Source: Desulfohalobiaceae bacterium (GTDB lineage Bacteria; Desulfobacterota; Desulfovibrionia; Desulfovibrionales; Desulfothermaceae). Taken from it: a stretch of DNA of 43,495 nucleotides. Shown in pieces: positions 1 through 43,495 of this stretch. The DNA is taken from positions 1-43,495 of the forward strand of contig JALWFY010000088.1 in assembly GCA_027013815.1 (NCBI GenBank), written 5' to 3'. A program made the translations under genes and the position numbers. A model generated the notes under the pieces. The model saw nothing but the letters and a program-made list of their open reading frames with translations. It ran no database searches and had not been told where the DNA came from. Numbering within the stretch: position 1 is the stretch's first letter; every line of letters starts with the position of its first letter.

Positions 1-307
1 TTTTAGTAATGGCAAAATCCAATGGATCATATTCAAAACAGCTAACTATCTTGGTAACCATTATTTCTTGGGCCACTATGTCCAAGGGAATAGATGAATA
101 ATAGGCCATGATAATATCTGTCTTACTAATAATACCACAATCATGTCCAGCCAATGACTCTATTAATACGGCTCCAAATTTATGTTTAATCATAGCGGAA
201 ACACATTCATGTAAATATGCATCTGAACTTAAGACTACCATATCTTTTCTAAGGGCTTCTATTACACTTAATTTTCTAAGATCACCCTTATTAAGTATCA
301 ATGCCAT
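1..307 (-). CDS. CBS-domain protein, partial (3' end outside window)
   Basis: The reading frame starts at an ATG at 307 on the minus strand and stays open to the window edge, giving about 102 visible codons. The visible part reads like CBS repeats: a segment 'MIKHKFGAVLIE' followed by 'CGIISKTDIIMAY', the usual beta-beta-alpha pattern in which a regulatory adenosyl ligand can bind. The start overlaps the end of the upstream CBS gene (291-785) by 17 bases, so the two are probably translationally coupled and work together. The full length, and any catalytic domain fused downstream, cannot be seen. The function is unknown beyond ligand sensing by CBS domains. Confidence 0.7.
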   Translation of the reverse strand, partial: MALILNKGDLRKLSVIEALRKDMVVLSSDAYLHECVSAMIKHKFGAVLIESLAGHDCGIISKTDIIMAYYSSIPLDIVAQEIMVTKIVSCFEYDPLDFAITK

Positions 308-785
308 ATAATTCTATTTCCTTGTTTTTTAAAAACTTATTTAACAAACAATAAAAAAGATCAGAAATATATAGCATTCCAACTAAGTTATCTTTCTCTA
401 CAACTGGAAGTCTCCGAACATGCTTTTTTAGCATTATGTCTAATGCAGCCAATAAATGGGTTTCAGGGGTTATACTAATTATTCTGGTAGTCATTAAATC
501 TGAGACATATACATCCTTTAATCTATTAAGTTGCGCATCAAGGGCCTCTTCAGGAACGATATTTTCCATCTGCCCCCAAACCCCTACATGTTTTGGACGA
601 ACAAAAAGGAGTATGTCATACATAGACAACATACCCTTAATTAGTCCATCTTCCACAACCGCCATACCAAAAACCCGTCTCTTTTCTTTTAAAGATGCCT
701 GTAAAAATAGATCTATTGCTTGAGATATGGGCAGTCTTGGATGAAGTACATTAAATCTAGTATTCATTATTTCTTTTACCAACAT
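291..785 (-). CDS. Two-CBS-domain protein (small, stand-alone)
   Basis: This 164-residue protein consists of a tandem CBS (Bateman) pair: one CBS at about residues 1-60 and a second at about 92-150, with the typical 'VSDLMTTRIISITPE' opening and 'RRLPVVEKDNLVGMLYISDL' close. There is no other domain, signal peptide or membrane segment. Stand-alone Bateman modules usually bind adenine nucleotides or S-adenosylmethionine and regulate a partner. The start at 785 has a clear ribosome site (AGAGGAG about six bases before the ATG). The 3' end overlaps a second CBS gene, which makes a two-subunit sensor plausible. The ligand cannot be deduced from the sequence. Confidence 0.8.
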   Translation of the reverse strand: MLVKEIMNTRFNVLHPRLPISQAIDLFLQASLKEKRRVFGMAVVEDGLIKGMLSMYDILLFVRPKHVGVWGQMENIVPEEALDAQLNRLKDVYVSDLMTTRIISITPETHLLAALDIMLKKHVRRLPVVEKDNLVGMLYISDLFYCLLNKFLKNKEIELYGIDT

Positions 786-904
786 AATACTCCTCTTATT
801 CTTATTACAACTATACCTATTTTTAAACTTTTAAGCAACTAGTTTAAAAAAATTATGAGGGCTACGTAAAAGTCTTCAGGACAGTCATAAGAAAATTGAG
901 ATAA

Positions 905-1052
905 TCAAAGTGAAAGGGAATATGATTTTGAATGTTCAATTTTGGATTAATTTTTGTCCCAACAGGATTTTATTCCTAATTTAATTCAAAATTTATAATC
1001 CAAAATTTAATGGGAGTAGATGCTTTGAAATTTTGAAAAATTTCCACTTTGA
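905..1052. repeat. Nested inverted repeat (MITE-like or structured RNA)
   Basis: An outer 8-bp inverted pair (TCAAAGTG at 905-912, CACTTTGA at 1045-1052) encloses an inner perfect 12-bp pair (AATTTTGGATTA at 938-949, TAATCCAAAATT at 996-1007). The word TTTTGGATT and its complement recur at 21345-21505 and near 39840, so this looks like a member of a dispersed AT-rich repeat family. Whether it is mobile is unknown. Confidence 0.5.
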
Positions 1053-1062
1053 CGGAGGTCTG

Positions 1063-1106
1063 AAAAAGTTAGGGGGATCTTAGATAGAAATCCACCCCCC
1101 CTAACT
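1063..1106 (-). terminator. Rho-independent terminator after the GspE-type gene
   Basis: AGTTAGGGGG (1067-1076) pairs perfectly with CCCCCTAACT (1097-1106). Read on the minus strand, the hairpin is followed by a short T run from the A run at 1062-1066. It lies about 115 bases past the stop codon of the ATPase gene. Confidence 0.65.
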
Positions 1107-1219
1107 AATTAAGCTTGAAAATATTTTATATTTTACTACCTAGCCATAGGTGTACATATTTTTTTAACGATAAGATTTGTATTCTAATAAGTTAAAAAAT
1201 TTATTTAACATATGTTTTA

Positions 1220-3604
1220 TTATTTTTTCCCTGCAACTGCCCTTACCTGTTTCATATCAGTATGTCCTTGAAGTACCTTTAAGATACCATCTTGTTTTAA
1301 TGTGAGCATACCCCCTTCTATTGCAACCCTTTTTATCTCATCAGTAGGGGCCCTTCTTTTTATCAAGCTCTTTAAAGATTCTGTATTTTTTAACAGTTCG
1401 TGGACTCCCATTCTTCCCTTATATCCCTGGATACAATGGGAACACCCCCTTGCCTTGTATAAAACAATCTCATCCATATTTACCCACCTGTCCCAGGCAT
1501 CTTTTCCAAATTCTTCTCTAAGCTCCTCAATCTCCTCATCTGTGGGTTTATATGGTTCTTTACACTCGTTGCAAAGGGTCCTGACCAATCTTTGTGCCAA
1601 GATACATAAAAGGGAATCTGAAAAATTAAAAGGGTCTAAATCTAAATCAAGTAACCTTGTGATGGTCTCTGGCGCGGAATTAGTATGCAGGGTAGATAAG
1701 ACCAGATGACCTGTAAGAGACGCCTCTATACCAATATGTGCAGTCTCTTTATCCCTCATTTCTCCAATCATTATTATATCTGGGTCTGCCCTTAAAAATG
1801 CCCTGAGTGCTGAGGCAAAGGTAAGGCCAATCTTTGGATTTATCTGAACCTGTCTAAGCCCCTCTTGAGTTATTTCCACAGGGTCCTCAGCTGTCCAGAT
1901 CTTTTTGTCTGGTTTATTAATATACCCAAGGGCAGAATGAAGGGTAGTAGTCTTCCCCGAACCAGTTGGTCCTACTACCAAGATCATACCATATGGTTGA
2001 CTTACTTCTTGTTTAAATATTTCAAGGTTATGGGGAAGAAGTCCTATTTTATCTAGTGGCAGGGGTTTGCCTGAGGCAAGGACCCTAAGGACTACATCCT
2101 CCTGTCCTTCTATAGTTGGGAGGGTGGCTACACGATATTCCACTATTTTATTCATATTTGGAAGCCTTATCTTTAGTTTTCCATCCTGAGGCAGTCTCCT
2201 TTCTGCAATATCAAGCCTTGCCATTATTTTAATCCTAGATACTAGTGGCCTTGCATAATGGAGTCTAATTCTCTTAAATTCATAGCAAGTTCCATCTATT
2301 CTCATCCTAATGGCACAATACTTTGAAATAGTATTTGGTTCCACATGAATATCAGAGGCATTTCTCCTCCATGCTTCTACCAAGATGGCATTTACTAGTC
2401 TCACAATCTCACTGTCTTGTTCACTAATGGCCTCTTCTAGTTCTGAAAAATCTGTCTCTATCTCACTTTCAGATTCCACATCTTCGTCAAATTCTAAAAG
2501 TTCATTTTCAGCAGTGAGCTCTTTAAAAAAATGGTCTACAAAGTCTTCAATATCCTTTTTAGTAGATACTAGGGGTTCTATGTAATTGGTACCCAATATA
2601 AATTTTATCTCATCTAATCTACCAAGGTCAAATGGATTTGTCATAATTACCTGAATATTCTTACCCTCTTCTCTAAAAGGCACCCATTCGTATTGTTTTA
2701 AAAAATCTGGGTCCAGTTTCCTTTTTTCAAATATTCCATAGGGAGGCTCTACCTTTGGGTCAAAAAAAACAAAGGGCACATCATAAAATGCACTCAAAGA
2801 TTCACCAAGCTTCACCTTTGGCACTTTGAATTTAGATATCAAGATCTCATCTATATCCATATCTTCTTTATTTGAAATTTCCTGTGCAAGTTTTAGTTGT
2901 TCTTCTGTTATAATTCCCTGAGAAATCAACAAGTCATATCTACTTTTAGATCGGATACGTTTTTTTTCTAAATCTTCTAATTTTTCTTTTAGACCTGGAA
3001 AAGAAGGATCTAATTTTTTTAATTTCCAAAAAATCTCTCTTGCCTGAGTAATCCTGTTTAATTGTAATAGAGTTGCTCCTAATTTATAGTAAATATATGC
3101 AAGTTGCTCTTTACTAAAGAGTTCCCTTTCTATCAAAAGTTGATTTAAAAAATCTACTAACTTGACAAAATTATTTGTCTTCTCATAACAGAATACAAGT
3201 AGTTTTATACTTTCTAGGTCGCCCTTGTTTTGATTAATAGCACTAAGGAGATGGGTTATCGCAGTCTGATAGTCGCCTTGTTGAATACATGCTTGAATGA
3301 ATTCCCTAGAGGAAGGATCTACTTCTTTTTTTAACCTACTTAGATCAGACTCAAAATTAAATATTGATTCTAACACTGGATTGTCTTCAACATTTACCTG
3401 AGACAAGACCACATGGAAATAATCCCTAAATTCCTTTAGATCTTTTTCCTTTCCTAAGGCCTTTAGATAATTCCATGTCCTTACAATAGACAAAAGGGTT
3501 GTCTCTGCTATGTCCTTTACTTCCCAGAGCCTTCTTTTATTTAAATTTTCTTCTAATATCTTTTTTTGTCTCTGTAACCAACTAATGTATCCTTCAACAC
3601 TCAT
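1220..3604 (-). CDS. GspE/PilB/MshE-type secretion or pilus assembly ATPase
   Basis: This 794-residue cytoplasmic ATPase belongs to the GspE/PulE family, which powers type II secretion or type IV pilus extension. Residues 1-215 are helical and TPR-like, an unusual N-terminal extension. Residues about 220-360 look like the MshEN/GSPII_E N-terminal domain, and 390-790 form the motor. Walker A GPTGSGKT lies at 545-552, Walker B-like 'IIMIGEMRD' at 610-618 and a His box around 630-640. Two CxxC pairs ('CNEC' at 678-681 and 'CSHC' further on) form the zinc knuckle of this family. No other secretion or pilus gene is next to it, so GspE, PilB and MshE cannot be separated. It is transcribed alone, with a terminator downstream. 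Confidence 0.88.
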   Translation of the reverse strand: MSVEGYISWLQRQKKILEENLNKRRLWEVKDIAETTLLSIVRTWNYLKALGKEKDLKEFRDYFHVVLSQVNVEDNPVLESIFNFESDLSRLKKEVDPSSREFIQACIQQGDYQTAITHLLSAINQNKGDLESIKLLVFCYEKTNNFVKLVDFLNQLLIERELFSKEQLAYIYYKLGATLLQLNRITQAREIFWKLKKLDPSFPGLKEKLEDLEKKRIRSKSRYDLLISQGIITEEQLKLAQEISNKEDMDIDEILISKFKVPKVKLGESLSAFYDVPFVFFDPKVEPPYGIFEKRKLDPDFLKQYEWVPFREEGKNIQVIMTNPFDLGRLDEIKFILGTNYIEPLVSTKKDIEDFVDHFFKELTAENELLEFDEDVESESEIETDFSELEEAISEQDSEIVRLVNAILVEAWRRNASDIHVEPNTISKYCAIRMRIDGTCYEFKRIRLHYARPLVSRIKIMARLDIAERRLPQDGKLKIRLPNMNKIVEYRVATLPTIEGQEDVVLRVLASGKPLPLDKIGLLPHNLEIFKQEVSQPYGMILVVGPTGSGKTTTLHSALGYINKPDKKIWTAEDPVEITQEGLRQVQINPKIGLTFASALRAFLRADPDIIMIGEMRDKETAHIGIEASLTGHLVLSTLHTNSAPETITRLLDLDLDPFNFSDSLLCILAQRLVRTLCNECKEPYKPTDEEIEELREEFGKDAWDRWVNMDEIVLYKARGCSHCIQGYKGRMGVHELLKNTESLKSLIKRRAPTDEIKRVAIEGGMLTLKQDGILKVLQGHTDMKQVRAVAGKK

Positions 3605-3630
3605 ATTGAATCTGCTCTGATAAAGATTTA

Positions 3631-3661
3631 AAAAAAATAGAGGACCGGCCCCAGTCCTCTA
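3631..3661 (-). terminator. Rho-independent terminator of the ilv operon
   Basis: TAGAGGAC (3638-3645) pairs with GTCCTCTA (3654-3661). On the minus strand the hairpin is followed by a run of seven T (A run at 3631-3637). It lies 25-55 bases after the ilvC stop, so it should end the ilvB-ilvN-ilvC transcript. Confidence 0.85.
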
Positions 3662-3686
3662 TCTATTGTAACTTATGTTTAAATAA

Positions 3687-4682
3687 CTACTTTTTTTCCT
3701 TTAACCATGGCATCATCTCTCTAAGACTCTCTCCAACCTTCTCGATCTGATTATTATGGAACTTCTCCCTAAGGGCCTTAAATGACACCAACCCGGCCTG
3801 ATTTTCCAATATCCACTTCTTGGCAAAGGTCCCATCTTGGATCTCTGAGAGTATCTGCTTCATATTCTTTTTCACATTTTCGTCAACTACCCTAGGGCCA
3901 CTTACATAATCCCCATATTCTGCTGTATCACTGATAGAGTAATGCATTAATTTAAAACCACCCTCATATAAGAGGTCTACAATAAGCTTCATCTCATGCA
4001 TACATTCAAAATATGCCACTTCTGGTTGATATCCAGCTTCCACTAAGGTCTCAAAACCTGATCTAATCAACTGGCTTACTCCACCACATAGTACTGCCTG
4101 CTCACCAAAAAGGTCTGTTTCAGTCTCTTCTTTAAAAGTAGTCTTTATTACCCCAGCCCTAGTTGCACCTATTCCCTTAGCATATGCTAAGGCCGTATCC
4201 CATGCCTTTCCTGACGCATCTTGAAAGACTGCTACCAACGATGGCACTCCAAAACCCTTTTCATATTCCCTTCTCACAAGGTGCCCTGGACCTTTTGGAG
4301 CTACCATTATCACATCTACCTCAGGCGGAGGTACAATTTGATTAAAATGAATATTAAATCCATGACTAAACACCAAGGTCTTTCCTTCCTTTAAATATGG
4401 GAGAATATCCTCTCTATAGACCCTTGGCTGATGCTGATCAGGTATTAGTATCTGAATTATATCTGCCTTTTCTGCTGCTTCCTTCACTGACACAGGTTCA
4501 AAACCATGCTTTTTTGCCAGTTCAAAATTAGGTCCTCCTGGCCTCTGAGCCACTATAACTTTTAAGCCAGAATCCCTTAAATTTTGAGCCTGCGCATGTC
4601 CTTGTGAGCCATATCCCACTACTGCGATCAATTTGTCAGAGATCTTTTTTAGATCAGCATCCTTGTCATAATACACCTGCAT
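3687..4682 (-). CDS. ilvC: Ketol-acid reductoisomerase (NADP(+)), class I
   Basis: IlvC isomerises and reduces acetolactate and acetohydroxybutyrate to the dihydroxy acids, the second shared step of valine, leucine and isoleucine synthesis. The Rossmann motif GYGSQGHA sits at about residues 23-30, and the conserved metal and substrate-binding stretches '[15 protein letters not shown]' and '[16 protein letters not shown]' are intact. The length (331 residues) matches the short class I enzymes. I chose the ATG at 4682 because an AGGAGG lies seven bases upstream; a TTG two codons earlier is the only competitor. It is the last gene of the operon, 18 bases after ilvN, and is followed by a terminator. 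Confidence 0.97.
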
Positions 4683-4700
4683 TTTCAAACCTCCTTGTAT

Positions 4701-5186
4701 TTAAATGAGTTGCATACTTCTCTTCATTGCTACAATACCTGTCCTTGCAATCTCCTTTATGCCAAATTTTTGCAACAGACTTATAAGGGCAGATAATTTT
4801 TCTGTATTACCTGTGGCCTCTATGGTCATTTCTGCAATACTTACATCAACTACTTTACACCTAAATATATCCACTATCCTAAGTATCTCGGCCCTAGACG
4901 AATTTTGGGCATTTACCTTGATAAGTATCATCTCTCTCTCCACAGTCCGAACAGTATTCATGTCAACCACTTTTATAACAGTTATTAACTTTCTAAGTTG
5001 CTTAATTATCTGTTCTATTATTTGTTCATCCCCCTCAGTGACAATAGTCATAAGAGAGGTACCCTTTTCTAAGGTAGGAGCAACATTTAGGGACTCAATA
5101 TTAAATCCCCTCCCACTAAAAAGACCAGCCACCCTGGAAAGTACCCCAGGTTCATCTTCCACAAGCACAGAAAGGGTATGTCTCAT
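4701..5186 (-). CDS. ilvN: Acetolactate synthase, small regulatory subunit
   Basis: This 161-residue protein is the regulatory partner of IlvB. The N-terminal ACT domain opens with 'LSVLVEDEPGVLSRVAGLFS' (residues 4-23), whose glycine-rich turn forms the valine feedback site. A second ACT-like half follows from about residue 80 ('EREMILIKVNA'). The length fits the usual 160-residue class (IlvH/IlvN type). An AAGGAG lies upstream of the ATG at 5186. It sits 91 bases after ilvB and 18 before ilvC in the same operon. Valine inhibition is expected from the family, not shown here. Confidence 0.96.
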   Translation of the reverse strand: MRHTLSVLVEDEPGVLSRVAGLFSGRGFNIESLNVAPTLEKGTSLMTIVTEGDEQIIEQIIKQLRKLITVIKVVDMNTVRTVEREMILIKVNAQNSSRAEILRIVDIFRCKVVDVSIAEMTIEATGNTEKLSALISLLQKFGIKEIARTGIVAMKRSMQLI

Positions 5187-5277
5187 AATTTTAAACTCCT
5201 TAAACCATATTTTTAAATTTCTTATACATAACTACCTGTAAATTTCACTACCCTAGTTATTAAACCATCCCTAATAA

Positions 5278-6969
5278 TTAAACAAGCAACATCTCACTTA
5301 AAGAGGCACCTGCTGGCACCATTGGATAAACATTTTCTTCTTTTTCAATTACCATCTCCACCACACAAGTCTTTTCAGAACTCAACGCTCTTTTCAATAC
5401 ATCCTCAACCTCATCTGGCTTAGTTGCCCTATATCCTTCTGCTCCATATGCCTCTGCTATTTTGACAAAATCAGGGTTATATTCTAGGTGGGTAGAACTA
5501 TAATTCCTATTATAGAACAATTCTTGCCACTGTCTTACCATACCTAGATAAGAATTGTTCAAGATAATTATCTTTACAGGAAGATTATACCATACTGCAG
5601 TAGCTAGCTCCTGAATATTCATTTGAATAGAACCATCCCCTGCTATGTCCACCACTAACTTATCTGGATACGCAATTTGTGCACCAATAGCAGCAGGAAA
5701 TCCATATCCCATTGTACCTAACCCCCCAGAGCTAAGTAAGGTGCGTGGCCTCAAATACCTGAAGTGTTGGGCTGCCCACATCTGATTTTGACCAACTTCA
5801 GTGGTTATTATGGCGTCTCCTCCTGTTAATTCATATAATTTCTCGATTACAAATTGAGGTTTTATCACCTCATCAGATTTGACATAAGTTAGAGGGTGCG
5901 CCTCATTCCATGCAGTTATCTTATCCCTCCAGGACTCGTAGTTATCTGAAATATCCTTCTTCTTTTTAATGGTTATTAGTTCATTCTTTAGGGTCATCAA
6001 TGCCTCTTTACAATCTGCTACTATTGGAATGTCAACCTGTACATTTTTTCTAATAGAGGTTGGGTCTATATCCACATGAATTATCTTTGCTGATGGAGCA
6101 AATGTGTCTACTCTACCAGTAACTCTATCATCAAAACGTACACCAACCGCTAAAATCACATCAGCATGATTTACTGCCATATTGGCAACATATGTACCAT
6201 GCATCCCCAACATACCTAACCACAAGGGATCATTGCCTGGAAACGATCCCAACCCCATAAGGGTAGCTGTTACAGGGATCTTTAATTCACGGGCAAGCCA
6301 GGTGAGTTCTTCATGAGCAGATGAAGCAATTACTCCACCACCTGCAAATATAAGTGGCCGCTTGGCATTTAAAATTAGTTCTAAGGCCTTTTTGACCTGC
6401 TTTAGATTGGGCTGGTAATGTGGATTATAGCTACGAAGATGAACACTTTTTGGATATTCAGGCTTTATTACTGAAGCCATTATATCCTTAGGAAGGTCCA
6501 CTAAAACTGGACCTGGCCTTCCAGATTTTGCTATGTAAAATGCCTCTTTTATTATCCTGGGGAGCTGTGATAAGTCCTTTACCAAATAGTTATGTTTTGT
6601 ACATGGCCTGGTAATCCCTACAATATCTACCTCTTGGAATGCATCGTTCCCAATCAACATCCTGGGCACCTGGCCTGTAAATACCACCAAGGGGATTGAA
6701 TCCATATATGCTGTAGCTATACCTGTAACAGTATTAGTAGCCCCAGGACCAGAGGTCACTAAAACCACTCCCACCTTTCCTGTGGCCCTAGAATATCCAT
6801 CTGCTGCGTGTACTGCAGCCTGTTCATGCCTAACAAGATAATGTTTAATTGGATAATTCGGCAATTCATGATAGATATCTATAACTGCCCCACCAGGAAA
6901 TCCAAAGATTACTTCTACTCCCTCTTGCTTTAAACATTCAAGAAGTATCCGGGCCCCTTTCATTTTCAT
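5278..6969 (-). CDS. ilvB: Acetolactate synthase, large catalytic subunit
   Basis: IlvB condenses pyruvate with pyruvate or 2-oxobutyrate using thiamine diphosphate and FAD. This 563-residue protein shows the catalytic glutamate stretch '[18 protein letters not shown]' near residues 48-65, the FAD-binding middle domain and the ThDP/Mg signature '[15 protein letters not shown]' followed by 'ILNN' in the C-terminal domain. The start at 6969 overlaps the stop of the upstream small gene (TAATG) and uses a GGAGGG nine bases before it. It is translated as part of the long minus-strand operon; ilvN and ilvC follow. Confidence 0.97.
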
Positions 6970-7208
6970 TACTCTTGTCCCTCCTCCATTTTTCTGTATT
7001 TTTCCAGTATAGCCTGGATCTTGGTTTTACCAGCCAATTTTAATTTTTTTATCTTTTTTAATTCAATATCATCCTCTGGGGTTAAATAAGGTTTGTTTTC
7101 CAATCTCTCCACCTGTTTTTCATATTCTAAGTGCTGCTCCCATAGTCTCTTTAATTCTTCATCCTTATCACCATATTTGGCAATAAGTTCTAATTCATAC
7201 TGTTCCAT
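6969..7208 (-). CDS. DUF465/YdcH-like small helical protein
   Basis: The protein is 79 residues if started at the ATG at 7208, which has AGGAGG eight bases upstream; an earlier ATG at 7229 lies before that ribosome site and is unlikely. The product is charged and helical, beginning '[20 protein letters not shown]' and ending in Lys/Arg/Glu-rich coiled coil, like the DUF465 (YdcH) family, whose function is unknown. It lies between the DUF167 gene and ilvB with one-base overlap to ilvB, so it is co-transcribed with branched-chain amino acid genes. No signal peptide or metal motif is visible. Confidence 0.75.
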
Positions 7209-7225
7209 AATTAGTGCCTCCTGTT

Positions 7226-7534
7226 TCAATCCAAATATTTTCTAAAAATATCTCTAGGATCTATGTCCTCCTCTATGGTAATTATTATTATCTTTTTCCT
7301 GTTTTTTTGTCCACTAACAATCTTTACGTTACTCTTTTTCACTCCAACTACTTTAGATAAAAAAGATATTATTTCCTTATTGGCCTTATTATCTACAGGA
7401 GGGGCATGAATCTTTATTTTTAGACAATCCTGATACAGACCCTCTATCGAATTTTTCCTTGCCCCTGGTTGTATCCAAAGACAAATTTTATATGTCCCAG
7501 GATTTATTTTCTCAATAAATTTTAAATCCTGCAT
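7226..7534 (-). CDS. DUF167/YggU family protein
   Basis: This 102-residue protein matches the DUF167 (YggU) fold: 'WIQPGARKNSIEG' near residues 21-33, 'LKIKIHAPPVDNKANKEI' near 39-56 and 'KIVSGQKNRKKIIII' near 76-90. The family is widespread and of unknown biochemical role. It is very often next to yggT, as here (the yggT stop is five bases upstream), which supports the call. It is the fourth gene of the operon leading into ilvBNC. Confidence 0.88.
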   Translation of the reverse strand: MQDLKFIEKINPGTYKICLWIQPGARKNSIEGLYQDCLKIKIHAPPVDNKANKEIISFLSKVVGVKKSNVKIVSGQKNRKKIIIITIEEDIDPRDIFRKYLD

Positions 7535-7538
7535 GTTT

Positions 7539-7841
7539 CTAAATCATATAAATTGAAAGTTGATACAAGCTCTGGACCAAAAATATCTTTAAAAATTGGA
7601 TCACCAATAAGACCACAATTGGAGACAGATCCAATCCCCCAATATATACAAAGGGAATCCACTTCCTTATCTTATAAAACACAGGCTCTGTTAAAGAATA
7701 GATAAATCTCACTATGGGATTATAAGGATCAGGCCTTACCCATGATAAGATAGCTGAAATTATCACTATCCAAAAATATATAGTAAGTACACTATCTAAA
7801 ACAAATGCCAAGGCTTTTAATAGGTTTGCAATAATAAACAT
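7539..7841 (-). CDS. YggT family integral membrane protein
   Basis: The YggT family comprises small inner-membrane proteins, sometimes linked to cell division or osmotic balance. With the ATG at 7841 the protein has about 100 residues; GGGAGG lies seven bases before this codon, whereas the earlier ATG at 7856 precedes that site. There are two hydrophobic halves: a segment around residues 10-30 ending 'ILSWVRPDPYNPIVRF', then 'LTEPVFYKIRKWIP' and a second hydrophobic stretch 'LSPIVVLLVIQFLKIFLV'. 'SWVRPDPYNP' and 'TEPVF' are the family's conserved loops. DUF167 follows directly. Confidence 0.88.
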   Translation of the reverse strand: MFIIANLLKALAFVLDSVLTIYFWIVIISAILSWVRPDPYNPIVRFIYSLTEPVFYKIRKWIPFVYIGGLDLSPIVVLLVIQFLKIFLVQSLYQLSIYMI

Positions 7842-7877
7842 AAACTTCCTCCCCATTTATATGTATTCTTTTAAATA

Positions 7878-8504
7878 TTACACCAAACTATTATAGTTTG
7901 AAATATTAGCTAATCCTTTTAAAGAATTATTCTTATATGCCACAAAATCAACAGGTACATTTTTTGCGGTAAGTTCATCTACTTCTGAGTCCCCTATAAA
8001 CAATACATCCTTGGGAAGTAGTCCCCATTTTTTTAAGATAAAGAACACACTTTCGGGATGGGGCTTTGGATTTTTTATTGTCCAGGCAGTAACTACAGGA
8101 TCAAAATATGACTCAAGCCCATATTTAGATAAAATCAGTAGCATGGTGTTGGTCCTATTAGTGTTTATTGCACATCTTTTACCCTTTTTCTTTAATATAT
8201 TCAAGAAATCGATCAAACCATCTTCTAGCTCTATTAAATCAATTACCTCTGTATATGATATCCCTTTACCAATTTCAAATGCCTTTTCAACCATTTCCTG
8301 GGGAACAATATATTTAATAGATTCACTTACAGTATGAGAGTGCACATAATCCTCTTGTTCTTTATCCATCTTGGAGAGTCCAAGCCCTTCTAAAATTAGG
8401 TTGTAGAACTTGATATTTGCCTCCTTTGAATTAATTATCACTCCATCACAATCAAAAATAATCCCCTGTTTACTATAAAAAATATCCTTTAAATCAAAGT
8501 TCAT
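7878..8504 (-). CDS. HAD superfamily hydrolase (phosphoglycolate phosphatase-like)
   Basis: This 208-residue HAD phosphatase has all four motifs: motif I 'FDCDGVIINS' (residues 18-27, nucleophile Asp), motif II 'INTNR', motif III lysine in 'IKNPKPHPES' and motif IV 'IGDSEVDELTA'. A helical cap sits between motifs I and II (subclass I), as in Gph/PGMB-type enzymes acting on small phosphorylated metabolites. The substrate cannot be assigned. The start at 8504 directly follows the stop of the upstream gene (TAAATG) and has a GGAGAGG ribosome site. It is the second gene of the operon. Confidence 0.85.
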   Translation of the reverse strand: MNFDLKDIFYSKQGIIFDCDGVIINSKEANIKFYNLILEGLGLSKMDKEQEDYVHSHTVSESIKYIVPQEMVEKAFEIGKGISYTEVIDLIELEDGLIDFLNILKKKGKRCAINTNRTNTMLLILSKYGLESYFDPVVTAWTIKNPKPHPESVFFILKKWGLLPKDVLFIGDSEVDELTAKNVPVDFVAYKNNSLKGLANISNYNSLV

Positions 8505-9260
8505 TTATTTTTCCTCTCCAATGTAGTACACTGTATATTTTTTATTAAGCCAATCCATCTCTTCAACAGGTCTCCTTTTAAACAAATATTGCCAACCAAT
8601 GTAGTGAGCCTTCTTTATATTCTTATCCTCTTGTAGTAGTTCAAAATTTAGTCCAAAGTCTAACCACCTATCGAACAAATCCAAAGACTCGGTTACTAAC
8701 ACATCCCCCTCATGCATTACAAGAAAAAACCAAGGCAATAATCTCTCATAGGGGAGTAAATTAAATATTTCATTTAAACTGGTATTGGTTTCTATTTTTG
8801 AATTATCTTCAAAATCTTGATCCAATGCTTTTTTAAGCCTAACTAGGTCTTTTTGGAGCTCCATGTCTATTCTTTCTAATTCTATAATCCTTTCTTCAAG
8901 TACCCATAATAGGAGCAAGGTAACCTGGGCCAAAAGATAAAAATCTGGCTCATAAGATGCGATTCCTGATTTTTTTATCATAGATTTTATATTGCTAATA
9001 TTTTCCCTATCCTTATTTAACATCTGGATCAAAAAGTTATGTTGTATCTCCTTAGGGTCTTTAAAAAAATCACCATATATAAGTAATTCGTTTATATATT
9101 TTTTACACTCATTCTCATCTAAAGGAAATTTTTCTGGACAATAATAAATAGGATCTCTAAGCCCTTTTCCCATACCAGGATCTATAAAAACTAGTTTATC
9201 TATATCCCTTCTACCTACCAATTCAGGATGTAATATAGGAAAATAGATCTTAAGGCCCAT
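8505..9260 (-). CDS. Conserved-looking protein of unknown function (251 aa)
   Basis: I do not recognise this protein. It is soluble, rich in Leu, Glu and Asp, without signal peptide or clear membrane segment. It opens with 'MGLKIYFPILHPELVGRRDI', and the middle (about residues 100-150) is a long amphipathic helix ('LLLLWVLEERIIELERIDME') that could be coiled coil. Aromatic-rich stretches near the C-terminus ('LPWFFLVMHEGD', 'YIGWQYLFKRRP') look structured. An AGGAG stands nine bases before the ATG. It is the promoter-proximal gene of the operon leading to ilvBNC and abuts the HAD phosphatase, which may be its functional partner. Confidence 0.7.
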   Translation of the reverse strand: MGLKIYFPILHPELVGRRDIDKLVFIDPGMGKGLRDPIYYCPEKFPLDENECKKYINELLIYGDFFKDPKEIQHNFLIQMLNKDRENISNIKSMIKKSGIASYEPDFYLLAQVTLLLLWVLEERIIELERIDMELQKDLVRLKKALDQDFEDNSKIETNTSLNEIFNLLPYERLLPWFFLVMHEGDVLVTESLDLFDRWLDFGLNFELLQEDKNIKKAHYIGWQYLFKRRPVEEMDWLNKKYTVYYIGEEK

Positions 9261-9318
9261 AAATAGGAACTCCTTTTTATATTTTATTAACTATTTTATT
9301 TTCACACTAAAACTTATC

Positions 9319-9347
9319 TTGCCATACAAAACAATTAGTACTATCCT
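9319..9347 (+). promoter_or_regulatory. Candidate sigma-70-type promoter for tatA
   Basis: TTGCCA at 9319-9324 and TATCCT at 9342-9347 are spaced by 17 bases and stand about 36 bases before the tatA start codon. The match is five of six and four of six to the consensus. Assigned from spacing and sequence only. Confidence 0.4.
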
Positions 9348-9383
9348 TCCTTTTAAACAAAATCAAATCACAAGGAGGACATA

Positions 9384-9596
9384 ATGTTTGGTATTGGAAT
9401 CCCTGAGTTATTAGTCCTTTTGTTGATAGCACTTGTTATCTTTGGTGCCAACAAATTACCTGAAATAGGTGCTGGTCTGGGCAAGGCTATTAGAAATTTT
9501 AAAAAAGCAGCCACAGAGCCCGATGAAATCGACATAAGTGCTAAACACAAAAAGATCTCTTCAGACTCAAATAATTCTAAAAATGAAGAAGAATAA
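9384..9596 (+). CDS. tatA: Twin-arginine translocase subunit TatA/TatE
   Basis: This 70-residue protein has the TatA plan: a short N-terminus, one membrane helix ('[20 protein letters not shown]', residues 5-24), the '[18 protein letters not shown]' hinge and amphipathic helix, and an acidic Lys-rich tail. TatA oligomers form the translocation pathway for folded, often metallocofactor-bearing proteins; periplasmic molybdo/tungsto-enzymes such as formate dehydrogenase are typical cargo. AAGGAGGA lies six bases before the ATG. It is monocistronic here, with no tatB or tatC nearby. Confidence 0.95.
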
Positions 9597-9604
9597 TTAT
9601 CTCT

Positions 9605-10540
9605 CTAAAAATTTTGATTCTTCTCTTCTCCAGGGGAGGAGAGGCTTATTCTAAATTTCATACCTCTCTTCCCAAAATAATTATTTAAATAAGATGTTGT
9701 CCTAGAGGGGTTAATTGAGCTAATTTCCCAATAACCATATATACCCTTATTGAATTCTATTTTTATCAACTTAACACTATCCAATATTTCTTTTTTCTGA
9801 TGCAATATCTCATCAAAGTACCTGAATCCAGAGATAGTTACCCATGGCCCAGCAAAGACCTTTATTTTTGAAAAAAATTTATTTCTTACCTCAGACCGAT
9901 TAAAATAATTTTTCCAGAGTTTTTCCCATAATTCATATAAAGTCTTAGAGGTTCCTGCCCATACCTGCCCATTAAATGTCAAAGTACCTGTATAAAGGGA
10001 ATTATTAATCTTCTTCAAATCTAATTGGAGTCTACTTGCATAATCTGTCTTTGTTATACCAGATAGGGAAAGTAGATTCGACAAATGAATAAAATCCTGC
10101 TCATCAAAATTTTCTATTATAAGTTTACAAGTTAAATTATCTTTAAAATATGCTCCTATGTTAATAAGAACATTTTTTAATCCATTTACATCTATAAACA
10201 CCTTTAATTCCAATATATTCTCATTACCATTCTTCTTTTCCAATTCATTATAACTGAGTACATATTTCAAAGGGTTTTGTTTAAAAAAATCCAAAAGTGA
10301 CATTTTCCCCTGATCATCTAAATCGTAAGGAAGAATTTTTACTGCCTCTTTTAACAATCCTTGGGCCAATATATTATTTTTTATAGTAGCATTAAAGTTA
10401 AAATCCCTTGAAGTGCAATTAGACTGGGTTATAATTATATAGTTAGATGCTAAAAGTCTATTGCATGTAAATATACTAAAAAAAATAACTAAGACAAAAA
10501 ATATAACTATATTAATTTTGTATCTTAAATTCATTGACAT
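9605..10540 (-). CDS. Exported or membrane-anchored protein of unknown function (311 aa)
   Basis: The N-terminus has a strong hydrophobic segment (residues about 10-30, 'INIVIFFVLVIFFSIF'), so the product is secreted or tethered to the inner membrane with a periplasmic body. The body is a mixed alpha/beta domain with no family motif that I can name; it is Asn- and Lys-rich. Four N-x-S/T sequons are present (for example N41-C-T and N50-A-T). Its start overlaps the end of the preceding exported protein gene by 29 bases, so the two are translationally coupled and likely act together in the envelope. It is last in the run that begins with the receiver/GGDEF gene and converges on tatA. Confidence 0.65.
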   Translation of the reverse strand: MSMNLRYKINIVIFFVLVIFFSIFTCNRLLASNYIIITQSNCTSRDFNFNATIKNNILAQGLLKEAVKILPYDLDDQGKMSLLDFFKQNPLKYVLSYNELEKKNGNENILELKVFIDVNGLKNVLINIGAYFKDNLTCKLIIENFDEQDFIHLSNLLSLSGITKTDYASRLQLDLKKINNSLYTGTLTFNGQVWAGTSKTLYELWEKLWKNYFNRSEVRNKFFSKIKVFAGPWVTISGFRYFDEILHQKKEILDSVKLIKIEFNKGIYGYWEISSINPSRTTSYLNNYFGKRGMKFRISLSSPGEEKNQNF

Positions 10541-11375
10541 TATCTTCCTGATAATTAGTATATTGTTTTTTCATTACAACTAAATTACCCCTTTTGAGTA
10601 ATGCCAATATACTCTTAAATCTAAAATAAAAACTGTTGTCAGCATCTAATACTATTGAATGTACATTATCTTTATAAATCGCGTGAGCATTAACAACAAG
10701 GGGTCTAGGCCCCACTCGACTTTCAATTAATTCTTTTTTATAAAGCTTTAGATAAAGAGCTATACCCTTATCTACAAATGTTTCATAATCTATAATTTGA
10801 GGAGAAAAAAGTATCTCTCCGTTCTGTGAGTAGATCCAAATCATAAGGCCAGGTTTAAATCTCGGTGTATCTATCTGAATTATAACTCCTGTATATCCCT
10901 TTAAAAAATCCTGCACAGTTTCATTTACTTGAGAAATATTCCCCATCTTTAAGAGAAAAGACATAGGGATAGTGTTTTCTAAAAAATCTCCTGTAATCTT
11001 AATCCCCATACTCATTATAGTTGAATTTGTAGATGTCTTGATCATGGAAAAATTAGGAGAATTATTAATGAGATCCCATAATAGCACCTTTGAATTCGTA
11101 TCTAAAATCTTTGCAAATGTGGAATTATCTTTTACTGTTAGATGCAATGTAGCGTTGTACAAATTGTTCATAAGCCGTATTTTTTTATCCCTTAGCCAAT
11201 AAAAAGAGGGGAAATTTTCATCAGTAGTACAATTTAAAGAAGAATAAACAGTGTAGGTAGTCCAATTTATCCAAGAATCTTGGACTGGCAATGGTTCTAT
11301 CCACTCATAATCATATGCATAACAAATAGATACACATGAAAGAAGAAATATCACAAACCACAGTTTAATCTTCAT
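10512..11375 (-). CDS. Secreted protein of unknown function, rich in N-glycosylation-type sequons (287 aa)
   Basis: An N-terminal signal peptide of about 20 residues ends at 'CYA', giving a periplasmic or surface protein. I recognise no family. The first half carries nine N-x-S/T sequons between residues 37 and 151 (N37, N48, N74, N84, N104, N108, N117, N146, N151), none with an acidic residue at position -2; the second half has none. The start overlaps the miaA stop by 11 bases, and the 3' end overlaps the next exported-protein gene. Because a STT3-type oligosaccharyltransferase is encoded later in the window, N-glycosylation is conceivable but not shown. Confidence 0.65.
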   Translation of the reverse strand: MKIKLWFVIFLLSCVSICYAYDYEWIEPLPVQDSWINWTTYTVYSSLNCTTDENFPSFYWLRDKKIRLMNNLYNATLHLTVKDNSTFAKILDTNSKVLLWDLINNSPNFSMIKTSTNSTIMSMGIKITGDFLENTIPMSFLLKMGNISQVNETVQDFLKGYTGVIIQIDTPRFKPGLMIWIYSQNGEILFSPQIIDYETFVDKGIALYLKLYKKELIESRVGPRPLVVNAHAIYKDNVHSIVLDADNSFYFRFKSILALLKRGNLVVMKKQYTNYQEDNVNEFKIQN

Positions 11376-12279
11376 TTAAGAATCTCTCCACATTTTTCTT
11401 TGCCCCATTCAAGATATCACCTTTTAGCCAAATTATATCTTTTTCTCTTTTAAACCAAGTAAGCTGCCTCTTGGCGTACTGTCTTGTGTTCTTGATCCAT
11501 ATATTTATTGCCTGGTCAAAGGAATATTTACCGTGCAAAAAATCTAACAATTCCCCACATCCAATAGAAGTCCATACAGGTAATTTCCTGTCTGGATATT
11601 GCTCCCATGCAGTCTTTACTTCATCAATGCCTCCTGCTCCAATCATCTCATGAATTCTTTGTTTAAGCCTTTTTTCAAGTTCTTGTCTATCAAGCCATAT
11701 CCCAATCTTTATATAATTATATTTTGACTCTTTTGTTGGAAAATTTTTATGAAACCATGTAATATTTTTCCCTGTATGATAATAGACCTCCAAGGACCTC
11801 GTAATCCTCTGTTTATCCCTTGGATGTATCTTGTTTGCATAATCAGGATCAACATCTTTCAACAAGCTATACATCTTATCAGGCCCTAACTCCTGGTACT
11901 GCTTAATTACCTGCATCCTTATTTTATCAGGAACCGTTGGGATAGGAGCAAGTCCATATAAGATTGCCTTAAGATACAGTCCCGTGCCTCCAACTAAAAT
12001 GGGAACATGTCCCCTATTAAATACTTCTTGTATCTTTCCCTCTGCAATTTCAGCAAATTTTCCAGCACTTAAATTTTTATCTAGGTCCAAAAATCCATAC
12101 AAATGGTGAGCACAAATCTTTTTCTCTTCTTCAGAGGGCTGAGCAGTTACAATATAACATCCCTTATAGAGTTGTCTGGAATCAAAATTTATTATCTCAC
12201 CTTTAAACTTGTTTGCTAAATAAAGGGCCACCCTATTTTTCCCACTACCAGTTGGCCCAACAATGCATATAAGTTTCAT
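11365..12279 (-). CDS. miaA: tRNA dimethylallyltransferase
   Basis: MiaA transfers a dimethylallyl group to A37 of tRNAs reading UNN codons. The 304-residue length is normal. It carries the P-loop 'GPTGSGKN' (residues 8-15), the 'DSRQLY' substrate loop, 'GGTGLYLKAI' and the C-terminal tRNA-binding part with 'RDKQRITRSLEVY'. The oddity is Asn15, directly after the P-loop lysine, where Thr or Ser normally helps bind Mg and nucleotide. All other motifs look intact, so the gene is probably active. It starts four bases after coaD. Confidence 0.94.
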   Translation of the reverse strand: MKLICIVGPTGSGKNRVALYLANKFKGEIINFDSRQLYKGCYIVTAQPSEEEKKICAHHLYGFLDLDKNLSAGKFAEIAEGKIQEVFNRGHVPILVGGTGLYLKAILYGLAPIPTVPDKIRMQVIKQYQELGPDKMYSLLKDVDPDYANKIHPRDKQRITRSLEVYYHTGKNITWFHKNFPTKESKYNYIKIGIWLDRQELEKRLKQRIHEMIGAGGIDEVKTAWEQYPDRKLPVWTSIGCGELLDFLHGKYSFDQAINIWIKNTRQYAKRQLTWFKREKDIIWLKGDILNGAKKNVERFLNED

Positions 12280-12283
12280 AGAG

Positions 12284-12778
12284 CTATAACTTGAATCTTT
12301 CCTTTAATTTTAACCAAACAGGTTCTGGCACAAGACCTTGTACATCCCCACCTGCACCCACTGTTTCCTTAATTATAGAAGAGGAAGTAAAGAGCCATTT
12401 ATAATCAGTCATCATAAATAATGTATGTACATCCCTTTTAAGCCTTCTATTCATAAGTGCCATTTGAAACTCATATTCAAAATCAGAAATAGCCCTAAGC
12501 CCCCTTAAAATAACCTTCGCCCCTTTTCTCTCAACATAATCTACTAATAGTCCACTAAAGGCCTCTACAATAATCCTTGGTTTATTGACAAAGACCGCTT
12601 TCGCCATTTCCACCCTTTCTTCAAGGGAAAATAATGGGGTCTTTGGGGTGTCCTTTGCAATGGCTAAAATAACTGTATCAAAGATATCTAGGGCCCTCCT
12701 CACAATGCTAATATGTCCATTAGTAAGTGGATCAAAGGTACCAGGATAAATTGCTAGTTTTTTGTTGTTACCGTCCAT
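12284..12778 (-). CDS. coaD: Phosphopantetheine adenylyltransferase
   Basis: CoaD adenylates 4'-phosphopantetheine to dephospho-CoA, the penultimate step of coenzyme A synthesis. The 164-residue protein begins with the nucleotidyltransferase motif 'YPGTFDPLTNGH' (residues 11-22) and has the second signature 'SSSIIKE' near residue 130, both needed for ATP binding. The start at 12778 lies inside the end of rsmD (25-base overlap) and has a GAGG eight bases upstream. The rsmD-coaD pairing is very common in bacteria and supports both calls. Confidence 0.96.
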   Translation of the reverse strand: MDGNNKKLAIYPGTFDPLTNGHISIVRRALDIFDTVILAIAKDTPKTPLFSLEERVEMAKAVFVNKPRIIVEAFSGLLVDYVERKGAKVILRGLRAISDFEYEFQMALMNRRLKRDVHTLFMMTDYKWLFTSSSIIKETVGAGGDVQGLVPEPVWLKLKERFKL

Positions 12779-13326
12779 ATGAGTATCCTCGTTTGTCCAT
12801 ATTTTCTATCAACAATTAGATCTAACCCAGGGATATCCTTTTTTAAAATAAGGTCTCCCTCTATCTCTGAAACGATAAAACCATTTTCTATTACCCACAT
12901 ATTTTGAACAAGCTTTTTTAAAACAGGCAGCAGTGCGTTTTTTCTATATGGTGGGTCTACAAAACAAAGATGAAATTTCATAGGGAGTGATTTTTTTAAA
13001 ACAGACATCACATCCCTACATAACACCTTATATCTATTTGGAAATATATCAAATTCACTTAGATTTTGTTTCAAATATCTTACGGCCAATGGATCATTTT
13101 CAACAAACCAAACCACATCGGCCCCACGACTAAGGCACTCAAAACCAAGGCTCCCTGTACCAGCGAATAGGTCAATTGCCCTACAACCTTCAAATTCCAT
13201 CCCCCTAGAAGCCAACATAGAAAAAATCGCCTGTCTTACCTTAAAGGTTGCAGGTCTAAATCCATCCATTTTTTTAGAAGGAGTCTTTAATTTTCTACCC
13301 TTAAATTCTCCACTGATAATCCTCAT
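12754..13326 (-). CDS. rsmD: 16S rRNA (guanine(966)-N(2))-methyltransferase
   Basis: RsmD methylates G966 of 16S rRNA during 30S assembly. The 190-residue protein starts with the typical 'MRIISGEFKGRKLKTP', has the SAM-binding motif I 'AIDLFAGTGSLGFECLSRGA' (about residues 48-67) and the catalytic 'DPPY' motif near residue 125. Length and order fit the family. It starts seven bases after the degenerate receiver/GGDEF gene and overlaps coaD, so it sits inside one transcription unit. Confidence 0.94.
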   Translation of the reverse strand: MRIISGEFKGRKLKTPSKKMDGFRPATFKVRQAIFSMLASRGMEFEGCRAIDLFAGTGSLGFECLSRGADVVWFVENDPLAVRYLKQNLSEFDIFPNRYKVLCRDVMSVLKKSLPMKFHLCFVDPPYRKNALLPVLKKLVQNMWVIENGFIVSEIEGDLILKKDIPGLDLIVDRKYGQTRILIWTVTTKN

Positions 13327-13333
13327 ATCCCAA

Positions 13334-14284
13334 TTAATCCCATTGAATTTCTGGTCCTTGTTCCGTAACTATGCACTTAATTAGCTCATCCTCAGTGCAT
13401 GTATTCCGAATCTGTTCATATATCCATTCTCTGACATAGTCAAAGATCATTTCCCTTTTAACCATACTGTTATTTATACATACAGCTATACCGCAATGGA
13501 CAATGTCTGGCACCTTTGAAATGCCAATCCTCTTTAACTCCTGAAAAAAAGATTCATATTCCTTTCTGAGCCTGTTTGCAAGACCATTAAGCCCTGTATA
13601 GTCAGTATCTGAGGCCAATATTATAAATTTATTGTCCTGGAGCTTAGAAATATCATCGTAGTTTCTTAATATGTTTTTTAAATGCTCTGTGAAACTTTTC
13701 TGGATCCACTCTGTCCACTCATCTCCAAAATTCAATTTAACTTCACCCAATTCCCTTAAAATTATTATTAAAACAGAAAAAAATCCCCTATGTCTAGAAG
13801 TCCTATTTATTTCATTTTTTAAGTTAATAAAAAATCCCTCAGGTGTAAGTAGGTCTGTACTAGGATCAACGATCAAATCCTGTTTTATCTGTGTCAACCT
13901 CTGCAGATAAAATAGACCTCGCTTTACCCGCCATATTAGTTCTGGACCATAAAATGGGTACAAGATAAAATCGTCTACATCATGAGACGATGAAAATACC
14001 TCATCTTTTATTTTATCATCACCAAACAAGATGATATAATTTTCAGGGTATAATCCCTTTGATTCCCTATCTCTTAATAATTTTGCAAACTCAAGCCCAT
14101 CTATATCAGTCTCTTTGGCTTGTGCTAACACTATGTCAAATTTTGTGTTGTCCAAAATTGTAAGTCCACGTAGGTGCCCCCTTGAAAAGGCTACATCTAC
14201 TTCTATACACGACAAAGACATATGGACTGCTTTGAATACCTCTTCTTGTGAAGATATAAATAATAATCTTTTTTTTCCTTCCAT
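13334..14284 (-). CDS. Degenerate receiver-GGDEF protein (pseudo-response regulator)
   Basis: This 316-residue cytoplasmic protein has an N-terminal receiver-like domain (about residues 1-125) and a GGDEF-like domain (about 140-315, opening 'DPSTDLLTPEGFFINL'). Both look inactive: the receiver lacks the phosphorylatable Asp (the strand reads 'FDIVLAQAKETDIDG') and has Tyr in place of the conserved Lys ('FILYPFYGPEL'). The GGDEF signature is replaced by 'LQDNKF'. It is therefore more likely a protein-interaction or allosteric module than a diguanylate cyclase. It heads the unit with rsmD-coaD-miaA; its partner is unknown. Confidence 0.75.
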   Translation of the reverse strand: MEGKKRLLFISSQEEVFKAVHMSLSCIEVDVAFSRGHLRGLTILDNTKFDIVLAQAKETDIDGLEFAKLLRDRESKGLYPENYIILFGDDKIKDEVFSSSHDVDDFILYPFYGPELIWRVKRGLFYLQRLTQIKQDLIVDPSTDLLTPEGFFINLKNEINRTSRHRGFFSVLIIILRELGEVKLNFGDEWTEWIQKSFTEHLKNILRNYDDISKLQDNKFIILASDTDYTGLNGLANRLRKEYESFFQELKRIGISKVPDIVHCGIAVCINNSMVKREMIFDYVREWIYEQIRNTCTEDELIKCIVTEQGPEIQWD

Positions 14285-14327
14285 ACCTTAGATCTCCAAA
14301 AACTATAAAATTTACAAGGTCAAAATT

Positions 14328-14391
14328 TTCAGTTAGAATAAAATGAGTTGCTGAAGGATAAGGCCCTTGCAGGGCATAATTTCCTATGCCC
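14328..14391 (-). promoter_or_regulatory. Structured leader before the receiver/GGDEF gene
   Basis: On the transcript of the minus-strand gene three helices can form: GGGCATA/TATGCCC (14372-14378 with 14385-14391), GCCCT/AGGGC (14363-14367 with 14371-14375) and TTCAG/CTGAA (14328-14332 with 14351-14355). The first two share bases 14372-14375 and exclude each other. It matches no riboswitch class that I can name. A TTGACT at 14449-14454 (minus) with AT-rich TATATA near 14424-14429 could be the promoter. Confidence 0.3.
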
Positions 14392-14550
14392 CAGATTTGT
14401 TCCCCTTTAGCAAAGTAAATTATTATATAAATGTAAAACATAGCCCATAGTCAAGACAAAATACAACCCTGACATGGCACAAGGCTTTAAACTATAGGTG
14501 CAACCTATATTTTTTTCAATCAAATTTTTAAGGGAAATATCTAAGGACAT

Positions 14551-15252
14551 ATGAAAGGTATATTTAAGGACTTTAAGGAATTAAAAGATAACATCAAGAT
14601 ATCCAAGACCCCTTCTCATAAAAAGGGTCCTACAAGTAACAAAGACCTTGAAATCAAAAAGAACAAAGTTGAACAAGATGAAGAACTTTTGTTCAAACAA
14701 GCAATGTCAGGAGTTAAGCCATTAAACAAAACTAAAGGAGGAAGGGAGGTACTTCTTTCAAAACATGAAATTAAAAAAAATAAAGGTCATTATAACACAT
14801 CTTCTGATAAAAAATATCTAGAAAAATTTGTACGTGGAGAGATCAAGTTTGAAATAGAGTTTACTGATGAATATATACAGGGAAATGTATTGGGTTTGGA
14901 CCCCAAGATATTCAAGAAATTAAAGACAGGGTCATATAGCCCTGAGGCCCACTTAGACCTACATGGGCTAAATAGTGGGGATGCGTATTTAACATTATTA
15001 GAATTTGTAAAAAGAAATTATTTAGCTGGCAAGAGGTGTCTGTTGGTGATTCCTGGCAGGGGTAAAAATTCCCCTTTTGGCAGAGGGATATTAAGAGAAA
15101 ACTTAAGACAATGGATCACAAGGGATCCATTAAAACGAGTAGTGCTTGCCTTTTCAACTGCTATACCTAGGCATGGAGGGGCAGGGGCAATATATGTATT
15201 ACTCAGGAAATATAAAAAATCCAGAGGCAAGATATTGTGGGAAAGATATTAA
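14551..15252 (+). CDS. Smr-domain protein
   Basis: This 233-residue protein has a Lys/Glu-rich disordered N-terminal region (about residues 1-125) and a C-terminal Smr domain (about 128-230). The conserved 'LDLHGL' lies near residue 130, followed by 'GRGKNSPFGRGILRE' and 'HGGAGAIYVLLR', matching the family signatures HGxG and DLHG. Small-MutS-related domains are nucleases or nucleic-acid binders that act on structured DNA or on mRNA of stalled ribosomes. There is no MutS ATPase part. It precedes ftsY by 23 bases in the same operon. Confidence 0.88.
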   Translation: MKGIFKDFKELKDNIKISKTPSHKKGPTSNKDLEIKKNKVEQDEELLFKQAMSGVKPLNKTKGGREVLLSKHEIKKNKGHYNTSSDKKYLEKFVRGEIKFEIEFTDEYIQGNVLGLDPKIFKKLKTGSYSPEAHLDLHGLNSGDAYLTLLEFVKRNYLAGKRCLLVIPGRGKNSPFGRGILRENLRQWITRDPLKRVVLAFSTAIPRHGGAGAIYVLLRKYKKSRGKILWERY

Positions 15253-15275
15253 AAAATACAAGGAGATACTAAACC

Positions 15276-16643
15276 ATGGGCTTCTTTTCAAAGATAAAAA
15301 AGATATGGAAAGGTAAAAAAGGACAAGGTCCAAAACTCAAGGAAGAGACAACACATCTAGATAAGGCAGATAAAAAGGTTGAGCCCAGTGAGTCCAAGGA
15401 TTTAGTTCAAGAAGAGAAAAAGATTGTCCTTAGTAAGGAAAAAGATACTGAGTGGGAGCACAAATTAAAGATTGCCCTCCAAGATGCAGAACCCAGGCTC
15501 AGTGTATGGTTAGACATTATTTTAAAAGGAGTAGAAAGGGCGGACGATTTACTATGGGAAAGGTTGTATTTTCTGTTTGACAACCTTGAGGTTCCAAAAA
15601 ATGAAGCCCAGGACTTTATTAATAAATTTAAAAATTGGCTCAAGGAAATGGGATATAGTTCTATATTTGAGTTTAGATCAGAGCTTCAATATCGTCTAGC
15701 CCTGGCCCTTGATCTAGAAGATGAAGAAGATGAACAAAGTAGATTATTTCTGAAATTATCTGAGGGGCTGTCCAAGACAAAAGAACAACTCACTAGGCGA
15801 ATAGATCAACTCTTACTTAAATCTTCTGATTTTGGAGAAGAATTTTGGGAAGAATTAGAAGAAATACTCATAATGGCAGATGTTGGATTTAACACCACAT
15901 TAAAATTAGTGGATAGACTTAGGACAAGGGTGAGAGAAAACAATGTGTCTTCTCCAAAGGAGTTCAAAGGAATATTTAAACAAGAACTATCTGATCTTAT
16001 ACCAAAACCCAAAAAAAGGATTAAGCCAATTGCCCCTGAGGTGATTTTGATGCTTGGTGTAAATGGGGTAGGCAAGACAACTACTATTGCAAAATTGGCC
16101 CATAGGGCCCAGATGCAAGGCAGAAAAGTTATGCTCTGTGCAGGAGACACATTCAGGGCAGCAGCTATTGAACAATTACAAATCTGGGCCAATAGGATTG
16201 GATGCGGTTTTTATGCCAAGACACCAGGTGCTGATCCTGCTGCAGTGGCATATGAATCCATTGTAATGGCCAAAAAACAAGGATACGATATATTATTTGT
16301 AGACACCGCTGGAAGGCTCCATACCAAGATAAATCTAATGGAAGAGTTAAAAAAAATAAAACGTGTATTAAATAAACAACATCCAGGAGCACCCCATAAA
16401 ACCATTCTGGTCTTAGATGCAACAACAGGTCAAAATGCGCTCTCTCAGGTGAAATTGTTCAACGAAGGAGTGGGTGTTGATGAGATTGTGTTGACCAAAT
16501 TAGACGGAACTGCCAAAGGAGGGGTTATACTTGGAATATCTGTGGAATACGACATCCCTATAACATTTGTGGGATTAGGAGAAAAAATGGAAGATTTGCG
16601 CCCATTTGATCCTGTAAAATTTGCAGAGGCCCTTTTAGGTTAA
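15276..16643 (+). CDS. ftsY: Signal recognition particle receptor FtsY
   Basis: FtsY is the SRP receptor GTPase that docks ribosome-nascent chain complexes on the inner membrane. The 455-residue protein has an acidic, charged A region (1-165), the four-helix N domain (about 170-245) and the G domain: G1 'GVNGVGKTTT' at 261-270, 'DTFRAAA' at 291-297, 'DTAGRL' at 343-348, 'TKLDGTAKGG' at 407-416 and 'GLGEKMEDLRPFD' near the end. All residues needed for GTP hydrolysis and Ffh pairing are present. AGGAGA precedes the ATG by about ten bases. Confidence 0.97.
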   Translation: MGFFSKIKKIWKGKKGQGPKLKEETTHLDKADKKVEPSESKDLVQEEKKIVLSKEKDTEWEHKLKIALQDAEPRLSVWLDIILKGVERADDLLWERLYFLFDNLEVPKNEAQDFINKFKNWLKEMGYSSIFEFRSELQYRLALALDLEDEEDEQSRLFLKLSEGLSKTKEQLTRRIDQLLLKSSDFGEEFWEELEEILIMADVGFNTTLKLVDRLRTRVRENNVSSPKEFKGIFKQELSDLIPKPKKRIKPIAPEVILMLGVNGVGKTTTIAKLAHRAQMQGRKVMLCAGDTFRAAAIEQLQIWANRIGCGFYAKTPGADPAAVAYESIVMAKKQGYDILFVDTAGRLHTKINLMEELKKIKRVLNKQHPGAPHKTILVLDATTGQNALSQVKLFNEGVGVDEIVLTKLDGTAKGGVILGISVEYDIPITFVGLGEKMEDLRPFDPVKFAEALLG

Positions 16644-16772
16644 ATACCATTGAGATCTATTTCAAACTACTTACTAGATTTTTCTTCCACCTTGACAAGA
16701 ATAATCTCATTTGACTAGTGGTAGTTAAATGGAGTCAATAATAAGAATTAAGTTATTTAAGGAGATAAAATC

Positions 16773-16994
16773 ATGAAACAAAGGGTTCAAGAAATTATAA
16801 ACCAGATTCGTCCCCAACTACAGGCCGATGGAGGGGATGTGGAACTTGTAGAAGTAACTGAAGACAACGTGGTAAAGGTCAGGCTCCAAGGTGCGTGTTC
16901 AGGTTGTCCTATGGCCCAGATGACCTTGAAAAATGGTATTGAACGCATTTTAAAGATGAAGATACCTGAGATAAAATACGTTGAATCTGTGTAA
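16773..16994 (+). CDS. NifU-like C-terminal-domain protein (Fe-S scaffold or carrier)
   Basis: This 73-residue protein corresponds to the NifU C-terminal (Nfu) domain: 'IRPQLQADGGDVELVEV' near residues 12-28 and the cluster-binding 'CSGCPMAQ' near 42-49. Nfu proteins carry and deliver 4Fe-4S clusters to apo-proteins. It stands alone with TAAGGAGA just before the start and a strong terminator after it. A TTGACA at 16692-16697 may be part of its promoter, but no good -10 matches. Confidence 0.93.
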   Translation: MKQRVQEIINQIRPQLQADGGDVELVEVTEDNVVKVRLQGACSGCPMAQMTLKNGIERILKMKIPEIKYVESV

Positions 16995-17018
16995 TTAGAA
17001 TTTTTTTGTAAAAACCAT

Positions 17019-17046
17019 AGAGCGGGATTGTCCCGCTTTTTATTTT
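17019..17046 (+). terminator. Rho-independent terminator after the NifU-like gene
   Basis: AGCGGGA (17021-17027) and TCCCGCT (17031-17037) form a GC-rich stem with loop TTG, followed by TTTTATTTTT. It lies 25 bases after the stop codon and just before gltX. Confidence 0.88.
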
Positions 17047-17071
17047 TATAAAAAGGGGAGGCTTTTTTGCC

Positions 17072-18469
17072 ATGTCAAAGGTTGTAACAAGATTTCCACC
17101 TAGTCCCACAGGTCACCTCCACATTGGTGGAGCCAGGACTGCCCTTTTTAACTGGTTACTTGCAAGAAACAAGGGGGGCAAGTTCATTTTAAGAATAGAA
17201 GACACTGACCTAGATAGGTCTTCCAAAGAAATGACTAAGTCCATAATTGAAGCAATGGAATGGTTGGGGCTGACCTGGGATGAAGGGCCTTATTTTCAAA
17301 CCAAGAGATTTGACATCTATCAACATCACATTAAGCTGTTGATAAATCAGGGAAAGGCATATTATTGCAAATGTACTAGAGAAGAAGTGGATGAGATGAG
17401 AAAAAAGGCCATGGATAAGGGAGAAAAACCTAAATATGATGGCAGGTGCAGGGAACTTGGACTTGGGCCAGGAGAGGGAAGGGTGGTTAGGTTTAAGGCC
17501 CCACTTAGAGGAGAGACAGTATTTAATGACCTTTTAAAAGGTCCTATTGCTGTGGATAACAGAGAATTAGACGATTTTATTATAAAAAGAGAAGATGGTT
17601 CACCAACCTACAACCTTGCAGTAGTTGTAGACGACGCCACAATGGGTGTTACCCATATCCTAAGGGGAGACGACCATATAAACAATACACCAAAACAAGT
17701 GCTCCTTTATGAGGCCCTGGGATACCAAGTGCCAAAATTTGCCCATGTACCTATGATACTTGGTCCAGACAAAAAAAAGCTCAGCAAAAGGCATGGAGCA
17801 AAATCTGTACTTGAATATAAGGAATTGGGGTACCTACCAGAGGCAGTTCTAAACTACTTGGTCAGGCTTGGATGGTCATATAAAGACCAAGAGATATTTA
17901 CCTTAGAAGAGATGATAAAAAAATTTTCAATCAAAAGGCTCAGTAATTCTGCGTGTGTGTTTGACCCAGAAAAATTAAAATGGGTGAACAGCCAACATAT
18001 AAAGAAAAAAGACAAGAGAGAACTTGCCATATTGCTCAGAAAATACTTGGCAAACCAAGGTATTGTGACCCAAGACATAAGCTATCTGGAAAAAATCGTC
18101 CCTCTCTTGCAACCACGGTCTCACACTATGGTGGAAATGGCTGAAAAGGCTAAATTCTTTGTTATAGAAGACGAAAAAATTGAATATCCAAAGGATACTT
18201 TGGAAAAATTTTTGACCCAAGAAGTCAAGGCACATCTTGTGGAGCTTACAAACAGATTCTCTTCTTTAGAAGAATTTTCCATAAATTCCTTAGAAGATGT
18301 TACTAGACAATATTTAGAGGAAAAAAATATAAAATTTAAACTACTGGCTCAACCTATTAGGATTTGCATAACAGGTCAGACTGCCAGTCCTGGTCTTTTT
18401 GAAACAATGGAGGTCTTGGGGAAGGATCGCACCTTGAATAGACTAAATCGTGCATTAAGGCTTGTATAA
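17072..18469 (+). CDS. gltX: Glutamate--tRNA ligase
   Basis: GluRS charges tRNA-Glu (and possibly tRNA-Gln, if the organism uses the transamidation route). The 465-residue length is standard. The class I signature 'PPSPTGHLHIGGARTALFNW' is at residues 9-28, the 'KLSKRHGA' KMSKS-type loop at about residue 236, and a zinc-binding segment 'YYCKCTREEVDE ... RCRE' at about residues 100-130. The anticodon-binding C-terminal domain is complete. GGGGAGG precedes the ATG. It shares a bidirectional terminator with the convergent rpmB. Confidence 0.97.
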   Translation: MSKVVTRFPPSPTGHLHIGGARTALFNWLLARNKGGKFILRIEDTDLDRSSKEMTKSIIEAMEWLGLTWDEGPYFQTKRFDIYQHHIKLLINQGKAYYCKCTREEVDEMRKKAMDKGEKPKYDGRCRELGLGPGEGRVVRFKAPLRGETVFNDLLKGPIAVDNRELDDFIIKREDGSPTYNLAVVVDDATMGVTHILRGDDHINNTPKQVLLYEALGYQVPKFAHVPMILGPDKKKLSKRHGAKSVLEYKELGYLPEAVLNYLVRLGWSYKDQEIFTLEEMIKKFSIKRLSNSACVFDPEKLKWVNSQHIKKKDKRELAILLRKYLANQGIVTQDISYLEKIVPLLQPRSHTMVEMAEKAKFFVIEDEKIEYPKDTLEKFLTQEVKAHLVELTNRFSSLEEFSINSLEDVTRQYLEEKNIKFKLLAQPIRICITGQTASPGLFETMEVLGKDRTLNRLNRALRLV

Positions 18470-18473
18470 AAAA

Positions 18474-18509
18474 CATAAAAAGAGGGGGAATAGCTCCCCT
18501 CTTTTTATG
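18474..18509. terminator. Bidirectional terminator between gltX and rpmB
   Basis: A perfect 14-bp inverted repeat (CATAAAAAGAGGGG at 18474-18487, complement at 18496-18509) has A runs on the left and T runs on the right, so it can end transcription on both strands. It includes the rpmB stop codon at 18505-18507. Confidence 0.85.
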
Positions 18510-18705
18510 CCTTATATGGCTTTTCAACTGCACCAGACCTTATGCACCTGGTACAAACCTTCATCCTCTTAACTTCGCCATTTGGGAGCTGTACCCTAAT
18601 CTTTTGTAAGTTTGGCTTAAAAACCCTCTTGTTTTTATTATGCGCATGACTCACATGATTTCCTACCCTGGTCCTTTTTCCACAAATTTCACACACTCTA
18701 GCCAT
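18505..18705 (-). CDS. rpmB: 50S ribosomal protein L28, zinc-ribbon type
   Basis: This 66-residue L28 begins '[20 protein letters not shown]'. Two CxxC pairs ('CEIC' at residues 5-8 and 'CTRC' near 55-58) make it the zinc-binding form rather than the C-minus form. I chose the ATG at 18705 because AGGGAGGAAATAGAA precedes it; the longer open frame to 18879 adds 58 residues with no L28 similarity. The stop codon sits inside the bidirectional terminator. Confidence 0.95.
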
Positions 18706-19190
18706 TTCTATTTCCTCCCTTTGATTTTCTTGCAAATATAAACCAACAAAATTTAAGGACAAATACCTTATGTTTGAAATCTGCTTACAAAGTTTTCCTA
18801 CATACATCTTAGACAAAAAAAATGCAAGCATTAGTTTTGGACCATAGAGAGCTAGATCCAGGGCCGCTATAGATGGCAAGCATTTTGTAGCAGTGATATA
18901 TCCACTTATAAACGAAGATTATGGTTTTTCAAATCGTTATAGATATCCTCGAATTAGCAAATGGATAAAGAAAAAGGGGCTTTTTAAAAAAAATCTTAGA
19001 TTGTCTTATCCACATTATATTAGAACTAATATAAGAGATTATTGTGAGCGAATTGTAGCAGTGAGCTTGTAACATTATTTGTGTAAATCCTTATTTTGGT
19101 CTAACTCAGTATTGAATGATATTTAGGGACAGGCGCATAGGGCGAATAATGACTTCTGAGTAAATAAAGAGACAGGCTCCAAAACGTGTT
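18706..19190. other. Intergenic region with an ORF remnant
   Basis: Between rpmB and vapC no complete gene is seen. 18706-18847 should hold the rpmB promoter, but I cannot place it with confidence. 18848-19072 holds a start-less reading frame, listed separately. 19073-19190 shows nothing recognisable. Confidence 0.5.
18848..19072 (+). pseudogene. ORF remnant without start codon, family unknown
   Basis: An open frame of 74 codons runs from just after a stop at 18845 to a TAA at 19070-19072. It has no ATG and no ribosome site. The coded sequence ('[19 protein letters not shown]' and later 'YPRISKWIKKKGLFKK') is compositionally protein-like, with Tyr, Lys and Arg enrichment, but I do not recognise it. 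A 12-base word, TTGTAGCAGTGA, occurs near each end of the frame. It could be the tail of a gene lost when the vapBC patch was acquired. Weak call. Confidence 0.3.
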
Positions 19191-19598
19191 TTATCCTCTT
19201 CCCACCCAATTCTCTATTCTTAAGCCTTTAACCCTGTTAAATTCCCTCTCGTTATTAGTTACCAACACAGCATCTAAAGATACTGCATGGGCTGCAATCT
19301 GTAAATCATAGGCCCCTATTACATTGCCACCTCTTTCAAGATTTGCTCTGATTTTCCCATAGGTTTCAGCCGCCTTTGCATCAAAATTATATATCATGAA
19401 ATTTTCGGTAAAGTCTTTTATCAGTTTAATCAACTTGTTGCTGTTTTTTCTGTATGCACCGTAGAACAGTTCAGAAACCACAATTGATGATAGGGCTAAT
19501 TCGTGTTCTTGCTCCACCTTTTTTAGTTTAATCTTTACTCCCTCTGGTGCATTTCTGATTATATAACTACAAATATTGGTATCAAGCATGTAGATCAC
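19191..19598 (-). CDS. vapC: VapC-type PIN-domain ribonuclease toxin
   Basis: This 135-residue PIN nuclease is the toxin of a type II toxin-antitoxin pair; VapC enzymes cleave tRNA or rRNA. The acidic site is visible: D6 in 'MLDTN', E43 in 'VSELFYG' and D98 in 'AYDLQIAAHA'. The fourth position reads 'VTNNEREF', with Asn where Asp is common. The GTG at 19598 overlaps the antitoxin stop by one base (TAGTG); an ATG at 19589 is an alternative start. The tight coupling to VapB is typical. Confidence 0.92.
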   Translation of the reverse strand: MIYMLDTNICSYIIRNAPEGVKIKLKKVEQEHELALSSIVVSELFYGAYRKNSNKLIKLIKDFTENFMIYNFDAKAAETYGKIRANLERGGNVIGAYDLQIAAHAVSLDAVLVTNNEREFNRVKGLRIENWVGRG

Positions 19599-19834
19599 TA
19601 AAATAACTCCCTCTCTTGAAGTGGTGGCTGTTTTCTCTCTTTTAAGAAACTATCTAAAGGCTCTCTAGATTTCCTTAGTTTATTGAACAAATCATCCCAT
19701 TTACTGTAGGGGGGTATCAACACTATGCAATCACCCTCTCTTTTTATATAAACCGTATCACAGTTGAGCCTGAACTCTTTAGGTAGTCTAACTGCATAAG
19801 AATTCCCACTTTTAAATACCTTTGTTTTGCGCAT
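19598..19834 (-). CDS. vapB: VapB-type antitoxin (AbrB/SpoVT fold)
   Basis: This 78-residue antitoxin has an N-terminal swapped-hairpin AbrB DNA-binding domain ('TKVFKSGNSYAVRLPKEFRL', residues 4-23). The C-terminal tail ('KWDDLFNKLRKSREPLDSFL') should wrap the toxin. GGAGAAAA precedes the ATG. It is expected to repress its own promoter together with VapC, and an inverted repeat stands just upstream. Confidence 0.92.
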   Translation of the reverse strand: MRKTKVFKSGNSYAVRLPKEFRLNCDTVYIKREGDCIVLIPPYSKWDDLFNKLRKSREPLDSFLKERKQPPLQERELF

Positions 19835-19847
19835 GGTTTTCTCCTTA

Positions 19848-19863
19848 TTTAGTATTTACTAAA
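19848..19863 (-). promoter_or_regulatory. Candidate VapB operator
   Basis: TTTAGTA/TACTAAA is a perfect 7-bp inverted repeat with a 2-base centre, 14 bases before vapB. AbrB-type antitoxins bind such palindromes for autoregulation. The adjoining TATATA run (19865-19870) could be the -10 element. Confidence 0.45.
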
Positions 19864-19917
19864 AATATATACATAAACACAGGAATTGTAAAGACTTTAA
19901 TATTGCAATAAAAGGTT

Positions 19918-19988
19918 GCAAGTCACCTTTAAGGTGTTGTAAATAATAGAAAAAACAACAATAAAAACAAACCAAAAAGGTGACTTGC
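19918..19988 (+). promoter_or_regulatory. Inverted repeat able to hide a ribosome binding site
   Basis: GCAAGTCACCTTT (19918-19930) and AAAGGTGACTTGC (19976-19988) are exact 13-bp complements. The right arm contains the ribosome site AAAGGTGA of the ORF starting at 19990, so the folded RNA would block translation. A competing small palindrome (CACCTT-T-AAGGTG, 19925-19937) uses part of the left arm. Confidence 0.4.
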
Positions 19989-19989
19989 T

Positions 19990-20328
19990 ATGGGAATGAT
20001 AAGATTAAAGATAGAAAAGGGCAAAGGAAAGGTTACTCGTTTTGGTGGGATTCGCACGGTCTTCCTCCTAACTGGCATTCTGGCATATATAGCATCAGGA
20101 GTCCTGCTCTACTTTGATAAAAGGAGAAAAACTGTGCATATCAAGATGAGCCCTGCTGGAAGATGACTATTTATTGCACTGGGAAGCCTTTTTCTAATGA
20201 TTCCACTTTTCAGAACCTTATGGGCCTTAGCTTGGGAGTGTTGTAGACGAGGACGGCTAAGCCCCTTTTTTTCCCACATCCGTCCTGAGTCATGGGATAT
20301 AAGATGCGTGGATTTTATCATTTCATAG
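19990..20328 (+). pseudogene. Small two-helix membrane protein gene broken by an in-frame TGA
   Basis: The frame opens at ATG 19990 with AAAGGTGA seven bases upstream. It codes 58 residues with one membrane helix ('TVFLLTGILAYIASGVLLYF'), meets TGA at 20164-20166, then stays open for 53 more codons with a second helix ('LFIALGSLFLMIPLFRTLWA') until TAG at 20326. Continuity of hydrophobic pattern across the TGA suggests a nonsense mutation in a 112-codon gene (a CGA to TGA change would suffice). It lies 12 bases before the metallophosphoesterase gene, which is also broken. The family is unknown. A truncated 58-residue peptide could still be made. Confidence 0.5.
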
Positions 20329-20340
20329 AGGGGAAAAGAG

Positions 20341-21243
20341 ATGAGACTCATCTATACTGCTGACCTGCATGGGATTGAGGCCTTGTATGATCAACTTTTA
20401 TCTCTGGCCCAGTATTACCACCCTGATATCATCCTTACGGGAGGAGATCTGTTGCCAAAGGACGGCCCATTTGAATCCCTGATAGAAAAACAGCGTGATT
20501 TTATCATGGGTTTTATTAAACAAATGCTGGTAAAGCTAAAGAGCATGTCAACAAAAACTGAGTGTTATGTAATAATGGGCAATGATGATTTTCTAGTAAA
20601 CTTGGCAGTCCTTGAGATATTACAAGACCAGGGACTGCTAAAGCTTCTTCACAACAGAAAATACCTACTCCAAAACGGATTTGAACTCATTGGAGACAGA
20701 AATGTTCCTCCAACACCCTTCAGCAATAAGGATAACGAACGCATAGACATACCTACCATACCGAGGCAGCCCCAATTCTATACCGCCTGCGTGAGCACCC
20801 CTCAGGGCTTAAAGACAATAGACGCTAAATACTATTTTCAGAGCCAACCTACAATAGAAGAAGAGCTAGCCGCTCTGCCAGTTCCTGAATCATATCATAA
20901 GGCCATTTATGTGGTGCATTCTCCCCCTTTTCGGAGTGGTTTGGATACCTTGCTTGACGATCGGTAAGTTAGCAGTCATACTATCCGCAAGTTTATTGAA
21001 AAAAATCAGCCCTATCTTACGTTACATGGACATATCCATGAGGCGCCTATGATATCAGGCAGTTATTTTTGTAAAATTGGCCACACCCTTTGCGTAAATC
21101 CCGGTCAGAGCACTAGCCAGCTGCACGCCGTTACCTTTGAACTGGCCAATATTATATTCACTACTAAGACATACTACTTTAGAGAACAGAAAATGAATTT
21201 GAAGGGGAAGGCTGCATCTGTACTGCCTTTGAGAATATTCTAA
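20341..21243 (+). pseudogene. Metallophosphoesterase gene interrupted by an in-frame TAA
   Basis: Both parts are in one frame: 208 codons (20341-20964), TAA at 20965-20967, then 92 more codons to the stop at 21241. Calcineurin-type motifs are shared between the halves: D-x-H in 'YTADLHG' (residues 6-12), 'TGGDLLP', 'MGNDDF' and the conserved histidine of 'VVHSPP' before the stop, and 'LHGHIHE', which supplies the last metal ligands, after it. Without the second half the enzyme cannot complete its dinuclear site. A single C-to-T or A-to-T change explains the TAA. Codon use looks less AT-biased than its neighbours, suggesting acquisition by transfer. Confidence 0.8.
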
Positions 21244-21557
21244 GAGGAGATAGGAGTTATAACTAACAATATTGTAAGCAAGATTATAGAACGTTACAGT
21301 AATTCAAAATCTAAAATTTTTCTTGCAAAGGGCAATTTTTTTAATTTTGGATTTTGGATTTTGAATTTTGGATTGAAGATTGAAAGAAGAAGATTTAATT
21401 AAAGAAAAGAGTTATAGCTAACAAATTCTAAGCAGAATTATAAAAACGTTACAGGTTAATCTAATAAAATGAGTAATTCAACATCCAACATTCAAAATCC
21501 AAAATTTATTGTAGGAGAAAATATTCTGCGTCCATTGAAATGGGACGGATTTATTAC
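21244..21557. repeat. Repeat-rich intergenic region: duplicated segment and inverted TTTTGGATT array
   Basis: A roughly 46-base segment at 21254-21300 recurs, with differences, at 21409-21454 ('GAGTTATA-CTAACAA...AACGTTACAG'). Between and after the copies, TTTTGGATT words are tandemly repeated (21343-21373), and an inverted partner lies at 21483-21505 (23 bases, one mismatch). No gene is seen. It resembles the repeat at 905-1052. Confidence 0.5.
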
Positions 21558-22283
21558 CTAAGGTGTTGTTATTATTTTACCCAATTCCTTTAATTCCTGT
21601 CTTATCCCTTGCACAAAACCATTGGCCTTACATGTCCATAACTGATCTAGTGCACCAGAAAATATTATCCTTCCATCTTGAATTATAAATATCTCCTCCC
21701 CTAGATAAACTGCTTCTATTGGATCGTGGGTTACGTGGATAATAGTCAAAGAAAATCTATTTTTTATGTTTTTTAAAAACTTAATTAACTTCATCTTTAG
21801 GTGAAAATCAAGACCAGTTAAAGGCTCATCCAAGAGTAAGACATCTGGCCTTGCTACTAAAGAACGGGCAAGGGCCACTCTCTGTCCTTCACCACCACTG
21901 AGCTCATTTGGGAACCTTTCCATTAGGTGAACAATATTGAACTCTTTTACAATCATGGAAATAATAGATTCATCAATGGAAATCCCTCTGGCCTTAAAGG
22001 GAAAATAGAGTTGTTCTTTGACCCTTAGATGGGGGAAAAGCCCCAAATTTTGAGGTAAATATACTATATTACGTTTTTCTGGAGCAAGGTTTGATATATC
22101 TCTTTTTTTTAGCCTTACATAGCCTCCATATATTTTTTCAAAACCTGAAATGGCCTTTAAGGTAAGACTCTTACCAGAGCCACTTGGCCCAAGCATTATA
22201 TTGTAACTGTTCTCTTTTATACAAAAACTTACCCCCAGGGAAAAGCCATTCTTGTATTTGTTTGAGATATTAATGTCTAGCAT
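21558..22283 (-). CDS. wtpC: Tungstate/molybdate ABC transporter, ATP-binding protein
   Basis: This 241-residue ABC ATPase has Walker A 'GPSGSGKSLTLKAI' (about residues 32-45), the Q-loop 'YLPQNLGLFPHL', the signature 'LSGGEGQRVALARSL' (about 122-136), Walker B 'VLLLDEPLTGLD' and the H-loop 'HVTHD'. It lacks the C-terminal TOBE domain of ModC-type subunits, so it does not sense oxyanion itself. It overlaps the permease gene by 14 bases. The WtpC naming follows from the substrate-binding protein of the same operon; modC or tupC would be other labels. Confidence 0.88.
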   Translation of the reverse strand: MLDINISNKYKNGFSLGVSFCIKENSYNIMLGPSGSGKSLTLKAISGFEKIYGGYVRLKKRDISNLAPEKRNIVYLPQNLGLFPHLRVKEQLYFPFKARGISIDESIISMIVKEFNIVHLMERFPNELSGGEGQRVALARSLVARPDVLLLDEPLTGLDFHLKMKLIKFLKNIKNRFSLTIIHVTHDPIEAVYLGEEIFIIQDGRIIFSGALDQLWTCKANGFVQGIRQELKELGKIITTP

Positions 22284-23049
22284 AGTGTCTGCTCAAATAT
22301 AATAACAGGAAAAAAATCAAAACACATAAAAAGATCACAAGTGCAGAAACTGGCCTAGCTGCACTTAATCCATATTCCTCGAACCTCTCATACATGAGCA
22401 CTGGGGCTGTTTTTGGATAATATGCAATTATTAAGATGGCCCCAACCTCGCTAATACTACGGGCAAATGCAAGCACTGCTCCCCTTAATATTGAGGGGAA
22501 TGCAAGTGGAAAGGTTATATGGAAAAAAGTATAACTAGAAGATGCCCCAAGGGTCCTGGACACCATCTCAATTTCTTGTTCAATACTATCAAATCCAACA
22601 AGTGCAGAAGATATTACAAACGATATACTCACAAAGAGCATGGCTATTGTTATCCCATAAACTGTGTCCACAAAGGAGATGTGAAAGAGATTAAAAAAAG
22701 AACCAACAACCGTTCTATCATTAAAAAGTGAAAGCAAGGCTATACCCACTGCAACATGGGGGATTGCAACAGGAAGGTTTATAACACTCTCTAAAATTGC
22801 CCTTCCCCTAAATCTATTTTTGCTCAAAAAATAGGCAAATGGGATCCCCATAACACACCCCAGTAATGTGGCGCAAATAGAACAACCTATGGATACAAAA
22901 ATAGATGTCCATACTGTTTTATCCAATATAGTGGCAATCAAACTCTTTGCTGAGAGCTTTATAAAGATATGTAAAATAGGGACAATAATAAAAAATAGGG
23001 TTATTGTGCTAATTATTATTGCCCCTTTTCTAAGTATCCCTTGATCCAT
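22270..23049 (-). CDS. wtpB: Tungstate/molybdate ABC transporter, permease
   Basis: This 259-residue inner-membrane protein has about six membrane helices and the ModB/CysT/WtpB-type coupling loop 'EIEMVSRTLGASSSYTFFHITFP' (about residues 165-190), the EAA motif that contacts the ATPase. The first helix is near residues 10-32 and the last near 232-252. 'LPVAIPHVAVGIALL' in the centre is typical of sulfate/molybdate-type permeases. It follows wtpA by 87 bases; a 27-codon ORF fills that gap. Confidence 0.9.
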   Translation of the reverse strand: MDQGILRKGAIIISTITLFFIIVPILHIFIKLSAKSLIATILDKTVWTSIFVSIGCSICATLLGCVMGIPFAYFLSKNRFRGRAILESVINLPVAIPHVAVGIALLSLFNDRTVVGSFFNLFHISFVDTVYGITIAMLFVSISFVISSALVGFDSIEQEIEMVSRTLGASSSYTFFHITFPLAFPSILRGAVLAFARSISEVGAILIIAYYPKTAPVLMYERFEEYGLSAARPVSALVIFLCVLIFFLLLYLSRHYARH

Positions 23050-23052
23050 AAC

Positions 23053-23136
23053 TTATTCTTCAAACCTCTTTGCATAAGAAGCGTCATGATATAGGGGTTT
23101 ACCATATTTTTGTTTTCCATATTCCCTGATTATCAT
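23053..23136 (-). CDS. Possible 27-residue ORF between wtpA and wtpB
   Basis: Directly after the wtpA stop (TAAATG) a 27-codon frame runs to a TAA three bases before the wtpB start. The peptide is polar, basic and aromatic ('REYGKQKYGKPLYHDASYAK'), without a membrane helix. There is no separate ribosome site, so it would be made by re-initiation after wtpA and could couple translation to wtpB. It may also be a chance frame. I do not recognise the peptide. Confidence 0.3.
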   Translation of the reverse strand: MIIREYGKQKYGKPLYHDASYAKRFEE

Positions 23137-24105
23137 TTAATCTTTTATAATCTTAGCAGGAAAGATTGGAATTTGTTTACACTTAGATAATATCTCTTTC
23201 CCAACATTACCTGTTACAAAGTCTTCGAACAGTTTTGCCTCTTTTATATGGTGAGAATTTTTTAACACAGTAATTCCATATACTATTGGCTTTCCTGTTA
23301 TTACCTTTTTATTATAAAGGGTTATTTTTGCCCTTTTATAAAGATTAGTACATTGCATGTCTCCAAGATTTATCTCCCTGGGAAGGGACAAATAATTTAG
23401 ACCATGTTGCAGAGCCACACTCTTGTATTCAAAGGCATAATCAATGGCACCCCCTTCAAGGAGACCCAAAAGCTCCACTGACTTATGCCTTATAAACAAC
23501 TTCCTTCCCTTTGTGTGTATATCCCTTGGCGTATAAAAATATATTGTGTTTTTTATTTGTTTAAAATCAATGTTTATATTTTTTTTCAATAGATCATTTA
23601 TTATGTCTTGATCTTTATAGTAAATAGAGGCAAGGCCAAGCGCTATAATCGTCCTGTATCCACAGGGATCGTCATTTGGATTTGAAAAACCCCATTTCAC
23701 ACCCTTTTTAGATAGTATTTTATACCAGTTATTTTGATTTATATATTTTGCATATCTTGATCCCTTTGTATAACATAATACAAGCTCATTTCTTGCAAAA
23801 AGTTTTACATGATCTGTATATTTTCCAAATAGCATCTTTGGGATTAAAGAATAATCAGCAACAGCAATAACATCACATGACTTATGTATATCTGTTATCT
23901 TCCTTATTGCCTTAACACTTCCACTTACCTCCCTCCTTACATCAATATAAGGATATTTTTTCTCAAATGCCTTTTCTATCTTAGAAAAAGGTACAGATAG
24001 ACTACCTGCATGAAACACCTTTAAAACTACCTTATCCTTCGCATACAATGGAGCTGATAGAAAAAGGCCTAAAAATAAAACAAGATAAAATAATTTTTTC
24101 CACAT
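23137..24105 (-). CDS. wtpA: Tungstate-binding periplasmic protein, WtpA family
   Basis: This 322-residue periplasmic binding protein captures tungstate (and molybdate) for the WtpBC importer. A signal peptide ends at 'LYA' near residue 22. Family stretches: 'LKVFHAGSLSVPFSKIEKAF' just after it, 'DVIAVADYSLIP', 'GFSNPNDDPCGYRTI' and 'GAIDYAFEYKSVA', whose Ser, Asp and Glu residues make the octahedral oxyanion site in WtpA proteins. I chose the ATG at 24105 because GGAGG stands eight bases before it; an in-frame ATG at 24120 precedes that site. Selectivity for W over Mo is inferred from the family. It is the first intact gene of its operon. Confidence 0.9.
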   Translation of the reverse strand: MWKKLFYLVLFLGLFLSAPLYAKDKVVLKVFHAGSLSVPFSKIEKAFEKKYPYIDVRREVSGSVKAIRKITDIHKSCDVIAVADYSLIPKMLFGKYTDHVKLFARNELVLCYTKGSRYAKYINQNNWYKILSKKGVKWGFSNPNDDPCGYRTIIALGLASIYYKDQDIINDLLKKNINIDFKQIKNTIYFYTPRDIHTKGRKLFIRHKSVELLGLLEGGAIDYAFEYKSVALQHGLNYLSLPREINLGDMQCTNLYKRAKITLYNKKVITGKPIVYGITVLKNSHHIKEAKLFEDFVTGNVGKEILSKCKQIPIFPAKIIKD

Positions 24106-24151
24106 GATAATTACCTCCAAAATGTTTATAAAATAAGATTAACCAGCCATG

Positions 24152-24391
24152 TCATATGTTAATTCTAAAGGCAGTTTTGATCAGATAATCTTTGTCCCCT
24201 ATCAAAGGATCATCTCCATAGGACTTTGTATTAAAATTGTGTTGATATTCATATCTTGACCGAAAAACAGTCCAAAAAAGTAATTTTTTAGAATTATTAT
24301 CCAGCCTATCAGAACAAAAAGCCCTGTTATTTGAAAATAAAATAAATAATAGAAATAATAATATAGTTAAATTCTGTTTATATTTTATCAT
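24152..24391 (-). pseudogene. Truncated porin-like N-terminus (signal peptide plus first strands)
   Basis: This 79-residue frame has a strong ribosome site (AGGAGG) and a signal peptide ending near residue 26. The sequence 'FRSRYEYQHNFNTKSYG' and the final 'LIKTAFRINI' look like the first strands of a long outer-membrane beta-barrel (alginate-export/porin type). The frame then stops, and wtpA begins 46 bases later. No continuation is found in any frame, so most of the barrel has been deleted. It could still be translated as a short secreted peptide. It is the first frame of the wtp transcript. Confidence 0.45.
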
Positions 24392-24434
24392 AGACCTTAA
24401 TCCTCCTTTTATTTACCTTCAAAACAAGAAGAGC

Positions 24435-24476
24435 AATTACATAACACAAAGGGATATGTCAAGATATTATGTAATT
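24435..24476 (-). promoter_or_regulatory. Candidate wtp operon promoter and operator
   Basis: A perfect minus-strand TTGACA (24457-24462) is flanked by an exact 10-bp inverted pair, AATTACATAA (24435-24444) and TTATGTAATT (24467-24476), whose centres are 32 bases apart, about three helical turns. The inner half-site covers the expected -10 position (TAATTG, a poor match), as expected for a repressor or co-regulator site. The neighbouring HTH/ligand-binding regulator is the obvious candidate to bind it; this is inference. Confidence 0.4.
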
Positions 24477-24545
24477 TTTTATACTTTAAAGTTAATTTTT
24501 GTATATAAATATCCACAACAAACTAAAATTCCGAAAACTGCAGGT

Positions 24546-24601
24546 TAAAGCGAAACAAAGTTTCGCTTTACTTTGGCCTTCGGCCAAATTTTTAAATTTG
24601 G
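24546..24601. repeat. Run of three hairpins, two mutually exclusive
   Basis: TAAAGCGAAAC/GTTTCGCTTTA (24546-24556 with 24560-24570) forms an 11-bp stem with an AAA loop. TTTGGCC/GGCCAAA (24572-24578 with 24582-24588) follows, then CCAAATTT/AAATTTGG (24584-24591 with 24594-24601). The second and third share bases 24584-24588. The block lies in the 285-base divergent region between the wtp operon and the methyltransferase gene; no gene is seen there. It could be an attenuator, a mobile-element end or an intergenic repeat. Confidence 0.5.
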
Positions 24602-24608
24602 TATCATG

Positions 24609-24637
24609 TTGACAATCTATTCCCATACCATTAGGGT
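24609..24637 (+). promoter_or_regulatory. Candidate promoter for the methyltransferase-selenoprotein unit
   Basis: A consensus TTGACA at 24609-24614 is followed after 17 bases by TAGGGT (24632-24637), a weak -10. The start codon is 40 bases further. Weak -10 promoters often need an activator. Confidence 0.3.
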
Positions 24638-24676
24638 AGGTTAACAAATAAACTATCCCTGCAAGAGATTAAAATA

Positions 24677-25336
24677 ATGTGCAAATTAGACCTTAATAAG
24701 ATTAAACCCTTTGAGGAATTTTCTCAGGAATATGACAATTGGTATGAGGAAAATATTCATATCTATAAAGGGGAACTTGCACTTATAAGACAACTGATTC
24801 CTAAGACAGGGACAGGGCTTGAGATTGGGATAGGCACAGGGAGATTCGCCATACCCCTTGGTATTAAATTGGGCATAGACCCCAGTATTAATATGATGAA
24901 AAAGATAAAAAATAACAATCTATCTCTAATATGCTCTATTGGAGAAAATTTACCCATAAAGCCCAATATCCTTGATTTTGTATTTATGTCAACTACCCTT
25001 TGTTTTTTAACTAGTGTGGAGAAAACATTTGAGCAAATACATATGGTATTAAGGCCCAATGGATATTTTATACTTGGATTTATAGATAGGGAAACAGTAC
25101 TTGGAGAGACATATCTTAGAAAAAAACAAGGAAATAAATTTTATAAAAACGCTATTTTTTACTCCACAGATGAGGTAATTTCTTATTTAAACAAATACTG
25201 TTTTGAGATAGTTACTATTAAACAAGGATTAATTCCTGGCAAATCAACGGATTTTGTACTTAATGGATATGGAGAGGGAGGTTTTGTTGTTATAAAATCA
25301 AAAAAACATAGGAGATCTTTGACATGGTCAGATTAG
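24677..25336 (+). CDS. Class I SAM-dependent methyltransferase
   Basis: This 219-residue methyltransferase has motif I 'GLEIGIGTGRFAIPLG' (about residues 53-68), the acidic end of strand two 'GIDPS', motif II-like 'LDFVFMSTTLCFL' and the post-motif 'VLRPNGYFILGFIDRE' (about 128-143), the pattern of the UbiE/Methyltransf_11 group acting on small molecules. The substrate is unknown. Its stop overlaps the start of the selenoprotein gene by 13 bases, so the two are translationally coupled; the product or substrate may be linked to selenium, sulfur or metal chemistry. The ribosome site is weak. Confidence 0.85.
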   Translation: MCKLDLNKIKPFEEFSQEYDNWYEENIHIYKGELALIRQLIPKTGTGLEIGIGTGRFAIPLGIKLGIDPSINMMKKIKNNNLSLICSIGENLPIKPNILDFVFMSTTLCFLTSVEKTFEQIHMVLRPNGYFILGFIDRETVLGETYLRKKQGNKFYKNAIFYSTDEVISYLNKYCFEIVTIKQGLIPGKSTDFVLNGYGEGGFVVIKSKKHRRSLTWSD

Positions 25337-25584
25337 AAGTCTATCACAGTGGAAATCCTGCATGAAGGACATGCAAAGTGGCTATAGGTATAGCCAATGA
25401 GATGAAAGAAATATTTAAAGACAGATTAGAATTGAGTATTGATACTATACACTCTGAAAAAGCAAAGAAATATAATTTTAAGACCTCAACAAATATGATC
25501 TTAAATGGAGAGAGATTACATATAAAAACAGCTTTAGACAAAAACAAACTCAAAGAACTAATTGAGGAAAAAATAAACAAATAA
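25324..25584 (+). CDS. Thioredoxin-like selenoprotein (UxxC), UGA = Sec at codon 14
   Basis: Translation from the ATG at 25324 (AGGAGA eight bases upstream) gives 86 residues if the TGA at 25363-25365 is read as selenocysteine. Residues 2-8 (VRLEVYH) form the first thioredoxin strand and the motif GNPAURTCK places Sec14 and Cys17 as a UxxC redox pair at the start of helix one. Then come 'LELSIDTIHSEKAKKYNF' (strand two and helix two) and 'TNMILNGERLHI' (strands three and four), and a C-terminal helix. The usual cis-Pro before strand three appears absent (Thr56-Asn57). A GTG at 25378 would give only a beheaded fold. It is likely a thiol/selenol oxidoreductase, and the partner is unknown. It overlaps the methyltransferase gene. 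Confidence 0.85.
25363..25396 (+). promoter_or_regulatory. Sec UGA codon with bacterial SECIS-like hairpin
   Basis: The TGA at 25363-25365 is followed 13 bases later by a perfect stem TGGCTAT/ATAGCCA (25379-25385 with 25390-25396) closing an AGGT tetraloop (25386-25389). A stem of this size whose loop carries GGU about 20 bases after UGA is what SelB recognises in bacterial selenoprotein mRNAs (as in E. coli fdhF). Confidence 0.75.
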
Positions 25585-25630
25585 TACTCCTACGTTTTTT
25601 AATCCATATAAGCTTATGTGAGAAATATCC

Positions 25631-26512
25631 ATGACTACTTTATTCACCACCAAAGAGGTAGCTAATTATTTAAAAATAAATGAAAAAAAAGTTTATCAAT
25701 TAATAAAACAAGGGAGCATACCCTGTACAAGGGTAGCTGGAAAATGGCTATTTCCAAAAGAAATGATTGATGAATGGATAAAAAGGAGTGTAAAGACCCA
25801 GCAAGATATCTATATTGCTGGAAGCAATGATCCATATCTGGCCTATTTAATATCTATTTTTACAAAAAAGAATTTTCCCAACATACTGGTGTGTTATGCA
25901 AGTATTGGAAGTGCTAAGGGGCTTACTTCTCTTGCCACTAATAAGGCAACCATTGCTGCAACACATTTATTTGATCCCAAGAGTGGAGAATACAATCTCC
26001 CATTTATAAAAAAATATTTAAATGATACTCCTGTTGTAGTTGTAAATTTTGCGTACAGGGAACAGGGATTTATTGTACAAAAAGGAAATCCATTGCAAAT
26101 AAAAGAAATAATGGATTTAACCAAACAAGGTATTCGTTTTATCAATAGAAATCCAGGTTCAGGGACAAGGCTATTATTTGACCATCTTATACAAAAAGCA
26201 GAAATAAATAGCTCAGTGATAAAAGGTTATTCCCAAGAGTTGAATACCCATTTGGATGTGGGCCTTCACATATTTAGCGGCAGGGCAGATGTGGGCCTTG
26301 GTATTAAATATATAGCAGAACTCTTAGACCTTGATTTTATTCCAATTACCTCTGAGAGATTTGACCTTGTAATCAGAAAAGAAGATTTTGACCTTCATCA
26401 TATACAAAAATTTCTGTCCTTATTAGATCCAATAAATACATCCTTGTACGCCGAGAGATTTCCAGGATATGATTTTAAAGATACTGGAAGGATAATATAT
26501 CAAGACAAGTAA
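25631..26512 (+). CDS. HTH (excisionase-type) regulator with periplasmic-binding-protein-like ligand domain
   Basis: Residues 1-52 are a MerR/excisionase-like helix-turn-helix ('FTTKEVANYLKINEKKVYQLIKQG' region, ending in the wing 'RVAGKWLFPKEMIDEW'). Residues about 58-290 form a PBP-like domain of the kind fused to HTH modules near molybdate/tungstate genes: 'IYIAGSNDPYLAYL', 'CYASIGSAKGLTSL', 'FINRNPGSGTRLLFDHL' and 'SGRADVGLGI'. The 'RNPGSGTR' loop is the hallmark anion-binding turn. It probably senses tungstate or molybdate and controls the divergent wtp operon; the exact ligand is inferred. The ribosome site is weak and it follows the selenoprotein by 46 bases. Confidence 0.85.
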   Translation: MTTLFTTKEVANYLKINEKKVYQLIKQGSIPCTRVAGKWLFPKEMIDEWIKRSVKTQQDIYIAGSNDPYLAYLISIFTKKNFPNILVCYASIGSAKGLTSLATNKATIAATHLFDPKSGEYNLPFIKKYLNDTPVVVVNFAYREQGFIVQKGNPLQIKEIMDLTKQGIRFINRNPGSGTRLLFDHLIQKAEINSSVIKGYSQELNTHLDVGLHIFSGRADVGLGIKYIAELLDLDFIPITSERFDLVIRKEDFDLHHIQKFLSLLDPINTSLYAERFPGYDFKDTGRIIYQDK

Positions 26513-26518
26513 ATAGTC

Positions 26519-27013
26519 TTACCTAGCCAATACAAGAAATATAATACCCATACCTGCACTGAGCTTTGCAAATAATCCAAGTAAACGTCCAAACACTGCA
26601 CCTAGGGCAGCTCTTTGTGCATTTGTCAAAGATTTGCCATTCATTAATTCCCATAAAAGTCCCCCCAGATATGCACCCATGAGTCCTCCAATCAACGCAC
26701 CAAGGCCCAAGAAAAAAGGAGCTCCTATAATTGAGCCAATAATACCAAAAATAATAGCAACAAGATTCCCCTTGGAACTAAGTCCATATTTTTTGCCCCC
26801 AATATACTGTCCAACCCATTCTAGTACCTCTCCAAGGAGGGCCAGGCCAATTACCCCAGTCCACCACAAAATCCCAGGAGTGAAAGAAGGACTTATAAAT
26901 GCAAGTATTATGAGGCTCACTATTATAAGCCAATTCCCTGGGAGGCTGAAAAAATTAAGGAGCCAAAATAAAAAAAATAAAATCACTAAGACAAATAACA
27001 TCAAATACTCCAT
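26519..27013 (-). CDS. DUF456 family membrane protein
   Basis: This 164-residue integral membrane protein has about four helices. The middle contains the Gly-rich family pattern 'IIFGIIGSIIGAPFFLGLGA' and 'LIGGLMGAYLGGLLWELM', typical of DUF456, preceded by the 'LGEVLEWVGQYIGGKKYG' loop. Glycine-zipper helices suggest oligomers in the membrane. The function is unknown. It starts 20 bases after dsdA and is the last gene of the long minus-strand run, converging on the HTH regulator six bases away; no terminator hairpin is visible between them. Confidence 0.88.
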   Translation of the reverse strand: MEYLMLFVLVILFFLFWLLNFFSLPGNWLIIVSLIILAFISPSFTPGILWWTGVIGLALLGEVLEWVGQYIGGKKYGLSSKGNLVAIIFGIIGSIIGAPFFLGLGALIGGLMGAYLGGLLWELMNGKSLTNAQRAALGAVFGRLLGLFAKLSAGMGIIFLVLAR

Positions 27014-27033
27014 TGAAATAAAGAAATAATCGA

Positions 27034-28290
27034 TTAATCGGCACCCACAAGTAGTTCATTGAACTCTCTATCAGGTATCATCCTACCACCAGTTAACCAT
27101 ATTAAGTGATCTTTTTCAAAGTTAAGATATTTTTCTGTAAAATAAACCCCTTTTATACCAGCACCTGCTGAGGGCTCTATCTTTATATCTTCAATCCCCT
27201 TTAAGGACTTCATTGCCCACAACATCTCTTGGTCAGTTATGGTATATCCACCAGCCAACACTGCTTTAAGTATGGGGGTTGCAAGTGGAGATGATGAAGC
27301 CACGGCTAAGCCATCTGCCTGTGTCATTAAATTTACACCCAGTTCTTTAATATTTATACTATCTTTATCTGTGATTAGGGCGGCCATAACACATGGTGCC
27401 CCCACTGGTTCTGCCACATAAGACCTAATCCTTTTACCAAATTTATGGGCAATACCAAATGCAATGCCCCCAGGCCCGCCTCCAACCCCACATGGGAGAT
27501 ACACACACAAGGGCCTATTGTTCTCAGGTGAAATACCCATTTGTTTAAGCTGTGTTTCTAGTCTAATCCCAGCAACTGCATATCCCAAAAAAAGGTCCTT
27601 GGAGTTCTCATCATCTACAAAATGGGCAAAATCATCTCCTATACAGCTCTTTCTACCCATGGCAACTGCATAAGAATAATCTGCTGGATATTCAATGACC
27701 TTGACTCCCCATTTTTTAAGCAATTGTTTTTTCCATTCCCTTGCATCATAAGACATATGTACTTCGGCTTGAAACCCAAGTGCAGCAGCCATGATCCCAA
27801 CACTGAGGCCTAAATTTCCAGTAGAACCTACAACCACCCTATACCTTGCCAAAATATCCTTTGCCCTATCACCCTGAAAGACCTCTAAGTAATCATCTTC
27901 AAGGCTCAACACCTTGTGTTCAACAAGCACTCTCTCAGCAAATTTTAAGACCTCATATATCCCGCCCCTGGCCTTGATAGAACCTGCAATAGGGAGTTCA
28001 TTGTCCAATTTTACAAACACCCTGCCCTTTATCCCTATTCCATATTTGTCCTCTAAGGCCCTTTTAAATTCCTGTACCTCTTTTATCTTTGACTCAATTA
28101 TCCCAGTCTCAGTATCCTTAAACTTGTTTGCAAGATAGGGGCTAAAGCGCTCAAGCCTCTCTTGTGCCTGGACAATATCCTCAAATTTTATACCTAGAGT
28201 ATCTAACACTTTGTCCAGGTGAGAAAATCTAGGATTTTCCCAAAAAAAAGACCTTCTATTTTTAATAGCATATAAAAAATTATTATTCAT
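27034..28290 (-). CDS. dsdA: D-serine ammonia-lyase (D-serine dehydratase), PLP enzyme
   Basis: The enzyme deaminates D-serine to pyruvate and ammonia with pyridoxal phosphate. The 418-residue protein matches DsdA: the PLP lysine in 'LPIAGSIKARGGIYEVL' (about residues 98-114), the phosphate-binding loop 'GSTGNLGLSVG' (about 155-165) and the glycine loop 'CGVGGGPGGIAFG'. 'WLTGGRMIP' near the end is the family's C-terminal signature. It lies nine bases after the MscS-type gene. A D-serine role in this organism is not obvious; activity on D-threonine is possible. Confidence 0.93.
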   Translation of the reverse strand: MNNNFLYAIKNRRSFFWENPRFSHLDKVLDTLGIKFEDIVQAQERLERFSPYLANKFKDTETGIIESKIKEVQEFKRALEDKYGIGIKGRVFVKLDNELPIAGSIKARGGIYEVLKFAERVLVEHKVLSLEDDYLEVFQGDRAKDILARYRVVVGSTGNLGLSVGIMAAALGFQAEVHMSYDAREWKKQLLKKWGVKVIEYPADYSYAVAMGRKSCIGDDFAHFVDDENSKDLFLGYAVAGIRLETQLKQMGISPENNRPLCVYLPCGVGGGPGGIAFGIAHKFGKRIRSYVAEPVGAPCVMAALITDKDSINIKELGVNLMTQADGLAVASSSPLATPILKAVLAGGYTITDQEMLWAMKSLKGIEDIKIEPSAGAGIKGVYFTEKYLNFEKDHLIWLTGGRMIPDREFNELLVGAD

Positions 28291-28299
28291 AACTTCTAC

Positions 28300-29784
28300 C
28301 TAACTGAGGCCACACAACCTCTTTAAATTTTTAAAAAGTGTCATCTTTTCATGTTTATCCACCTTTTCATCTCCTTTTAATTCTTTAATAACCCTCTCCT
28401 GGAACTTTTCATATACCACGTCCCTTAAGACCTTATCCCTCTCAAGGACCAGTTTAAACAACATCCTATCTAACTCAAGTACACATCCTTCAGACTTACA
28501 AATAACAGATGCATTCCTTTTTTTATCAGATATCAATGCTACTTCTCCAAAAAAATCGCCTTTTGAAATTAAGGCGATACTTTTCCCCCCACGCATTACT
28601 TCATATTCGCCTTCTATAATAATGTACATAGTATCTCCCATCTCACCTTCTCTAATCACCTCATCTCCCCTTTGGAATTTTATCAAATTACCATAAGTGG
28701 CAAGAAACTCCAATACATCTTCTCGTGCATCCTTAAACAAATCATTCTTTTTTAAGGCCTCTATCACATATTTATTGGGTTTTTGTTCTTCTGATTTTCT
28801 CATTATCACTGTCCTGATGGGAAATGGAATTTCAATCCCATAATTTTTAAATTGATACCATATGGAGGTATAAATCTCATCTACAACAAAACGCTTCACG
28901 TAGTAATTATCTACTCCAAATACAATCTTATAATTAATAGAAGATGCTCCATAGTCCATTAATAGGACCCTCTTTCTCCTGTTTTTTAAAACATATTGAT
29001 TTTTTTCTAATATCTCATAGATCGCCCTTTTAACTTTTACTGGAGGGACTTCATAACTAACTCCAATATCAAGTTCAACCTCTATCTCTTTAGTTGGCTT
29101 ACTGTAATTAATTATATTATCAGAGGAGATTGTATTATTAGGAATAATTATATAAATATTCAAGATAGTTCTAATCTTTGTATATCTCCAATTAATCTCT
29201 TGAACCCTACCAATAAGATCTCCAACCTGAATCCAATCTCCAATATCAAATGGCTTTTCAATCTGAATTACTATGCCAGACATTAAATTTCCAATGGTAT
29301 CCTTCATTGAAAGACCTACAATTGCAGTAAGTATTGCAGACGGAGTCAAGATTGCCACAAGATTTACATTAAATACATTCCTCAAAAATACCATTATAAA
29401 GAGGATGCCTATTATTAATTTAGTTATATCTACTATAATATGGCTTATTTTTTTGTTCTTTCTATCAATCAAATATTCTTTGATATATAAATCAATGACA
29501 ACTACTTTAACCACTAAAAATACAAATATAGTTTCAAAAAAGAAAAGTATCTTTAAAAACCAAAGCCCCTCAACTTTATCCTTTATAAACTCCAAAAAAA
29601 TGAGAATAATAAAATAATTAATGGTCTTTGTGACTAAATTAGACAGACCTATCCTCTTTTTTAAGAGTCCAATTAAGATCCTCAAAAATAAAATAATACT
29701 AATTGCCACAGAAAATAGGATTAGATCATTTTTGTGTAAAAGGATCTTATCAAATGAACTGGAAAAATAATGCAATATTTCCAT
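28300..29784 (-). CDS. MscS-type channel with C-terminal cyclic-nucleotide-binding domain
   Basis: This 494-residue protein has about four membrane helices in residues 20-160, the MscS pore helix and beta domain ('PSAILTAIVGLSMKDTIGNL' at 148-167, 'EKPFDIGDWIQVGDLIGRV' at 176-194), and from about 345 a CAP-family cNMP-binding domain. Its phosphate cassette 'GDFFGEVALISDKKRNASV' (409-427) keeps the key Glu414 and Arg423. Such proteins are the bacterial cyclic-nucleotide-gated (bCNG) group within the MscS superfamily. The adenylate cyclase gene directly upstream (28 bases) is the natural source of the ligand. Confidence 0.9.
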   Translation of the reverse strand: MEILHYFSSSFDKILLHKNDLILFSVAISIILFLRILIGLLKKRIGLSNLVTKTINYFIILIFLEFIKDKVEGLWFLKILFFFETIFVFLVVKVVVIDLYIKEYLIDRKNKKISHIIVDITKLIIGILFIMVFLRNVFNVNLVAILTPSAILTAIVGLSMKDTIGNLMSGIVIQIEKPFDIGDWIQVGDLIGRVQEINWRYTKIRTILNIYIIIPNNTISSDNIINYSKPTKEIEVELDIGVSYEVPPVKVKRAIYEILEKNQYVLKNRRKRVLLMDYGASSINYKIVFGVDNYYVKRFVVDEIYTSIWYQFKNYGIEIPFPIRTVIMRKSEEQKPNKYVIEALKKNDLFKDAREDVLEFLATYGNLIKFQRGDEVIREGEMGDTMYIIIEGEYEVMRGGKSIALISKGDFFGEVALISDKKRNASVICKSEGCVLELDRMLFKLVLERDKVLRDVVYEKFQERVIKELKGDEKVDKHEKMTLFKNLKRLCGLS

Positions 29785-29812
29785 AAATCATACCATTCTC
29801 ATCAGATTATAA

Positions 29813-31915
29813 TTATTTTACATTGAATTTTTGAATATCCTTAGGATTACACACATCACCCTGTTTTTTAAATTTATCTATTTTATCAATATAATACTTA
29901 CTAACCCCATCATCGTACTTTTCATAAATTTCCTGAAAAATATCATATGCCTTATGGAAATCTCCTTTTATAACCATTTGAACTCCTTGTTCAAATTGTT
30001 TTATATCTGACTCATGTAATTTAACTAAGGTCATTAGTTCATACACCCGAATAGGTGCACTCTTTCCTTTTACAGTTACTTCTCCAATAAACCTCGTATT
30101 GTATACTCCTTGGGGTAACATATCATATGTAAATTGGGATATTAATATATTAGTACCATAATATTTATTGAGTCCTTCTAGTCTACTTGCCAAGTTTACT
30201 GTATCACCTATTGCTGTGTAGTCAAATCTCGCCTTTGTACCAATATTTCCAATAACTGCTTCTCCTGTGTTTATACCTATCCCTACATTTAATTCAGGTA
30301 GTCCTATATGAGAAAATTCTTTATTTAATTCTTTTACAATTCCTATAATATCTATTGCTGACTTTATAGCAGCTTCAGCATGATTTTCTAAATCAACAGG
30401 GACATTAAAAAGTGCCATTATTGCATCTCCAATATATTTATCTAACATCCCTTTATTTTTTAATATAATATCAGTAATTGGTCCAAAAAATCTATTGAGC
30501 AGTCCAACAAGTTCTTCAGGGGTTAAGTTCTCTGATATAGTAGTAAAATCCCTTATATCTAAAAATAATATTGATATACTTTTTTTCTCTCCTCCCAATT
30601 TTAACTTGTCTGGATACTTTAATAGTTCATTCACAAGTTCTTTTGAAATATAACTACTAAACGCCTTTTTCAAATATTTACTTCTTTGTTCAATTATAAA
30701 ATTTCTATAGGATTCTAATAAAATAAAGGACAATATAAACTCAAACAATGGATATATTGTGGCAACTCTTATATTATAATCTAAAAATAATTTGTAATTT
30801 ATAAATAGATAAAAAACTCCAATAAAGAAGAACCAGGTCAAAGATATAAAGGTGTTCTTTGATTTAATGGATATAATTAAAATGATTATTGGAATGATCA
30901 ATATTGTAACAAGGTCTATGAGATATACAGTAGTGTTTCTCTTGAGATAGAAATTCTGTAACACGTTAGAAGCAAATGTACAATGTACCTCTGTTCCAGG
31001 AAAATTGGGAGAGGTTGGAGTAGGTACAAAATCTCCTACTGCCTTTTCTGTGACTCCTATAAAGACTAGCTTGTTGGCCAACTGAGATCTCTTTACCCTG
31101 CCCTGCAAGATATCAATGGCTGAGATATATGTAATGGTATGTCCAGGTCCATAATAATTTATTAATATACTCCCTGGACTGCGCACAGGGATTTTTTTCT
31201 TCCCAATACTCATTGACACCACACCAAATTTATCAACTACAAGGGATATGGGATGCCCAAGGTATTGGGATACAGCAGCTAATGCCAAGCTAGGCATGAG
31301 ATAACCATCAAAACCTGCAACTAGATGGAGTCTCCTGAGTATCCCGTCCTTATCAGGAAATACAGAAAAAAAACCTTTATCCACTCCAACGTGAGATATT
31401 GGGGAGATATTGGTCTCTGCTGTTAAAAAATTCTTAATAGGTAAGTTATTTACATCTCCTATGACTTCAACGTCTTCAATGGAAAAATCAGGTAGGTTAT
31501 TTAATGCTATCTCTTGCTCATTTTTCTTGAGTCCCTTTCTAAAAAAATAACCCAGTACCACATTATTTGCATCTTTTATGGCATGTGCAAGTTCATCGTC
31601 ATCCTTTTTGTCAGTGGTTTCTGAAAAGACCATATCCAATGCAATGGTCTTTGCTCCGAAAAAACTAATCTTACTAATTAACCTAGCCAATACCTCCCTT
31701 TTCCAAGGCCACCTACCTATTGCATCTATACTTTTGCCATCTATGGCCACCAATACTACTTGTTTTGATGGAGATAGATTTTTTCTAAACCTAAATTTTG
31801 TATCCTGTAGTTTGTCATCTATTGTCTGAAAAAAATCCAATTGAGAAAAATATATAATATATGTGGTGATAATTATCAGGGTTGTTATTAAAAAATATAC
31901 CCATCTTTTTTTCAT
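29813..31915 (-). CDS. CHASE2-domain adenylate cyclase, class III
   Basis: This 700-residue membrane cyclase has one N-terminal helix (7-25), a periplasmic CHASE2 sensor (about 30-325), three helices (332-350, 356-375, 383-402), the catalytic domain (about 440-625) and a short helical tail. Metal-binding D453 ('LFLDIRDF') and D497 ('KYIGDAIMALF'), K493, and the transition-state N574 and R578 in 'DTVNLASRLE' are all present, so it should be active; ATP is the likely substrate. It is preceded by a FecR-domain gene, the usual neighbour of CHASE2 cyclases, and followed by a cNMP-gated MscS channel. Confidence 0.93.
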   Translation of the reverse strand: MKKRWVYFLITTLIIITTYIIYFSQLDFFQTIDDKLQDTKFRFRKNLSPSKQVVLVAIDGKSIDAIGRWPWKREVLARLISKISFFGAKTIALDMVFSETTDKKDDDELAHAIKDANNVVLGYFFRKGLKKNEQEIALNNLPDFSIEDVEVIGDVNNLPIKNFLTAETNISPISHVGVDKGFFSVFPDKDGILRRLHLVAGFDGYLMPSLALAAVSQYLGHPISLVVDKFGVVSMSIGKKKIPVRSPGSILINYYGPGHTITYISAIDILQGRVKRSQLANKLVFIGVTEKAVGDFVPTPTSPNFPGTEVHCTFASNVLQNFYLKRNTTVYLIDLVTILIIPIIILIISIKSKNTFISLTWFFFIGVFYLFINYKLFLDYNIRVATIYPLFEFILSFILLESYRNFIIEQRSKYLKKAFSSYISKELVNELLKYPDKLKLGGEKKSISILFLDIRDFTTISENLTPEELVGLLNRFFGPITDIILKNKGMLDKYIGDAIMALFNVPVDLENHAEAAIKSAIDIIGIVKELNKEFSHIGLPELNVGIGINTGEAVIGNIGTKARFDYTAIGDTVNLASRLEGLNKYYGTNILISQFTYDMLPQGVYNTRFIGEVTVKGKSAPIRVYELMTLVKLHESDIKQFEQGVQMVIKGDFHKAYDIFQEIYEKYDDGVSKYYIDKIDKFKKQGDVCNPKDIQKFNVK

Positions 31916-31933
31916 TATACTTCTAACTTATAT

Positions 31934-32968
31934 TTATTGTTTATTTAAAGTTGGATTAGATATATGTTTCATACATTTTTTTATTAACAAATCTACTTCA
32001 TTCTCAAATCTTCCATTAGGGAACCTTTTTTTATATTCAGTTAGATAATCAATTGCCTTCTTATACTTTTTTTCTTCAAACTTTAAAAAACCACGCTGGA
32101 AAAATGCACTCTCACAAAATTTACTCCTTGGATAATTGGTTATTATGGATTCCAGGTCCAAATTGCCTGAATGATAGTCTTTTAGAAAACGGGTCTTTAT
32201 AATGGATTTTTGATACAATATCTCTGCCTTTACCTCAGGACGAGATGTAAATAAAAAGGCTATATTTAAATATTTTAATGCCTCATTAAACTTCTTCTTG
32301 TCTATCAAATAATTTGTAAATGTTATATTCCATCTAGCAATAATCTCAGGAAGCTCCTTAAACTTCTTCATCTCTTTTGGAACCTGCAAACCAGTCACAT
32401 TTAAAAGGGTGTTATACATCTCTTTAAGGGTCCCATTGTCTTCAAAACTCACAGGTTCAATAGGTGCAACATTATATGCACTTTGGCTCATTTGTCCTTT
32501 ATTGGTGGTAACTGATATCTTTTTATTTTTAAGATACACCTTTCCCTGTTTTGTAAACACAGCAGAAGCATGCTCATTGCTATAAACTATAAATTCCGTC
32601 CCCTTTACCCCTGCAACTCCACCACCAGTAGAAACCCTAAAGGCCTCTTTAGGTGTCAATTTATGTATTATTGACCTCAAGGTCCCATCTTTTAGCTTCA
32701 AATCCTCCTTGTCCTTTATAATTATCTTGGTATCAGGGCCTATGAAAAAAATATCACCTTTTTTCCCTTTGATCTTCACAGTAGAATTTGTATCAGTGAC
32801 CACCAAATCCCCCACAAATACCTTTTGCTTTGGTCTGATTGTTCTTTTATTAATCACAGGATTACCAGTAAATGAAACTACCCTGCCAAAAGGGATCTTA
32901 AACCATCCTGCATATACGCTTGGGACAAAAACCAACATCAATATATTAATCCACATAGTTTTTTTCAT
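31934..32968 (-). CDS. Exported FecR-domain protein with TPR-like tail
   Basis: With the ATG at 32968 (GGAGGGG six bases upstream; the in-frame ATG at 32980 precedes it) the product has 344 residues. A signal peptide ends near 'VYA'. The FecR domain (about residues 25-160) shows 'VVTDTNSTVKIKGKKGDIFFIGPDT' split over its strands and 'GGGVAGVKGTEFIVYS'. Residues about 205-340 hold TPR-like repeats ('YLNIAFLFTSRPEVKAEILYQ', 'AFFQRGFLKFEEKKYKKAID'). It should act in the periplasm, perhaps binding peptidoglycan or presenting a signal to the CHASE2 sensor encoded next to it. Confidence 0.88.
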   Translation of the reverse strand: MKKTMWINILMLVFVPSVYAGWFKIPFGRVVSFTGNPVINKRTIRPKQKVFVGDLVVTDTNSTVKIKGKKGDIFFIGPDTKIIIKDKEDLKLKDGTLRSIIHKLTPKEAFRVSTGGGVAGVKGTEFIVYSNEHASAVFTKQGKVYLKNKKISVTTNKGQMSQSAYNVAPIEPVSFEDNGTLKEMYNTLLNVTGLQVPKEMKKFKELPEIIARWNITFTNYLIDKKKFNEALKYLNIAFLFTSRPEVKAEILYQKSIIKTRFLKDYHSGNLDLESIITNYPRSKFCESAFFQRGFLKFEEKKYKKAIDYLTEYKKRFPNGRFENEVDLLIKKCMKHISNPTLNKQ

Positions 32969-32995
32969 TATCCCCTCCATAATACCTTATTTAAA

Positions 32996-35740
32996 TTATA
33001 TAAACTTCCCTGTAATAGACAAGGGATTGGCCCTTATCTCCTCAGGCGTGCCCTTGGCTATTATTTCTCCCCCATATTCCCCACCACCAGGACCTAGATC
33101 AAATACATAATCTGCAGAATTTATCATATAAGGGTTGTGCTCTATCACTATTACACTCCCCCCCTTTTCCACAAGTCTATGTAGTACTTCTATCAATTTT
33201 CCAACCTCGTGCATATGAAGCCCTGTTGTGGGTTCATCCAATATATACAGATTACCTGGCAAATTCCTTTTACCAAGTTCTCTACTTATTTTCAATCGCT
33301 GGGCCTCTCCACCAGATAAGGTAGTAGCAGGTTGACCGAGTTTTAGATATTCTAATCCAACTGCCTCTAATATCTCTAATTTTCTCTTTAATGCCACATG
33401 GTTTTCAAATATTTTTTTGGCCTGTCTAACAGTTAAGTCCAATACATCTGAAATACTTAACCCTTTATAATAAATATCCAAGGTCTCTCTATTATATCTT
33501 TTTCCCTTGCATACATCACACCTAACATAAACATCAGGTAAAAAATGCATTTGGATCTTTATATAACCTTCACCTTCACACCTCTCGCACCTACCTCCCT
33601 TTACATTGAAACTAAATCTACCAGGCTTATACCCCCTTTGCCTAGCCTCTTTTGTTGAGGCAAATATATCTCTTATATGGTCAAAAATCTTTGTATAAGT
33701 GGCTGGATTTGACCTTGGAGTCCTACCTATTGGAGATTGATCTATAAAAACCACATTTTCAATCTTTTCTGCTCCATATATCCCATCAATTATCCCAGGG
33801 CTATCTGCCCTAATTCCCTTTAAAATACACAGGTGTTTGAACAAGGTATCAGTTACAAGGGAACTCTTTCCAGAACCAGATACCCCAGTTACACATACCA
33901 TGACCCCAAGGGGTATATCTATATCTAAGTTTTTCAAATTATTGGTCTTGACCCCCCTTAACCTCAAATATCCATTTGGAGAGAGCCTTTTTTCTCTTTT
34001 CTTTATCTTGATCTCACCCCTTAAATACTTGCCTGTTAATGTGTCTGCCTCTATTAGTCCTGACACATCTCCATTATATACCACCTCCCCTCCCAAGGCT
34101 CCAGAGCCTGGACCTAATTCCAACACAAAATCAGCAGTCTTAATTGTATCTTCATCGTGTTCCACTACAATTACAGTATTTGCCCTGTCTTTTAGTGCCT
34201 TTAAAGAATCCAGCAGTCTTTTATTGTCCTTTGGATGAAGGCCAATACTTGGTTCATCTAACACATAACATATGCCTTCTAACCCTGAGCCAAGCTGTCC
34301 AGCAAGTCTTATCCTCTGGGCCTCTCCCCCAGATAGGGTAGACATCTCCCTTGCCAGAGAGAGGTAATTTAATCCAACCCTAGACATAAAGCCAAGCCTA
34401 TATGAAATTTCTTTGATCAAAGGTTCTGCTATAGCACCCTCTACTCCACTAAATTCAATCTCATCTAGCCACTCCATGAGCCTTTTTATTGAAAGGGAAC
34501 ACAGATCAAATATGGTCATAGTGTCGATCTTTACACAAAGGGCATCTCCATTTAACCTACTCCCCGCACATTTAGGACATATGGATCTCTGCTTATACCT
34601 TGAAAATTCATTCCTCCACAGGGACTTGGAAATTAAATGTTCACCTTGTTTTAAAAATTCAATTATCCCCTCCCAACCAATATTCTTATCTCCAAAAAAA
34701 ATGGCCTCCAATGTTTGGTTGGACATCTTATTTAATGGGGTATTCAAATCATATCCCCTTTGAATCAATATATTCTCAAGTTTAGGAAGAAACCTATTTA
34801 ATGCCTTCTTATTTCTAAGGGGCAAAATAGCACCTTCAATAATGGAAAGCCCCTTATTAGGGGCCAACAAATCCACATCAAAATCTTCAATATAGCCGAG
34901 ACCTAGACACCTTGGACATGCACCCTGGGGGCTATTAAAAGAAAATAGTTGTGGAGTTAATTTTGGAAAACTTTTTTTACATATGGGACAAACAGATTCT
35001 GTGGAAAAAAATATATCTTCCCCATCAAGGGGTCTAATTATCACCCTGCCTTCTCCAAATTTAAGCCCAAGCTCTAAGGAATCAGCAAGTCTTTTTTTTA
35101 TGCCCTGTTTTTTAATAAGCCTATCAACTACCAAAAGGATGTTGTGTTTTTTGTTTTTATCAAGCTCAGGTAGGCTATCTAAGACACATGACTTGCCATC
35201 TACTATTACCCTAACAAATCCCTGGGCCATTAGCCTTTTAAATAATTCTGAAAAGGTTCCCTTTTTGTATTCAACCATTGGAGCTAGGATCATAAATTTC
35301 TTCCCGTCATCCATTCCCATGATGCTATCTACTATCTCGTCCACAGTCTGAGATCTGACTTCCCTTCCACAATCTGGACAAAATATCCTTCCCACCCTTG
35401 CATACAATACCCTCAAATAGTCATACACCTCTGTGACTGTACCAACAGTTGACCTAGGATTTTTAAGGATATTATGCTGTTCAATAGCAATAGAGGGAGT
35501 CAAGCCCTCTATCTTTTCTACCTTAGGTTTTTCTAGCTGAGGTAAAAATTGGCGTGCATAAGCTGAAAGGGACTCTACATATCTCCTTTGTCCTTCAGCA
35601 TAAATAATGTCAAAGGCCAACGTGGATTTGCCAGAACCACTTGGGCCACAAATGACTACTAACTTCTCTCTTGGGATTGAAACAGTAATGGACTTTAAAT
35701 TATGGTGAGATGCATTTTTGATCTTTATAAACCTAGTCAT
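32996..35740 (-). CDS. uvrA: Excinuclease ABC subunit A
   Basis: UvrA finds bulky DNA damage in nucleotide excision repair. The 914-residue protein has two ABC modules: Walker A 'GPSGSGKSTLAFD' near residue 32 and 'GVSGSGKSSLVTDT' near 620, signatures 'LSGGEAQRIRLAGQLGS' and 'LSGGEAQRLKISREL', and three Cys pairs or zinc modules ('CPDCGREV', 'CPICKKSF...CPRC', 'CERCEGEG...CDVC'). 'IGRTPRSNPATYT' and the C-terminal glycine stretch are intact. It is complete and about normal length (slightly short of the usual 940). It lies between mlaA (56 bases upstream) and the FecR gene (27 bases downstream). Confidence 0.98.
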   Translation of the reverse strand: MTRFIKIKNASHHNLKSITVSIPREKLVVICGPSGSGKSTLAFDIIYAEGQRRYVESLSAYARQFLPQLEKPKVEKIEGLTPSIAIEQHNILKNPRSTVGTVTEVYDYLRVLYARVGRIFCPDCGREVRSQTVDEIVDSIMGMDDGKKFMILAPMVEYKKGTFSELFKRLMAQGFVRVIVDGKSCVLDSLPELDKNKKHNILLVVDRLIKKQGIKKRLADSLELGLKFGEGRVIIRPLDGEDIFFSTESVCPICKKSFPKLTPQLFSFNSPQGACPRCLGLGYIEDFDVDLLAPNKGLSIIEGAILPLRNKKALNRFLPKLENILIQRGYDLNTPLNKMSNQTLEAIFFGDKNIGWEGIIEFLKQGEHLISKSLWRNEFSRYKQRSICPKCAGSRLNGDALCVKIDTMTIFDLCSLSIKRLMEWLDEIEFSGVEGAIAEPLIKEISYRLGFMSRVGLNYLSLAREMSTLSGGEAQRIRLAGQLGSGLEGICYVLDEPSIGLHPKDNKRLLDSLKALKDRANTVIVVEHDEDTIKTADFVLELGPGSGALGGEVVYNGDVSGLIEADTLTGKYLRGEIKIKKREKRLSPNGYLRLRGVKTNNLKNLDIDIPLGVMVCVTGVSGSGKSSLVTDTLFKHLCILKGIRADSPGIIDGIYGAEKIENVVFIDQSPIGRTPRSNPATYTKIFDHIRDIFASTKEARQRGYKPGRFSFNVKGGRCERCEGEGYIKIQMHFLPDVYVRCDVCKGKRYNRETLDIYYKGLSISDVLDLTVRQAKKIFENHVALKRKLEILEAVGLEYLKLGQPATTLSGGEAQRLKISRELGKRNLPGNLYILDEPTTGLHMHEVGKLIEVLHRLVEKGGSVIVIEHNPYMINSADYVFDLGPGGGEYGGEIIAKGTPEEIRANPLSITGKFI

Positions 35741-35796
35741 AAATAAAAATTTAATTCAGGAGAATCCATCGGAAAAATATAAGATATACTTACTAG

Positions 35797-36540
35797 CTAT
35801 TTCTTAAGTTGAGAATTTCTATATTGAATATACGCATTTCTCACCGAAATATATGGATCAATGGCAGATCTCTTCAAGTCCTCATATTCTCCTAGGTGAA
35901 AAGACAAATTATTTATCTTATCTTCTGCCTTTAAGGCTGCAGACGCATATACTGGTTCAATATATGTTATGGGGTCCATAAAATGATCCCCTACCTTTCC
36001 AATTGTATCCCTCAGGGTGGAAGGACCAAAAACTGGAAGCACTAGGTAAAACCCATTTCCAATACCCCACTCACCTAGTGTCAGTCCTGTATCTTTTTGT
36101 GGCGGAGCTCTTAATGCCCCTACCCCAGAGGCGGGATCTAGGAGTCCCCCAAAGCCAAGGGCAGTATTAATAACAAAACGACTAGTTTCTTTTAAAAACC
36201 TTATAAACCTAAATTCTAATATATCATTTATTGCCCTAATGGGATATCTTATATTTTTGAAACAATTTGAGATTCCTTGACGAAAATTTTTTGGTACAAC
36301 TAATGAGTAGCCCTTTGCCACTGGTTTCAAGAAATAAAAATAGAGTTTATCATTTACCTTAAAGAAAAACCTGTTAACAGGCTCAATTGGATCACTTATC
36401 TTTGCCTTACTCTCTGAATATTCTCCTTCTAATTCTGAAAACAAATCCTGATTTTTATTGTTAGACTCTATAGCCCATGAGATGGAACTAAAAAAGAGTA
36501 AGATGGCCAAGGCCATACAAAATCCTTTTTTAATGTGCAT
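35797..36540 (-). CDS. mlaA: MlaA/VacJ family outer-membrane lipid transport protein
   Basis: MlaA extracts misplaced phospholipids from the outer leaflet of the outer membrane. The protein is 247 residues from the ATG at 36540, chosen because GGGAG lies about eight bases before it; the start overlaps the mlaC end by 11 bases. A signal peptide ends near 'SWA'. Unlike E. coli MlaA there is no lipobox cysteine, so it should not be lipid-anchored. Family motifs: 'DPIEPVNRFFFKVNDKLYFY', 'GFGGLLDPAS', 'TLGEWGIGNGFYLVLPVFGP' and 'RDTIG'. It is last of the mla cluster. Confidence 0.93.
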   Translation of the reverse strand: MHIKKGFCMALAILLFFSSISWAIESNNKNQDLFSELEGEYSESKAKISDPIEPVNRFFFKVNDKLYFYFLKPVAKGYSLVVPKNFRQGISNCFKNIRYPIRAINDILEFRFIRFLKETSRFVINTALGFGGLLDPASGVGALRAPPQKDTGLTLGEWGIGNGFYLVLPVFGPSTLRDTIGKVGDHFMDPITYIEPVYASAALKAEDKINNLSFHLGEYEDLKRSAIDPYISVRNAYIQYRNSQLKK

Positions 36541-37237
36541 ATAATTCTCCCTCTTTACACTGTGCACATAACCATTTAAATATAAAACCTTTTGCAGAAT
36601 TTTGTTTTTTACACCACGTATCTTTTAATTTTTTCCTCAATTCCAGTATTACATCAGACGGGCTCTTTTTTAAAAGTAAGTCCTGAAATTGGCTCCTATA
36701 ATTTCTAATAAGACTAATCCCTTCAACATATACATCATATATCTTCCATTTATTTTCTATAAACACAAATCTATAATTAATTGGTATATATTTATCATTA
36801 TACTTAATCTTGGTCATCACCTCTGCCTTTCTTGATGTATACATCCTCTGTCCCAGTATTTTTATGTTTTTCTTTGGAAACTTTTTAATGTCTTCCACGT
36901 GTTGAAGTATTTTATCAAAATAGTTCTGGGCTACAAGTTCAATAAAAAGACATTGAAACTCTTTTTGCTCACATTTATTAAGTTCCCTCCAATATCTACC
37001 CAAAACCATTCTAGCCATTATATCAAAGGCAAATATGTCCTGGGCCAATTTCAGGGTCTTTTCTTCAAATTTTGTTTTATATTCCACAGAGGTATTGTTT
37101 GAATCATAGGTCTTAAAAAGATCAAAGGTTTTGTCAATATAGACCCTTAAACTATCAATAGGTTGTTGTGCTGCCCTGGTTATAGGAATCAGTCCAAGGA
37201 AAAAAATAAAAACTAAAAAAATTATTCGTCTCCTCAT
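36530..37237 (-). CDS. mlaC: MlaC/Ttg2D family periplasmic phospholipid-binding protein
   Basis: MlaC shuttles phospholipid between MlaA and the MlaFED complex. The 235-residue protein has a signal peptide ending at 'TRA' (about residue 22) and the MlaC fold: 'DIMARMVLGRYWRELNKCEQ' (about 74-93), 'KAEVMTKIKYNDKYIPINYRF' and 'WKIYDVYVEGISLIRNYRSQF' (about 168-188). The Cys-containing C-terminal end ('WCKKQ', 'LCAQC') is unusual. It overlaps mlaA and follows mlaD by 42 bases. Confidence 0.93.
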   Translation of the reverse strand: MRRRIIFLVFIFFLGLIPITRAAQQPIDSLRVYIDKTFDLFKTYDSNNTSVEYKTKFEEKTLKLAQDIFAFDIMARMVLGRYWRELNKCEQKEFQCLFIELVAQNYFDKILQHVEDIKKFPKKNIKILGQRMYTSRKAEVMTKIKYNDKYIPINYRFVFIENKWKIYDVYVEGISLIRNYRSQFQDLLLKKSPSDVILELRKKLKDTWCKKQNSAKGFIFKWLCAQCKEGELYAH

Positions 37238-37279
37238 TGTTTAAATCCCTTTTTTATATCTATTTTACATATACAAAAA

Positions 37280-37738
37280 TTATTTTTTTACACTTCCAAA
37301 TACATATTTACTTACTAATTCTTCAAAATCTATGGGGGGTTCTGTATCCACTATTGTATCTCCTGGTTTCAGATAGGTATCAGATCCACCAGGAGAAATA
37401 CTAACATATTTATCTCCAATTAGACCACTTGTCTTAACAGCGGCCATGGAATCATCGCTTATCTTAATATTCTTTTTAATATCCATAACCACTGTCACAG
37501 AAAAATCTTTGGGATCTAATACAATATCTTTTACCCTACCCACTGCTACCCCTGATATCCTAACTTCATTCCCAATCTTTAAGCCTGTGACCCTGCTAAA
37601 CCTGGCTTTTATTTCATAATAATTATGACCAATTAGTTCCATCTTTCCCAATTTTATGGTTAAATACCCAACGCATAAAAGTGAAATCAACACAAAAAAA
37701 CCCACTGTTAGTTCAATATAATATCTTTTGTCTGACAT
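37280..37738 (-). CDS. mlaD: MlaD family MCE-domain protein
   Basis: This 152-residue single-pass inner-membrane protein has a helix at about residues 10-28 and one MCE domain ('IKARFSRVTGLKIGNEVRIS' at about 42-61, then 'AAVKTSGLIGDKYVSISPGG'). MCE domains form the hexameric ring with a lipid tunnel on the periplasmic side of MlaFEDB. Size and order match E. coli MlaD. It follows mlaF by five bases and precedes mlaC. Confidence 0.94.
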   Translation of the reverse strand: MSDKRYYIELTVGFFVLISLLCVGYLTIKLGKMELIGHNYYEIKARFSRVTGLKIGNEVRISGVAVGRVKDIVLDPKDFSVTVVMDIKKNIKISDDSMAAVKTSGLIGDKYVSISPGGSDTYLKPGDTIVDTEPPIDFEELVSKYVFGSVKK

Positions 37739-37743
37739 ATCCC

Positions 37744-38970
37744 TTACCCTTGTCGTTTTTTACCGCAAAGTAACCTTCCCATCACCAATCTCTGTCTTCT
37801 AGCCTCATCTACTAACTCATTTAAAGATTTATGAGGGTCAAAATTAGTATACCCTGCATATACAGCAAACTCCACACAGGAATTTGTGTATGCTTGTTTC
37901 TGAAAAAACTCTTTATCCTGTAATTGTCTTGCAATCAAGGACAATTGTTTATCAATATCTATAACCTGAGTGGCATCTACTATAGATACTATTTTGTCTA
38001 TCCCATATTTACCAATGCCCAATATCCTGTCTCCACAAGAGTTTCTACACATTGAAGCAAGTTCTGAAAATATTATATATGGTGTAATGTGACCCACCTT
38101 TTCTATGATATCATTGTAATTATTTATCTCATATACCACTATCATAAGATCTCTATTGCCCTTTTGACACAACTTTTTAAAAAACTTCTCAAAATCCCTT
38201 TTGGTCATAAGACCAACCACTTCATTTTTCAAAAACTCAAGGCTGTTTATAAATTCATACACCACTGGATGATCGGAGTTCTCTAATGCCTTTGGATCCC
38301 CTTCAAACACTATTTTCCCTTCATCAATCACAGCAATTCTATTTGATATATAAAATACATGGGGCACGTCATGGCTAACTAGGACAGCAGTAAATCCAAA
38401 TTCCTTTTGTTTATTGGTAATCATGGAGAGCACACTATTTCTGCGAATAGGGTCTAATCCTGTGGTTGGTTCATCAAATAACACTATTTTTGGATCAGTT
38501 ATAATGGCCCTAGCCAAGGCAACTCTTTTTTGCATACCCCCTGAGAGCTGAGATGGATATTTATCTTCTTGTCCCTGTATCTCTAATGCATCCATTACTC
38601 CTTGGACCCGTTTTCTTATCTTTGATTCACTCAAGTTGGTAGTTTCATGTAATGGAAGGGCAATGTTTTCATAAATAGTAAGGGAATCAAAAAGAGCATT
38701 GTTCTGAAACATAAAATTTATATCCTTTTTCACTTCCATCCAATGCTTCTTTGACATAGAGGAAAGGGGCTCACCTCTGTAAAAGATCTCTCCCTTATCT
38801 GGTCTGTCAAGCCCGATCATAAGTTTTAGTGTAACACTCTTACCCACCCCACTTTTACCTATAATAGTGGTTATTTCCCCTGGATATACCTTGAGATTCA
38901 CTCCAGACAATACTACCTTGTCACCGTATCTCTTGTACACATCCTTAAATTCAATTAATGGAACTTTCAT
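37744..38970 (-). CDS. mlaF: MlaF ATPase fused to a degenerate GGDEF-like domain
   Basis: Residues 1-245 are the phospholipid transporter ATPase: Walker A 'GKSGVGKSVTLK' (38-49), Q-loop 'FMFQNNALFDSLT', signature 'LSGGMQKRVALARAI' (142-156), Walker B 'IVLFDEPTTGLDP' (162-174) and 'VLVSHD' (196-201). Ordinary MlaF stops near 260-270 residues. Here about 150 more follow: 'GLMTKRDFEKFFKKL' (253-267), 'YEINNYNDIIEKVGH' (280-294) and 'LGIGKYGIDKIVSIVDA' (317-333) copy the GGDEF domain layout, but the GGDEF signature is lost. The extension may sense or scaffold rather than make c-di-GMP. It lies between mlaE and mlaD. Confidence 0.9.
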   Translation of the reverse strand: MKVPLIEFKDVYKRYGDKVVLSGVNLKVYPGEITTIIGKSGVGKSVTLKLMIGLDRPDKGEIFYRGEPLSSMSKKHWMEVKKDINFMFQNNALFDSLTIYENIALPLHETTNLSESKIRKRVQGVMDALEIQGQEDKYPSQLSGGMQKRVALARAIITDPKIVLFDEPTTGLDPIRRNSVLSMITNKQKEFGFTAVLVSHDVPHVFYISNRIAVIDEGKIVFEGDPKALENSDHPVVYEFINSLEFLKNEVVGLMTKRDFEKFFKKLCQKGNRDLMIVVYEINNYNDIIEKVGHITPYIIFSELASMCRNSCGDRILGIGKYGIDKIVSIVDATQVIDIDKQLSLIARQLQDKEFFQKQAYTNSCVEFAVYAGYTNFDPHKSLNELVDEARRQRLVMGRLLCGKKRQG

Positions 38971-38990
38971 AAATTATTACTCCAGCACGT

Positions 38991-39794
38991 CTATAGCAAA
39001 AAAGAAGTCAACACGTAGTCTCCAACTAACACCAGCACACAAGAGATCACCACAGCATTAGTTGTAGCAAAACTCACCCCTCTAGCACCAAACCCTTCCT
39101 TTCTCTTATGCACAAAGTAACCTTGATAACAGCAAATAGTCACAACAATTATGGCAAAAAATATGGACTTATAAAATCCTCCCATTACATCCTTTAAACC
39201 CACTAAATTTTCCATCCTAGAAAAATATGTCCCTGAGTCAATACCCAAAAGGAGTACTCCTGTTATATAGCCACCTAAAATACCAATCACATCAAAAAGG
39301 GCAGTTAAAAGTGGAAAGCATATAATAGAGGCAATTACCCGGGGACAAAATAGATATCTTATGGAATTTATGTTCATGGTCTCCAGGGCATCGATTTGTT
39401 CAGTAATCCTCATAATTCCAAGTTCAGCCGCCATAGCAGACCCAGCCCTTCCTATAACCATAATAGCAGTAAGTACTGGACCCAATTCTCTAATTATAGA
39501 TAAGGCCACTGCTGCACCAAGGACACCCTCTGATCCAAATTTTACTAAGGTATAATATCCCTGCAACCCAAGGACCATTCCTGTAAAAAGACTTACCAAC
39601 CCTATAACAAATAAAGATTTAAATCCCACAAAATAAACCTGTTGAAGTATCTTTTTAAACTGATATGGGGGAGTGATTGAACAGATTACTCCTCTTAAAA
39701 AAAATAAAAATATTAATCCCAATTCTCTTATAAAACCTATGGTTATGCGACCAAGAGAGTGTATATCTTCCACCAAAGACATTGTATTTTTCAT
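38991..39794 (-). CDS. mlaE: MlaE family ABC transporter permease
   Basis: This 267-residue inner-membrane permease of the MlaFEDB complex has an N-terminal interface helix and about five membrane helices. It carries the conserved MlaE stretches 'SLFTGMVLGLQGYYTLVKFG' (about 63-82), 'IRELGPVLTAIMVIGRAGSAMAAELG' (split around 100-125) and 'EQIDALETM'. It is the first gene of the mla run, with about 247 bases to the divergent acyl-CoA ligase, so a promoter should lie in 39795-40041. Confidence 0.95.
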   Translation of the reverse strand: MKNTMSLVEDIHSLGRITIGFIRELGLIFLFFLRGVICSITPPYQFKKILQQVYFVGFKSLFVIGLVSLFTGMVLGLQGYYTLVKFGSEGVLGAAVALSIIRELGPVLTAIMVIGRAGSAMAAELGIMRITEQIDALETMNINSIRYLFCPRVIASIICFPLLTALFDVIGILGGYITGVLLLGIDSGTYFSRMENLVGLKDVMGGFYKSIFFAIIVVTICCYQGYFVHKRKEGFGARGVSFATTNAVVISCVLVLVGDYVLTSFLL

Positions 39795-39943
39795 AGATCA
39801 GATCCCTAATTAAGTATTATTACCCAAAAAATATATCTTAAATCCAAAATTAACAGGTAGGTATCATATGTTTTTTTTCTATCCACGTCAACAAAAGCAT
39901 CGCTGTTTAAGGATATAGATAACCCTTGATAGCCAATTCATGC

Positions 39944-39972
39944 TTGACTTTGTTTTTTCTAGAAATTACATG
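39944..39972 (+). promoter_or_regulatory. Candidate promoter for the acyl-CoA ligase-STT3 unit
   Basis: TTGACT at 39944-39949 and TACATG at 39967-39972 are spaced by 17 bases, about 70 bases before the start codon at 40042. The -10 is a poor match, so the call is weak. Confidence 0.25.
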
Positions 39973-40041
39973 TTTTTAAATTTAATATAGTGATAATATT
40001 TTAAGGTTAATTAGTTATAAAAAATTTTCCAGGAGTTATTT

Positions 40042-41784
40042 ATGTTTAATGATATTCCAAGACCTTGGTTAACTAGTTATGACAAGGAAGTTAGGCATCA
40101 TATAGATTATGAAAGAGTTCCTATCTTTGAATATTTAGAACGTGCAGCAAAAAATTATCCCTCTAGAGATGCCATTGTGTTTCAAAACAATAAAATATCA
40201 TATAAAAAATTAAAACTCCTAACAGATAGGATTGCGTCTAATTTAAGGGCACATGGGATAAAAAAAGGAGATAAGGTAGCAATAATGTTGCCAAATTTAC
40301 CTCAGACAATAATATCTTACTGGGGAGTGCTAAAGGCAGGCGCAATTGGAGTCATGACAAACCCCCTTTATATGGAAAAGGAACTAGTACACCATTTTAA
40401 TGACTCAGAGAGCAAATTTCTAATAGCCTTAGATAGGCTCTGGCCCAAACTCAAACCATTGCTCCCAAAATTTTCTCTAAAAAAGATATTTTTCACTAGT
40501 ATTTCAGATAGCCTGGCATTTCCATTAAACCTCCTATACCCAATAAAGGCCAAAAGAGAGGGCACATATGTCTCTGTCCCATATAATGGAAGAGATATAT
40601 TAAAATGGAAGACCCTGTTAAAAAGAGGCGATATATTGTCTTTGCCTCAAATAGACACATCTAATGACCTTGCACTCCTTCAATATACTGGTGGCACCAC
40701 TGGTCTATCCAAAGGGGTCATGCTAACTCACGACAACCTAACCGCCAATATACAACAGGCTGCAGAGGTCTTAAATAATATTGGGGGAGAAAAACAAGAG
40801 GTGTTTTTATCTCTCCTCCCATTTTTCCATGTGTATGGACTAACAGTTTGCCTTAATCTTCCCACATTACTTGCTGCAACTACTGCTCCATATCCACAAT
40901 TTATACCCCAAGAGGTGTTAAAGGCAATCAATAAGATCAAACCAACTATCTTCCCCTCTGCTCCTGCAATCTTTAATGTATTATTACAACAAAAAAATAT
41001 AAATGAATTTGATCTTACATCCATTAATTATTGTGTCACAGGCTCTGCTCCAATGCCCATTGAGTTATCAAAAAAATTTAAAGAGATGACTAATGCAGAA
41101 ATAATTGAAGGCTTTGGACTAACTGAGGCATCACCTATTACCCATTTAAATCCCCTTCGTGGCAAAAAAAAGGTGGGTTCAATAGGACTGCCATTTCCAG
41201 ATACAGATGCAGCCATAGTAGATATAAAAACTGGGACAAAACTAATGGATGTAAATGAACCAGGGGAATTGATAATTAAGGGTCCCCAGGTAATGAAAGG
41301 ATACTGGAAAAAACCAAAAGAAACAGAACAAACACTTAGAAATGGATGGCTTTATACAGGGGACATTGCCTATATGGACGAGGAAGGATATTTCTTTATA
41401 GTAGATAGAAAAAAAGATTTAATAATATCGGCTGGATATAATATTTATCCAAGAGAAATTGAAGAAGTATTGTATGAACACCCAAAAGTCGCTGATGCTG
41501 CAGTAATAGGGGTTGCACATAAAACAAGGGGAGAAATTGTAAAGGCATACATTGTACCCAAGCCAGGACAAGAGTTAGACAAAAAGGAAATCATAGCATT
41601 TTGTAGACAAAAACTTGCCAATTATAAGGTCCCTAAAAAAATAGAGATAAGGGAGGAACTCCCTAAAACAGTGATAGGCAAGATATTAAAAAAAGACCTT
41701 AGAAAAGAAATAGGGGAAAAGGTGTTAGGTGAAGAAGAACTTGACTATCAAAACGGTGAAGGTGATCACAGTGGACAAGACTAG
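40042..41784 (+). CDS. Long-chain fatty-acid--CoA ligase (AMP-binding)
   Basis: This 580-residue acyl-adenylate enzyme activates fatty acids to acyl-CoA. The AMP-binding motif 'YTGGTTGLSKGVMLTHDN' is at about residues 215-232, 'EGFGLTEASP' at about 355-364, and the motor 'GWLYTGDIAYMDEEGYFFIV' then 'DRKKDLIISAGYNIYPREIE' at about 433-475, with the catalytic Lys in 'LPKTVIGKILKKDLR' near the C-terminus. Length and motifs match FadD. AGGAG lies eight bases before the ATG. Its stop overlaps the start of the STT3 gene by 14 bases. Confidence 0.95.
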   Translation: MFNDIPRPWLTSYDKEVRHHIDYERVPIFEYLERAAKNYPSRDAIVFQNNKISYKKLKLLTDRIASNLRAHGIKKGDKVAIMLPNLPQTIISYWGVLKAGAIGVMTNPLYMEKELVHHFNDSESKFLIALDRLWPKLKPLLPKFSLKKIFFTSISDSLAFPLNLLYPIKAKREGTYVSVPYNGRDILKWKTLLKRGDILSLPQIDTSNDLALLQYTGGTTGLSKGVMLTHDNLTANIQQAAEVLNNIGGEKQEVFLSLLPFFHVYGLTVCLNLPTLLAATTAPYPQFIPQEVLKAINKIKPTIFPSAPAIFNVLLQQKNINEFDLTSINYCVTGSAPMPIELSKKFKEMTNAEIIEGFGLTEASPITHLNPLRGKKKVGSIGLPFPDTDAAIVDIKTGTKLMDVNEPGELIIKGPQVMKGYWKKPKETEQTLRNGWLYTGDIAYMDEEGYFFIVDRKKDLIISAGYNIYPREIEEVLYEHPKVADAAVIGVAHKTRGEIVKAYIVPKPGQELDKKEIIAFCRQKLANYKVPKKIEIREELPKTVIGKILKKDLRKEIGEKVLGEEELDYQNGEGDHSGQD

Positions 41785-43495
41785 GACAAACCAGATCAAT
41801 CTATGGTTAATTACCATACTAACCTTAATTTGCATAGGTCTACCAATTGGGATTAGACTAATAGAACTCCCAAAGTGGAACAACCCAGCCTATGAAATTT
41901 CTGGTGAAAAGATCATGGCAACACATGATGCCTACTATTTTTTGGCATCTGCTATTGGTACTAGTCACAATCCAAAAGAACCACTAGGTATCCTGGTCAG
42001 GACACTATCATATATAACACATGTCCCCCCAGCTACACTTGGTTTCTTTATCCCAGCTATTTTTTGCTCTCTACTGGCAATTCCAATTATCTTTTGGGCA
42101 TTTAGCCTTAAGATACCAGAAGGGGCATTACCCGCCTCGATTTTGGGCTCGTGTTGCCTAGGATATCTTGGCCGTAGCAGGCTTGGATATTTAGACACAG
42201 ACTTTGGAGCCATATCCCTGAGTGTAGCCTTATGCTGTGGAATTGCAATATGGATAGAGCAAACATTAAAAAAGAAAGACATGAAGGATATTTCCAGTTT
42301 AGTTTTTCCTATATTTATTGGAATAATAGGATATATATACACATGGTTCTATGGAGCTGGAAGACCTATTGTACTTATTATACTTACTATTTCATTTATT
42401 AGCTCCATTATAATTAACAAAAAAAATAACAAACCCCTATTTAAACATTTAACTGGATTTCTAATAATTTATATATTTAGTTTTGATATAATAATAGGAT
42501 GTATAGTTGCTTTCATACTCTACATTCTTTCAGAATATTTAAAGGGAAGTATAAATTCAAAAATATTTTATATAATACTCTTGACTGGTATTGTAGTTAC
42601 ATCAATCAGTAGCGACGTTTATCTTATCTTTTATAATGGACTACTGAGAATACTTTCATACAGTAAAATCTTTTCTTTTGCCATTAATGACGAAAAAAAA
42701 TATAATTTGCTACTTCCCAGCGTGGTACAAAGTATTAGAGAGGCTCAAAACATAAGTATCACACAAGCCGTTTATAGAATGGCCAGTAACTATATAACTT
42801 TCCTACTTGGCTTAATTGGTTTTATCTATCTTGTCATAAAAAGGCCATCCTCTTTAGTATTTATCCTGTTTTTAATACTTGGGATCTCCTCTACCTCCCT
42901 TGGAAACAGGTTTGCCATGTATGGAGGAGTGGCAATAGGAATTGGCCTGGGATTTGGGCTTGGGCTGTTTTTTAAAAATTTTGTTCCAAATTTAGGTAGG
43001 TGGTTAATCCAAATAGGGATCACTGTCCTTGTCTTAATACCGATCGTCCAGATTGCAATTAAATTTAAACCATATCCCATTATACCAAAAATCTATGCCA
43101 AGACATTCAAAGAAGTAAGTAAAATAGCCCCAAAGGATTCAAGGCTTTGGCAATGGTGGGATTATGGATACGCTGAACAATACTTTGCAAAGAGGGCCTC
43201 TTTTGGTGATGGTGGTATACATGATGGCCCTACCCTCTATCCCCTGGCCCTTGTCCATACCTCAAACTCTCCAATGCAGGCAAGTCAATTAATTAAATTT
43301 ATAACCTTAAATCAGATCAAGGAGTACAAAAGGTCCCCTAAAAAATACAATAGCCTCCCAAAGATGTGGAGGATATATCTAACAGACCCCATGTTGCCAT
43401 TTAGCAAAATGGGGGCGGAAAATGCCTCTGTGTTTATACAAAGATTAAAGGATACGAAATTATCCCTACCAAAAACACCACCACAATATCTAGTG
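41771..43495 (+). CDS. STT3/PglB-type oligosaccharyltransferase, partial (3' end outside window)
   Basis: The frame is open from a GTG at 41771 to the window edge (575 codons). I chose this GTG because AAGGTGAT, a near-perfect anti-16S match, ends five bases before it; GTG at 41762 is possible. The N-terminal helix is followed by 'THDAYYFLAS' (first acidic motif), 'GRSRLGYLDTDFGAIS' (the R...DxD loop, as in PglB), about a dozen membrane helices, 'SIREAQNIS' (external-loop Glu region) and the diagnostic WWDYG at residues 462-466. This enzyme moves a lipid-linked glycan onto Asn of N-x-S/T sequons in the periplasm. It overlaps the acyl-CoA ligase by 14 bases. Confidence 0.92.
   Translation, partial: MDKTRTNQINLWLITILTLICIGLPIGIRLIELPKWNNPAYEISGEKIMATHDAYYFLASAIGTSHNPKEPLGILVRTLSYITHVPPATLGFFIPAIFCSLLAIPIIFWAFSLKIPEGALPASILGSCCLGYLGRSRLGYLDTDFGAISLSVALCCGIAIWIEQTLKKKDMKDISSLVFPIFIGIIGYIYTWFYGAGRPIVLIILTISFISSIIINKKNNKPLFKHLTGFLIIYIFSFDIIIGCIVAFILYILSEYLKGSINSKIFYIILLTGIVVTSISSDVYLIFYNGLLRILSYSKIFSFAINDEKKYNLLLPSVVQSIREAQNISITQAVYRMASNYITFLLGLIGFIYLVIKRPSSLVFILFLILGISSTSLGNRFAMYGGVAIGIGLGFGLGLFFKNFVPNLGRWLIQIGITVLVLIPIVQIAIKFKPYPIIPKIYAKTFKEVSKIAPKDSRLWQWWDYGYAEQYFAKRASFGDGGIHDGPTLYPLALVHTSNSPMQASQLIKFITLNQIKEYKRSPKKYNSLPKMWRIYLTDPMLPFSKMGAENASVFIQRLKDTKLSLPKTPPQYLV

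Follow-up and report, generated by a model that had tools for sequence, protein, structure and literature searches.

The locus considered here raises the question of whether a TGA near the start of a short reading frame is a stop or a selenocysteine codon and, if the latter, what kind of protein the frame encodes and what that protein does. We analyzed a 43,495-nt stretch of DNA from a Desulfohalobiaceae bacterium (the window), in which an ATG at position 25324 opens a frame whose 14th codon is TGA and which then continues through 72 sense codons to a TAA (Table 1). A sequence-only reading had proposed that this frame encodes a thioredoxin-like selenoprotein of a family that it could not name. 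We found that the 86-residue translation matches the NF045809 model (TsoX) at 101.4 bits, the cut-off being 52, with residues 3 to 83 covering positions 2 to 82 of the 82-position profile, and that the locus is, as judged from this match, tsoX, a member of the “HSGNPxU motif (seleno)protein TsoX” family. The earlier proposal of a thioredoxin-like selenoprotein gained support from the family match, from conservation of the UGA, from the sel genes of the organism, and from the predicted fold. Taken as a whole, the best explanation, and one that we regard as very probable, is that this tsoX gene encodes a Sec14/Cys17 selenol redox protein that is re-reduced by NADPH-thioredoxin reductase. Four independent lines of sequence evidence agree in pointing to tsoX: the family match, the conserved UGA and Cys, the codon-position pattern, and the covariation of a downstream hairpin.

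Table 1. Features of the tsoX region (positions are those of the window)
Feature	Positions	Strand	Remarks
wtpC-like ABC ATPase	21558..22283	-	NF040840 WtpC, 202.7 bits; best match, below cut-off of 440
wtpB-like permease	22270..23049	-	NF040839 WtpB, 273 bits; best match, below cut-off of 340
wtpA, tungstate ABC transporter substrate-binding protein	23137..24120	-	PRK04168 WtpA, 399 bits (cut-off, 355); TIGR03730, 366 bits
Class I SAM-dependent methyltransferase, 219 aa	24677..25336	+	Pfam Methyltransf_11, 50.2 bits
Shine-Dalgarno-like AGGAG	25310..25314	+	9 nt ahead of ATG; read from sequence
tsoX	25324..25584	+	Predicted selenoprotein of 86 aa; Sec14 encoded by UGA; active site U14-R-T-C17; ends at TAA
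In-frame TGA, Sec codon 14	25363..25365	+	Same codon in relatives
Bacterial SECIS hairpin (predicted)	25379..25396	+	Core 25380-25385 with 25390-25395; loop AGGU, 25386-25389
Excisionase-type HTH plus PBP_like (molybdate/tungstate-type) domain	25631..26512	+	PF12727, 231.7 bits; PF12728, 57.3 bits

Haft and Tolstoy reportedly described the TsoX family in 2025. Since the family has already been catalogued, the window gene is a well-supported new example rather than a new kind of selenoprotein. In a 2026 review (PMC13188914, Table 1), TsoX is listed as “predicted with high confidence,” with reference to Haft and Tolstoy 2025. The window gene shares with the family the full-length match, the HSGNPxUxxC motif, the position of the UGA, and the size; its own motif, HSGNPAURTC, fits the HSGNPxU pattern with a Cys at +3 that is conserved in the family alignment, and all 24 aligned homologues (24/24) match NF045809. 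Small archaeal thioredoxins of the MJ0307/MTH807 type (TIGR00411; 1nho) resemble TsoX in fold, in length, and in having their first active-site Cys at the position of Sec14. However, the window protein scores only 22 bits against that model (cut-off, 92.75) and differs in carrying Sec for Cys and Thr for the cis-Pro. Similarly, SaoT (NF040730) and the HUIPC-motif thioredoxin-like selenoproteins (NF047660) are small thioredoxin-like UxxC selenoproteins, but the window protein falls far below the cut-offs of both models (15.3 bits versus 65 for SaoT). A Pfam search with the window protein returned no thioredoxin family, the best matches being below the cut-off and unrelated.

Homologues above the NF045809 cut-off were found in 4 other genomes of the same taxonomic family and in 20 genomes from a sample of the phylum, the latter recovered by HMM search. 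Together with the window's own this makes 25 TsoX genomes, 24 of which contributed to the alignment; the member from G002 was left out. TGA stands at residue 14 in 23 of the 24 aligned sequences (the window's included) and also in the unaligned G002 gene, so that the same codon is kept in 23 other genomes of the phylum, always with a Cys at +3, a residue that is invariant in the aligned members. Re-reading of the coordinates upheld the TGA at codon 14, the 72 open codons beyond it, the ribosome-binding site ahead of the ATG, and the UxxC arrangement, all of which had been noted from the sequence. A frame of 72 codons after the UGA was open in 0.08% of composition shuffles. Comparison between genomes gives stronger tests than this shuffling. 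Besides the TGA kept elsewhere in the phylum, the differences from a congener (L011) past the UGA number 19 at first, 6 at second, and 37 at third codon positions, and this excess at third positions is the mark of a translated frame. The homologues neither stop nor start at the UGA; they are continuous across it.

Two relatives are irregular. In one (L053:155-412; G304:C179), the Sec codon is replaced by TTA (Leu) and Cys17 is retained; its hairpin can still pair, with one C-G changed to U-G, and its genome carries selB above the cut-off. The replacement may reflect a natural loss of the catalytic residue, or it may be an artifact of assembly. A Leu in place of Sec would not be tolerable in a simple selenol enzyme, and the case counts against our best explanation. 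The other is the G002 gene (G002:C47:15794-16025, congener L033), whose frame is lost beyond about residue 49; the genome is 43% complete, and the frameshift is probably due to an error in the draft assembly. Protein-pattern scans of genome contigs and viral contigs yielded no TsoX relatives; among the likely reasons is that Cys codons took the place of the UGA when the query was back-translated.

Downstream of the UGA, the window contains the hairpin UGGCUAU-AGGU-AUAGCCA, whose stem begins 13 nt and whose loop begins 20 nt after the UGA. As the sequence-only reading had described, the stem is a perfect one of 7 bp with an AGGU loop; the outermost U-A pair, however, is not conserved among relatives, which reduces the conserved core to 6 bp. 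The 61-nt region around the hairpin folds with a z score of -3.4 (2 of 200 shuffles were equally good). Across 23 distinct sequences, 96.4% of cells in the core are paired and 8 double changes are seen (U-A to C-G in five sequences, the other exchanges being single cases), a score for pairing and covariation that none of 500 shuffles matched, and pairing falls to 20 to 52% once the 3′ arm is shifted by 1 to 3 columns. Because the hairpin lies inside the coding sequence, part of its conservation is owed to the protein; it is the double changes that speak for RNA structure. An Rfam search of the region gave nothing except a chance sRNA match below threshold.

All four of the sel genes that had been named as worth seeking elsewhere in the genome were found: selA (586 bits), selB (392 bits), selC (RF01852, 84 bits; called by ARAGORN as tRNA-SeC with anticodon tca), and selD, the last interrupted by its own in-frame TGA. 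The selB model also matches in all 25 TsoX genomes, above the cut-off in 23.

These findings bear directly on two simpler accounts of the TGA. One is that it is a true stop, with the downstream frame either decayed or separately started, e.g., at GTG 25378, from which a 68-aa frame does run. We consider this highly improbable, as the homology and the codon-position pattern cross the UGA, the active-site motif spans it, the TGA is kept in 23 other genomes, and the hairpin covaries; an ordinary stop and an internal GTG start were both rejected on these grounds. The other account, in which an alternative code or near-cognate read-through inserts a standard amino acid at the UGA, draws on the open frame alone and seems to us scarcely credible given a full Sec machinery that includes tRNA-Sec(UCA), a Sec position that coincides with the catalytic Cys of thioredoxins, and the lack of any similar TGA-interrupted ORF elsewhere in the window; an alternative code was accordingly rejected as well. 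Ordinary gene calling would shorten tsoX to 13 codons or misplace its start.

The structure of TsoX was modeled with AlphaFold2 from the 24-sequence alignment (pLDDT, 95.4; pTM, 0.84). The model contains strands at residues 2 to 8, 35 to 41, and 56 to 60 and helices at residues 15 to 34, 46 to 50, and 73 to 85, and its best PDB neighbors in Foldseek are thioredoxins (probability, 1.00; TM score, about 0.7). We are therefore confident in predicting a thioredoxin fold of beta-alpha-beta-alpha-beta type with the redox pair at the N terminus of helix 1. Consistent with this, the first active-site Cys of the thioredoxins 1nho and 4x43 aligns with position 14 in a profile search, and the thioredoxin cis-Pro aligns with position 56. 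Position 56 is a Thr in 22 of the 24 members, followed by Asn in 19. The absence of the cis-Pro before strand three (Thr-Asn in its place) had been remarked on earlier as odd for a thioredoxin; the residue is indeed absent, but since Thr56 is so widely shared, its loss is a trait of the family rather than an anomaly of this protein, and the fold is still that of a thioredoxin. A review of the thioredoxin fold (PMC2757866) ascribes to the cis-Pro a probable role in shaping the substrate site and a possible one in keeping CxxC thiolates from binding metal. With Thr56 in its place, substrate handling of the ordinary thioredoxin kind is unlikely, a point that weighs against the best explanation.

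As to function, one relative (L079:6588-7881; G152) has a TsoX, with its in-frame TGA, that continues at its C terminus and in one frame into a complete thioredoxin reductase (TIGR01292, 383.7 bits; cut-off, 343; the TsoX part scores 94.4 bits). The fusion makes a selenol/thiol oxidoreductase reduced from NADPH the likeliest role, although it stands on a single metagenome-type contig, which counts against the best explanation. In such a cycle, an oxidized substrate (a disulfide, sulfane-sulfur species, or metalloid/thiol adduct) would be attacked by the Sec14 selenolate; Cys17 would resolve the selenenylsulfide; and NADPH-thioredoxin reductase would restore reduced TsoX. A different view of the same thioredoxin-fold selenoprotein, which we think unlikely, is that Sec14 and Cys17 serve mainly to bind a metal or metalloid, making TsoX a chaperone or scavenger and not a reductase. 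Such a role would fit the Thr at a position where a cis-Pro may block metal binding, and also the location of tsoX downstream of TsoR, an ArsR/SmtB-type metalloregulator, in relatives. However, the reductase fusion favors redox turnover, and conserved Cys or His ligands are wanting beyond His8 (23/24). As for the chemistry of TsoX as a redox protein, we lean toward metals or metalloids or chalcogens rather than general protein reduction because of the methyltransferase partner (see below), the tungstate-uptake neighbors in this genus, the presence of TsoR elsewhere, and the missing cis-Pro.

The surroundings of tsoX take two forms in the genomes that carry it. The first places tsoX behind tsoA; a TsoR-like ArsR/SmtB-type regulator is often present upstream, and one example has tsoC in between. 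This neighborhood is a common TsoX trait that lies outside the definition of the NF045809 model, and a TsoA match on the tsoX contig was found in only 8 of the 25 TsoX genomes. The window departs from this TsoR-TsoA-TsoC operon context, its tsoX lying beside a methyltransferase and wtpABC-like genes, without TsoA, TsoR, or TsoY, none of which was found above cut-off in the genome. The second form pairs tsoX with a class I methyltransferase gene, as in the window genome and in three unrelated lineages (G262, G281, and G297). In the window, the end of the methyltransferase gene shares 13 nt with the start of tsoX, an arrangement that suggests a single transcript and coupled translation. In G281 the methyltransferase gene precedes tsoX by about 80 nt, in G262 it follows tsoX by about 20 nt, and in G297 it is found two genes downstream. 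Pairing within 1 kb was seen in 4 of 21 cases, and since the methyltransferase family is present in 84 of 395 sampled genomes, a random gene of this kind would rarely fall so close to tsoX; three of the four cases, however, were used to build the query profile, leaving G281 as the sole independent find. The wtp genes are divergent from tsoX, and the same set of ABC genes adjoins tsoX in the congener L033, as judged by eye. The gene downstream of tsoX probably encodes an oxyanion-responsive regulator. One speculative and, in our estimation, quite unlikely possibility is that TsoX and a dedicated methyltransferase form a two-protein module outside the Tso operon. The selenol would hold or reduce a metal(loid) or chalcogen species for subsequent methylation by its partner, and in the genus of the window the module would have a link to tungstate uptake.

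Three observations on TsoX may be new: its pairing with a methyltransferase, its fusion to a reductase, and the relative in which Leu replaces Sec. To the sequence evidence on the family the present analysis adds the hairpin covariation, the fusion, the near-universal loss of the cis-Pro, and the recurrent methyltransferase partner; the fusion and the pairing yield testable ideas on the electron donor and the partner of TsoX.

Several minor observations concern these neighborhoods. On the contig with the fusion (L079), the interval between a TsoA-like gene (5687-6097) and tsoX (6588) holds a DsrE-family gene (PF02635), which likewise has an in-frame TGA (VGVUPPC) and matched no NCBIfam family. 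A genome of the same taxonomic family as the window's carries a TsoR-TsoA-TsoY cluster (G008:C65:4887-6913) and has no TsoX match. In another lineage, the same methyltransferase family adjoins a homologue (L112:328-1269) of the HTH-PBP_like regulator from the window, with no tsoX adjacent. The methyltransferase family itself (the window's member and those of L075, L078, and L094) scored above the cut-off of no NCBIfam model, and in other genomes a small J-domain-like protein, named by eye, is adjacent at 9 of 30 loci. Finally, lookalikes of uroporphyrinogen-decarboxylase/MtaA-type methyltransferases, again judged by eye, occur near tsoX in L031 (9544-10578), in L063, and in L079, about 2.1 kb downstream.
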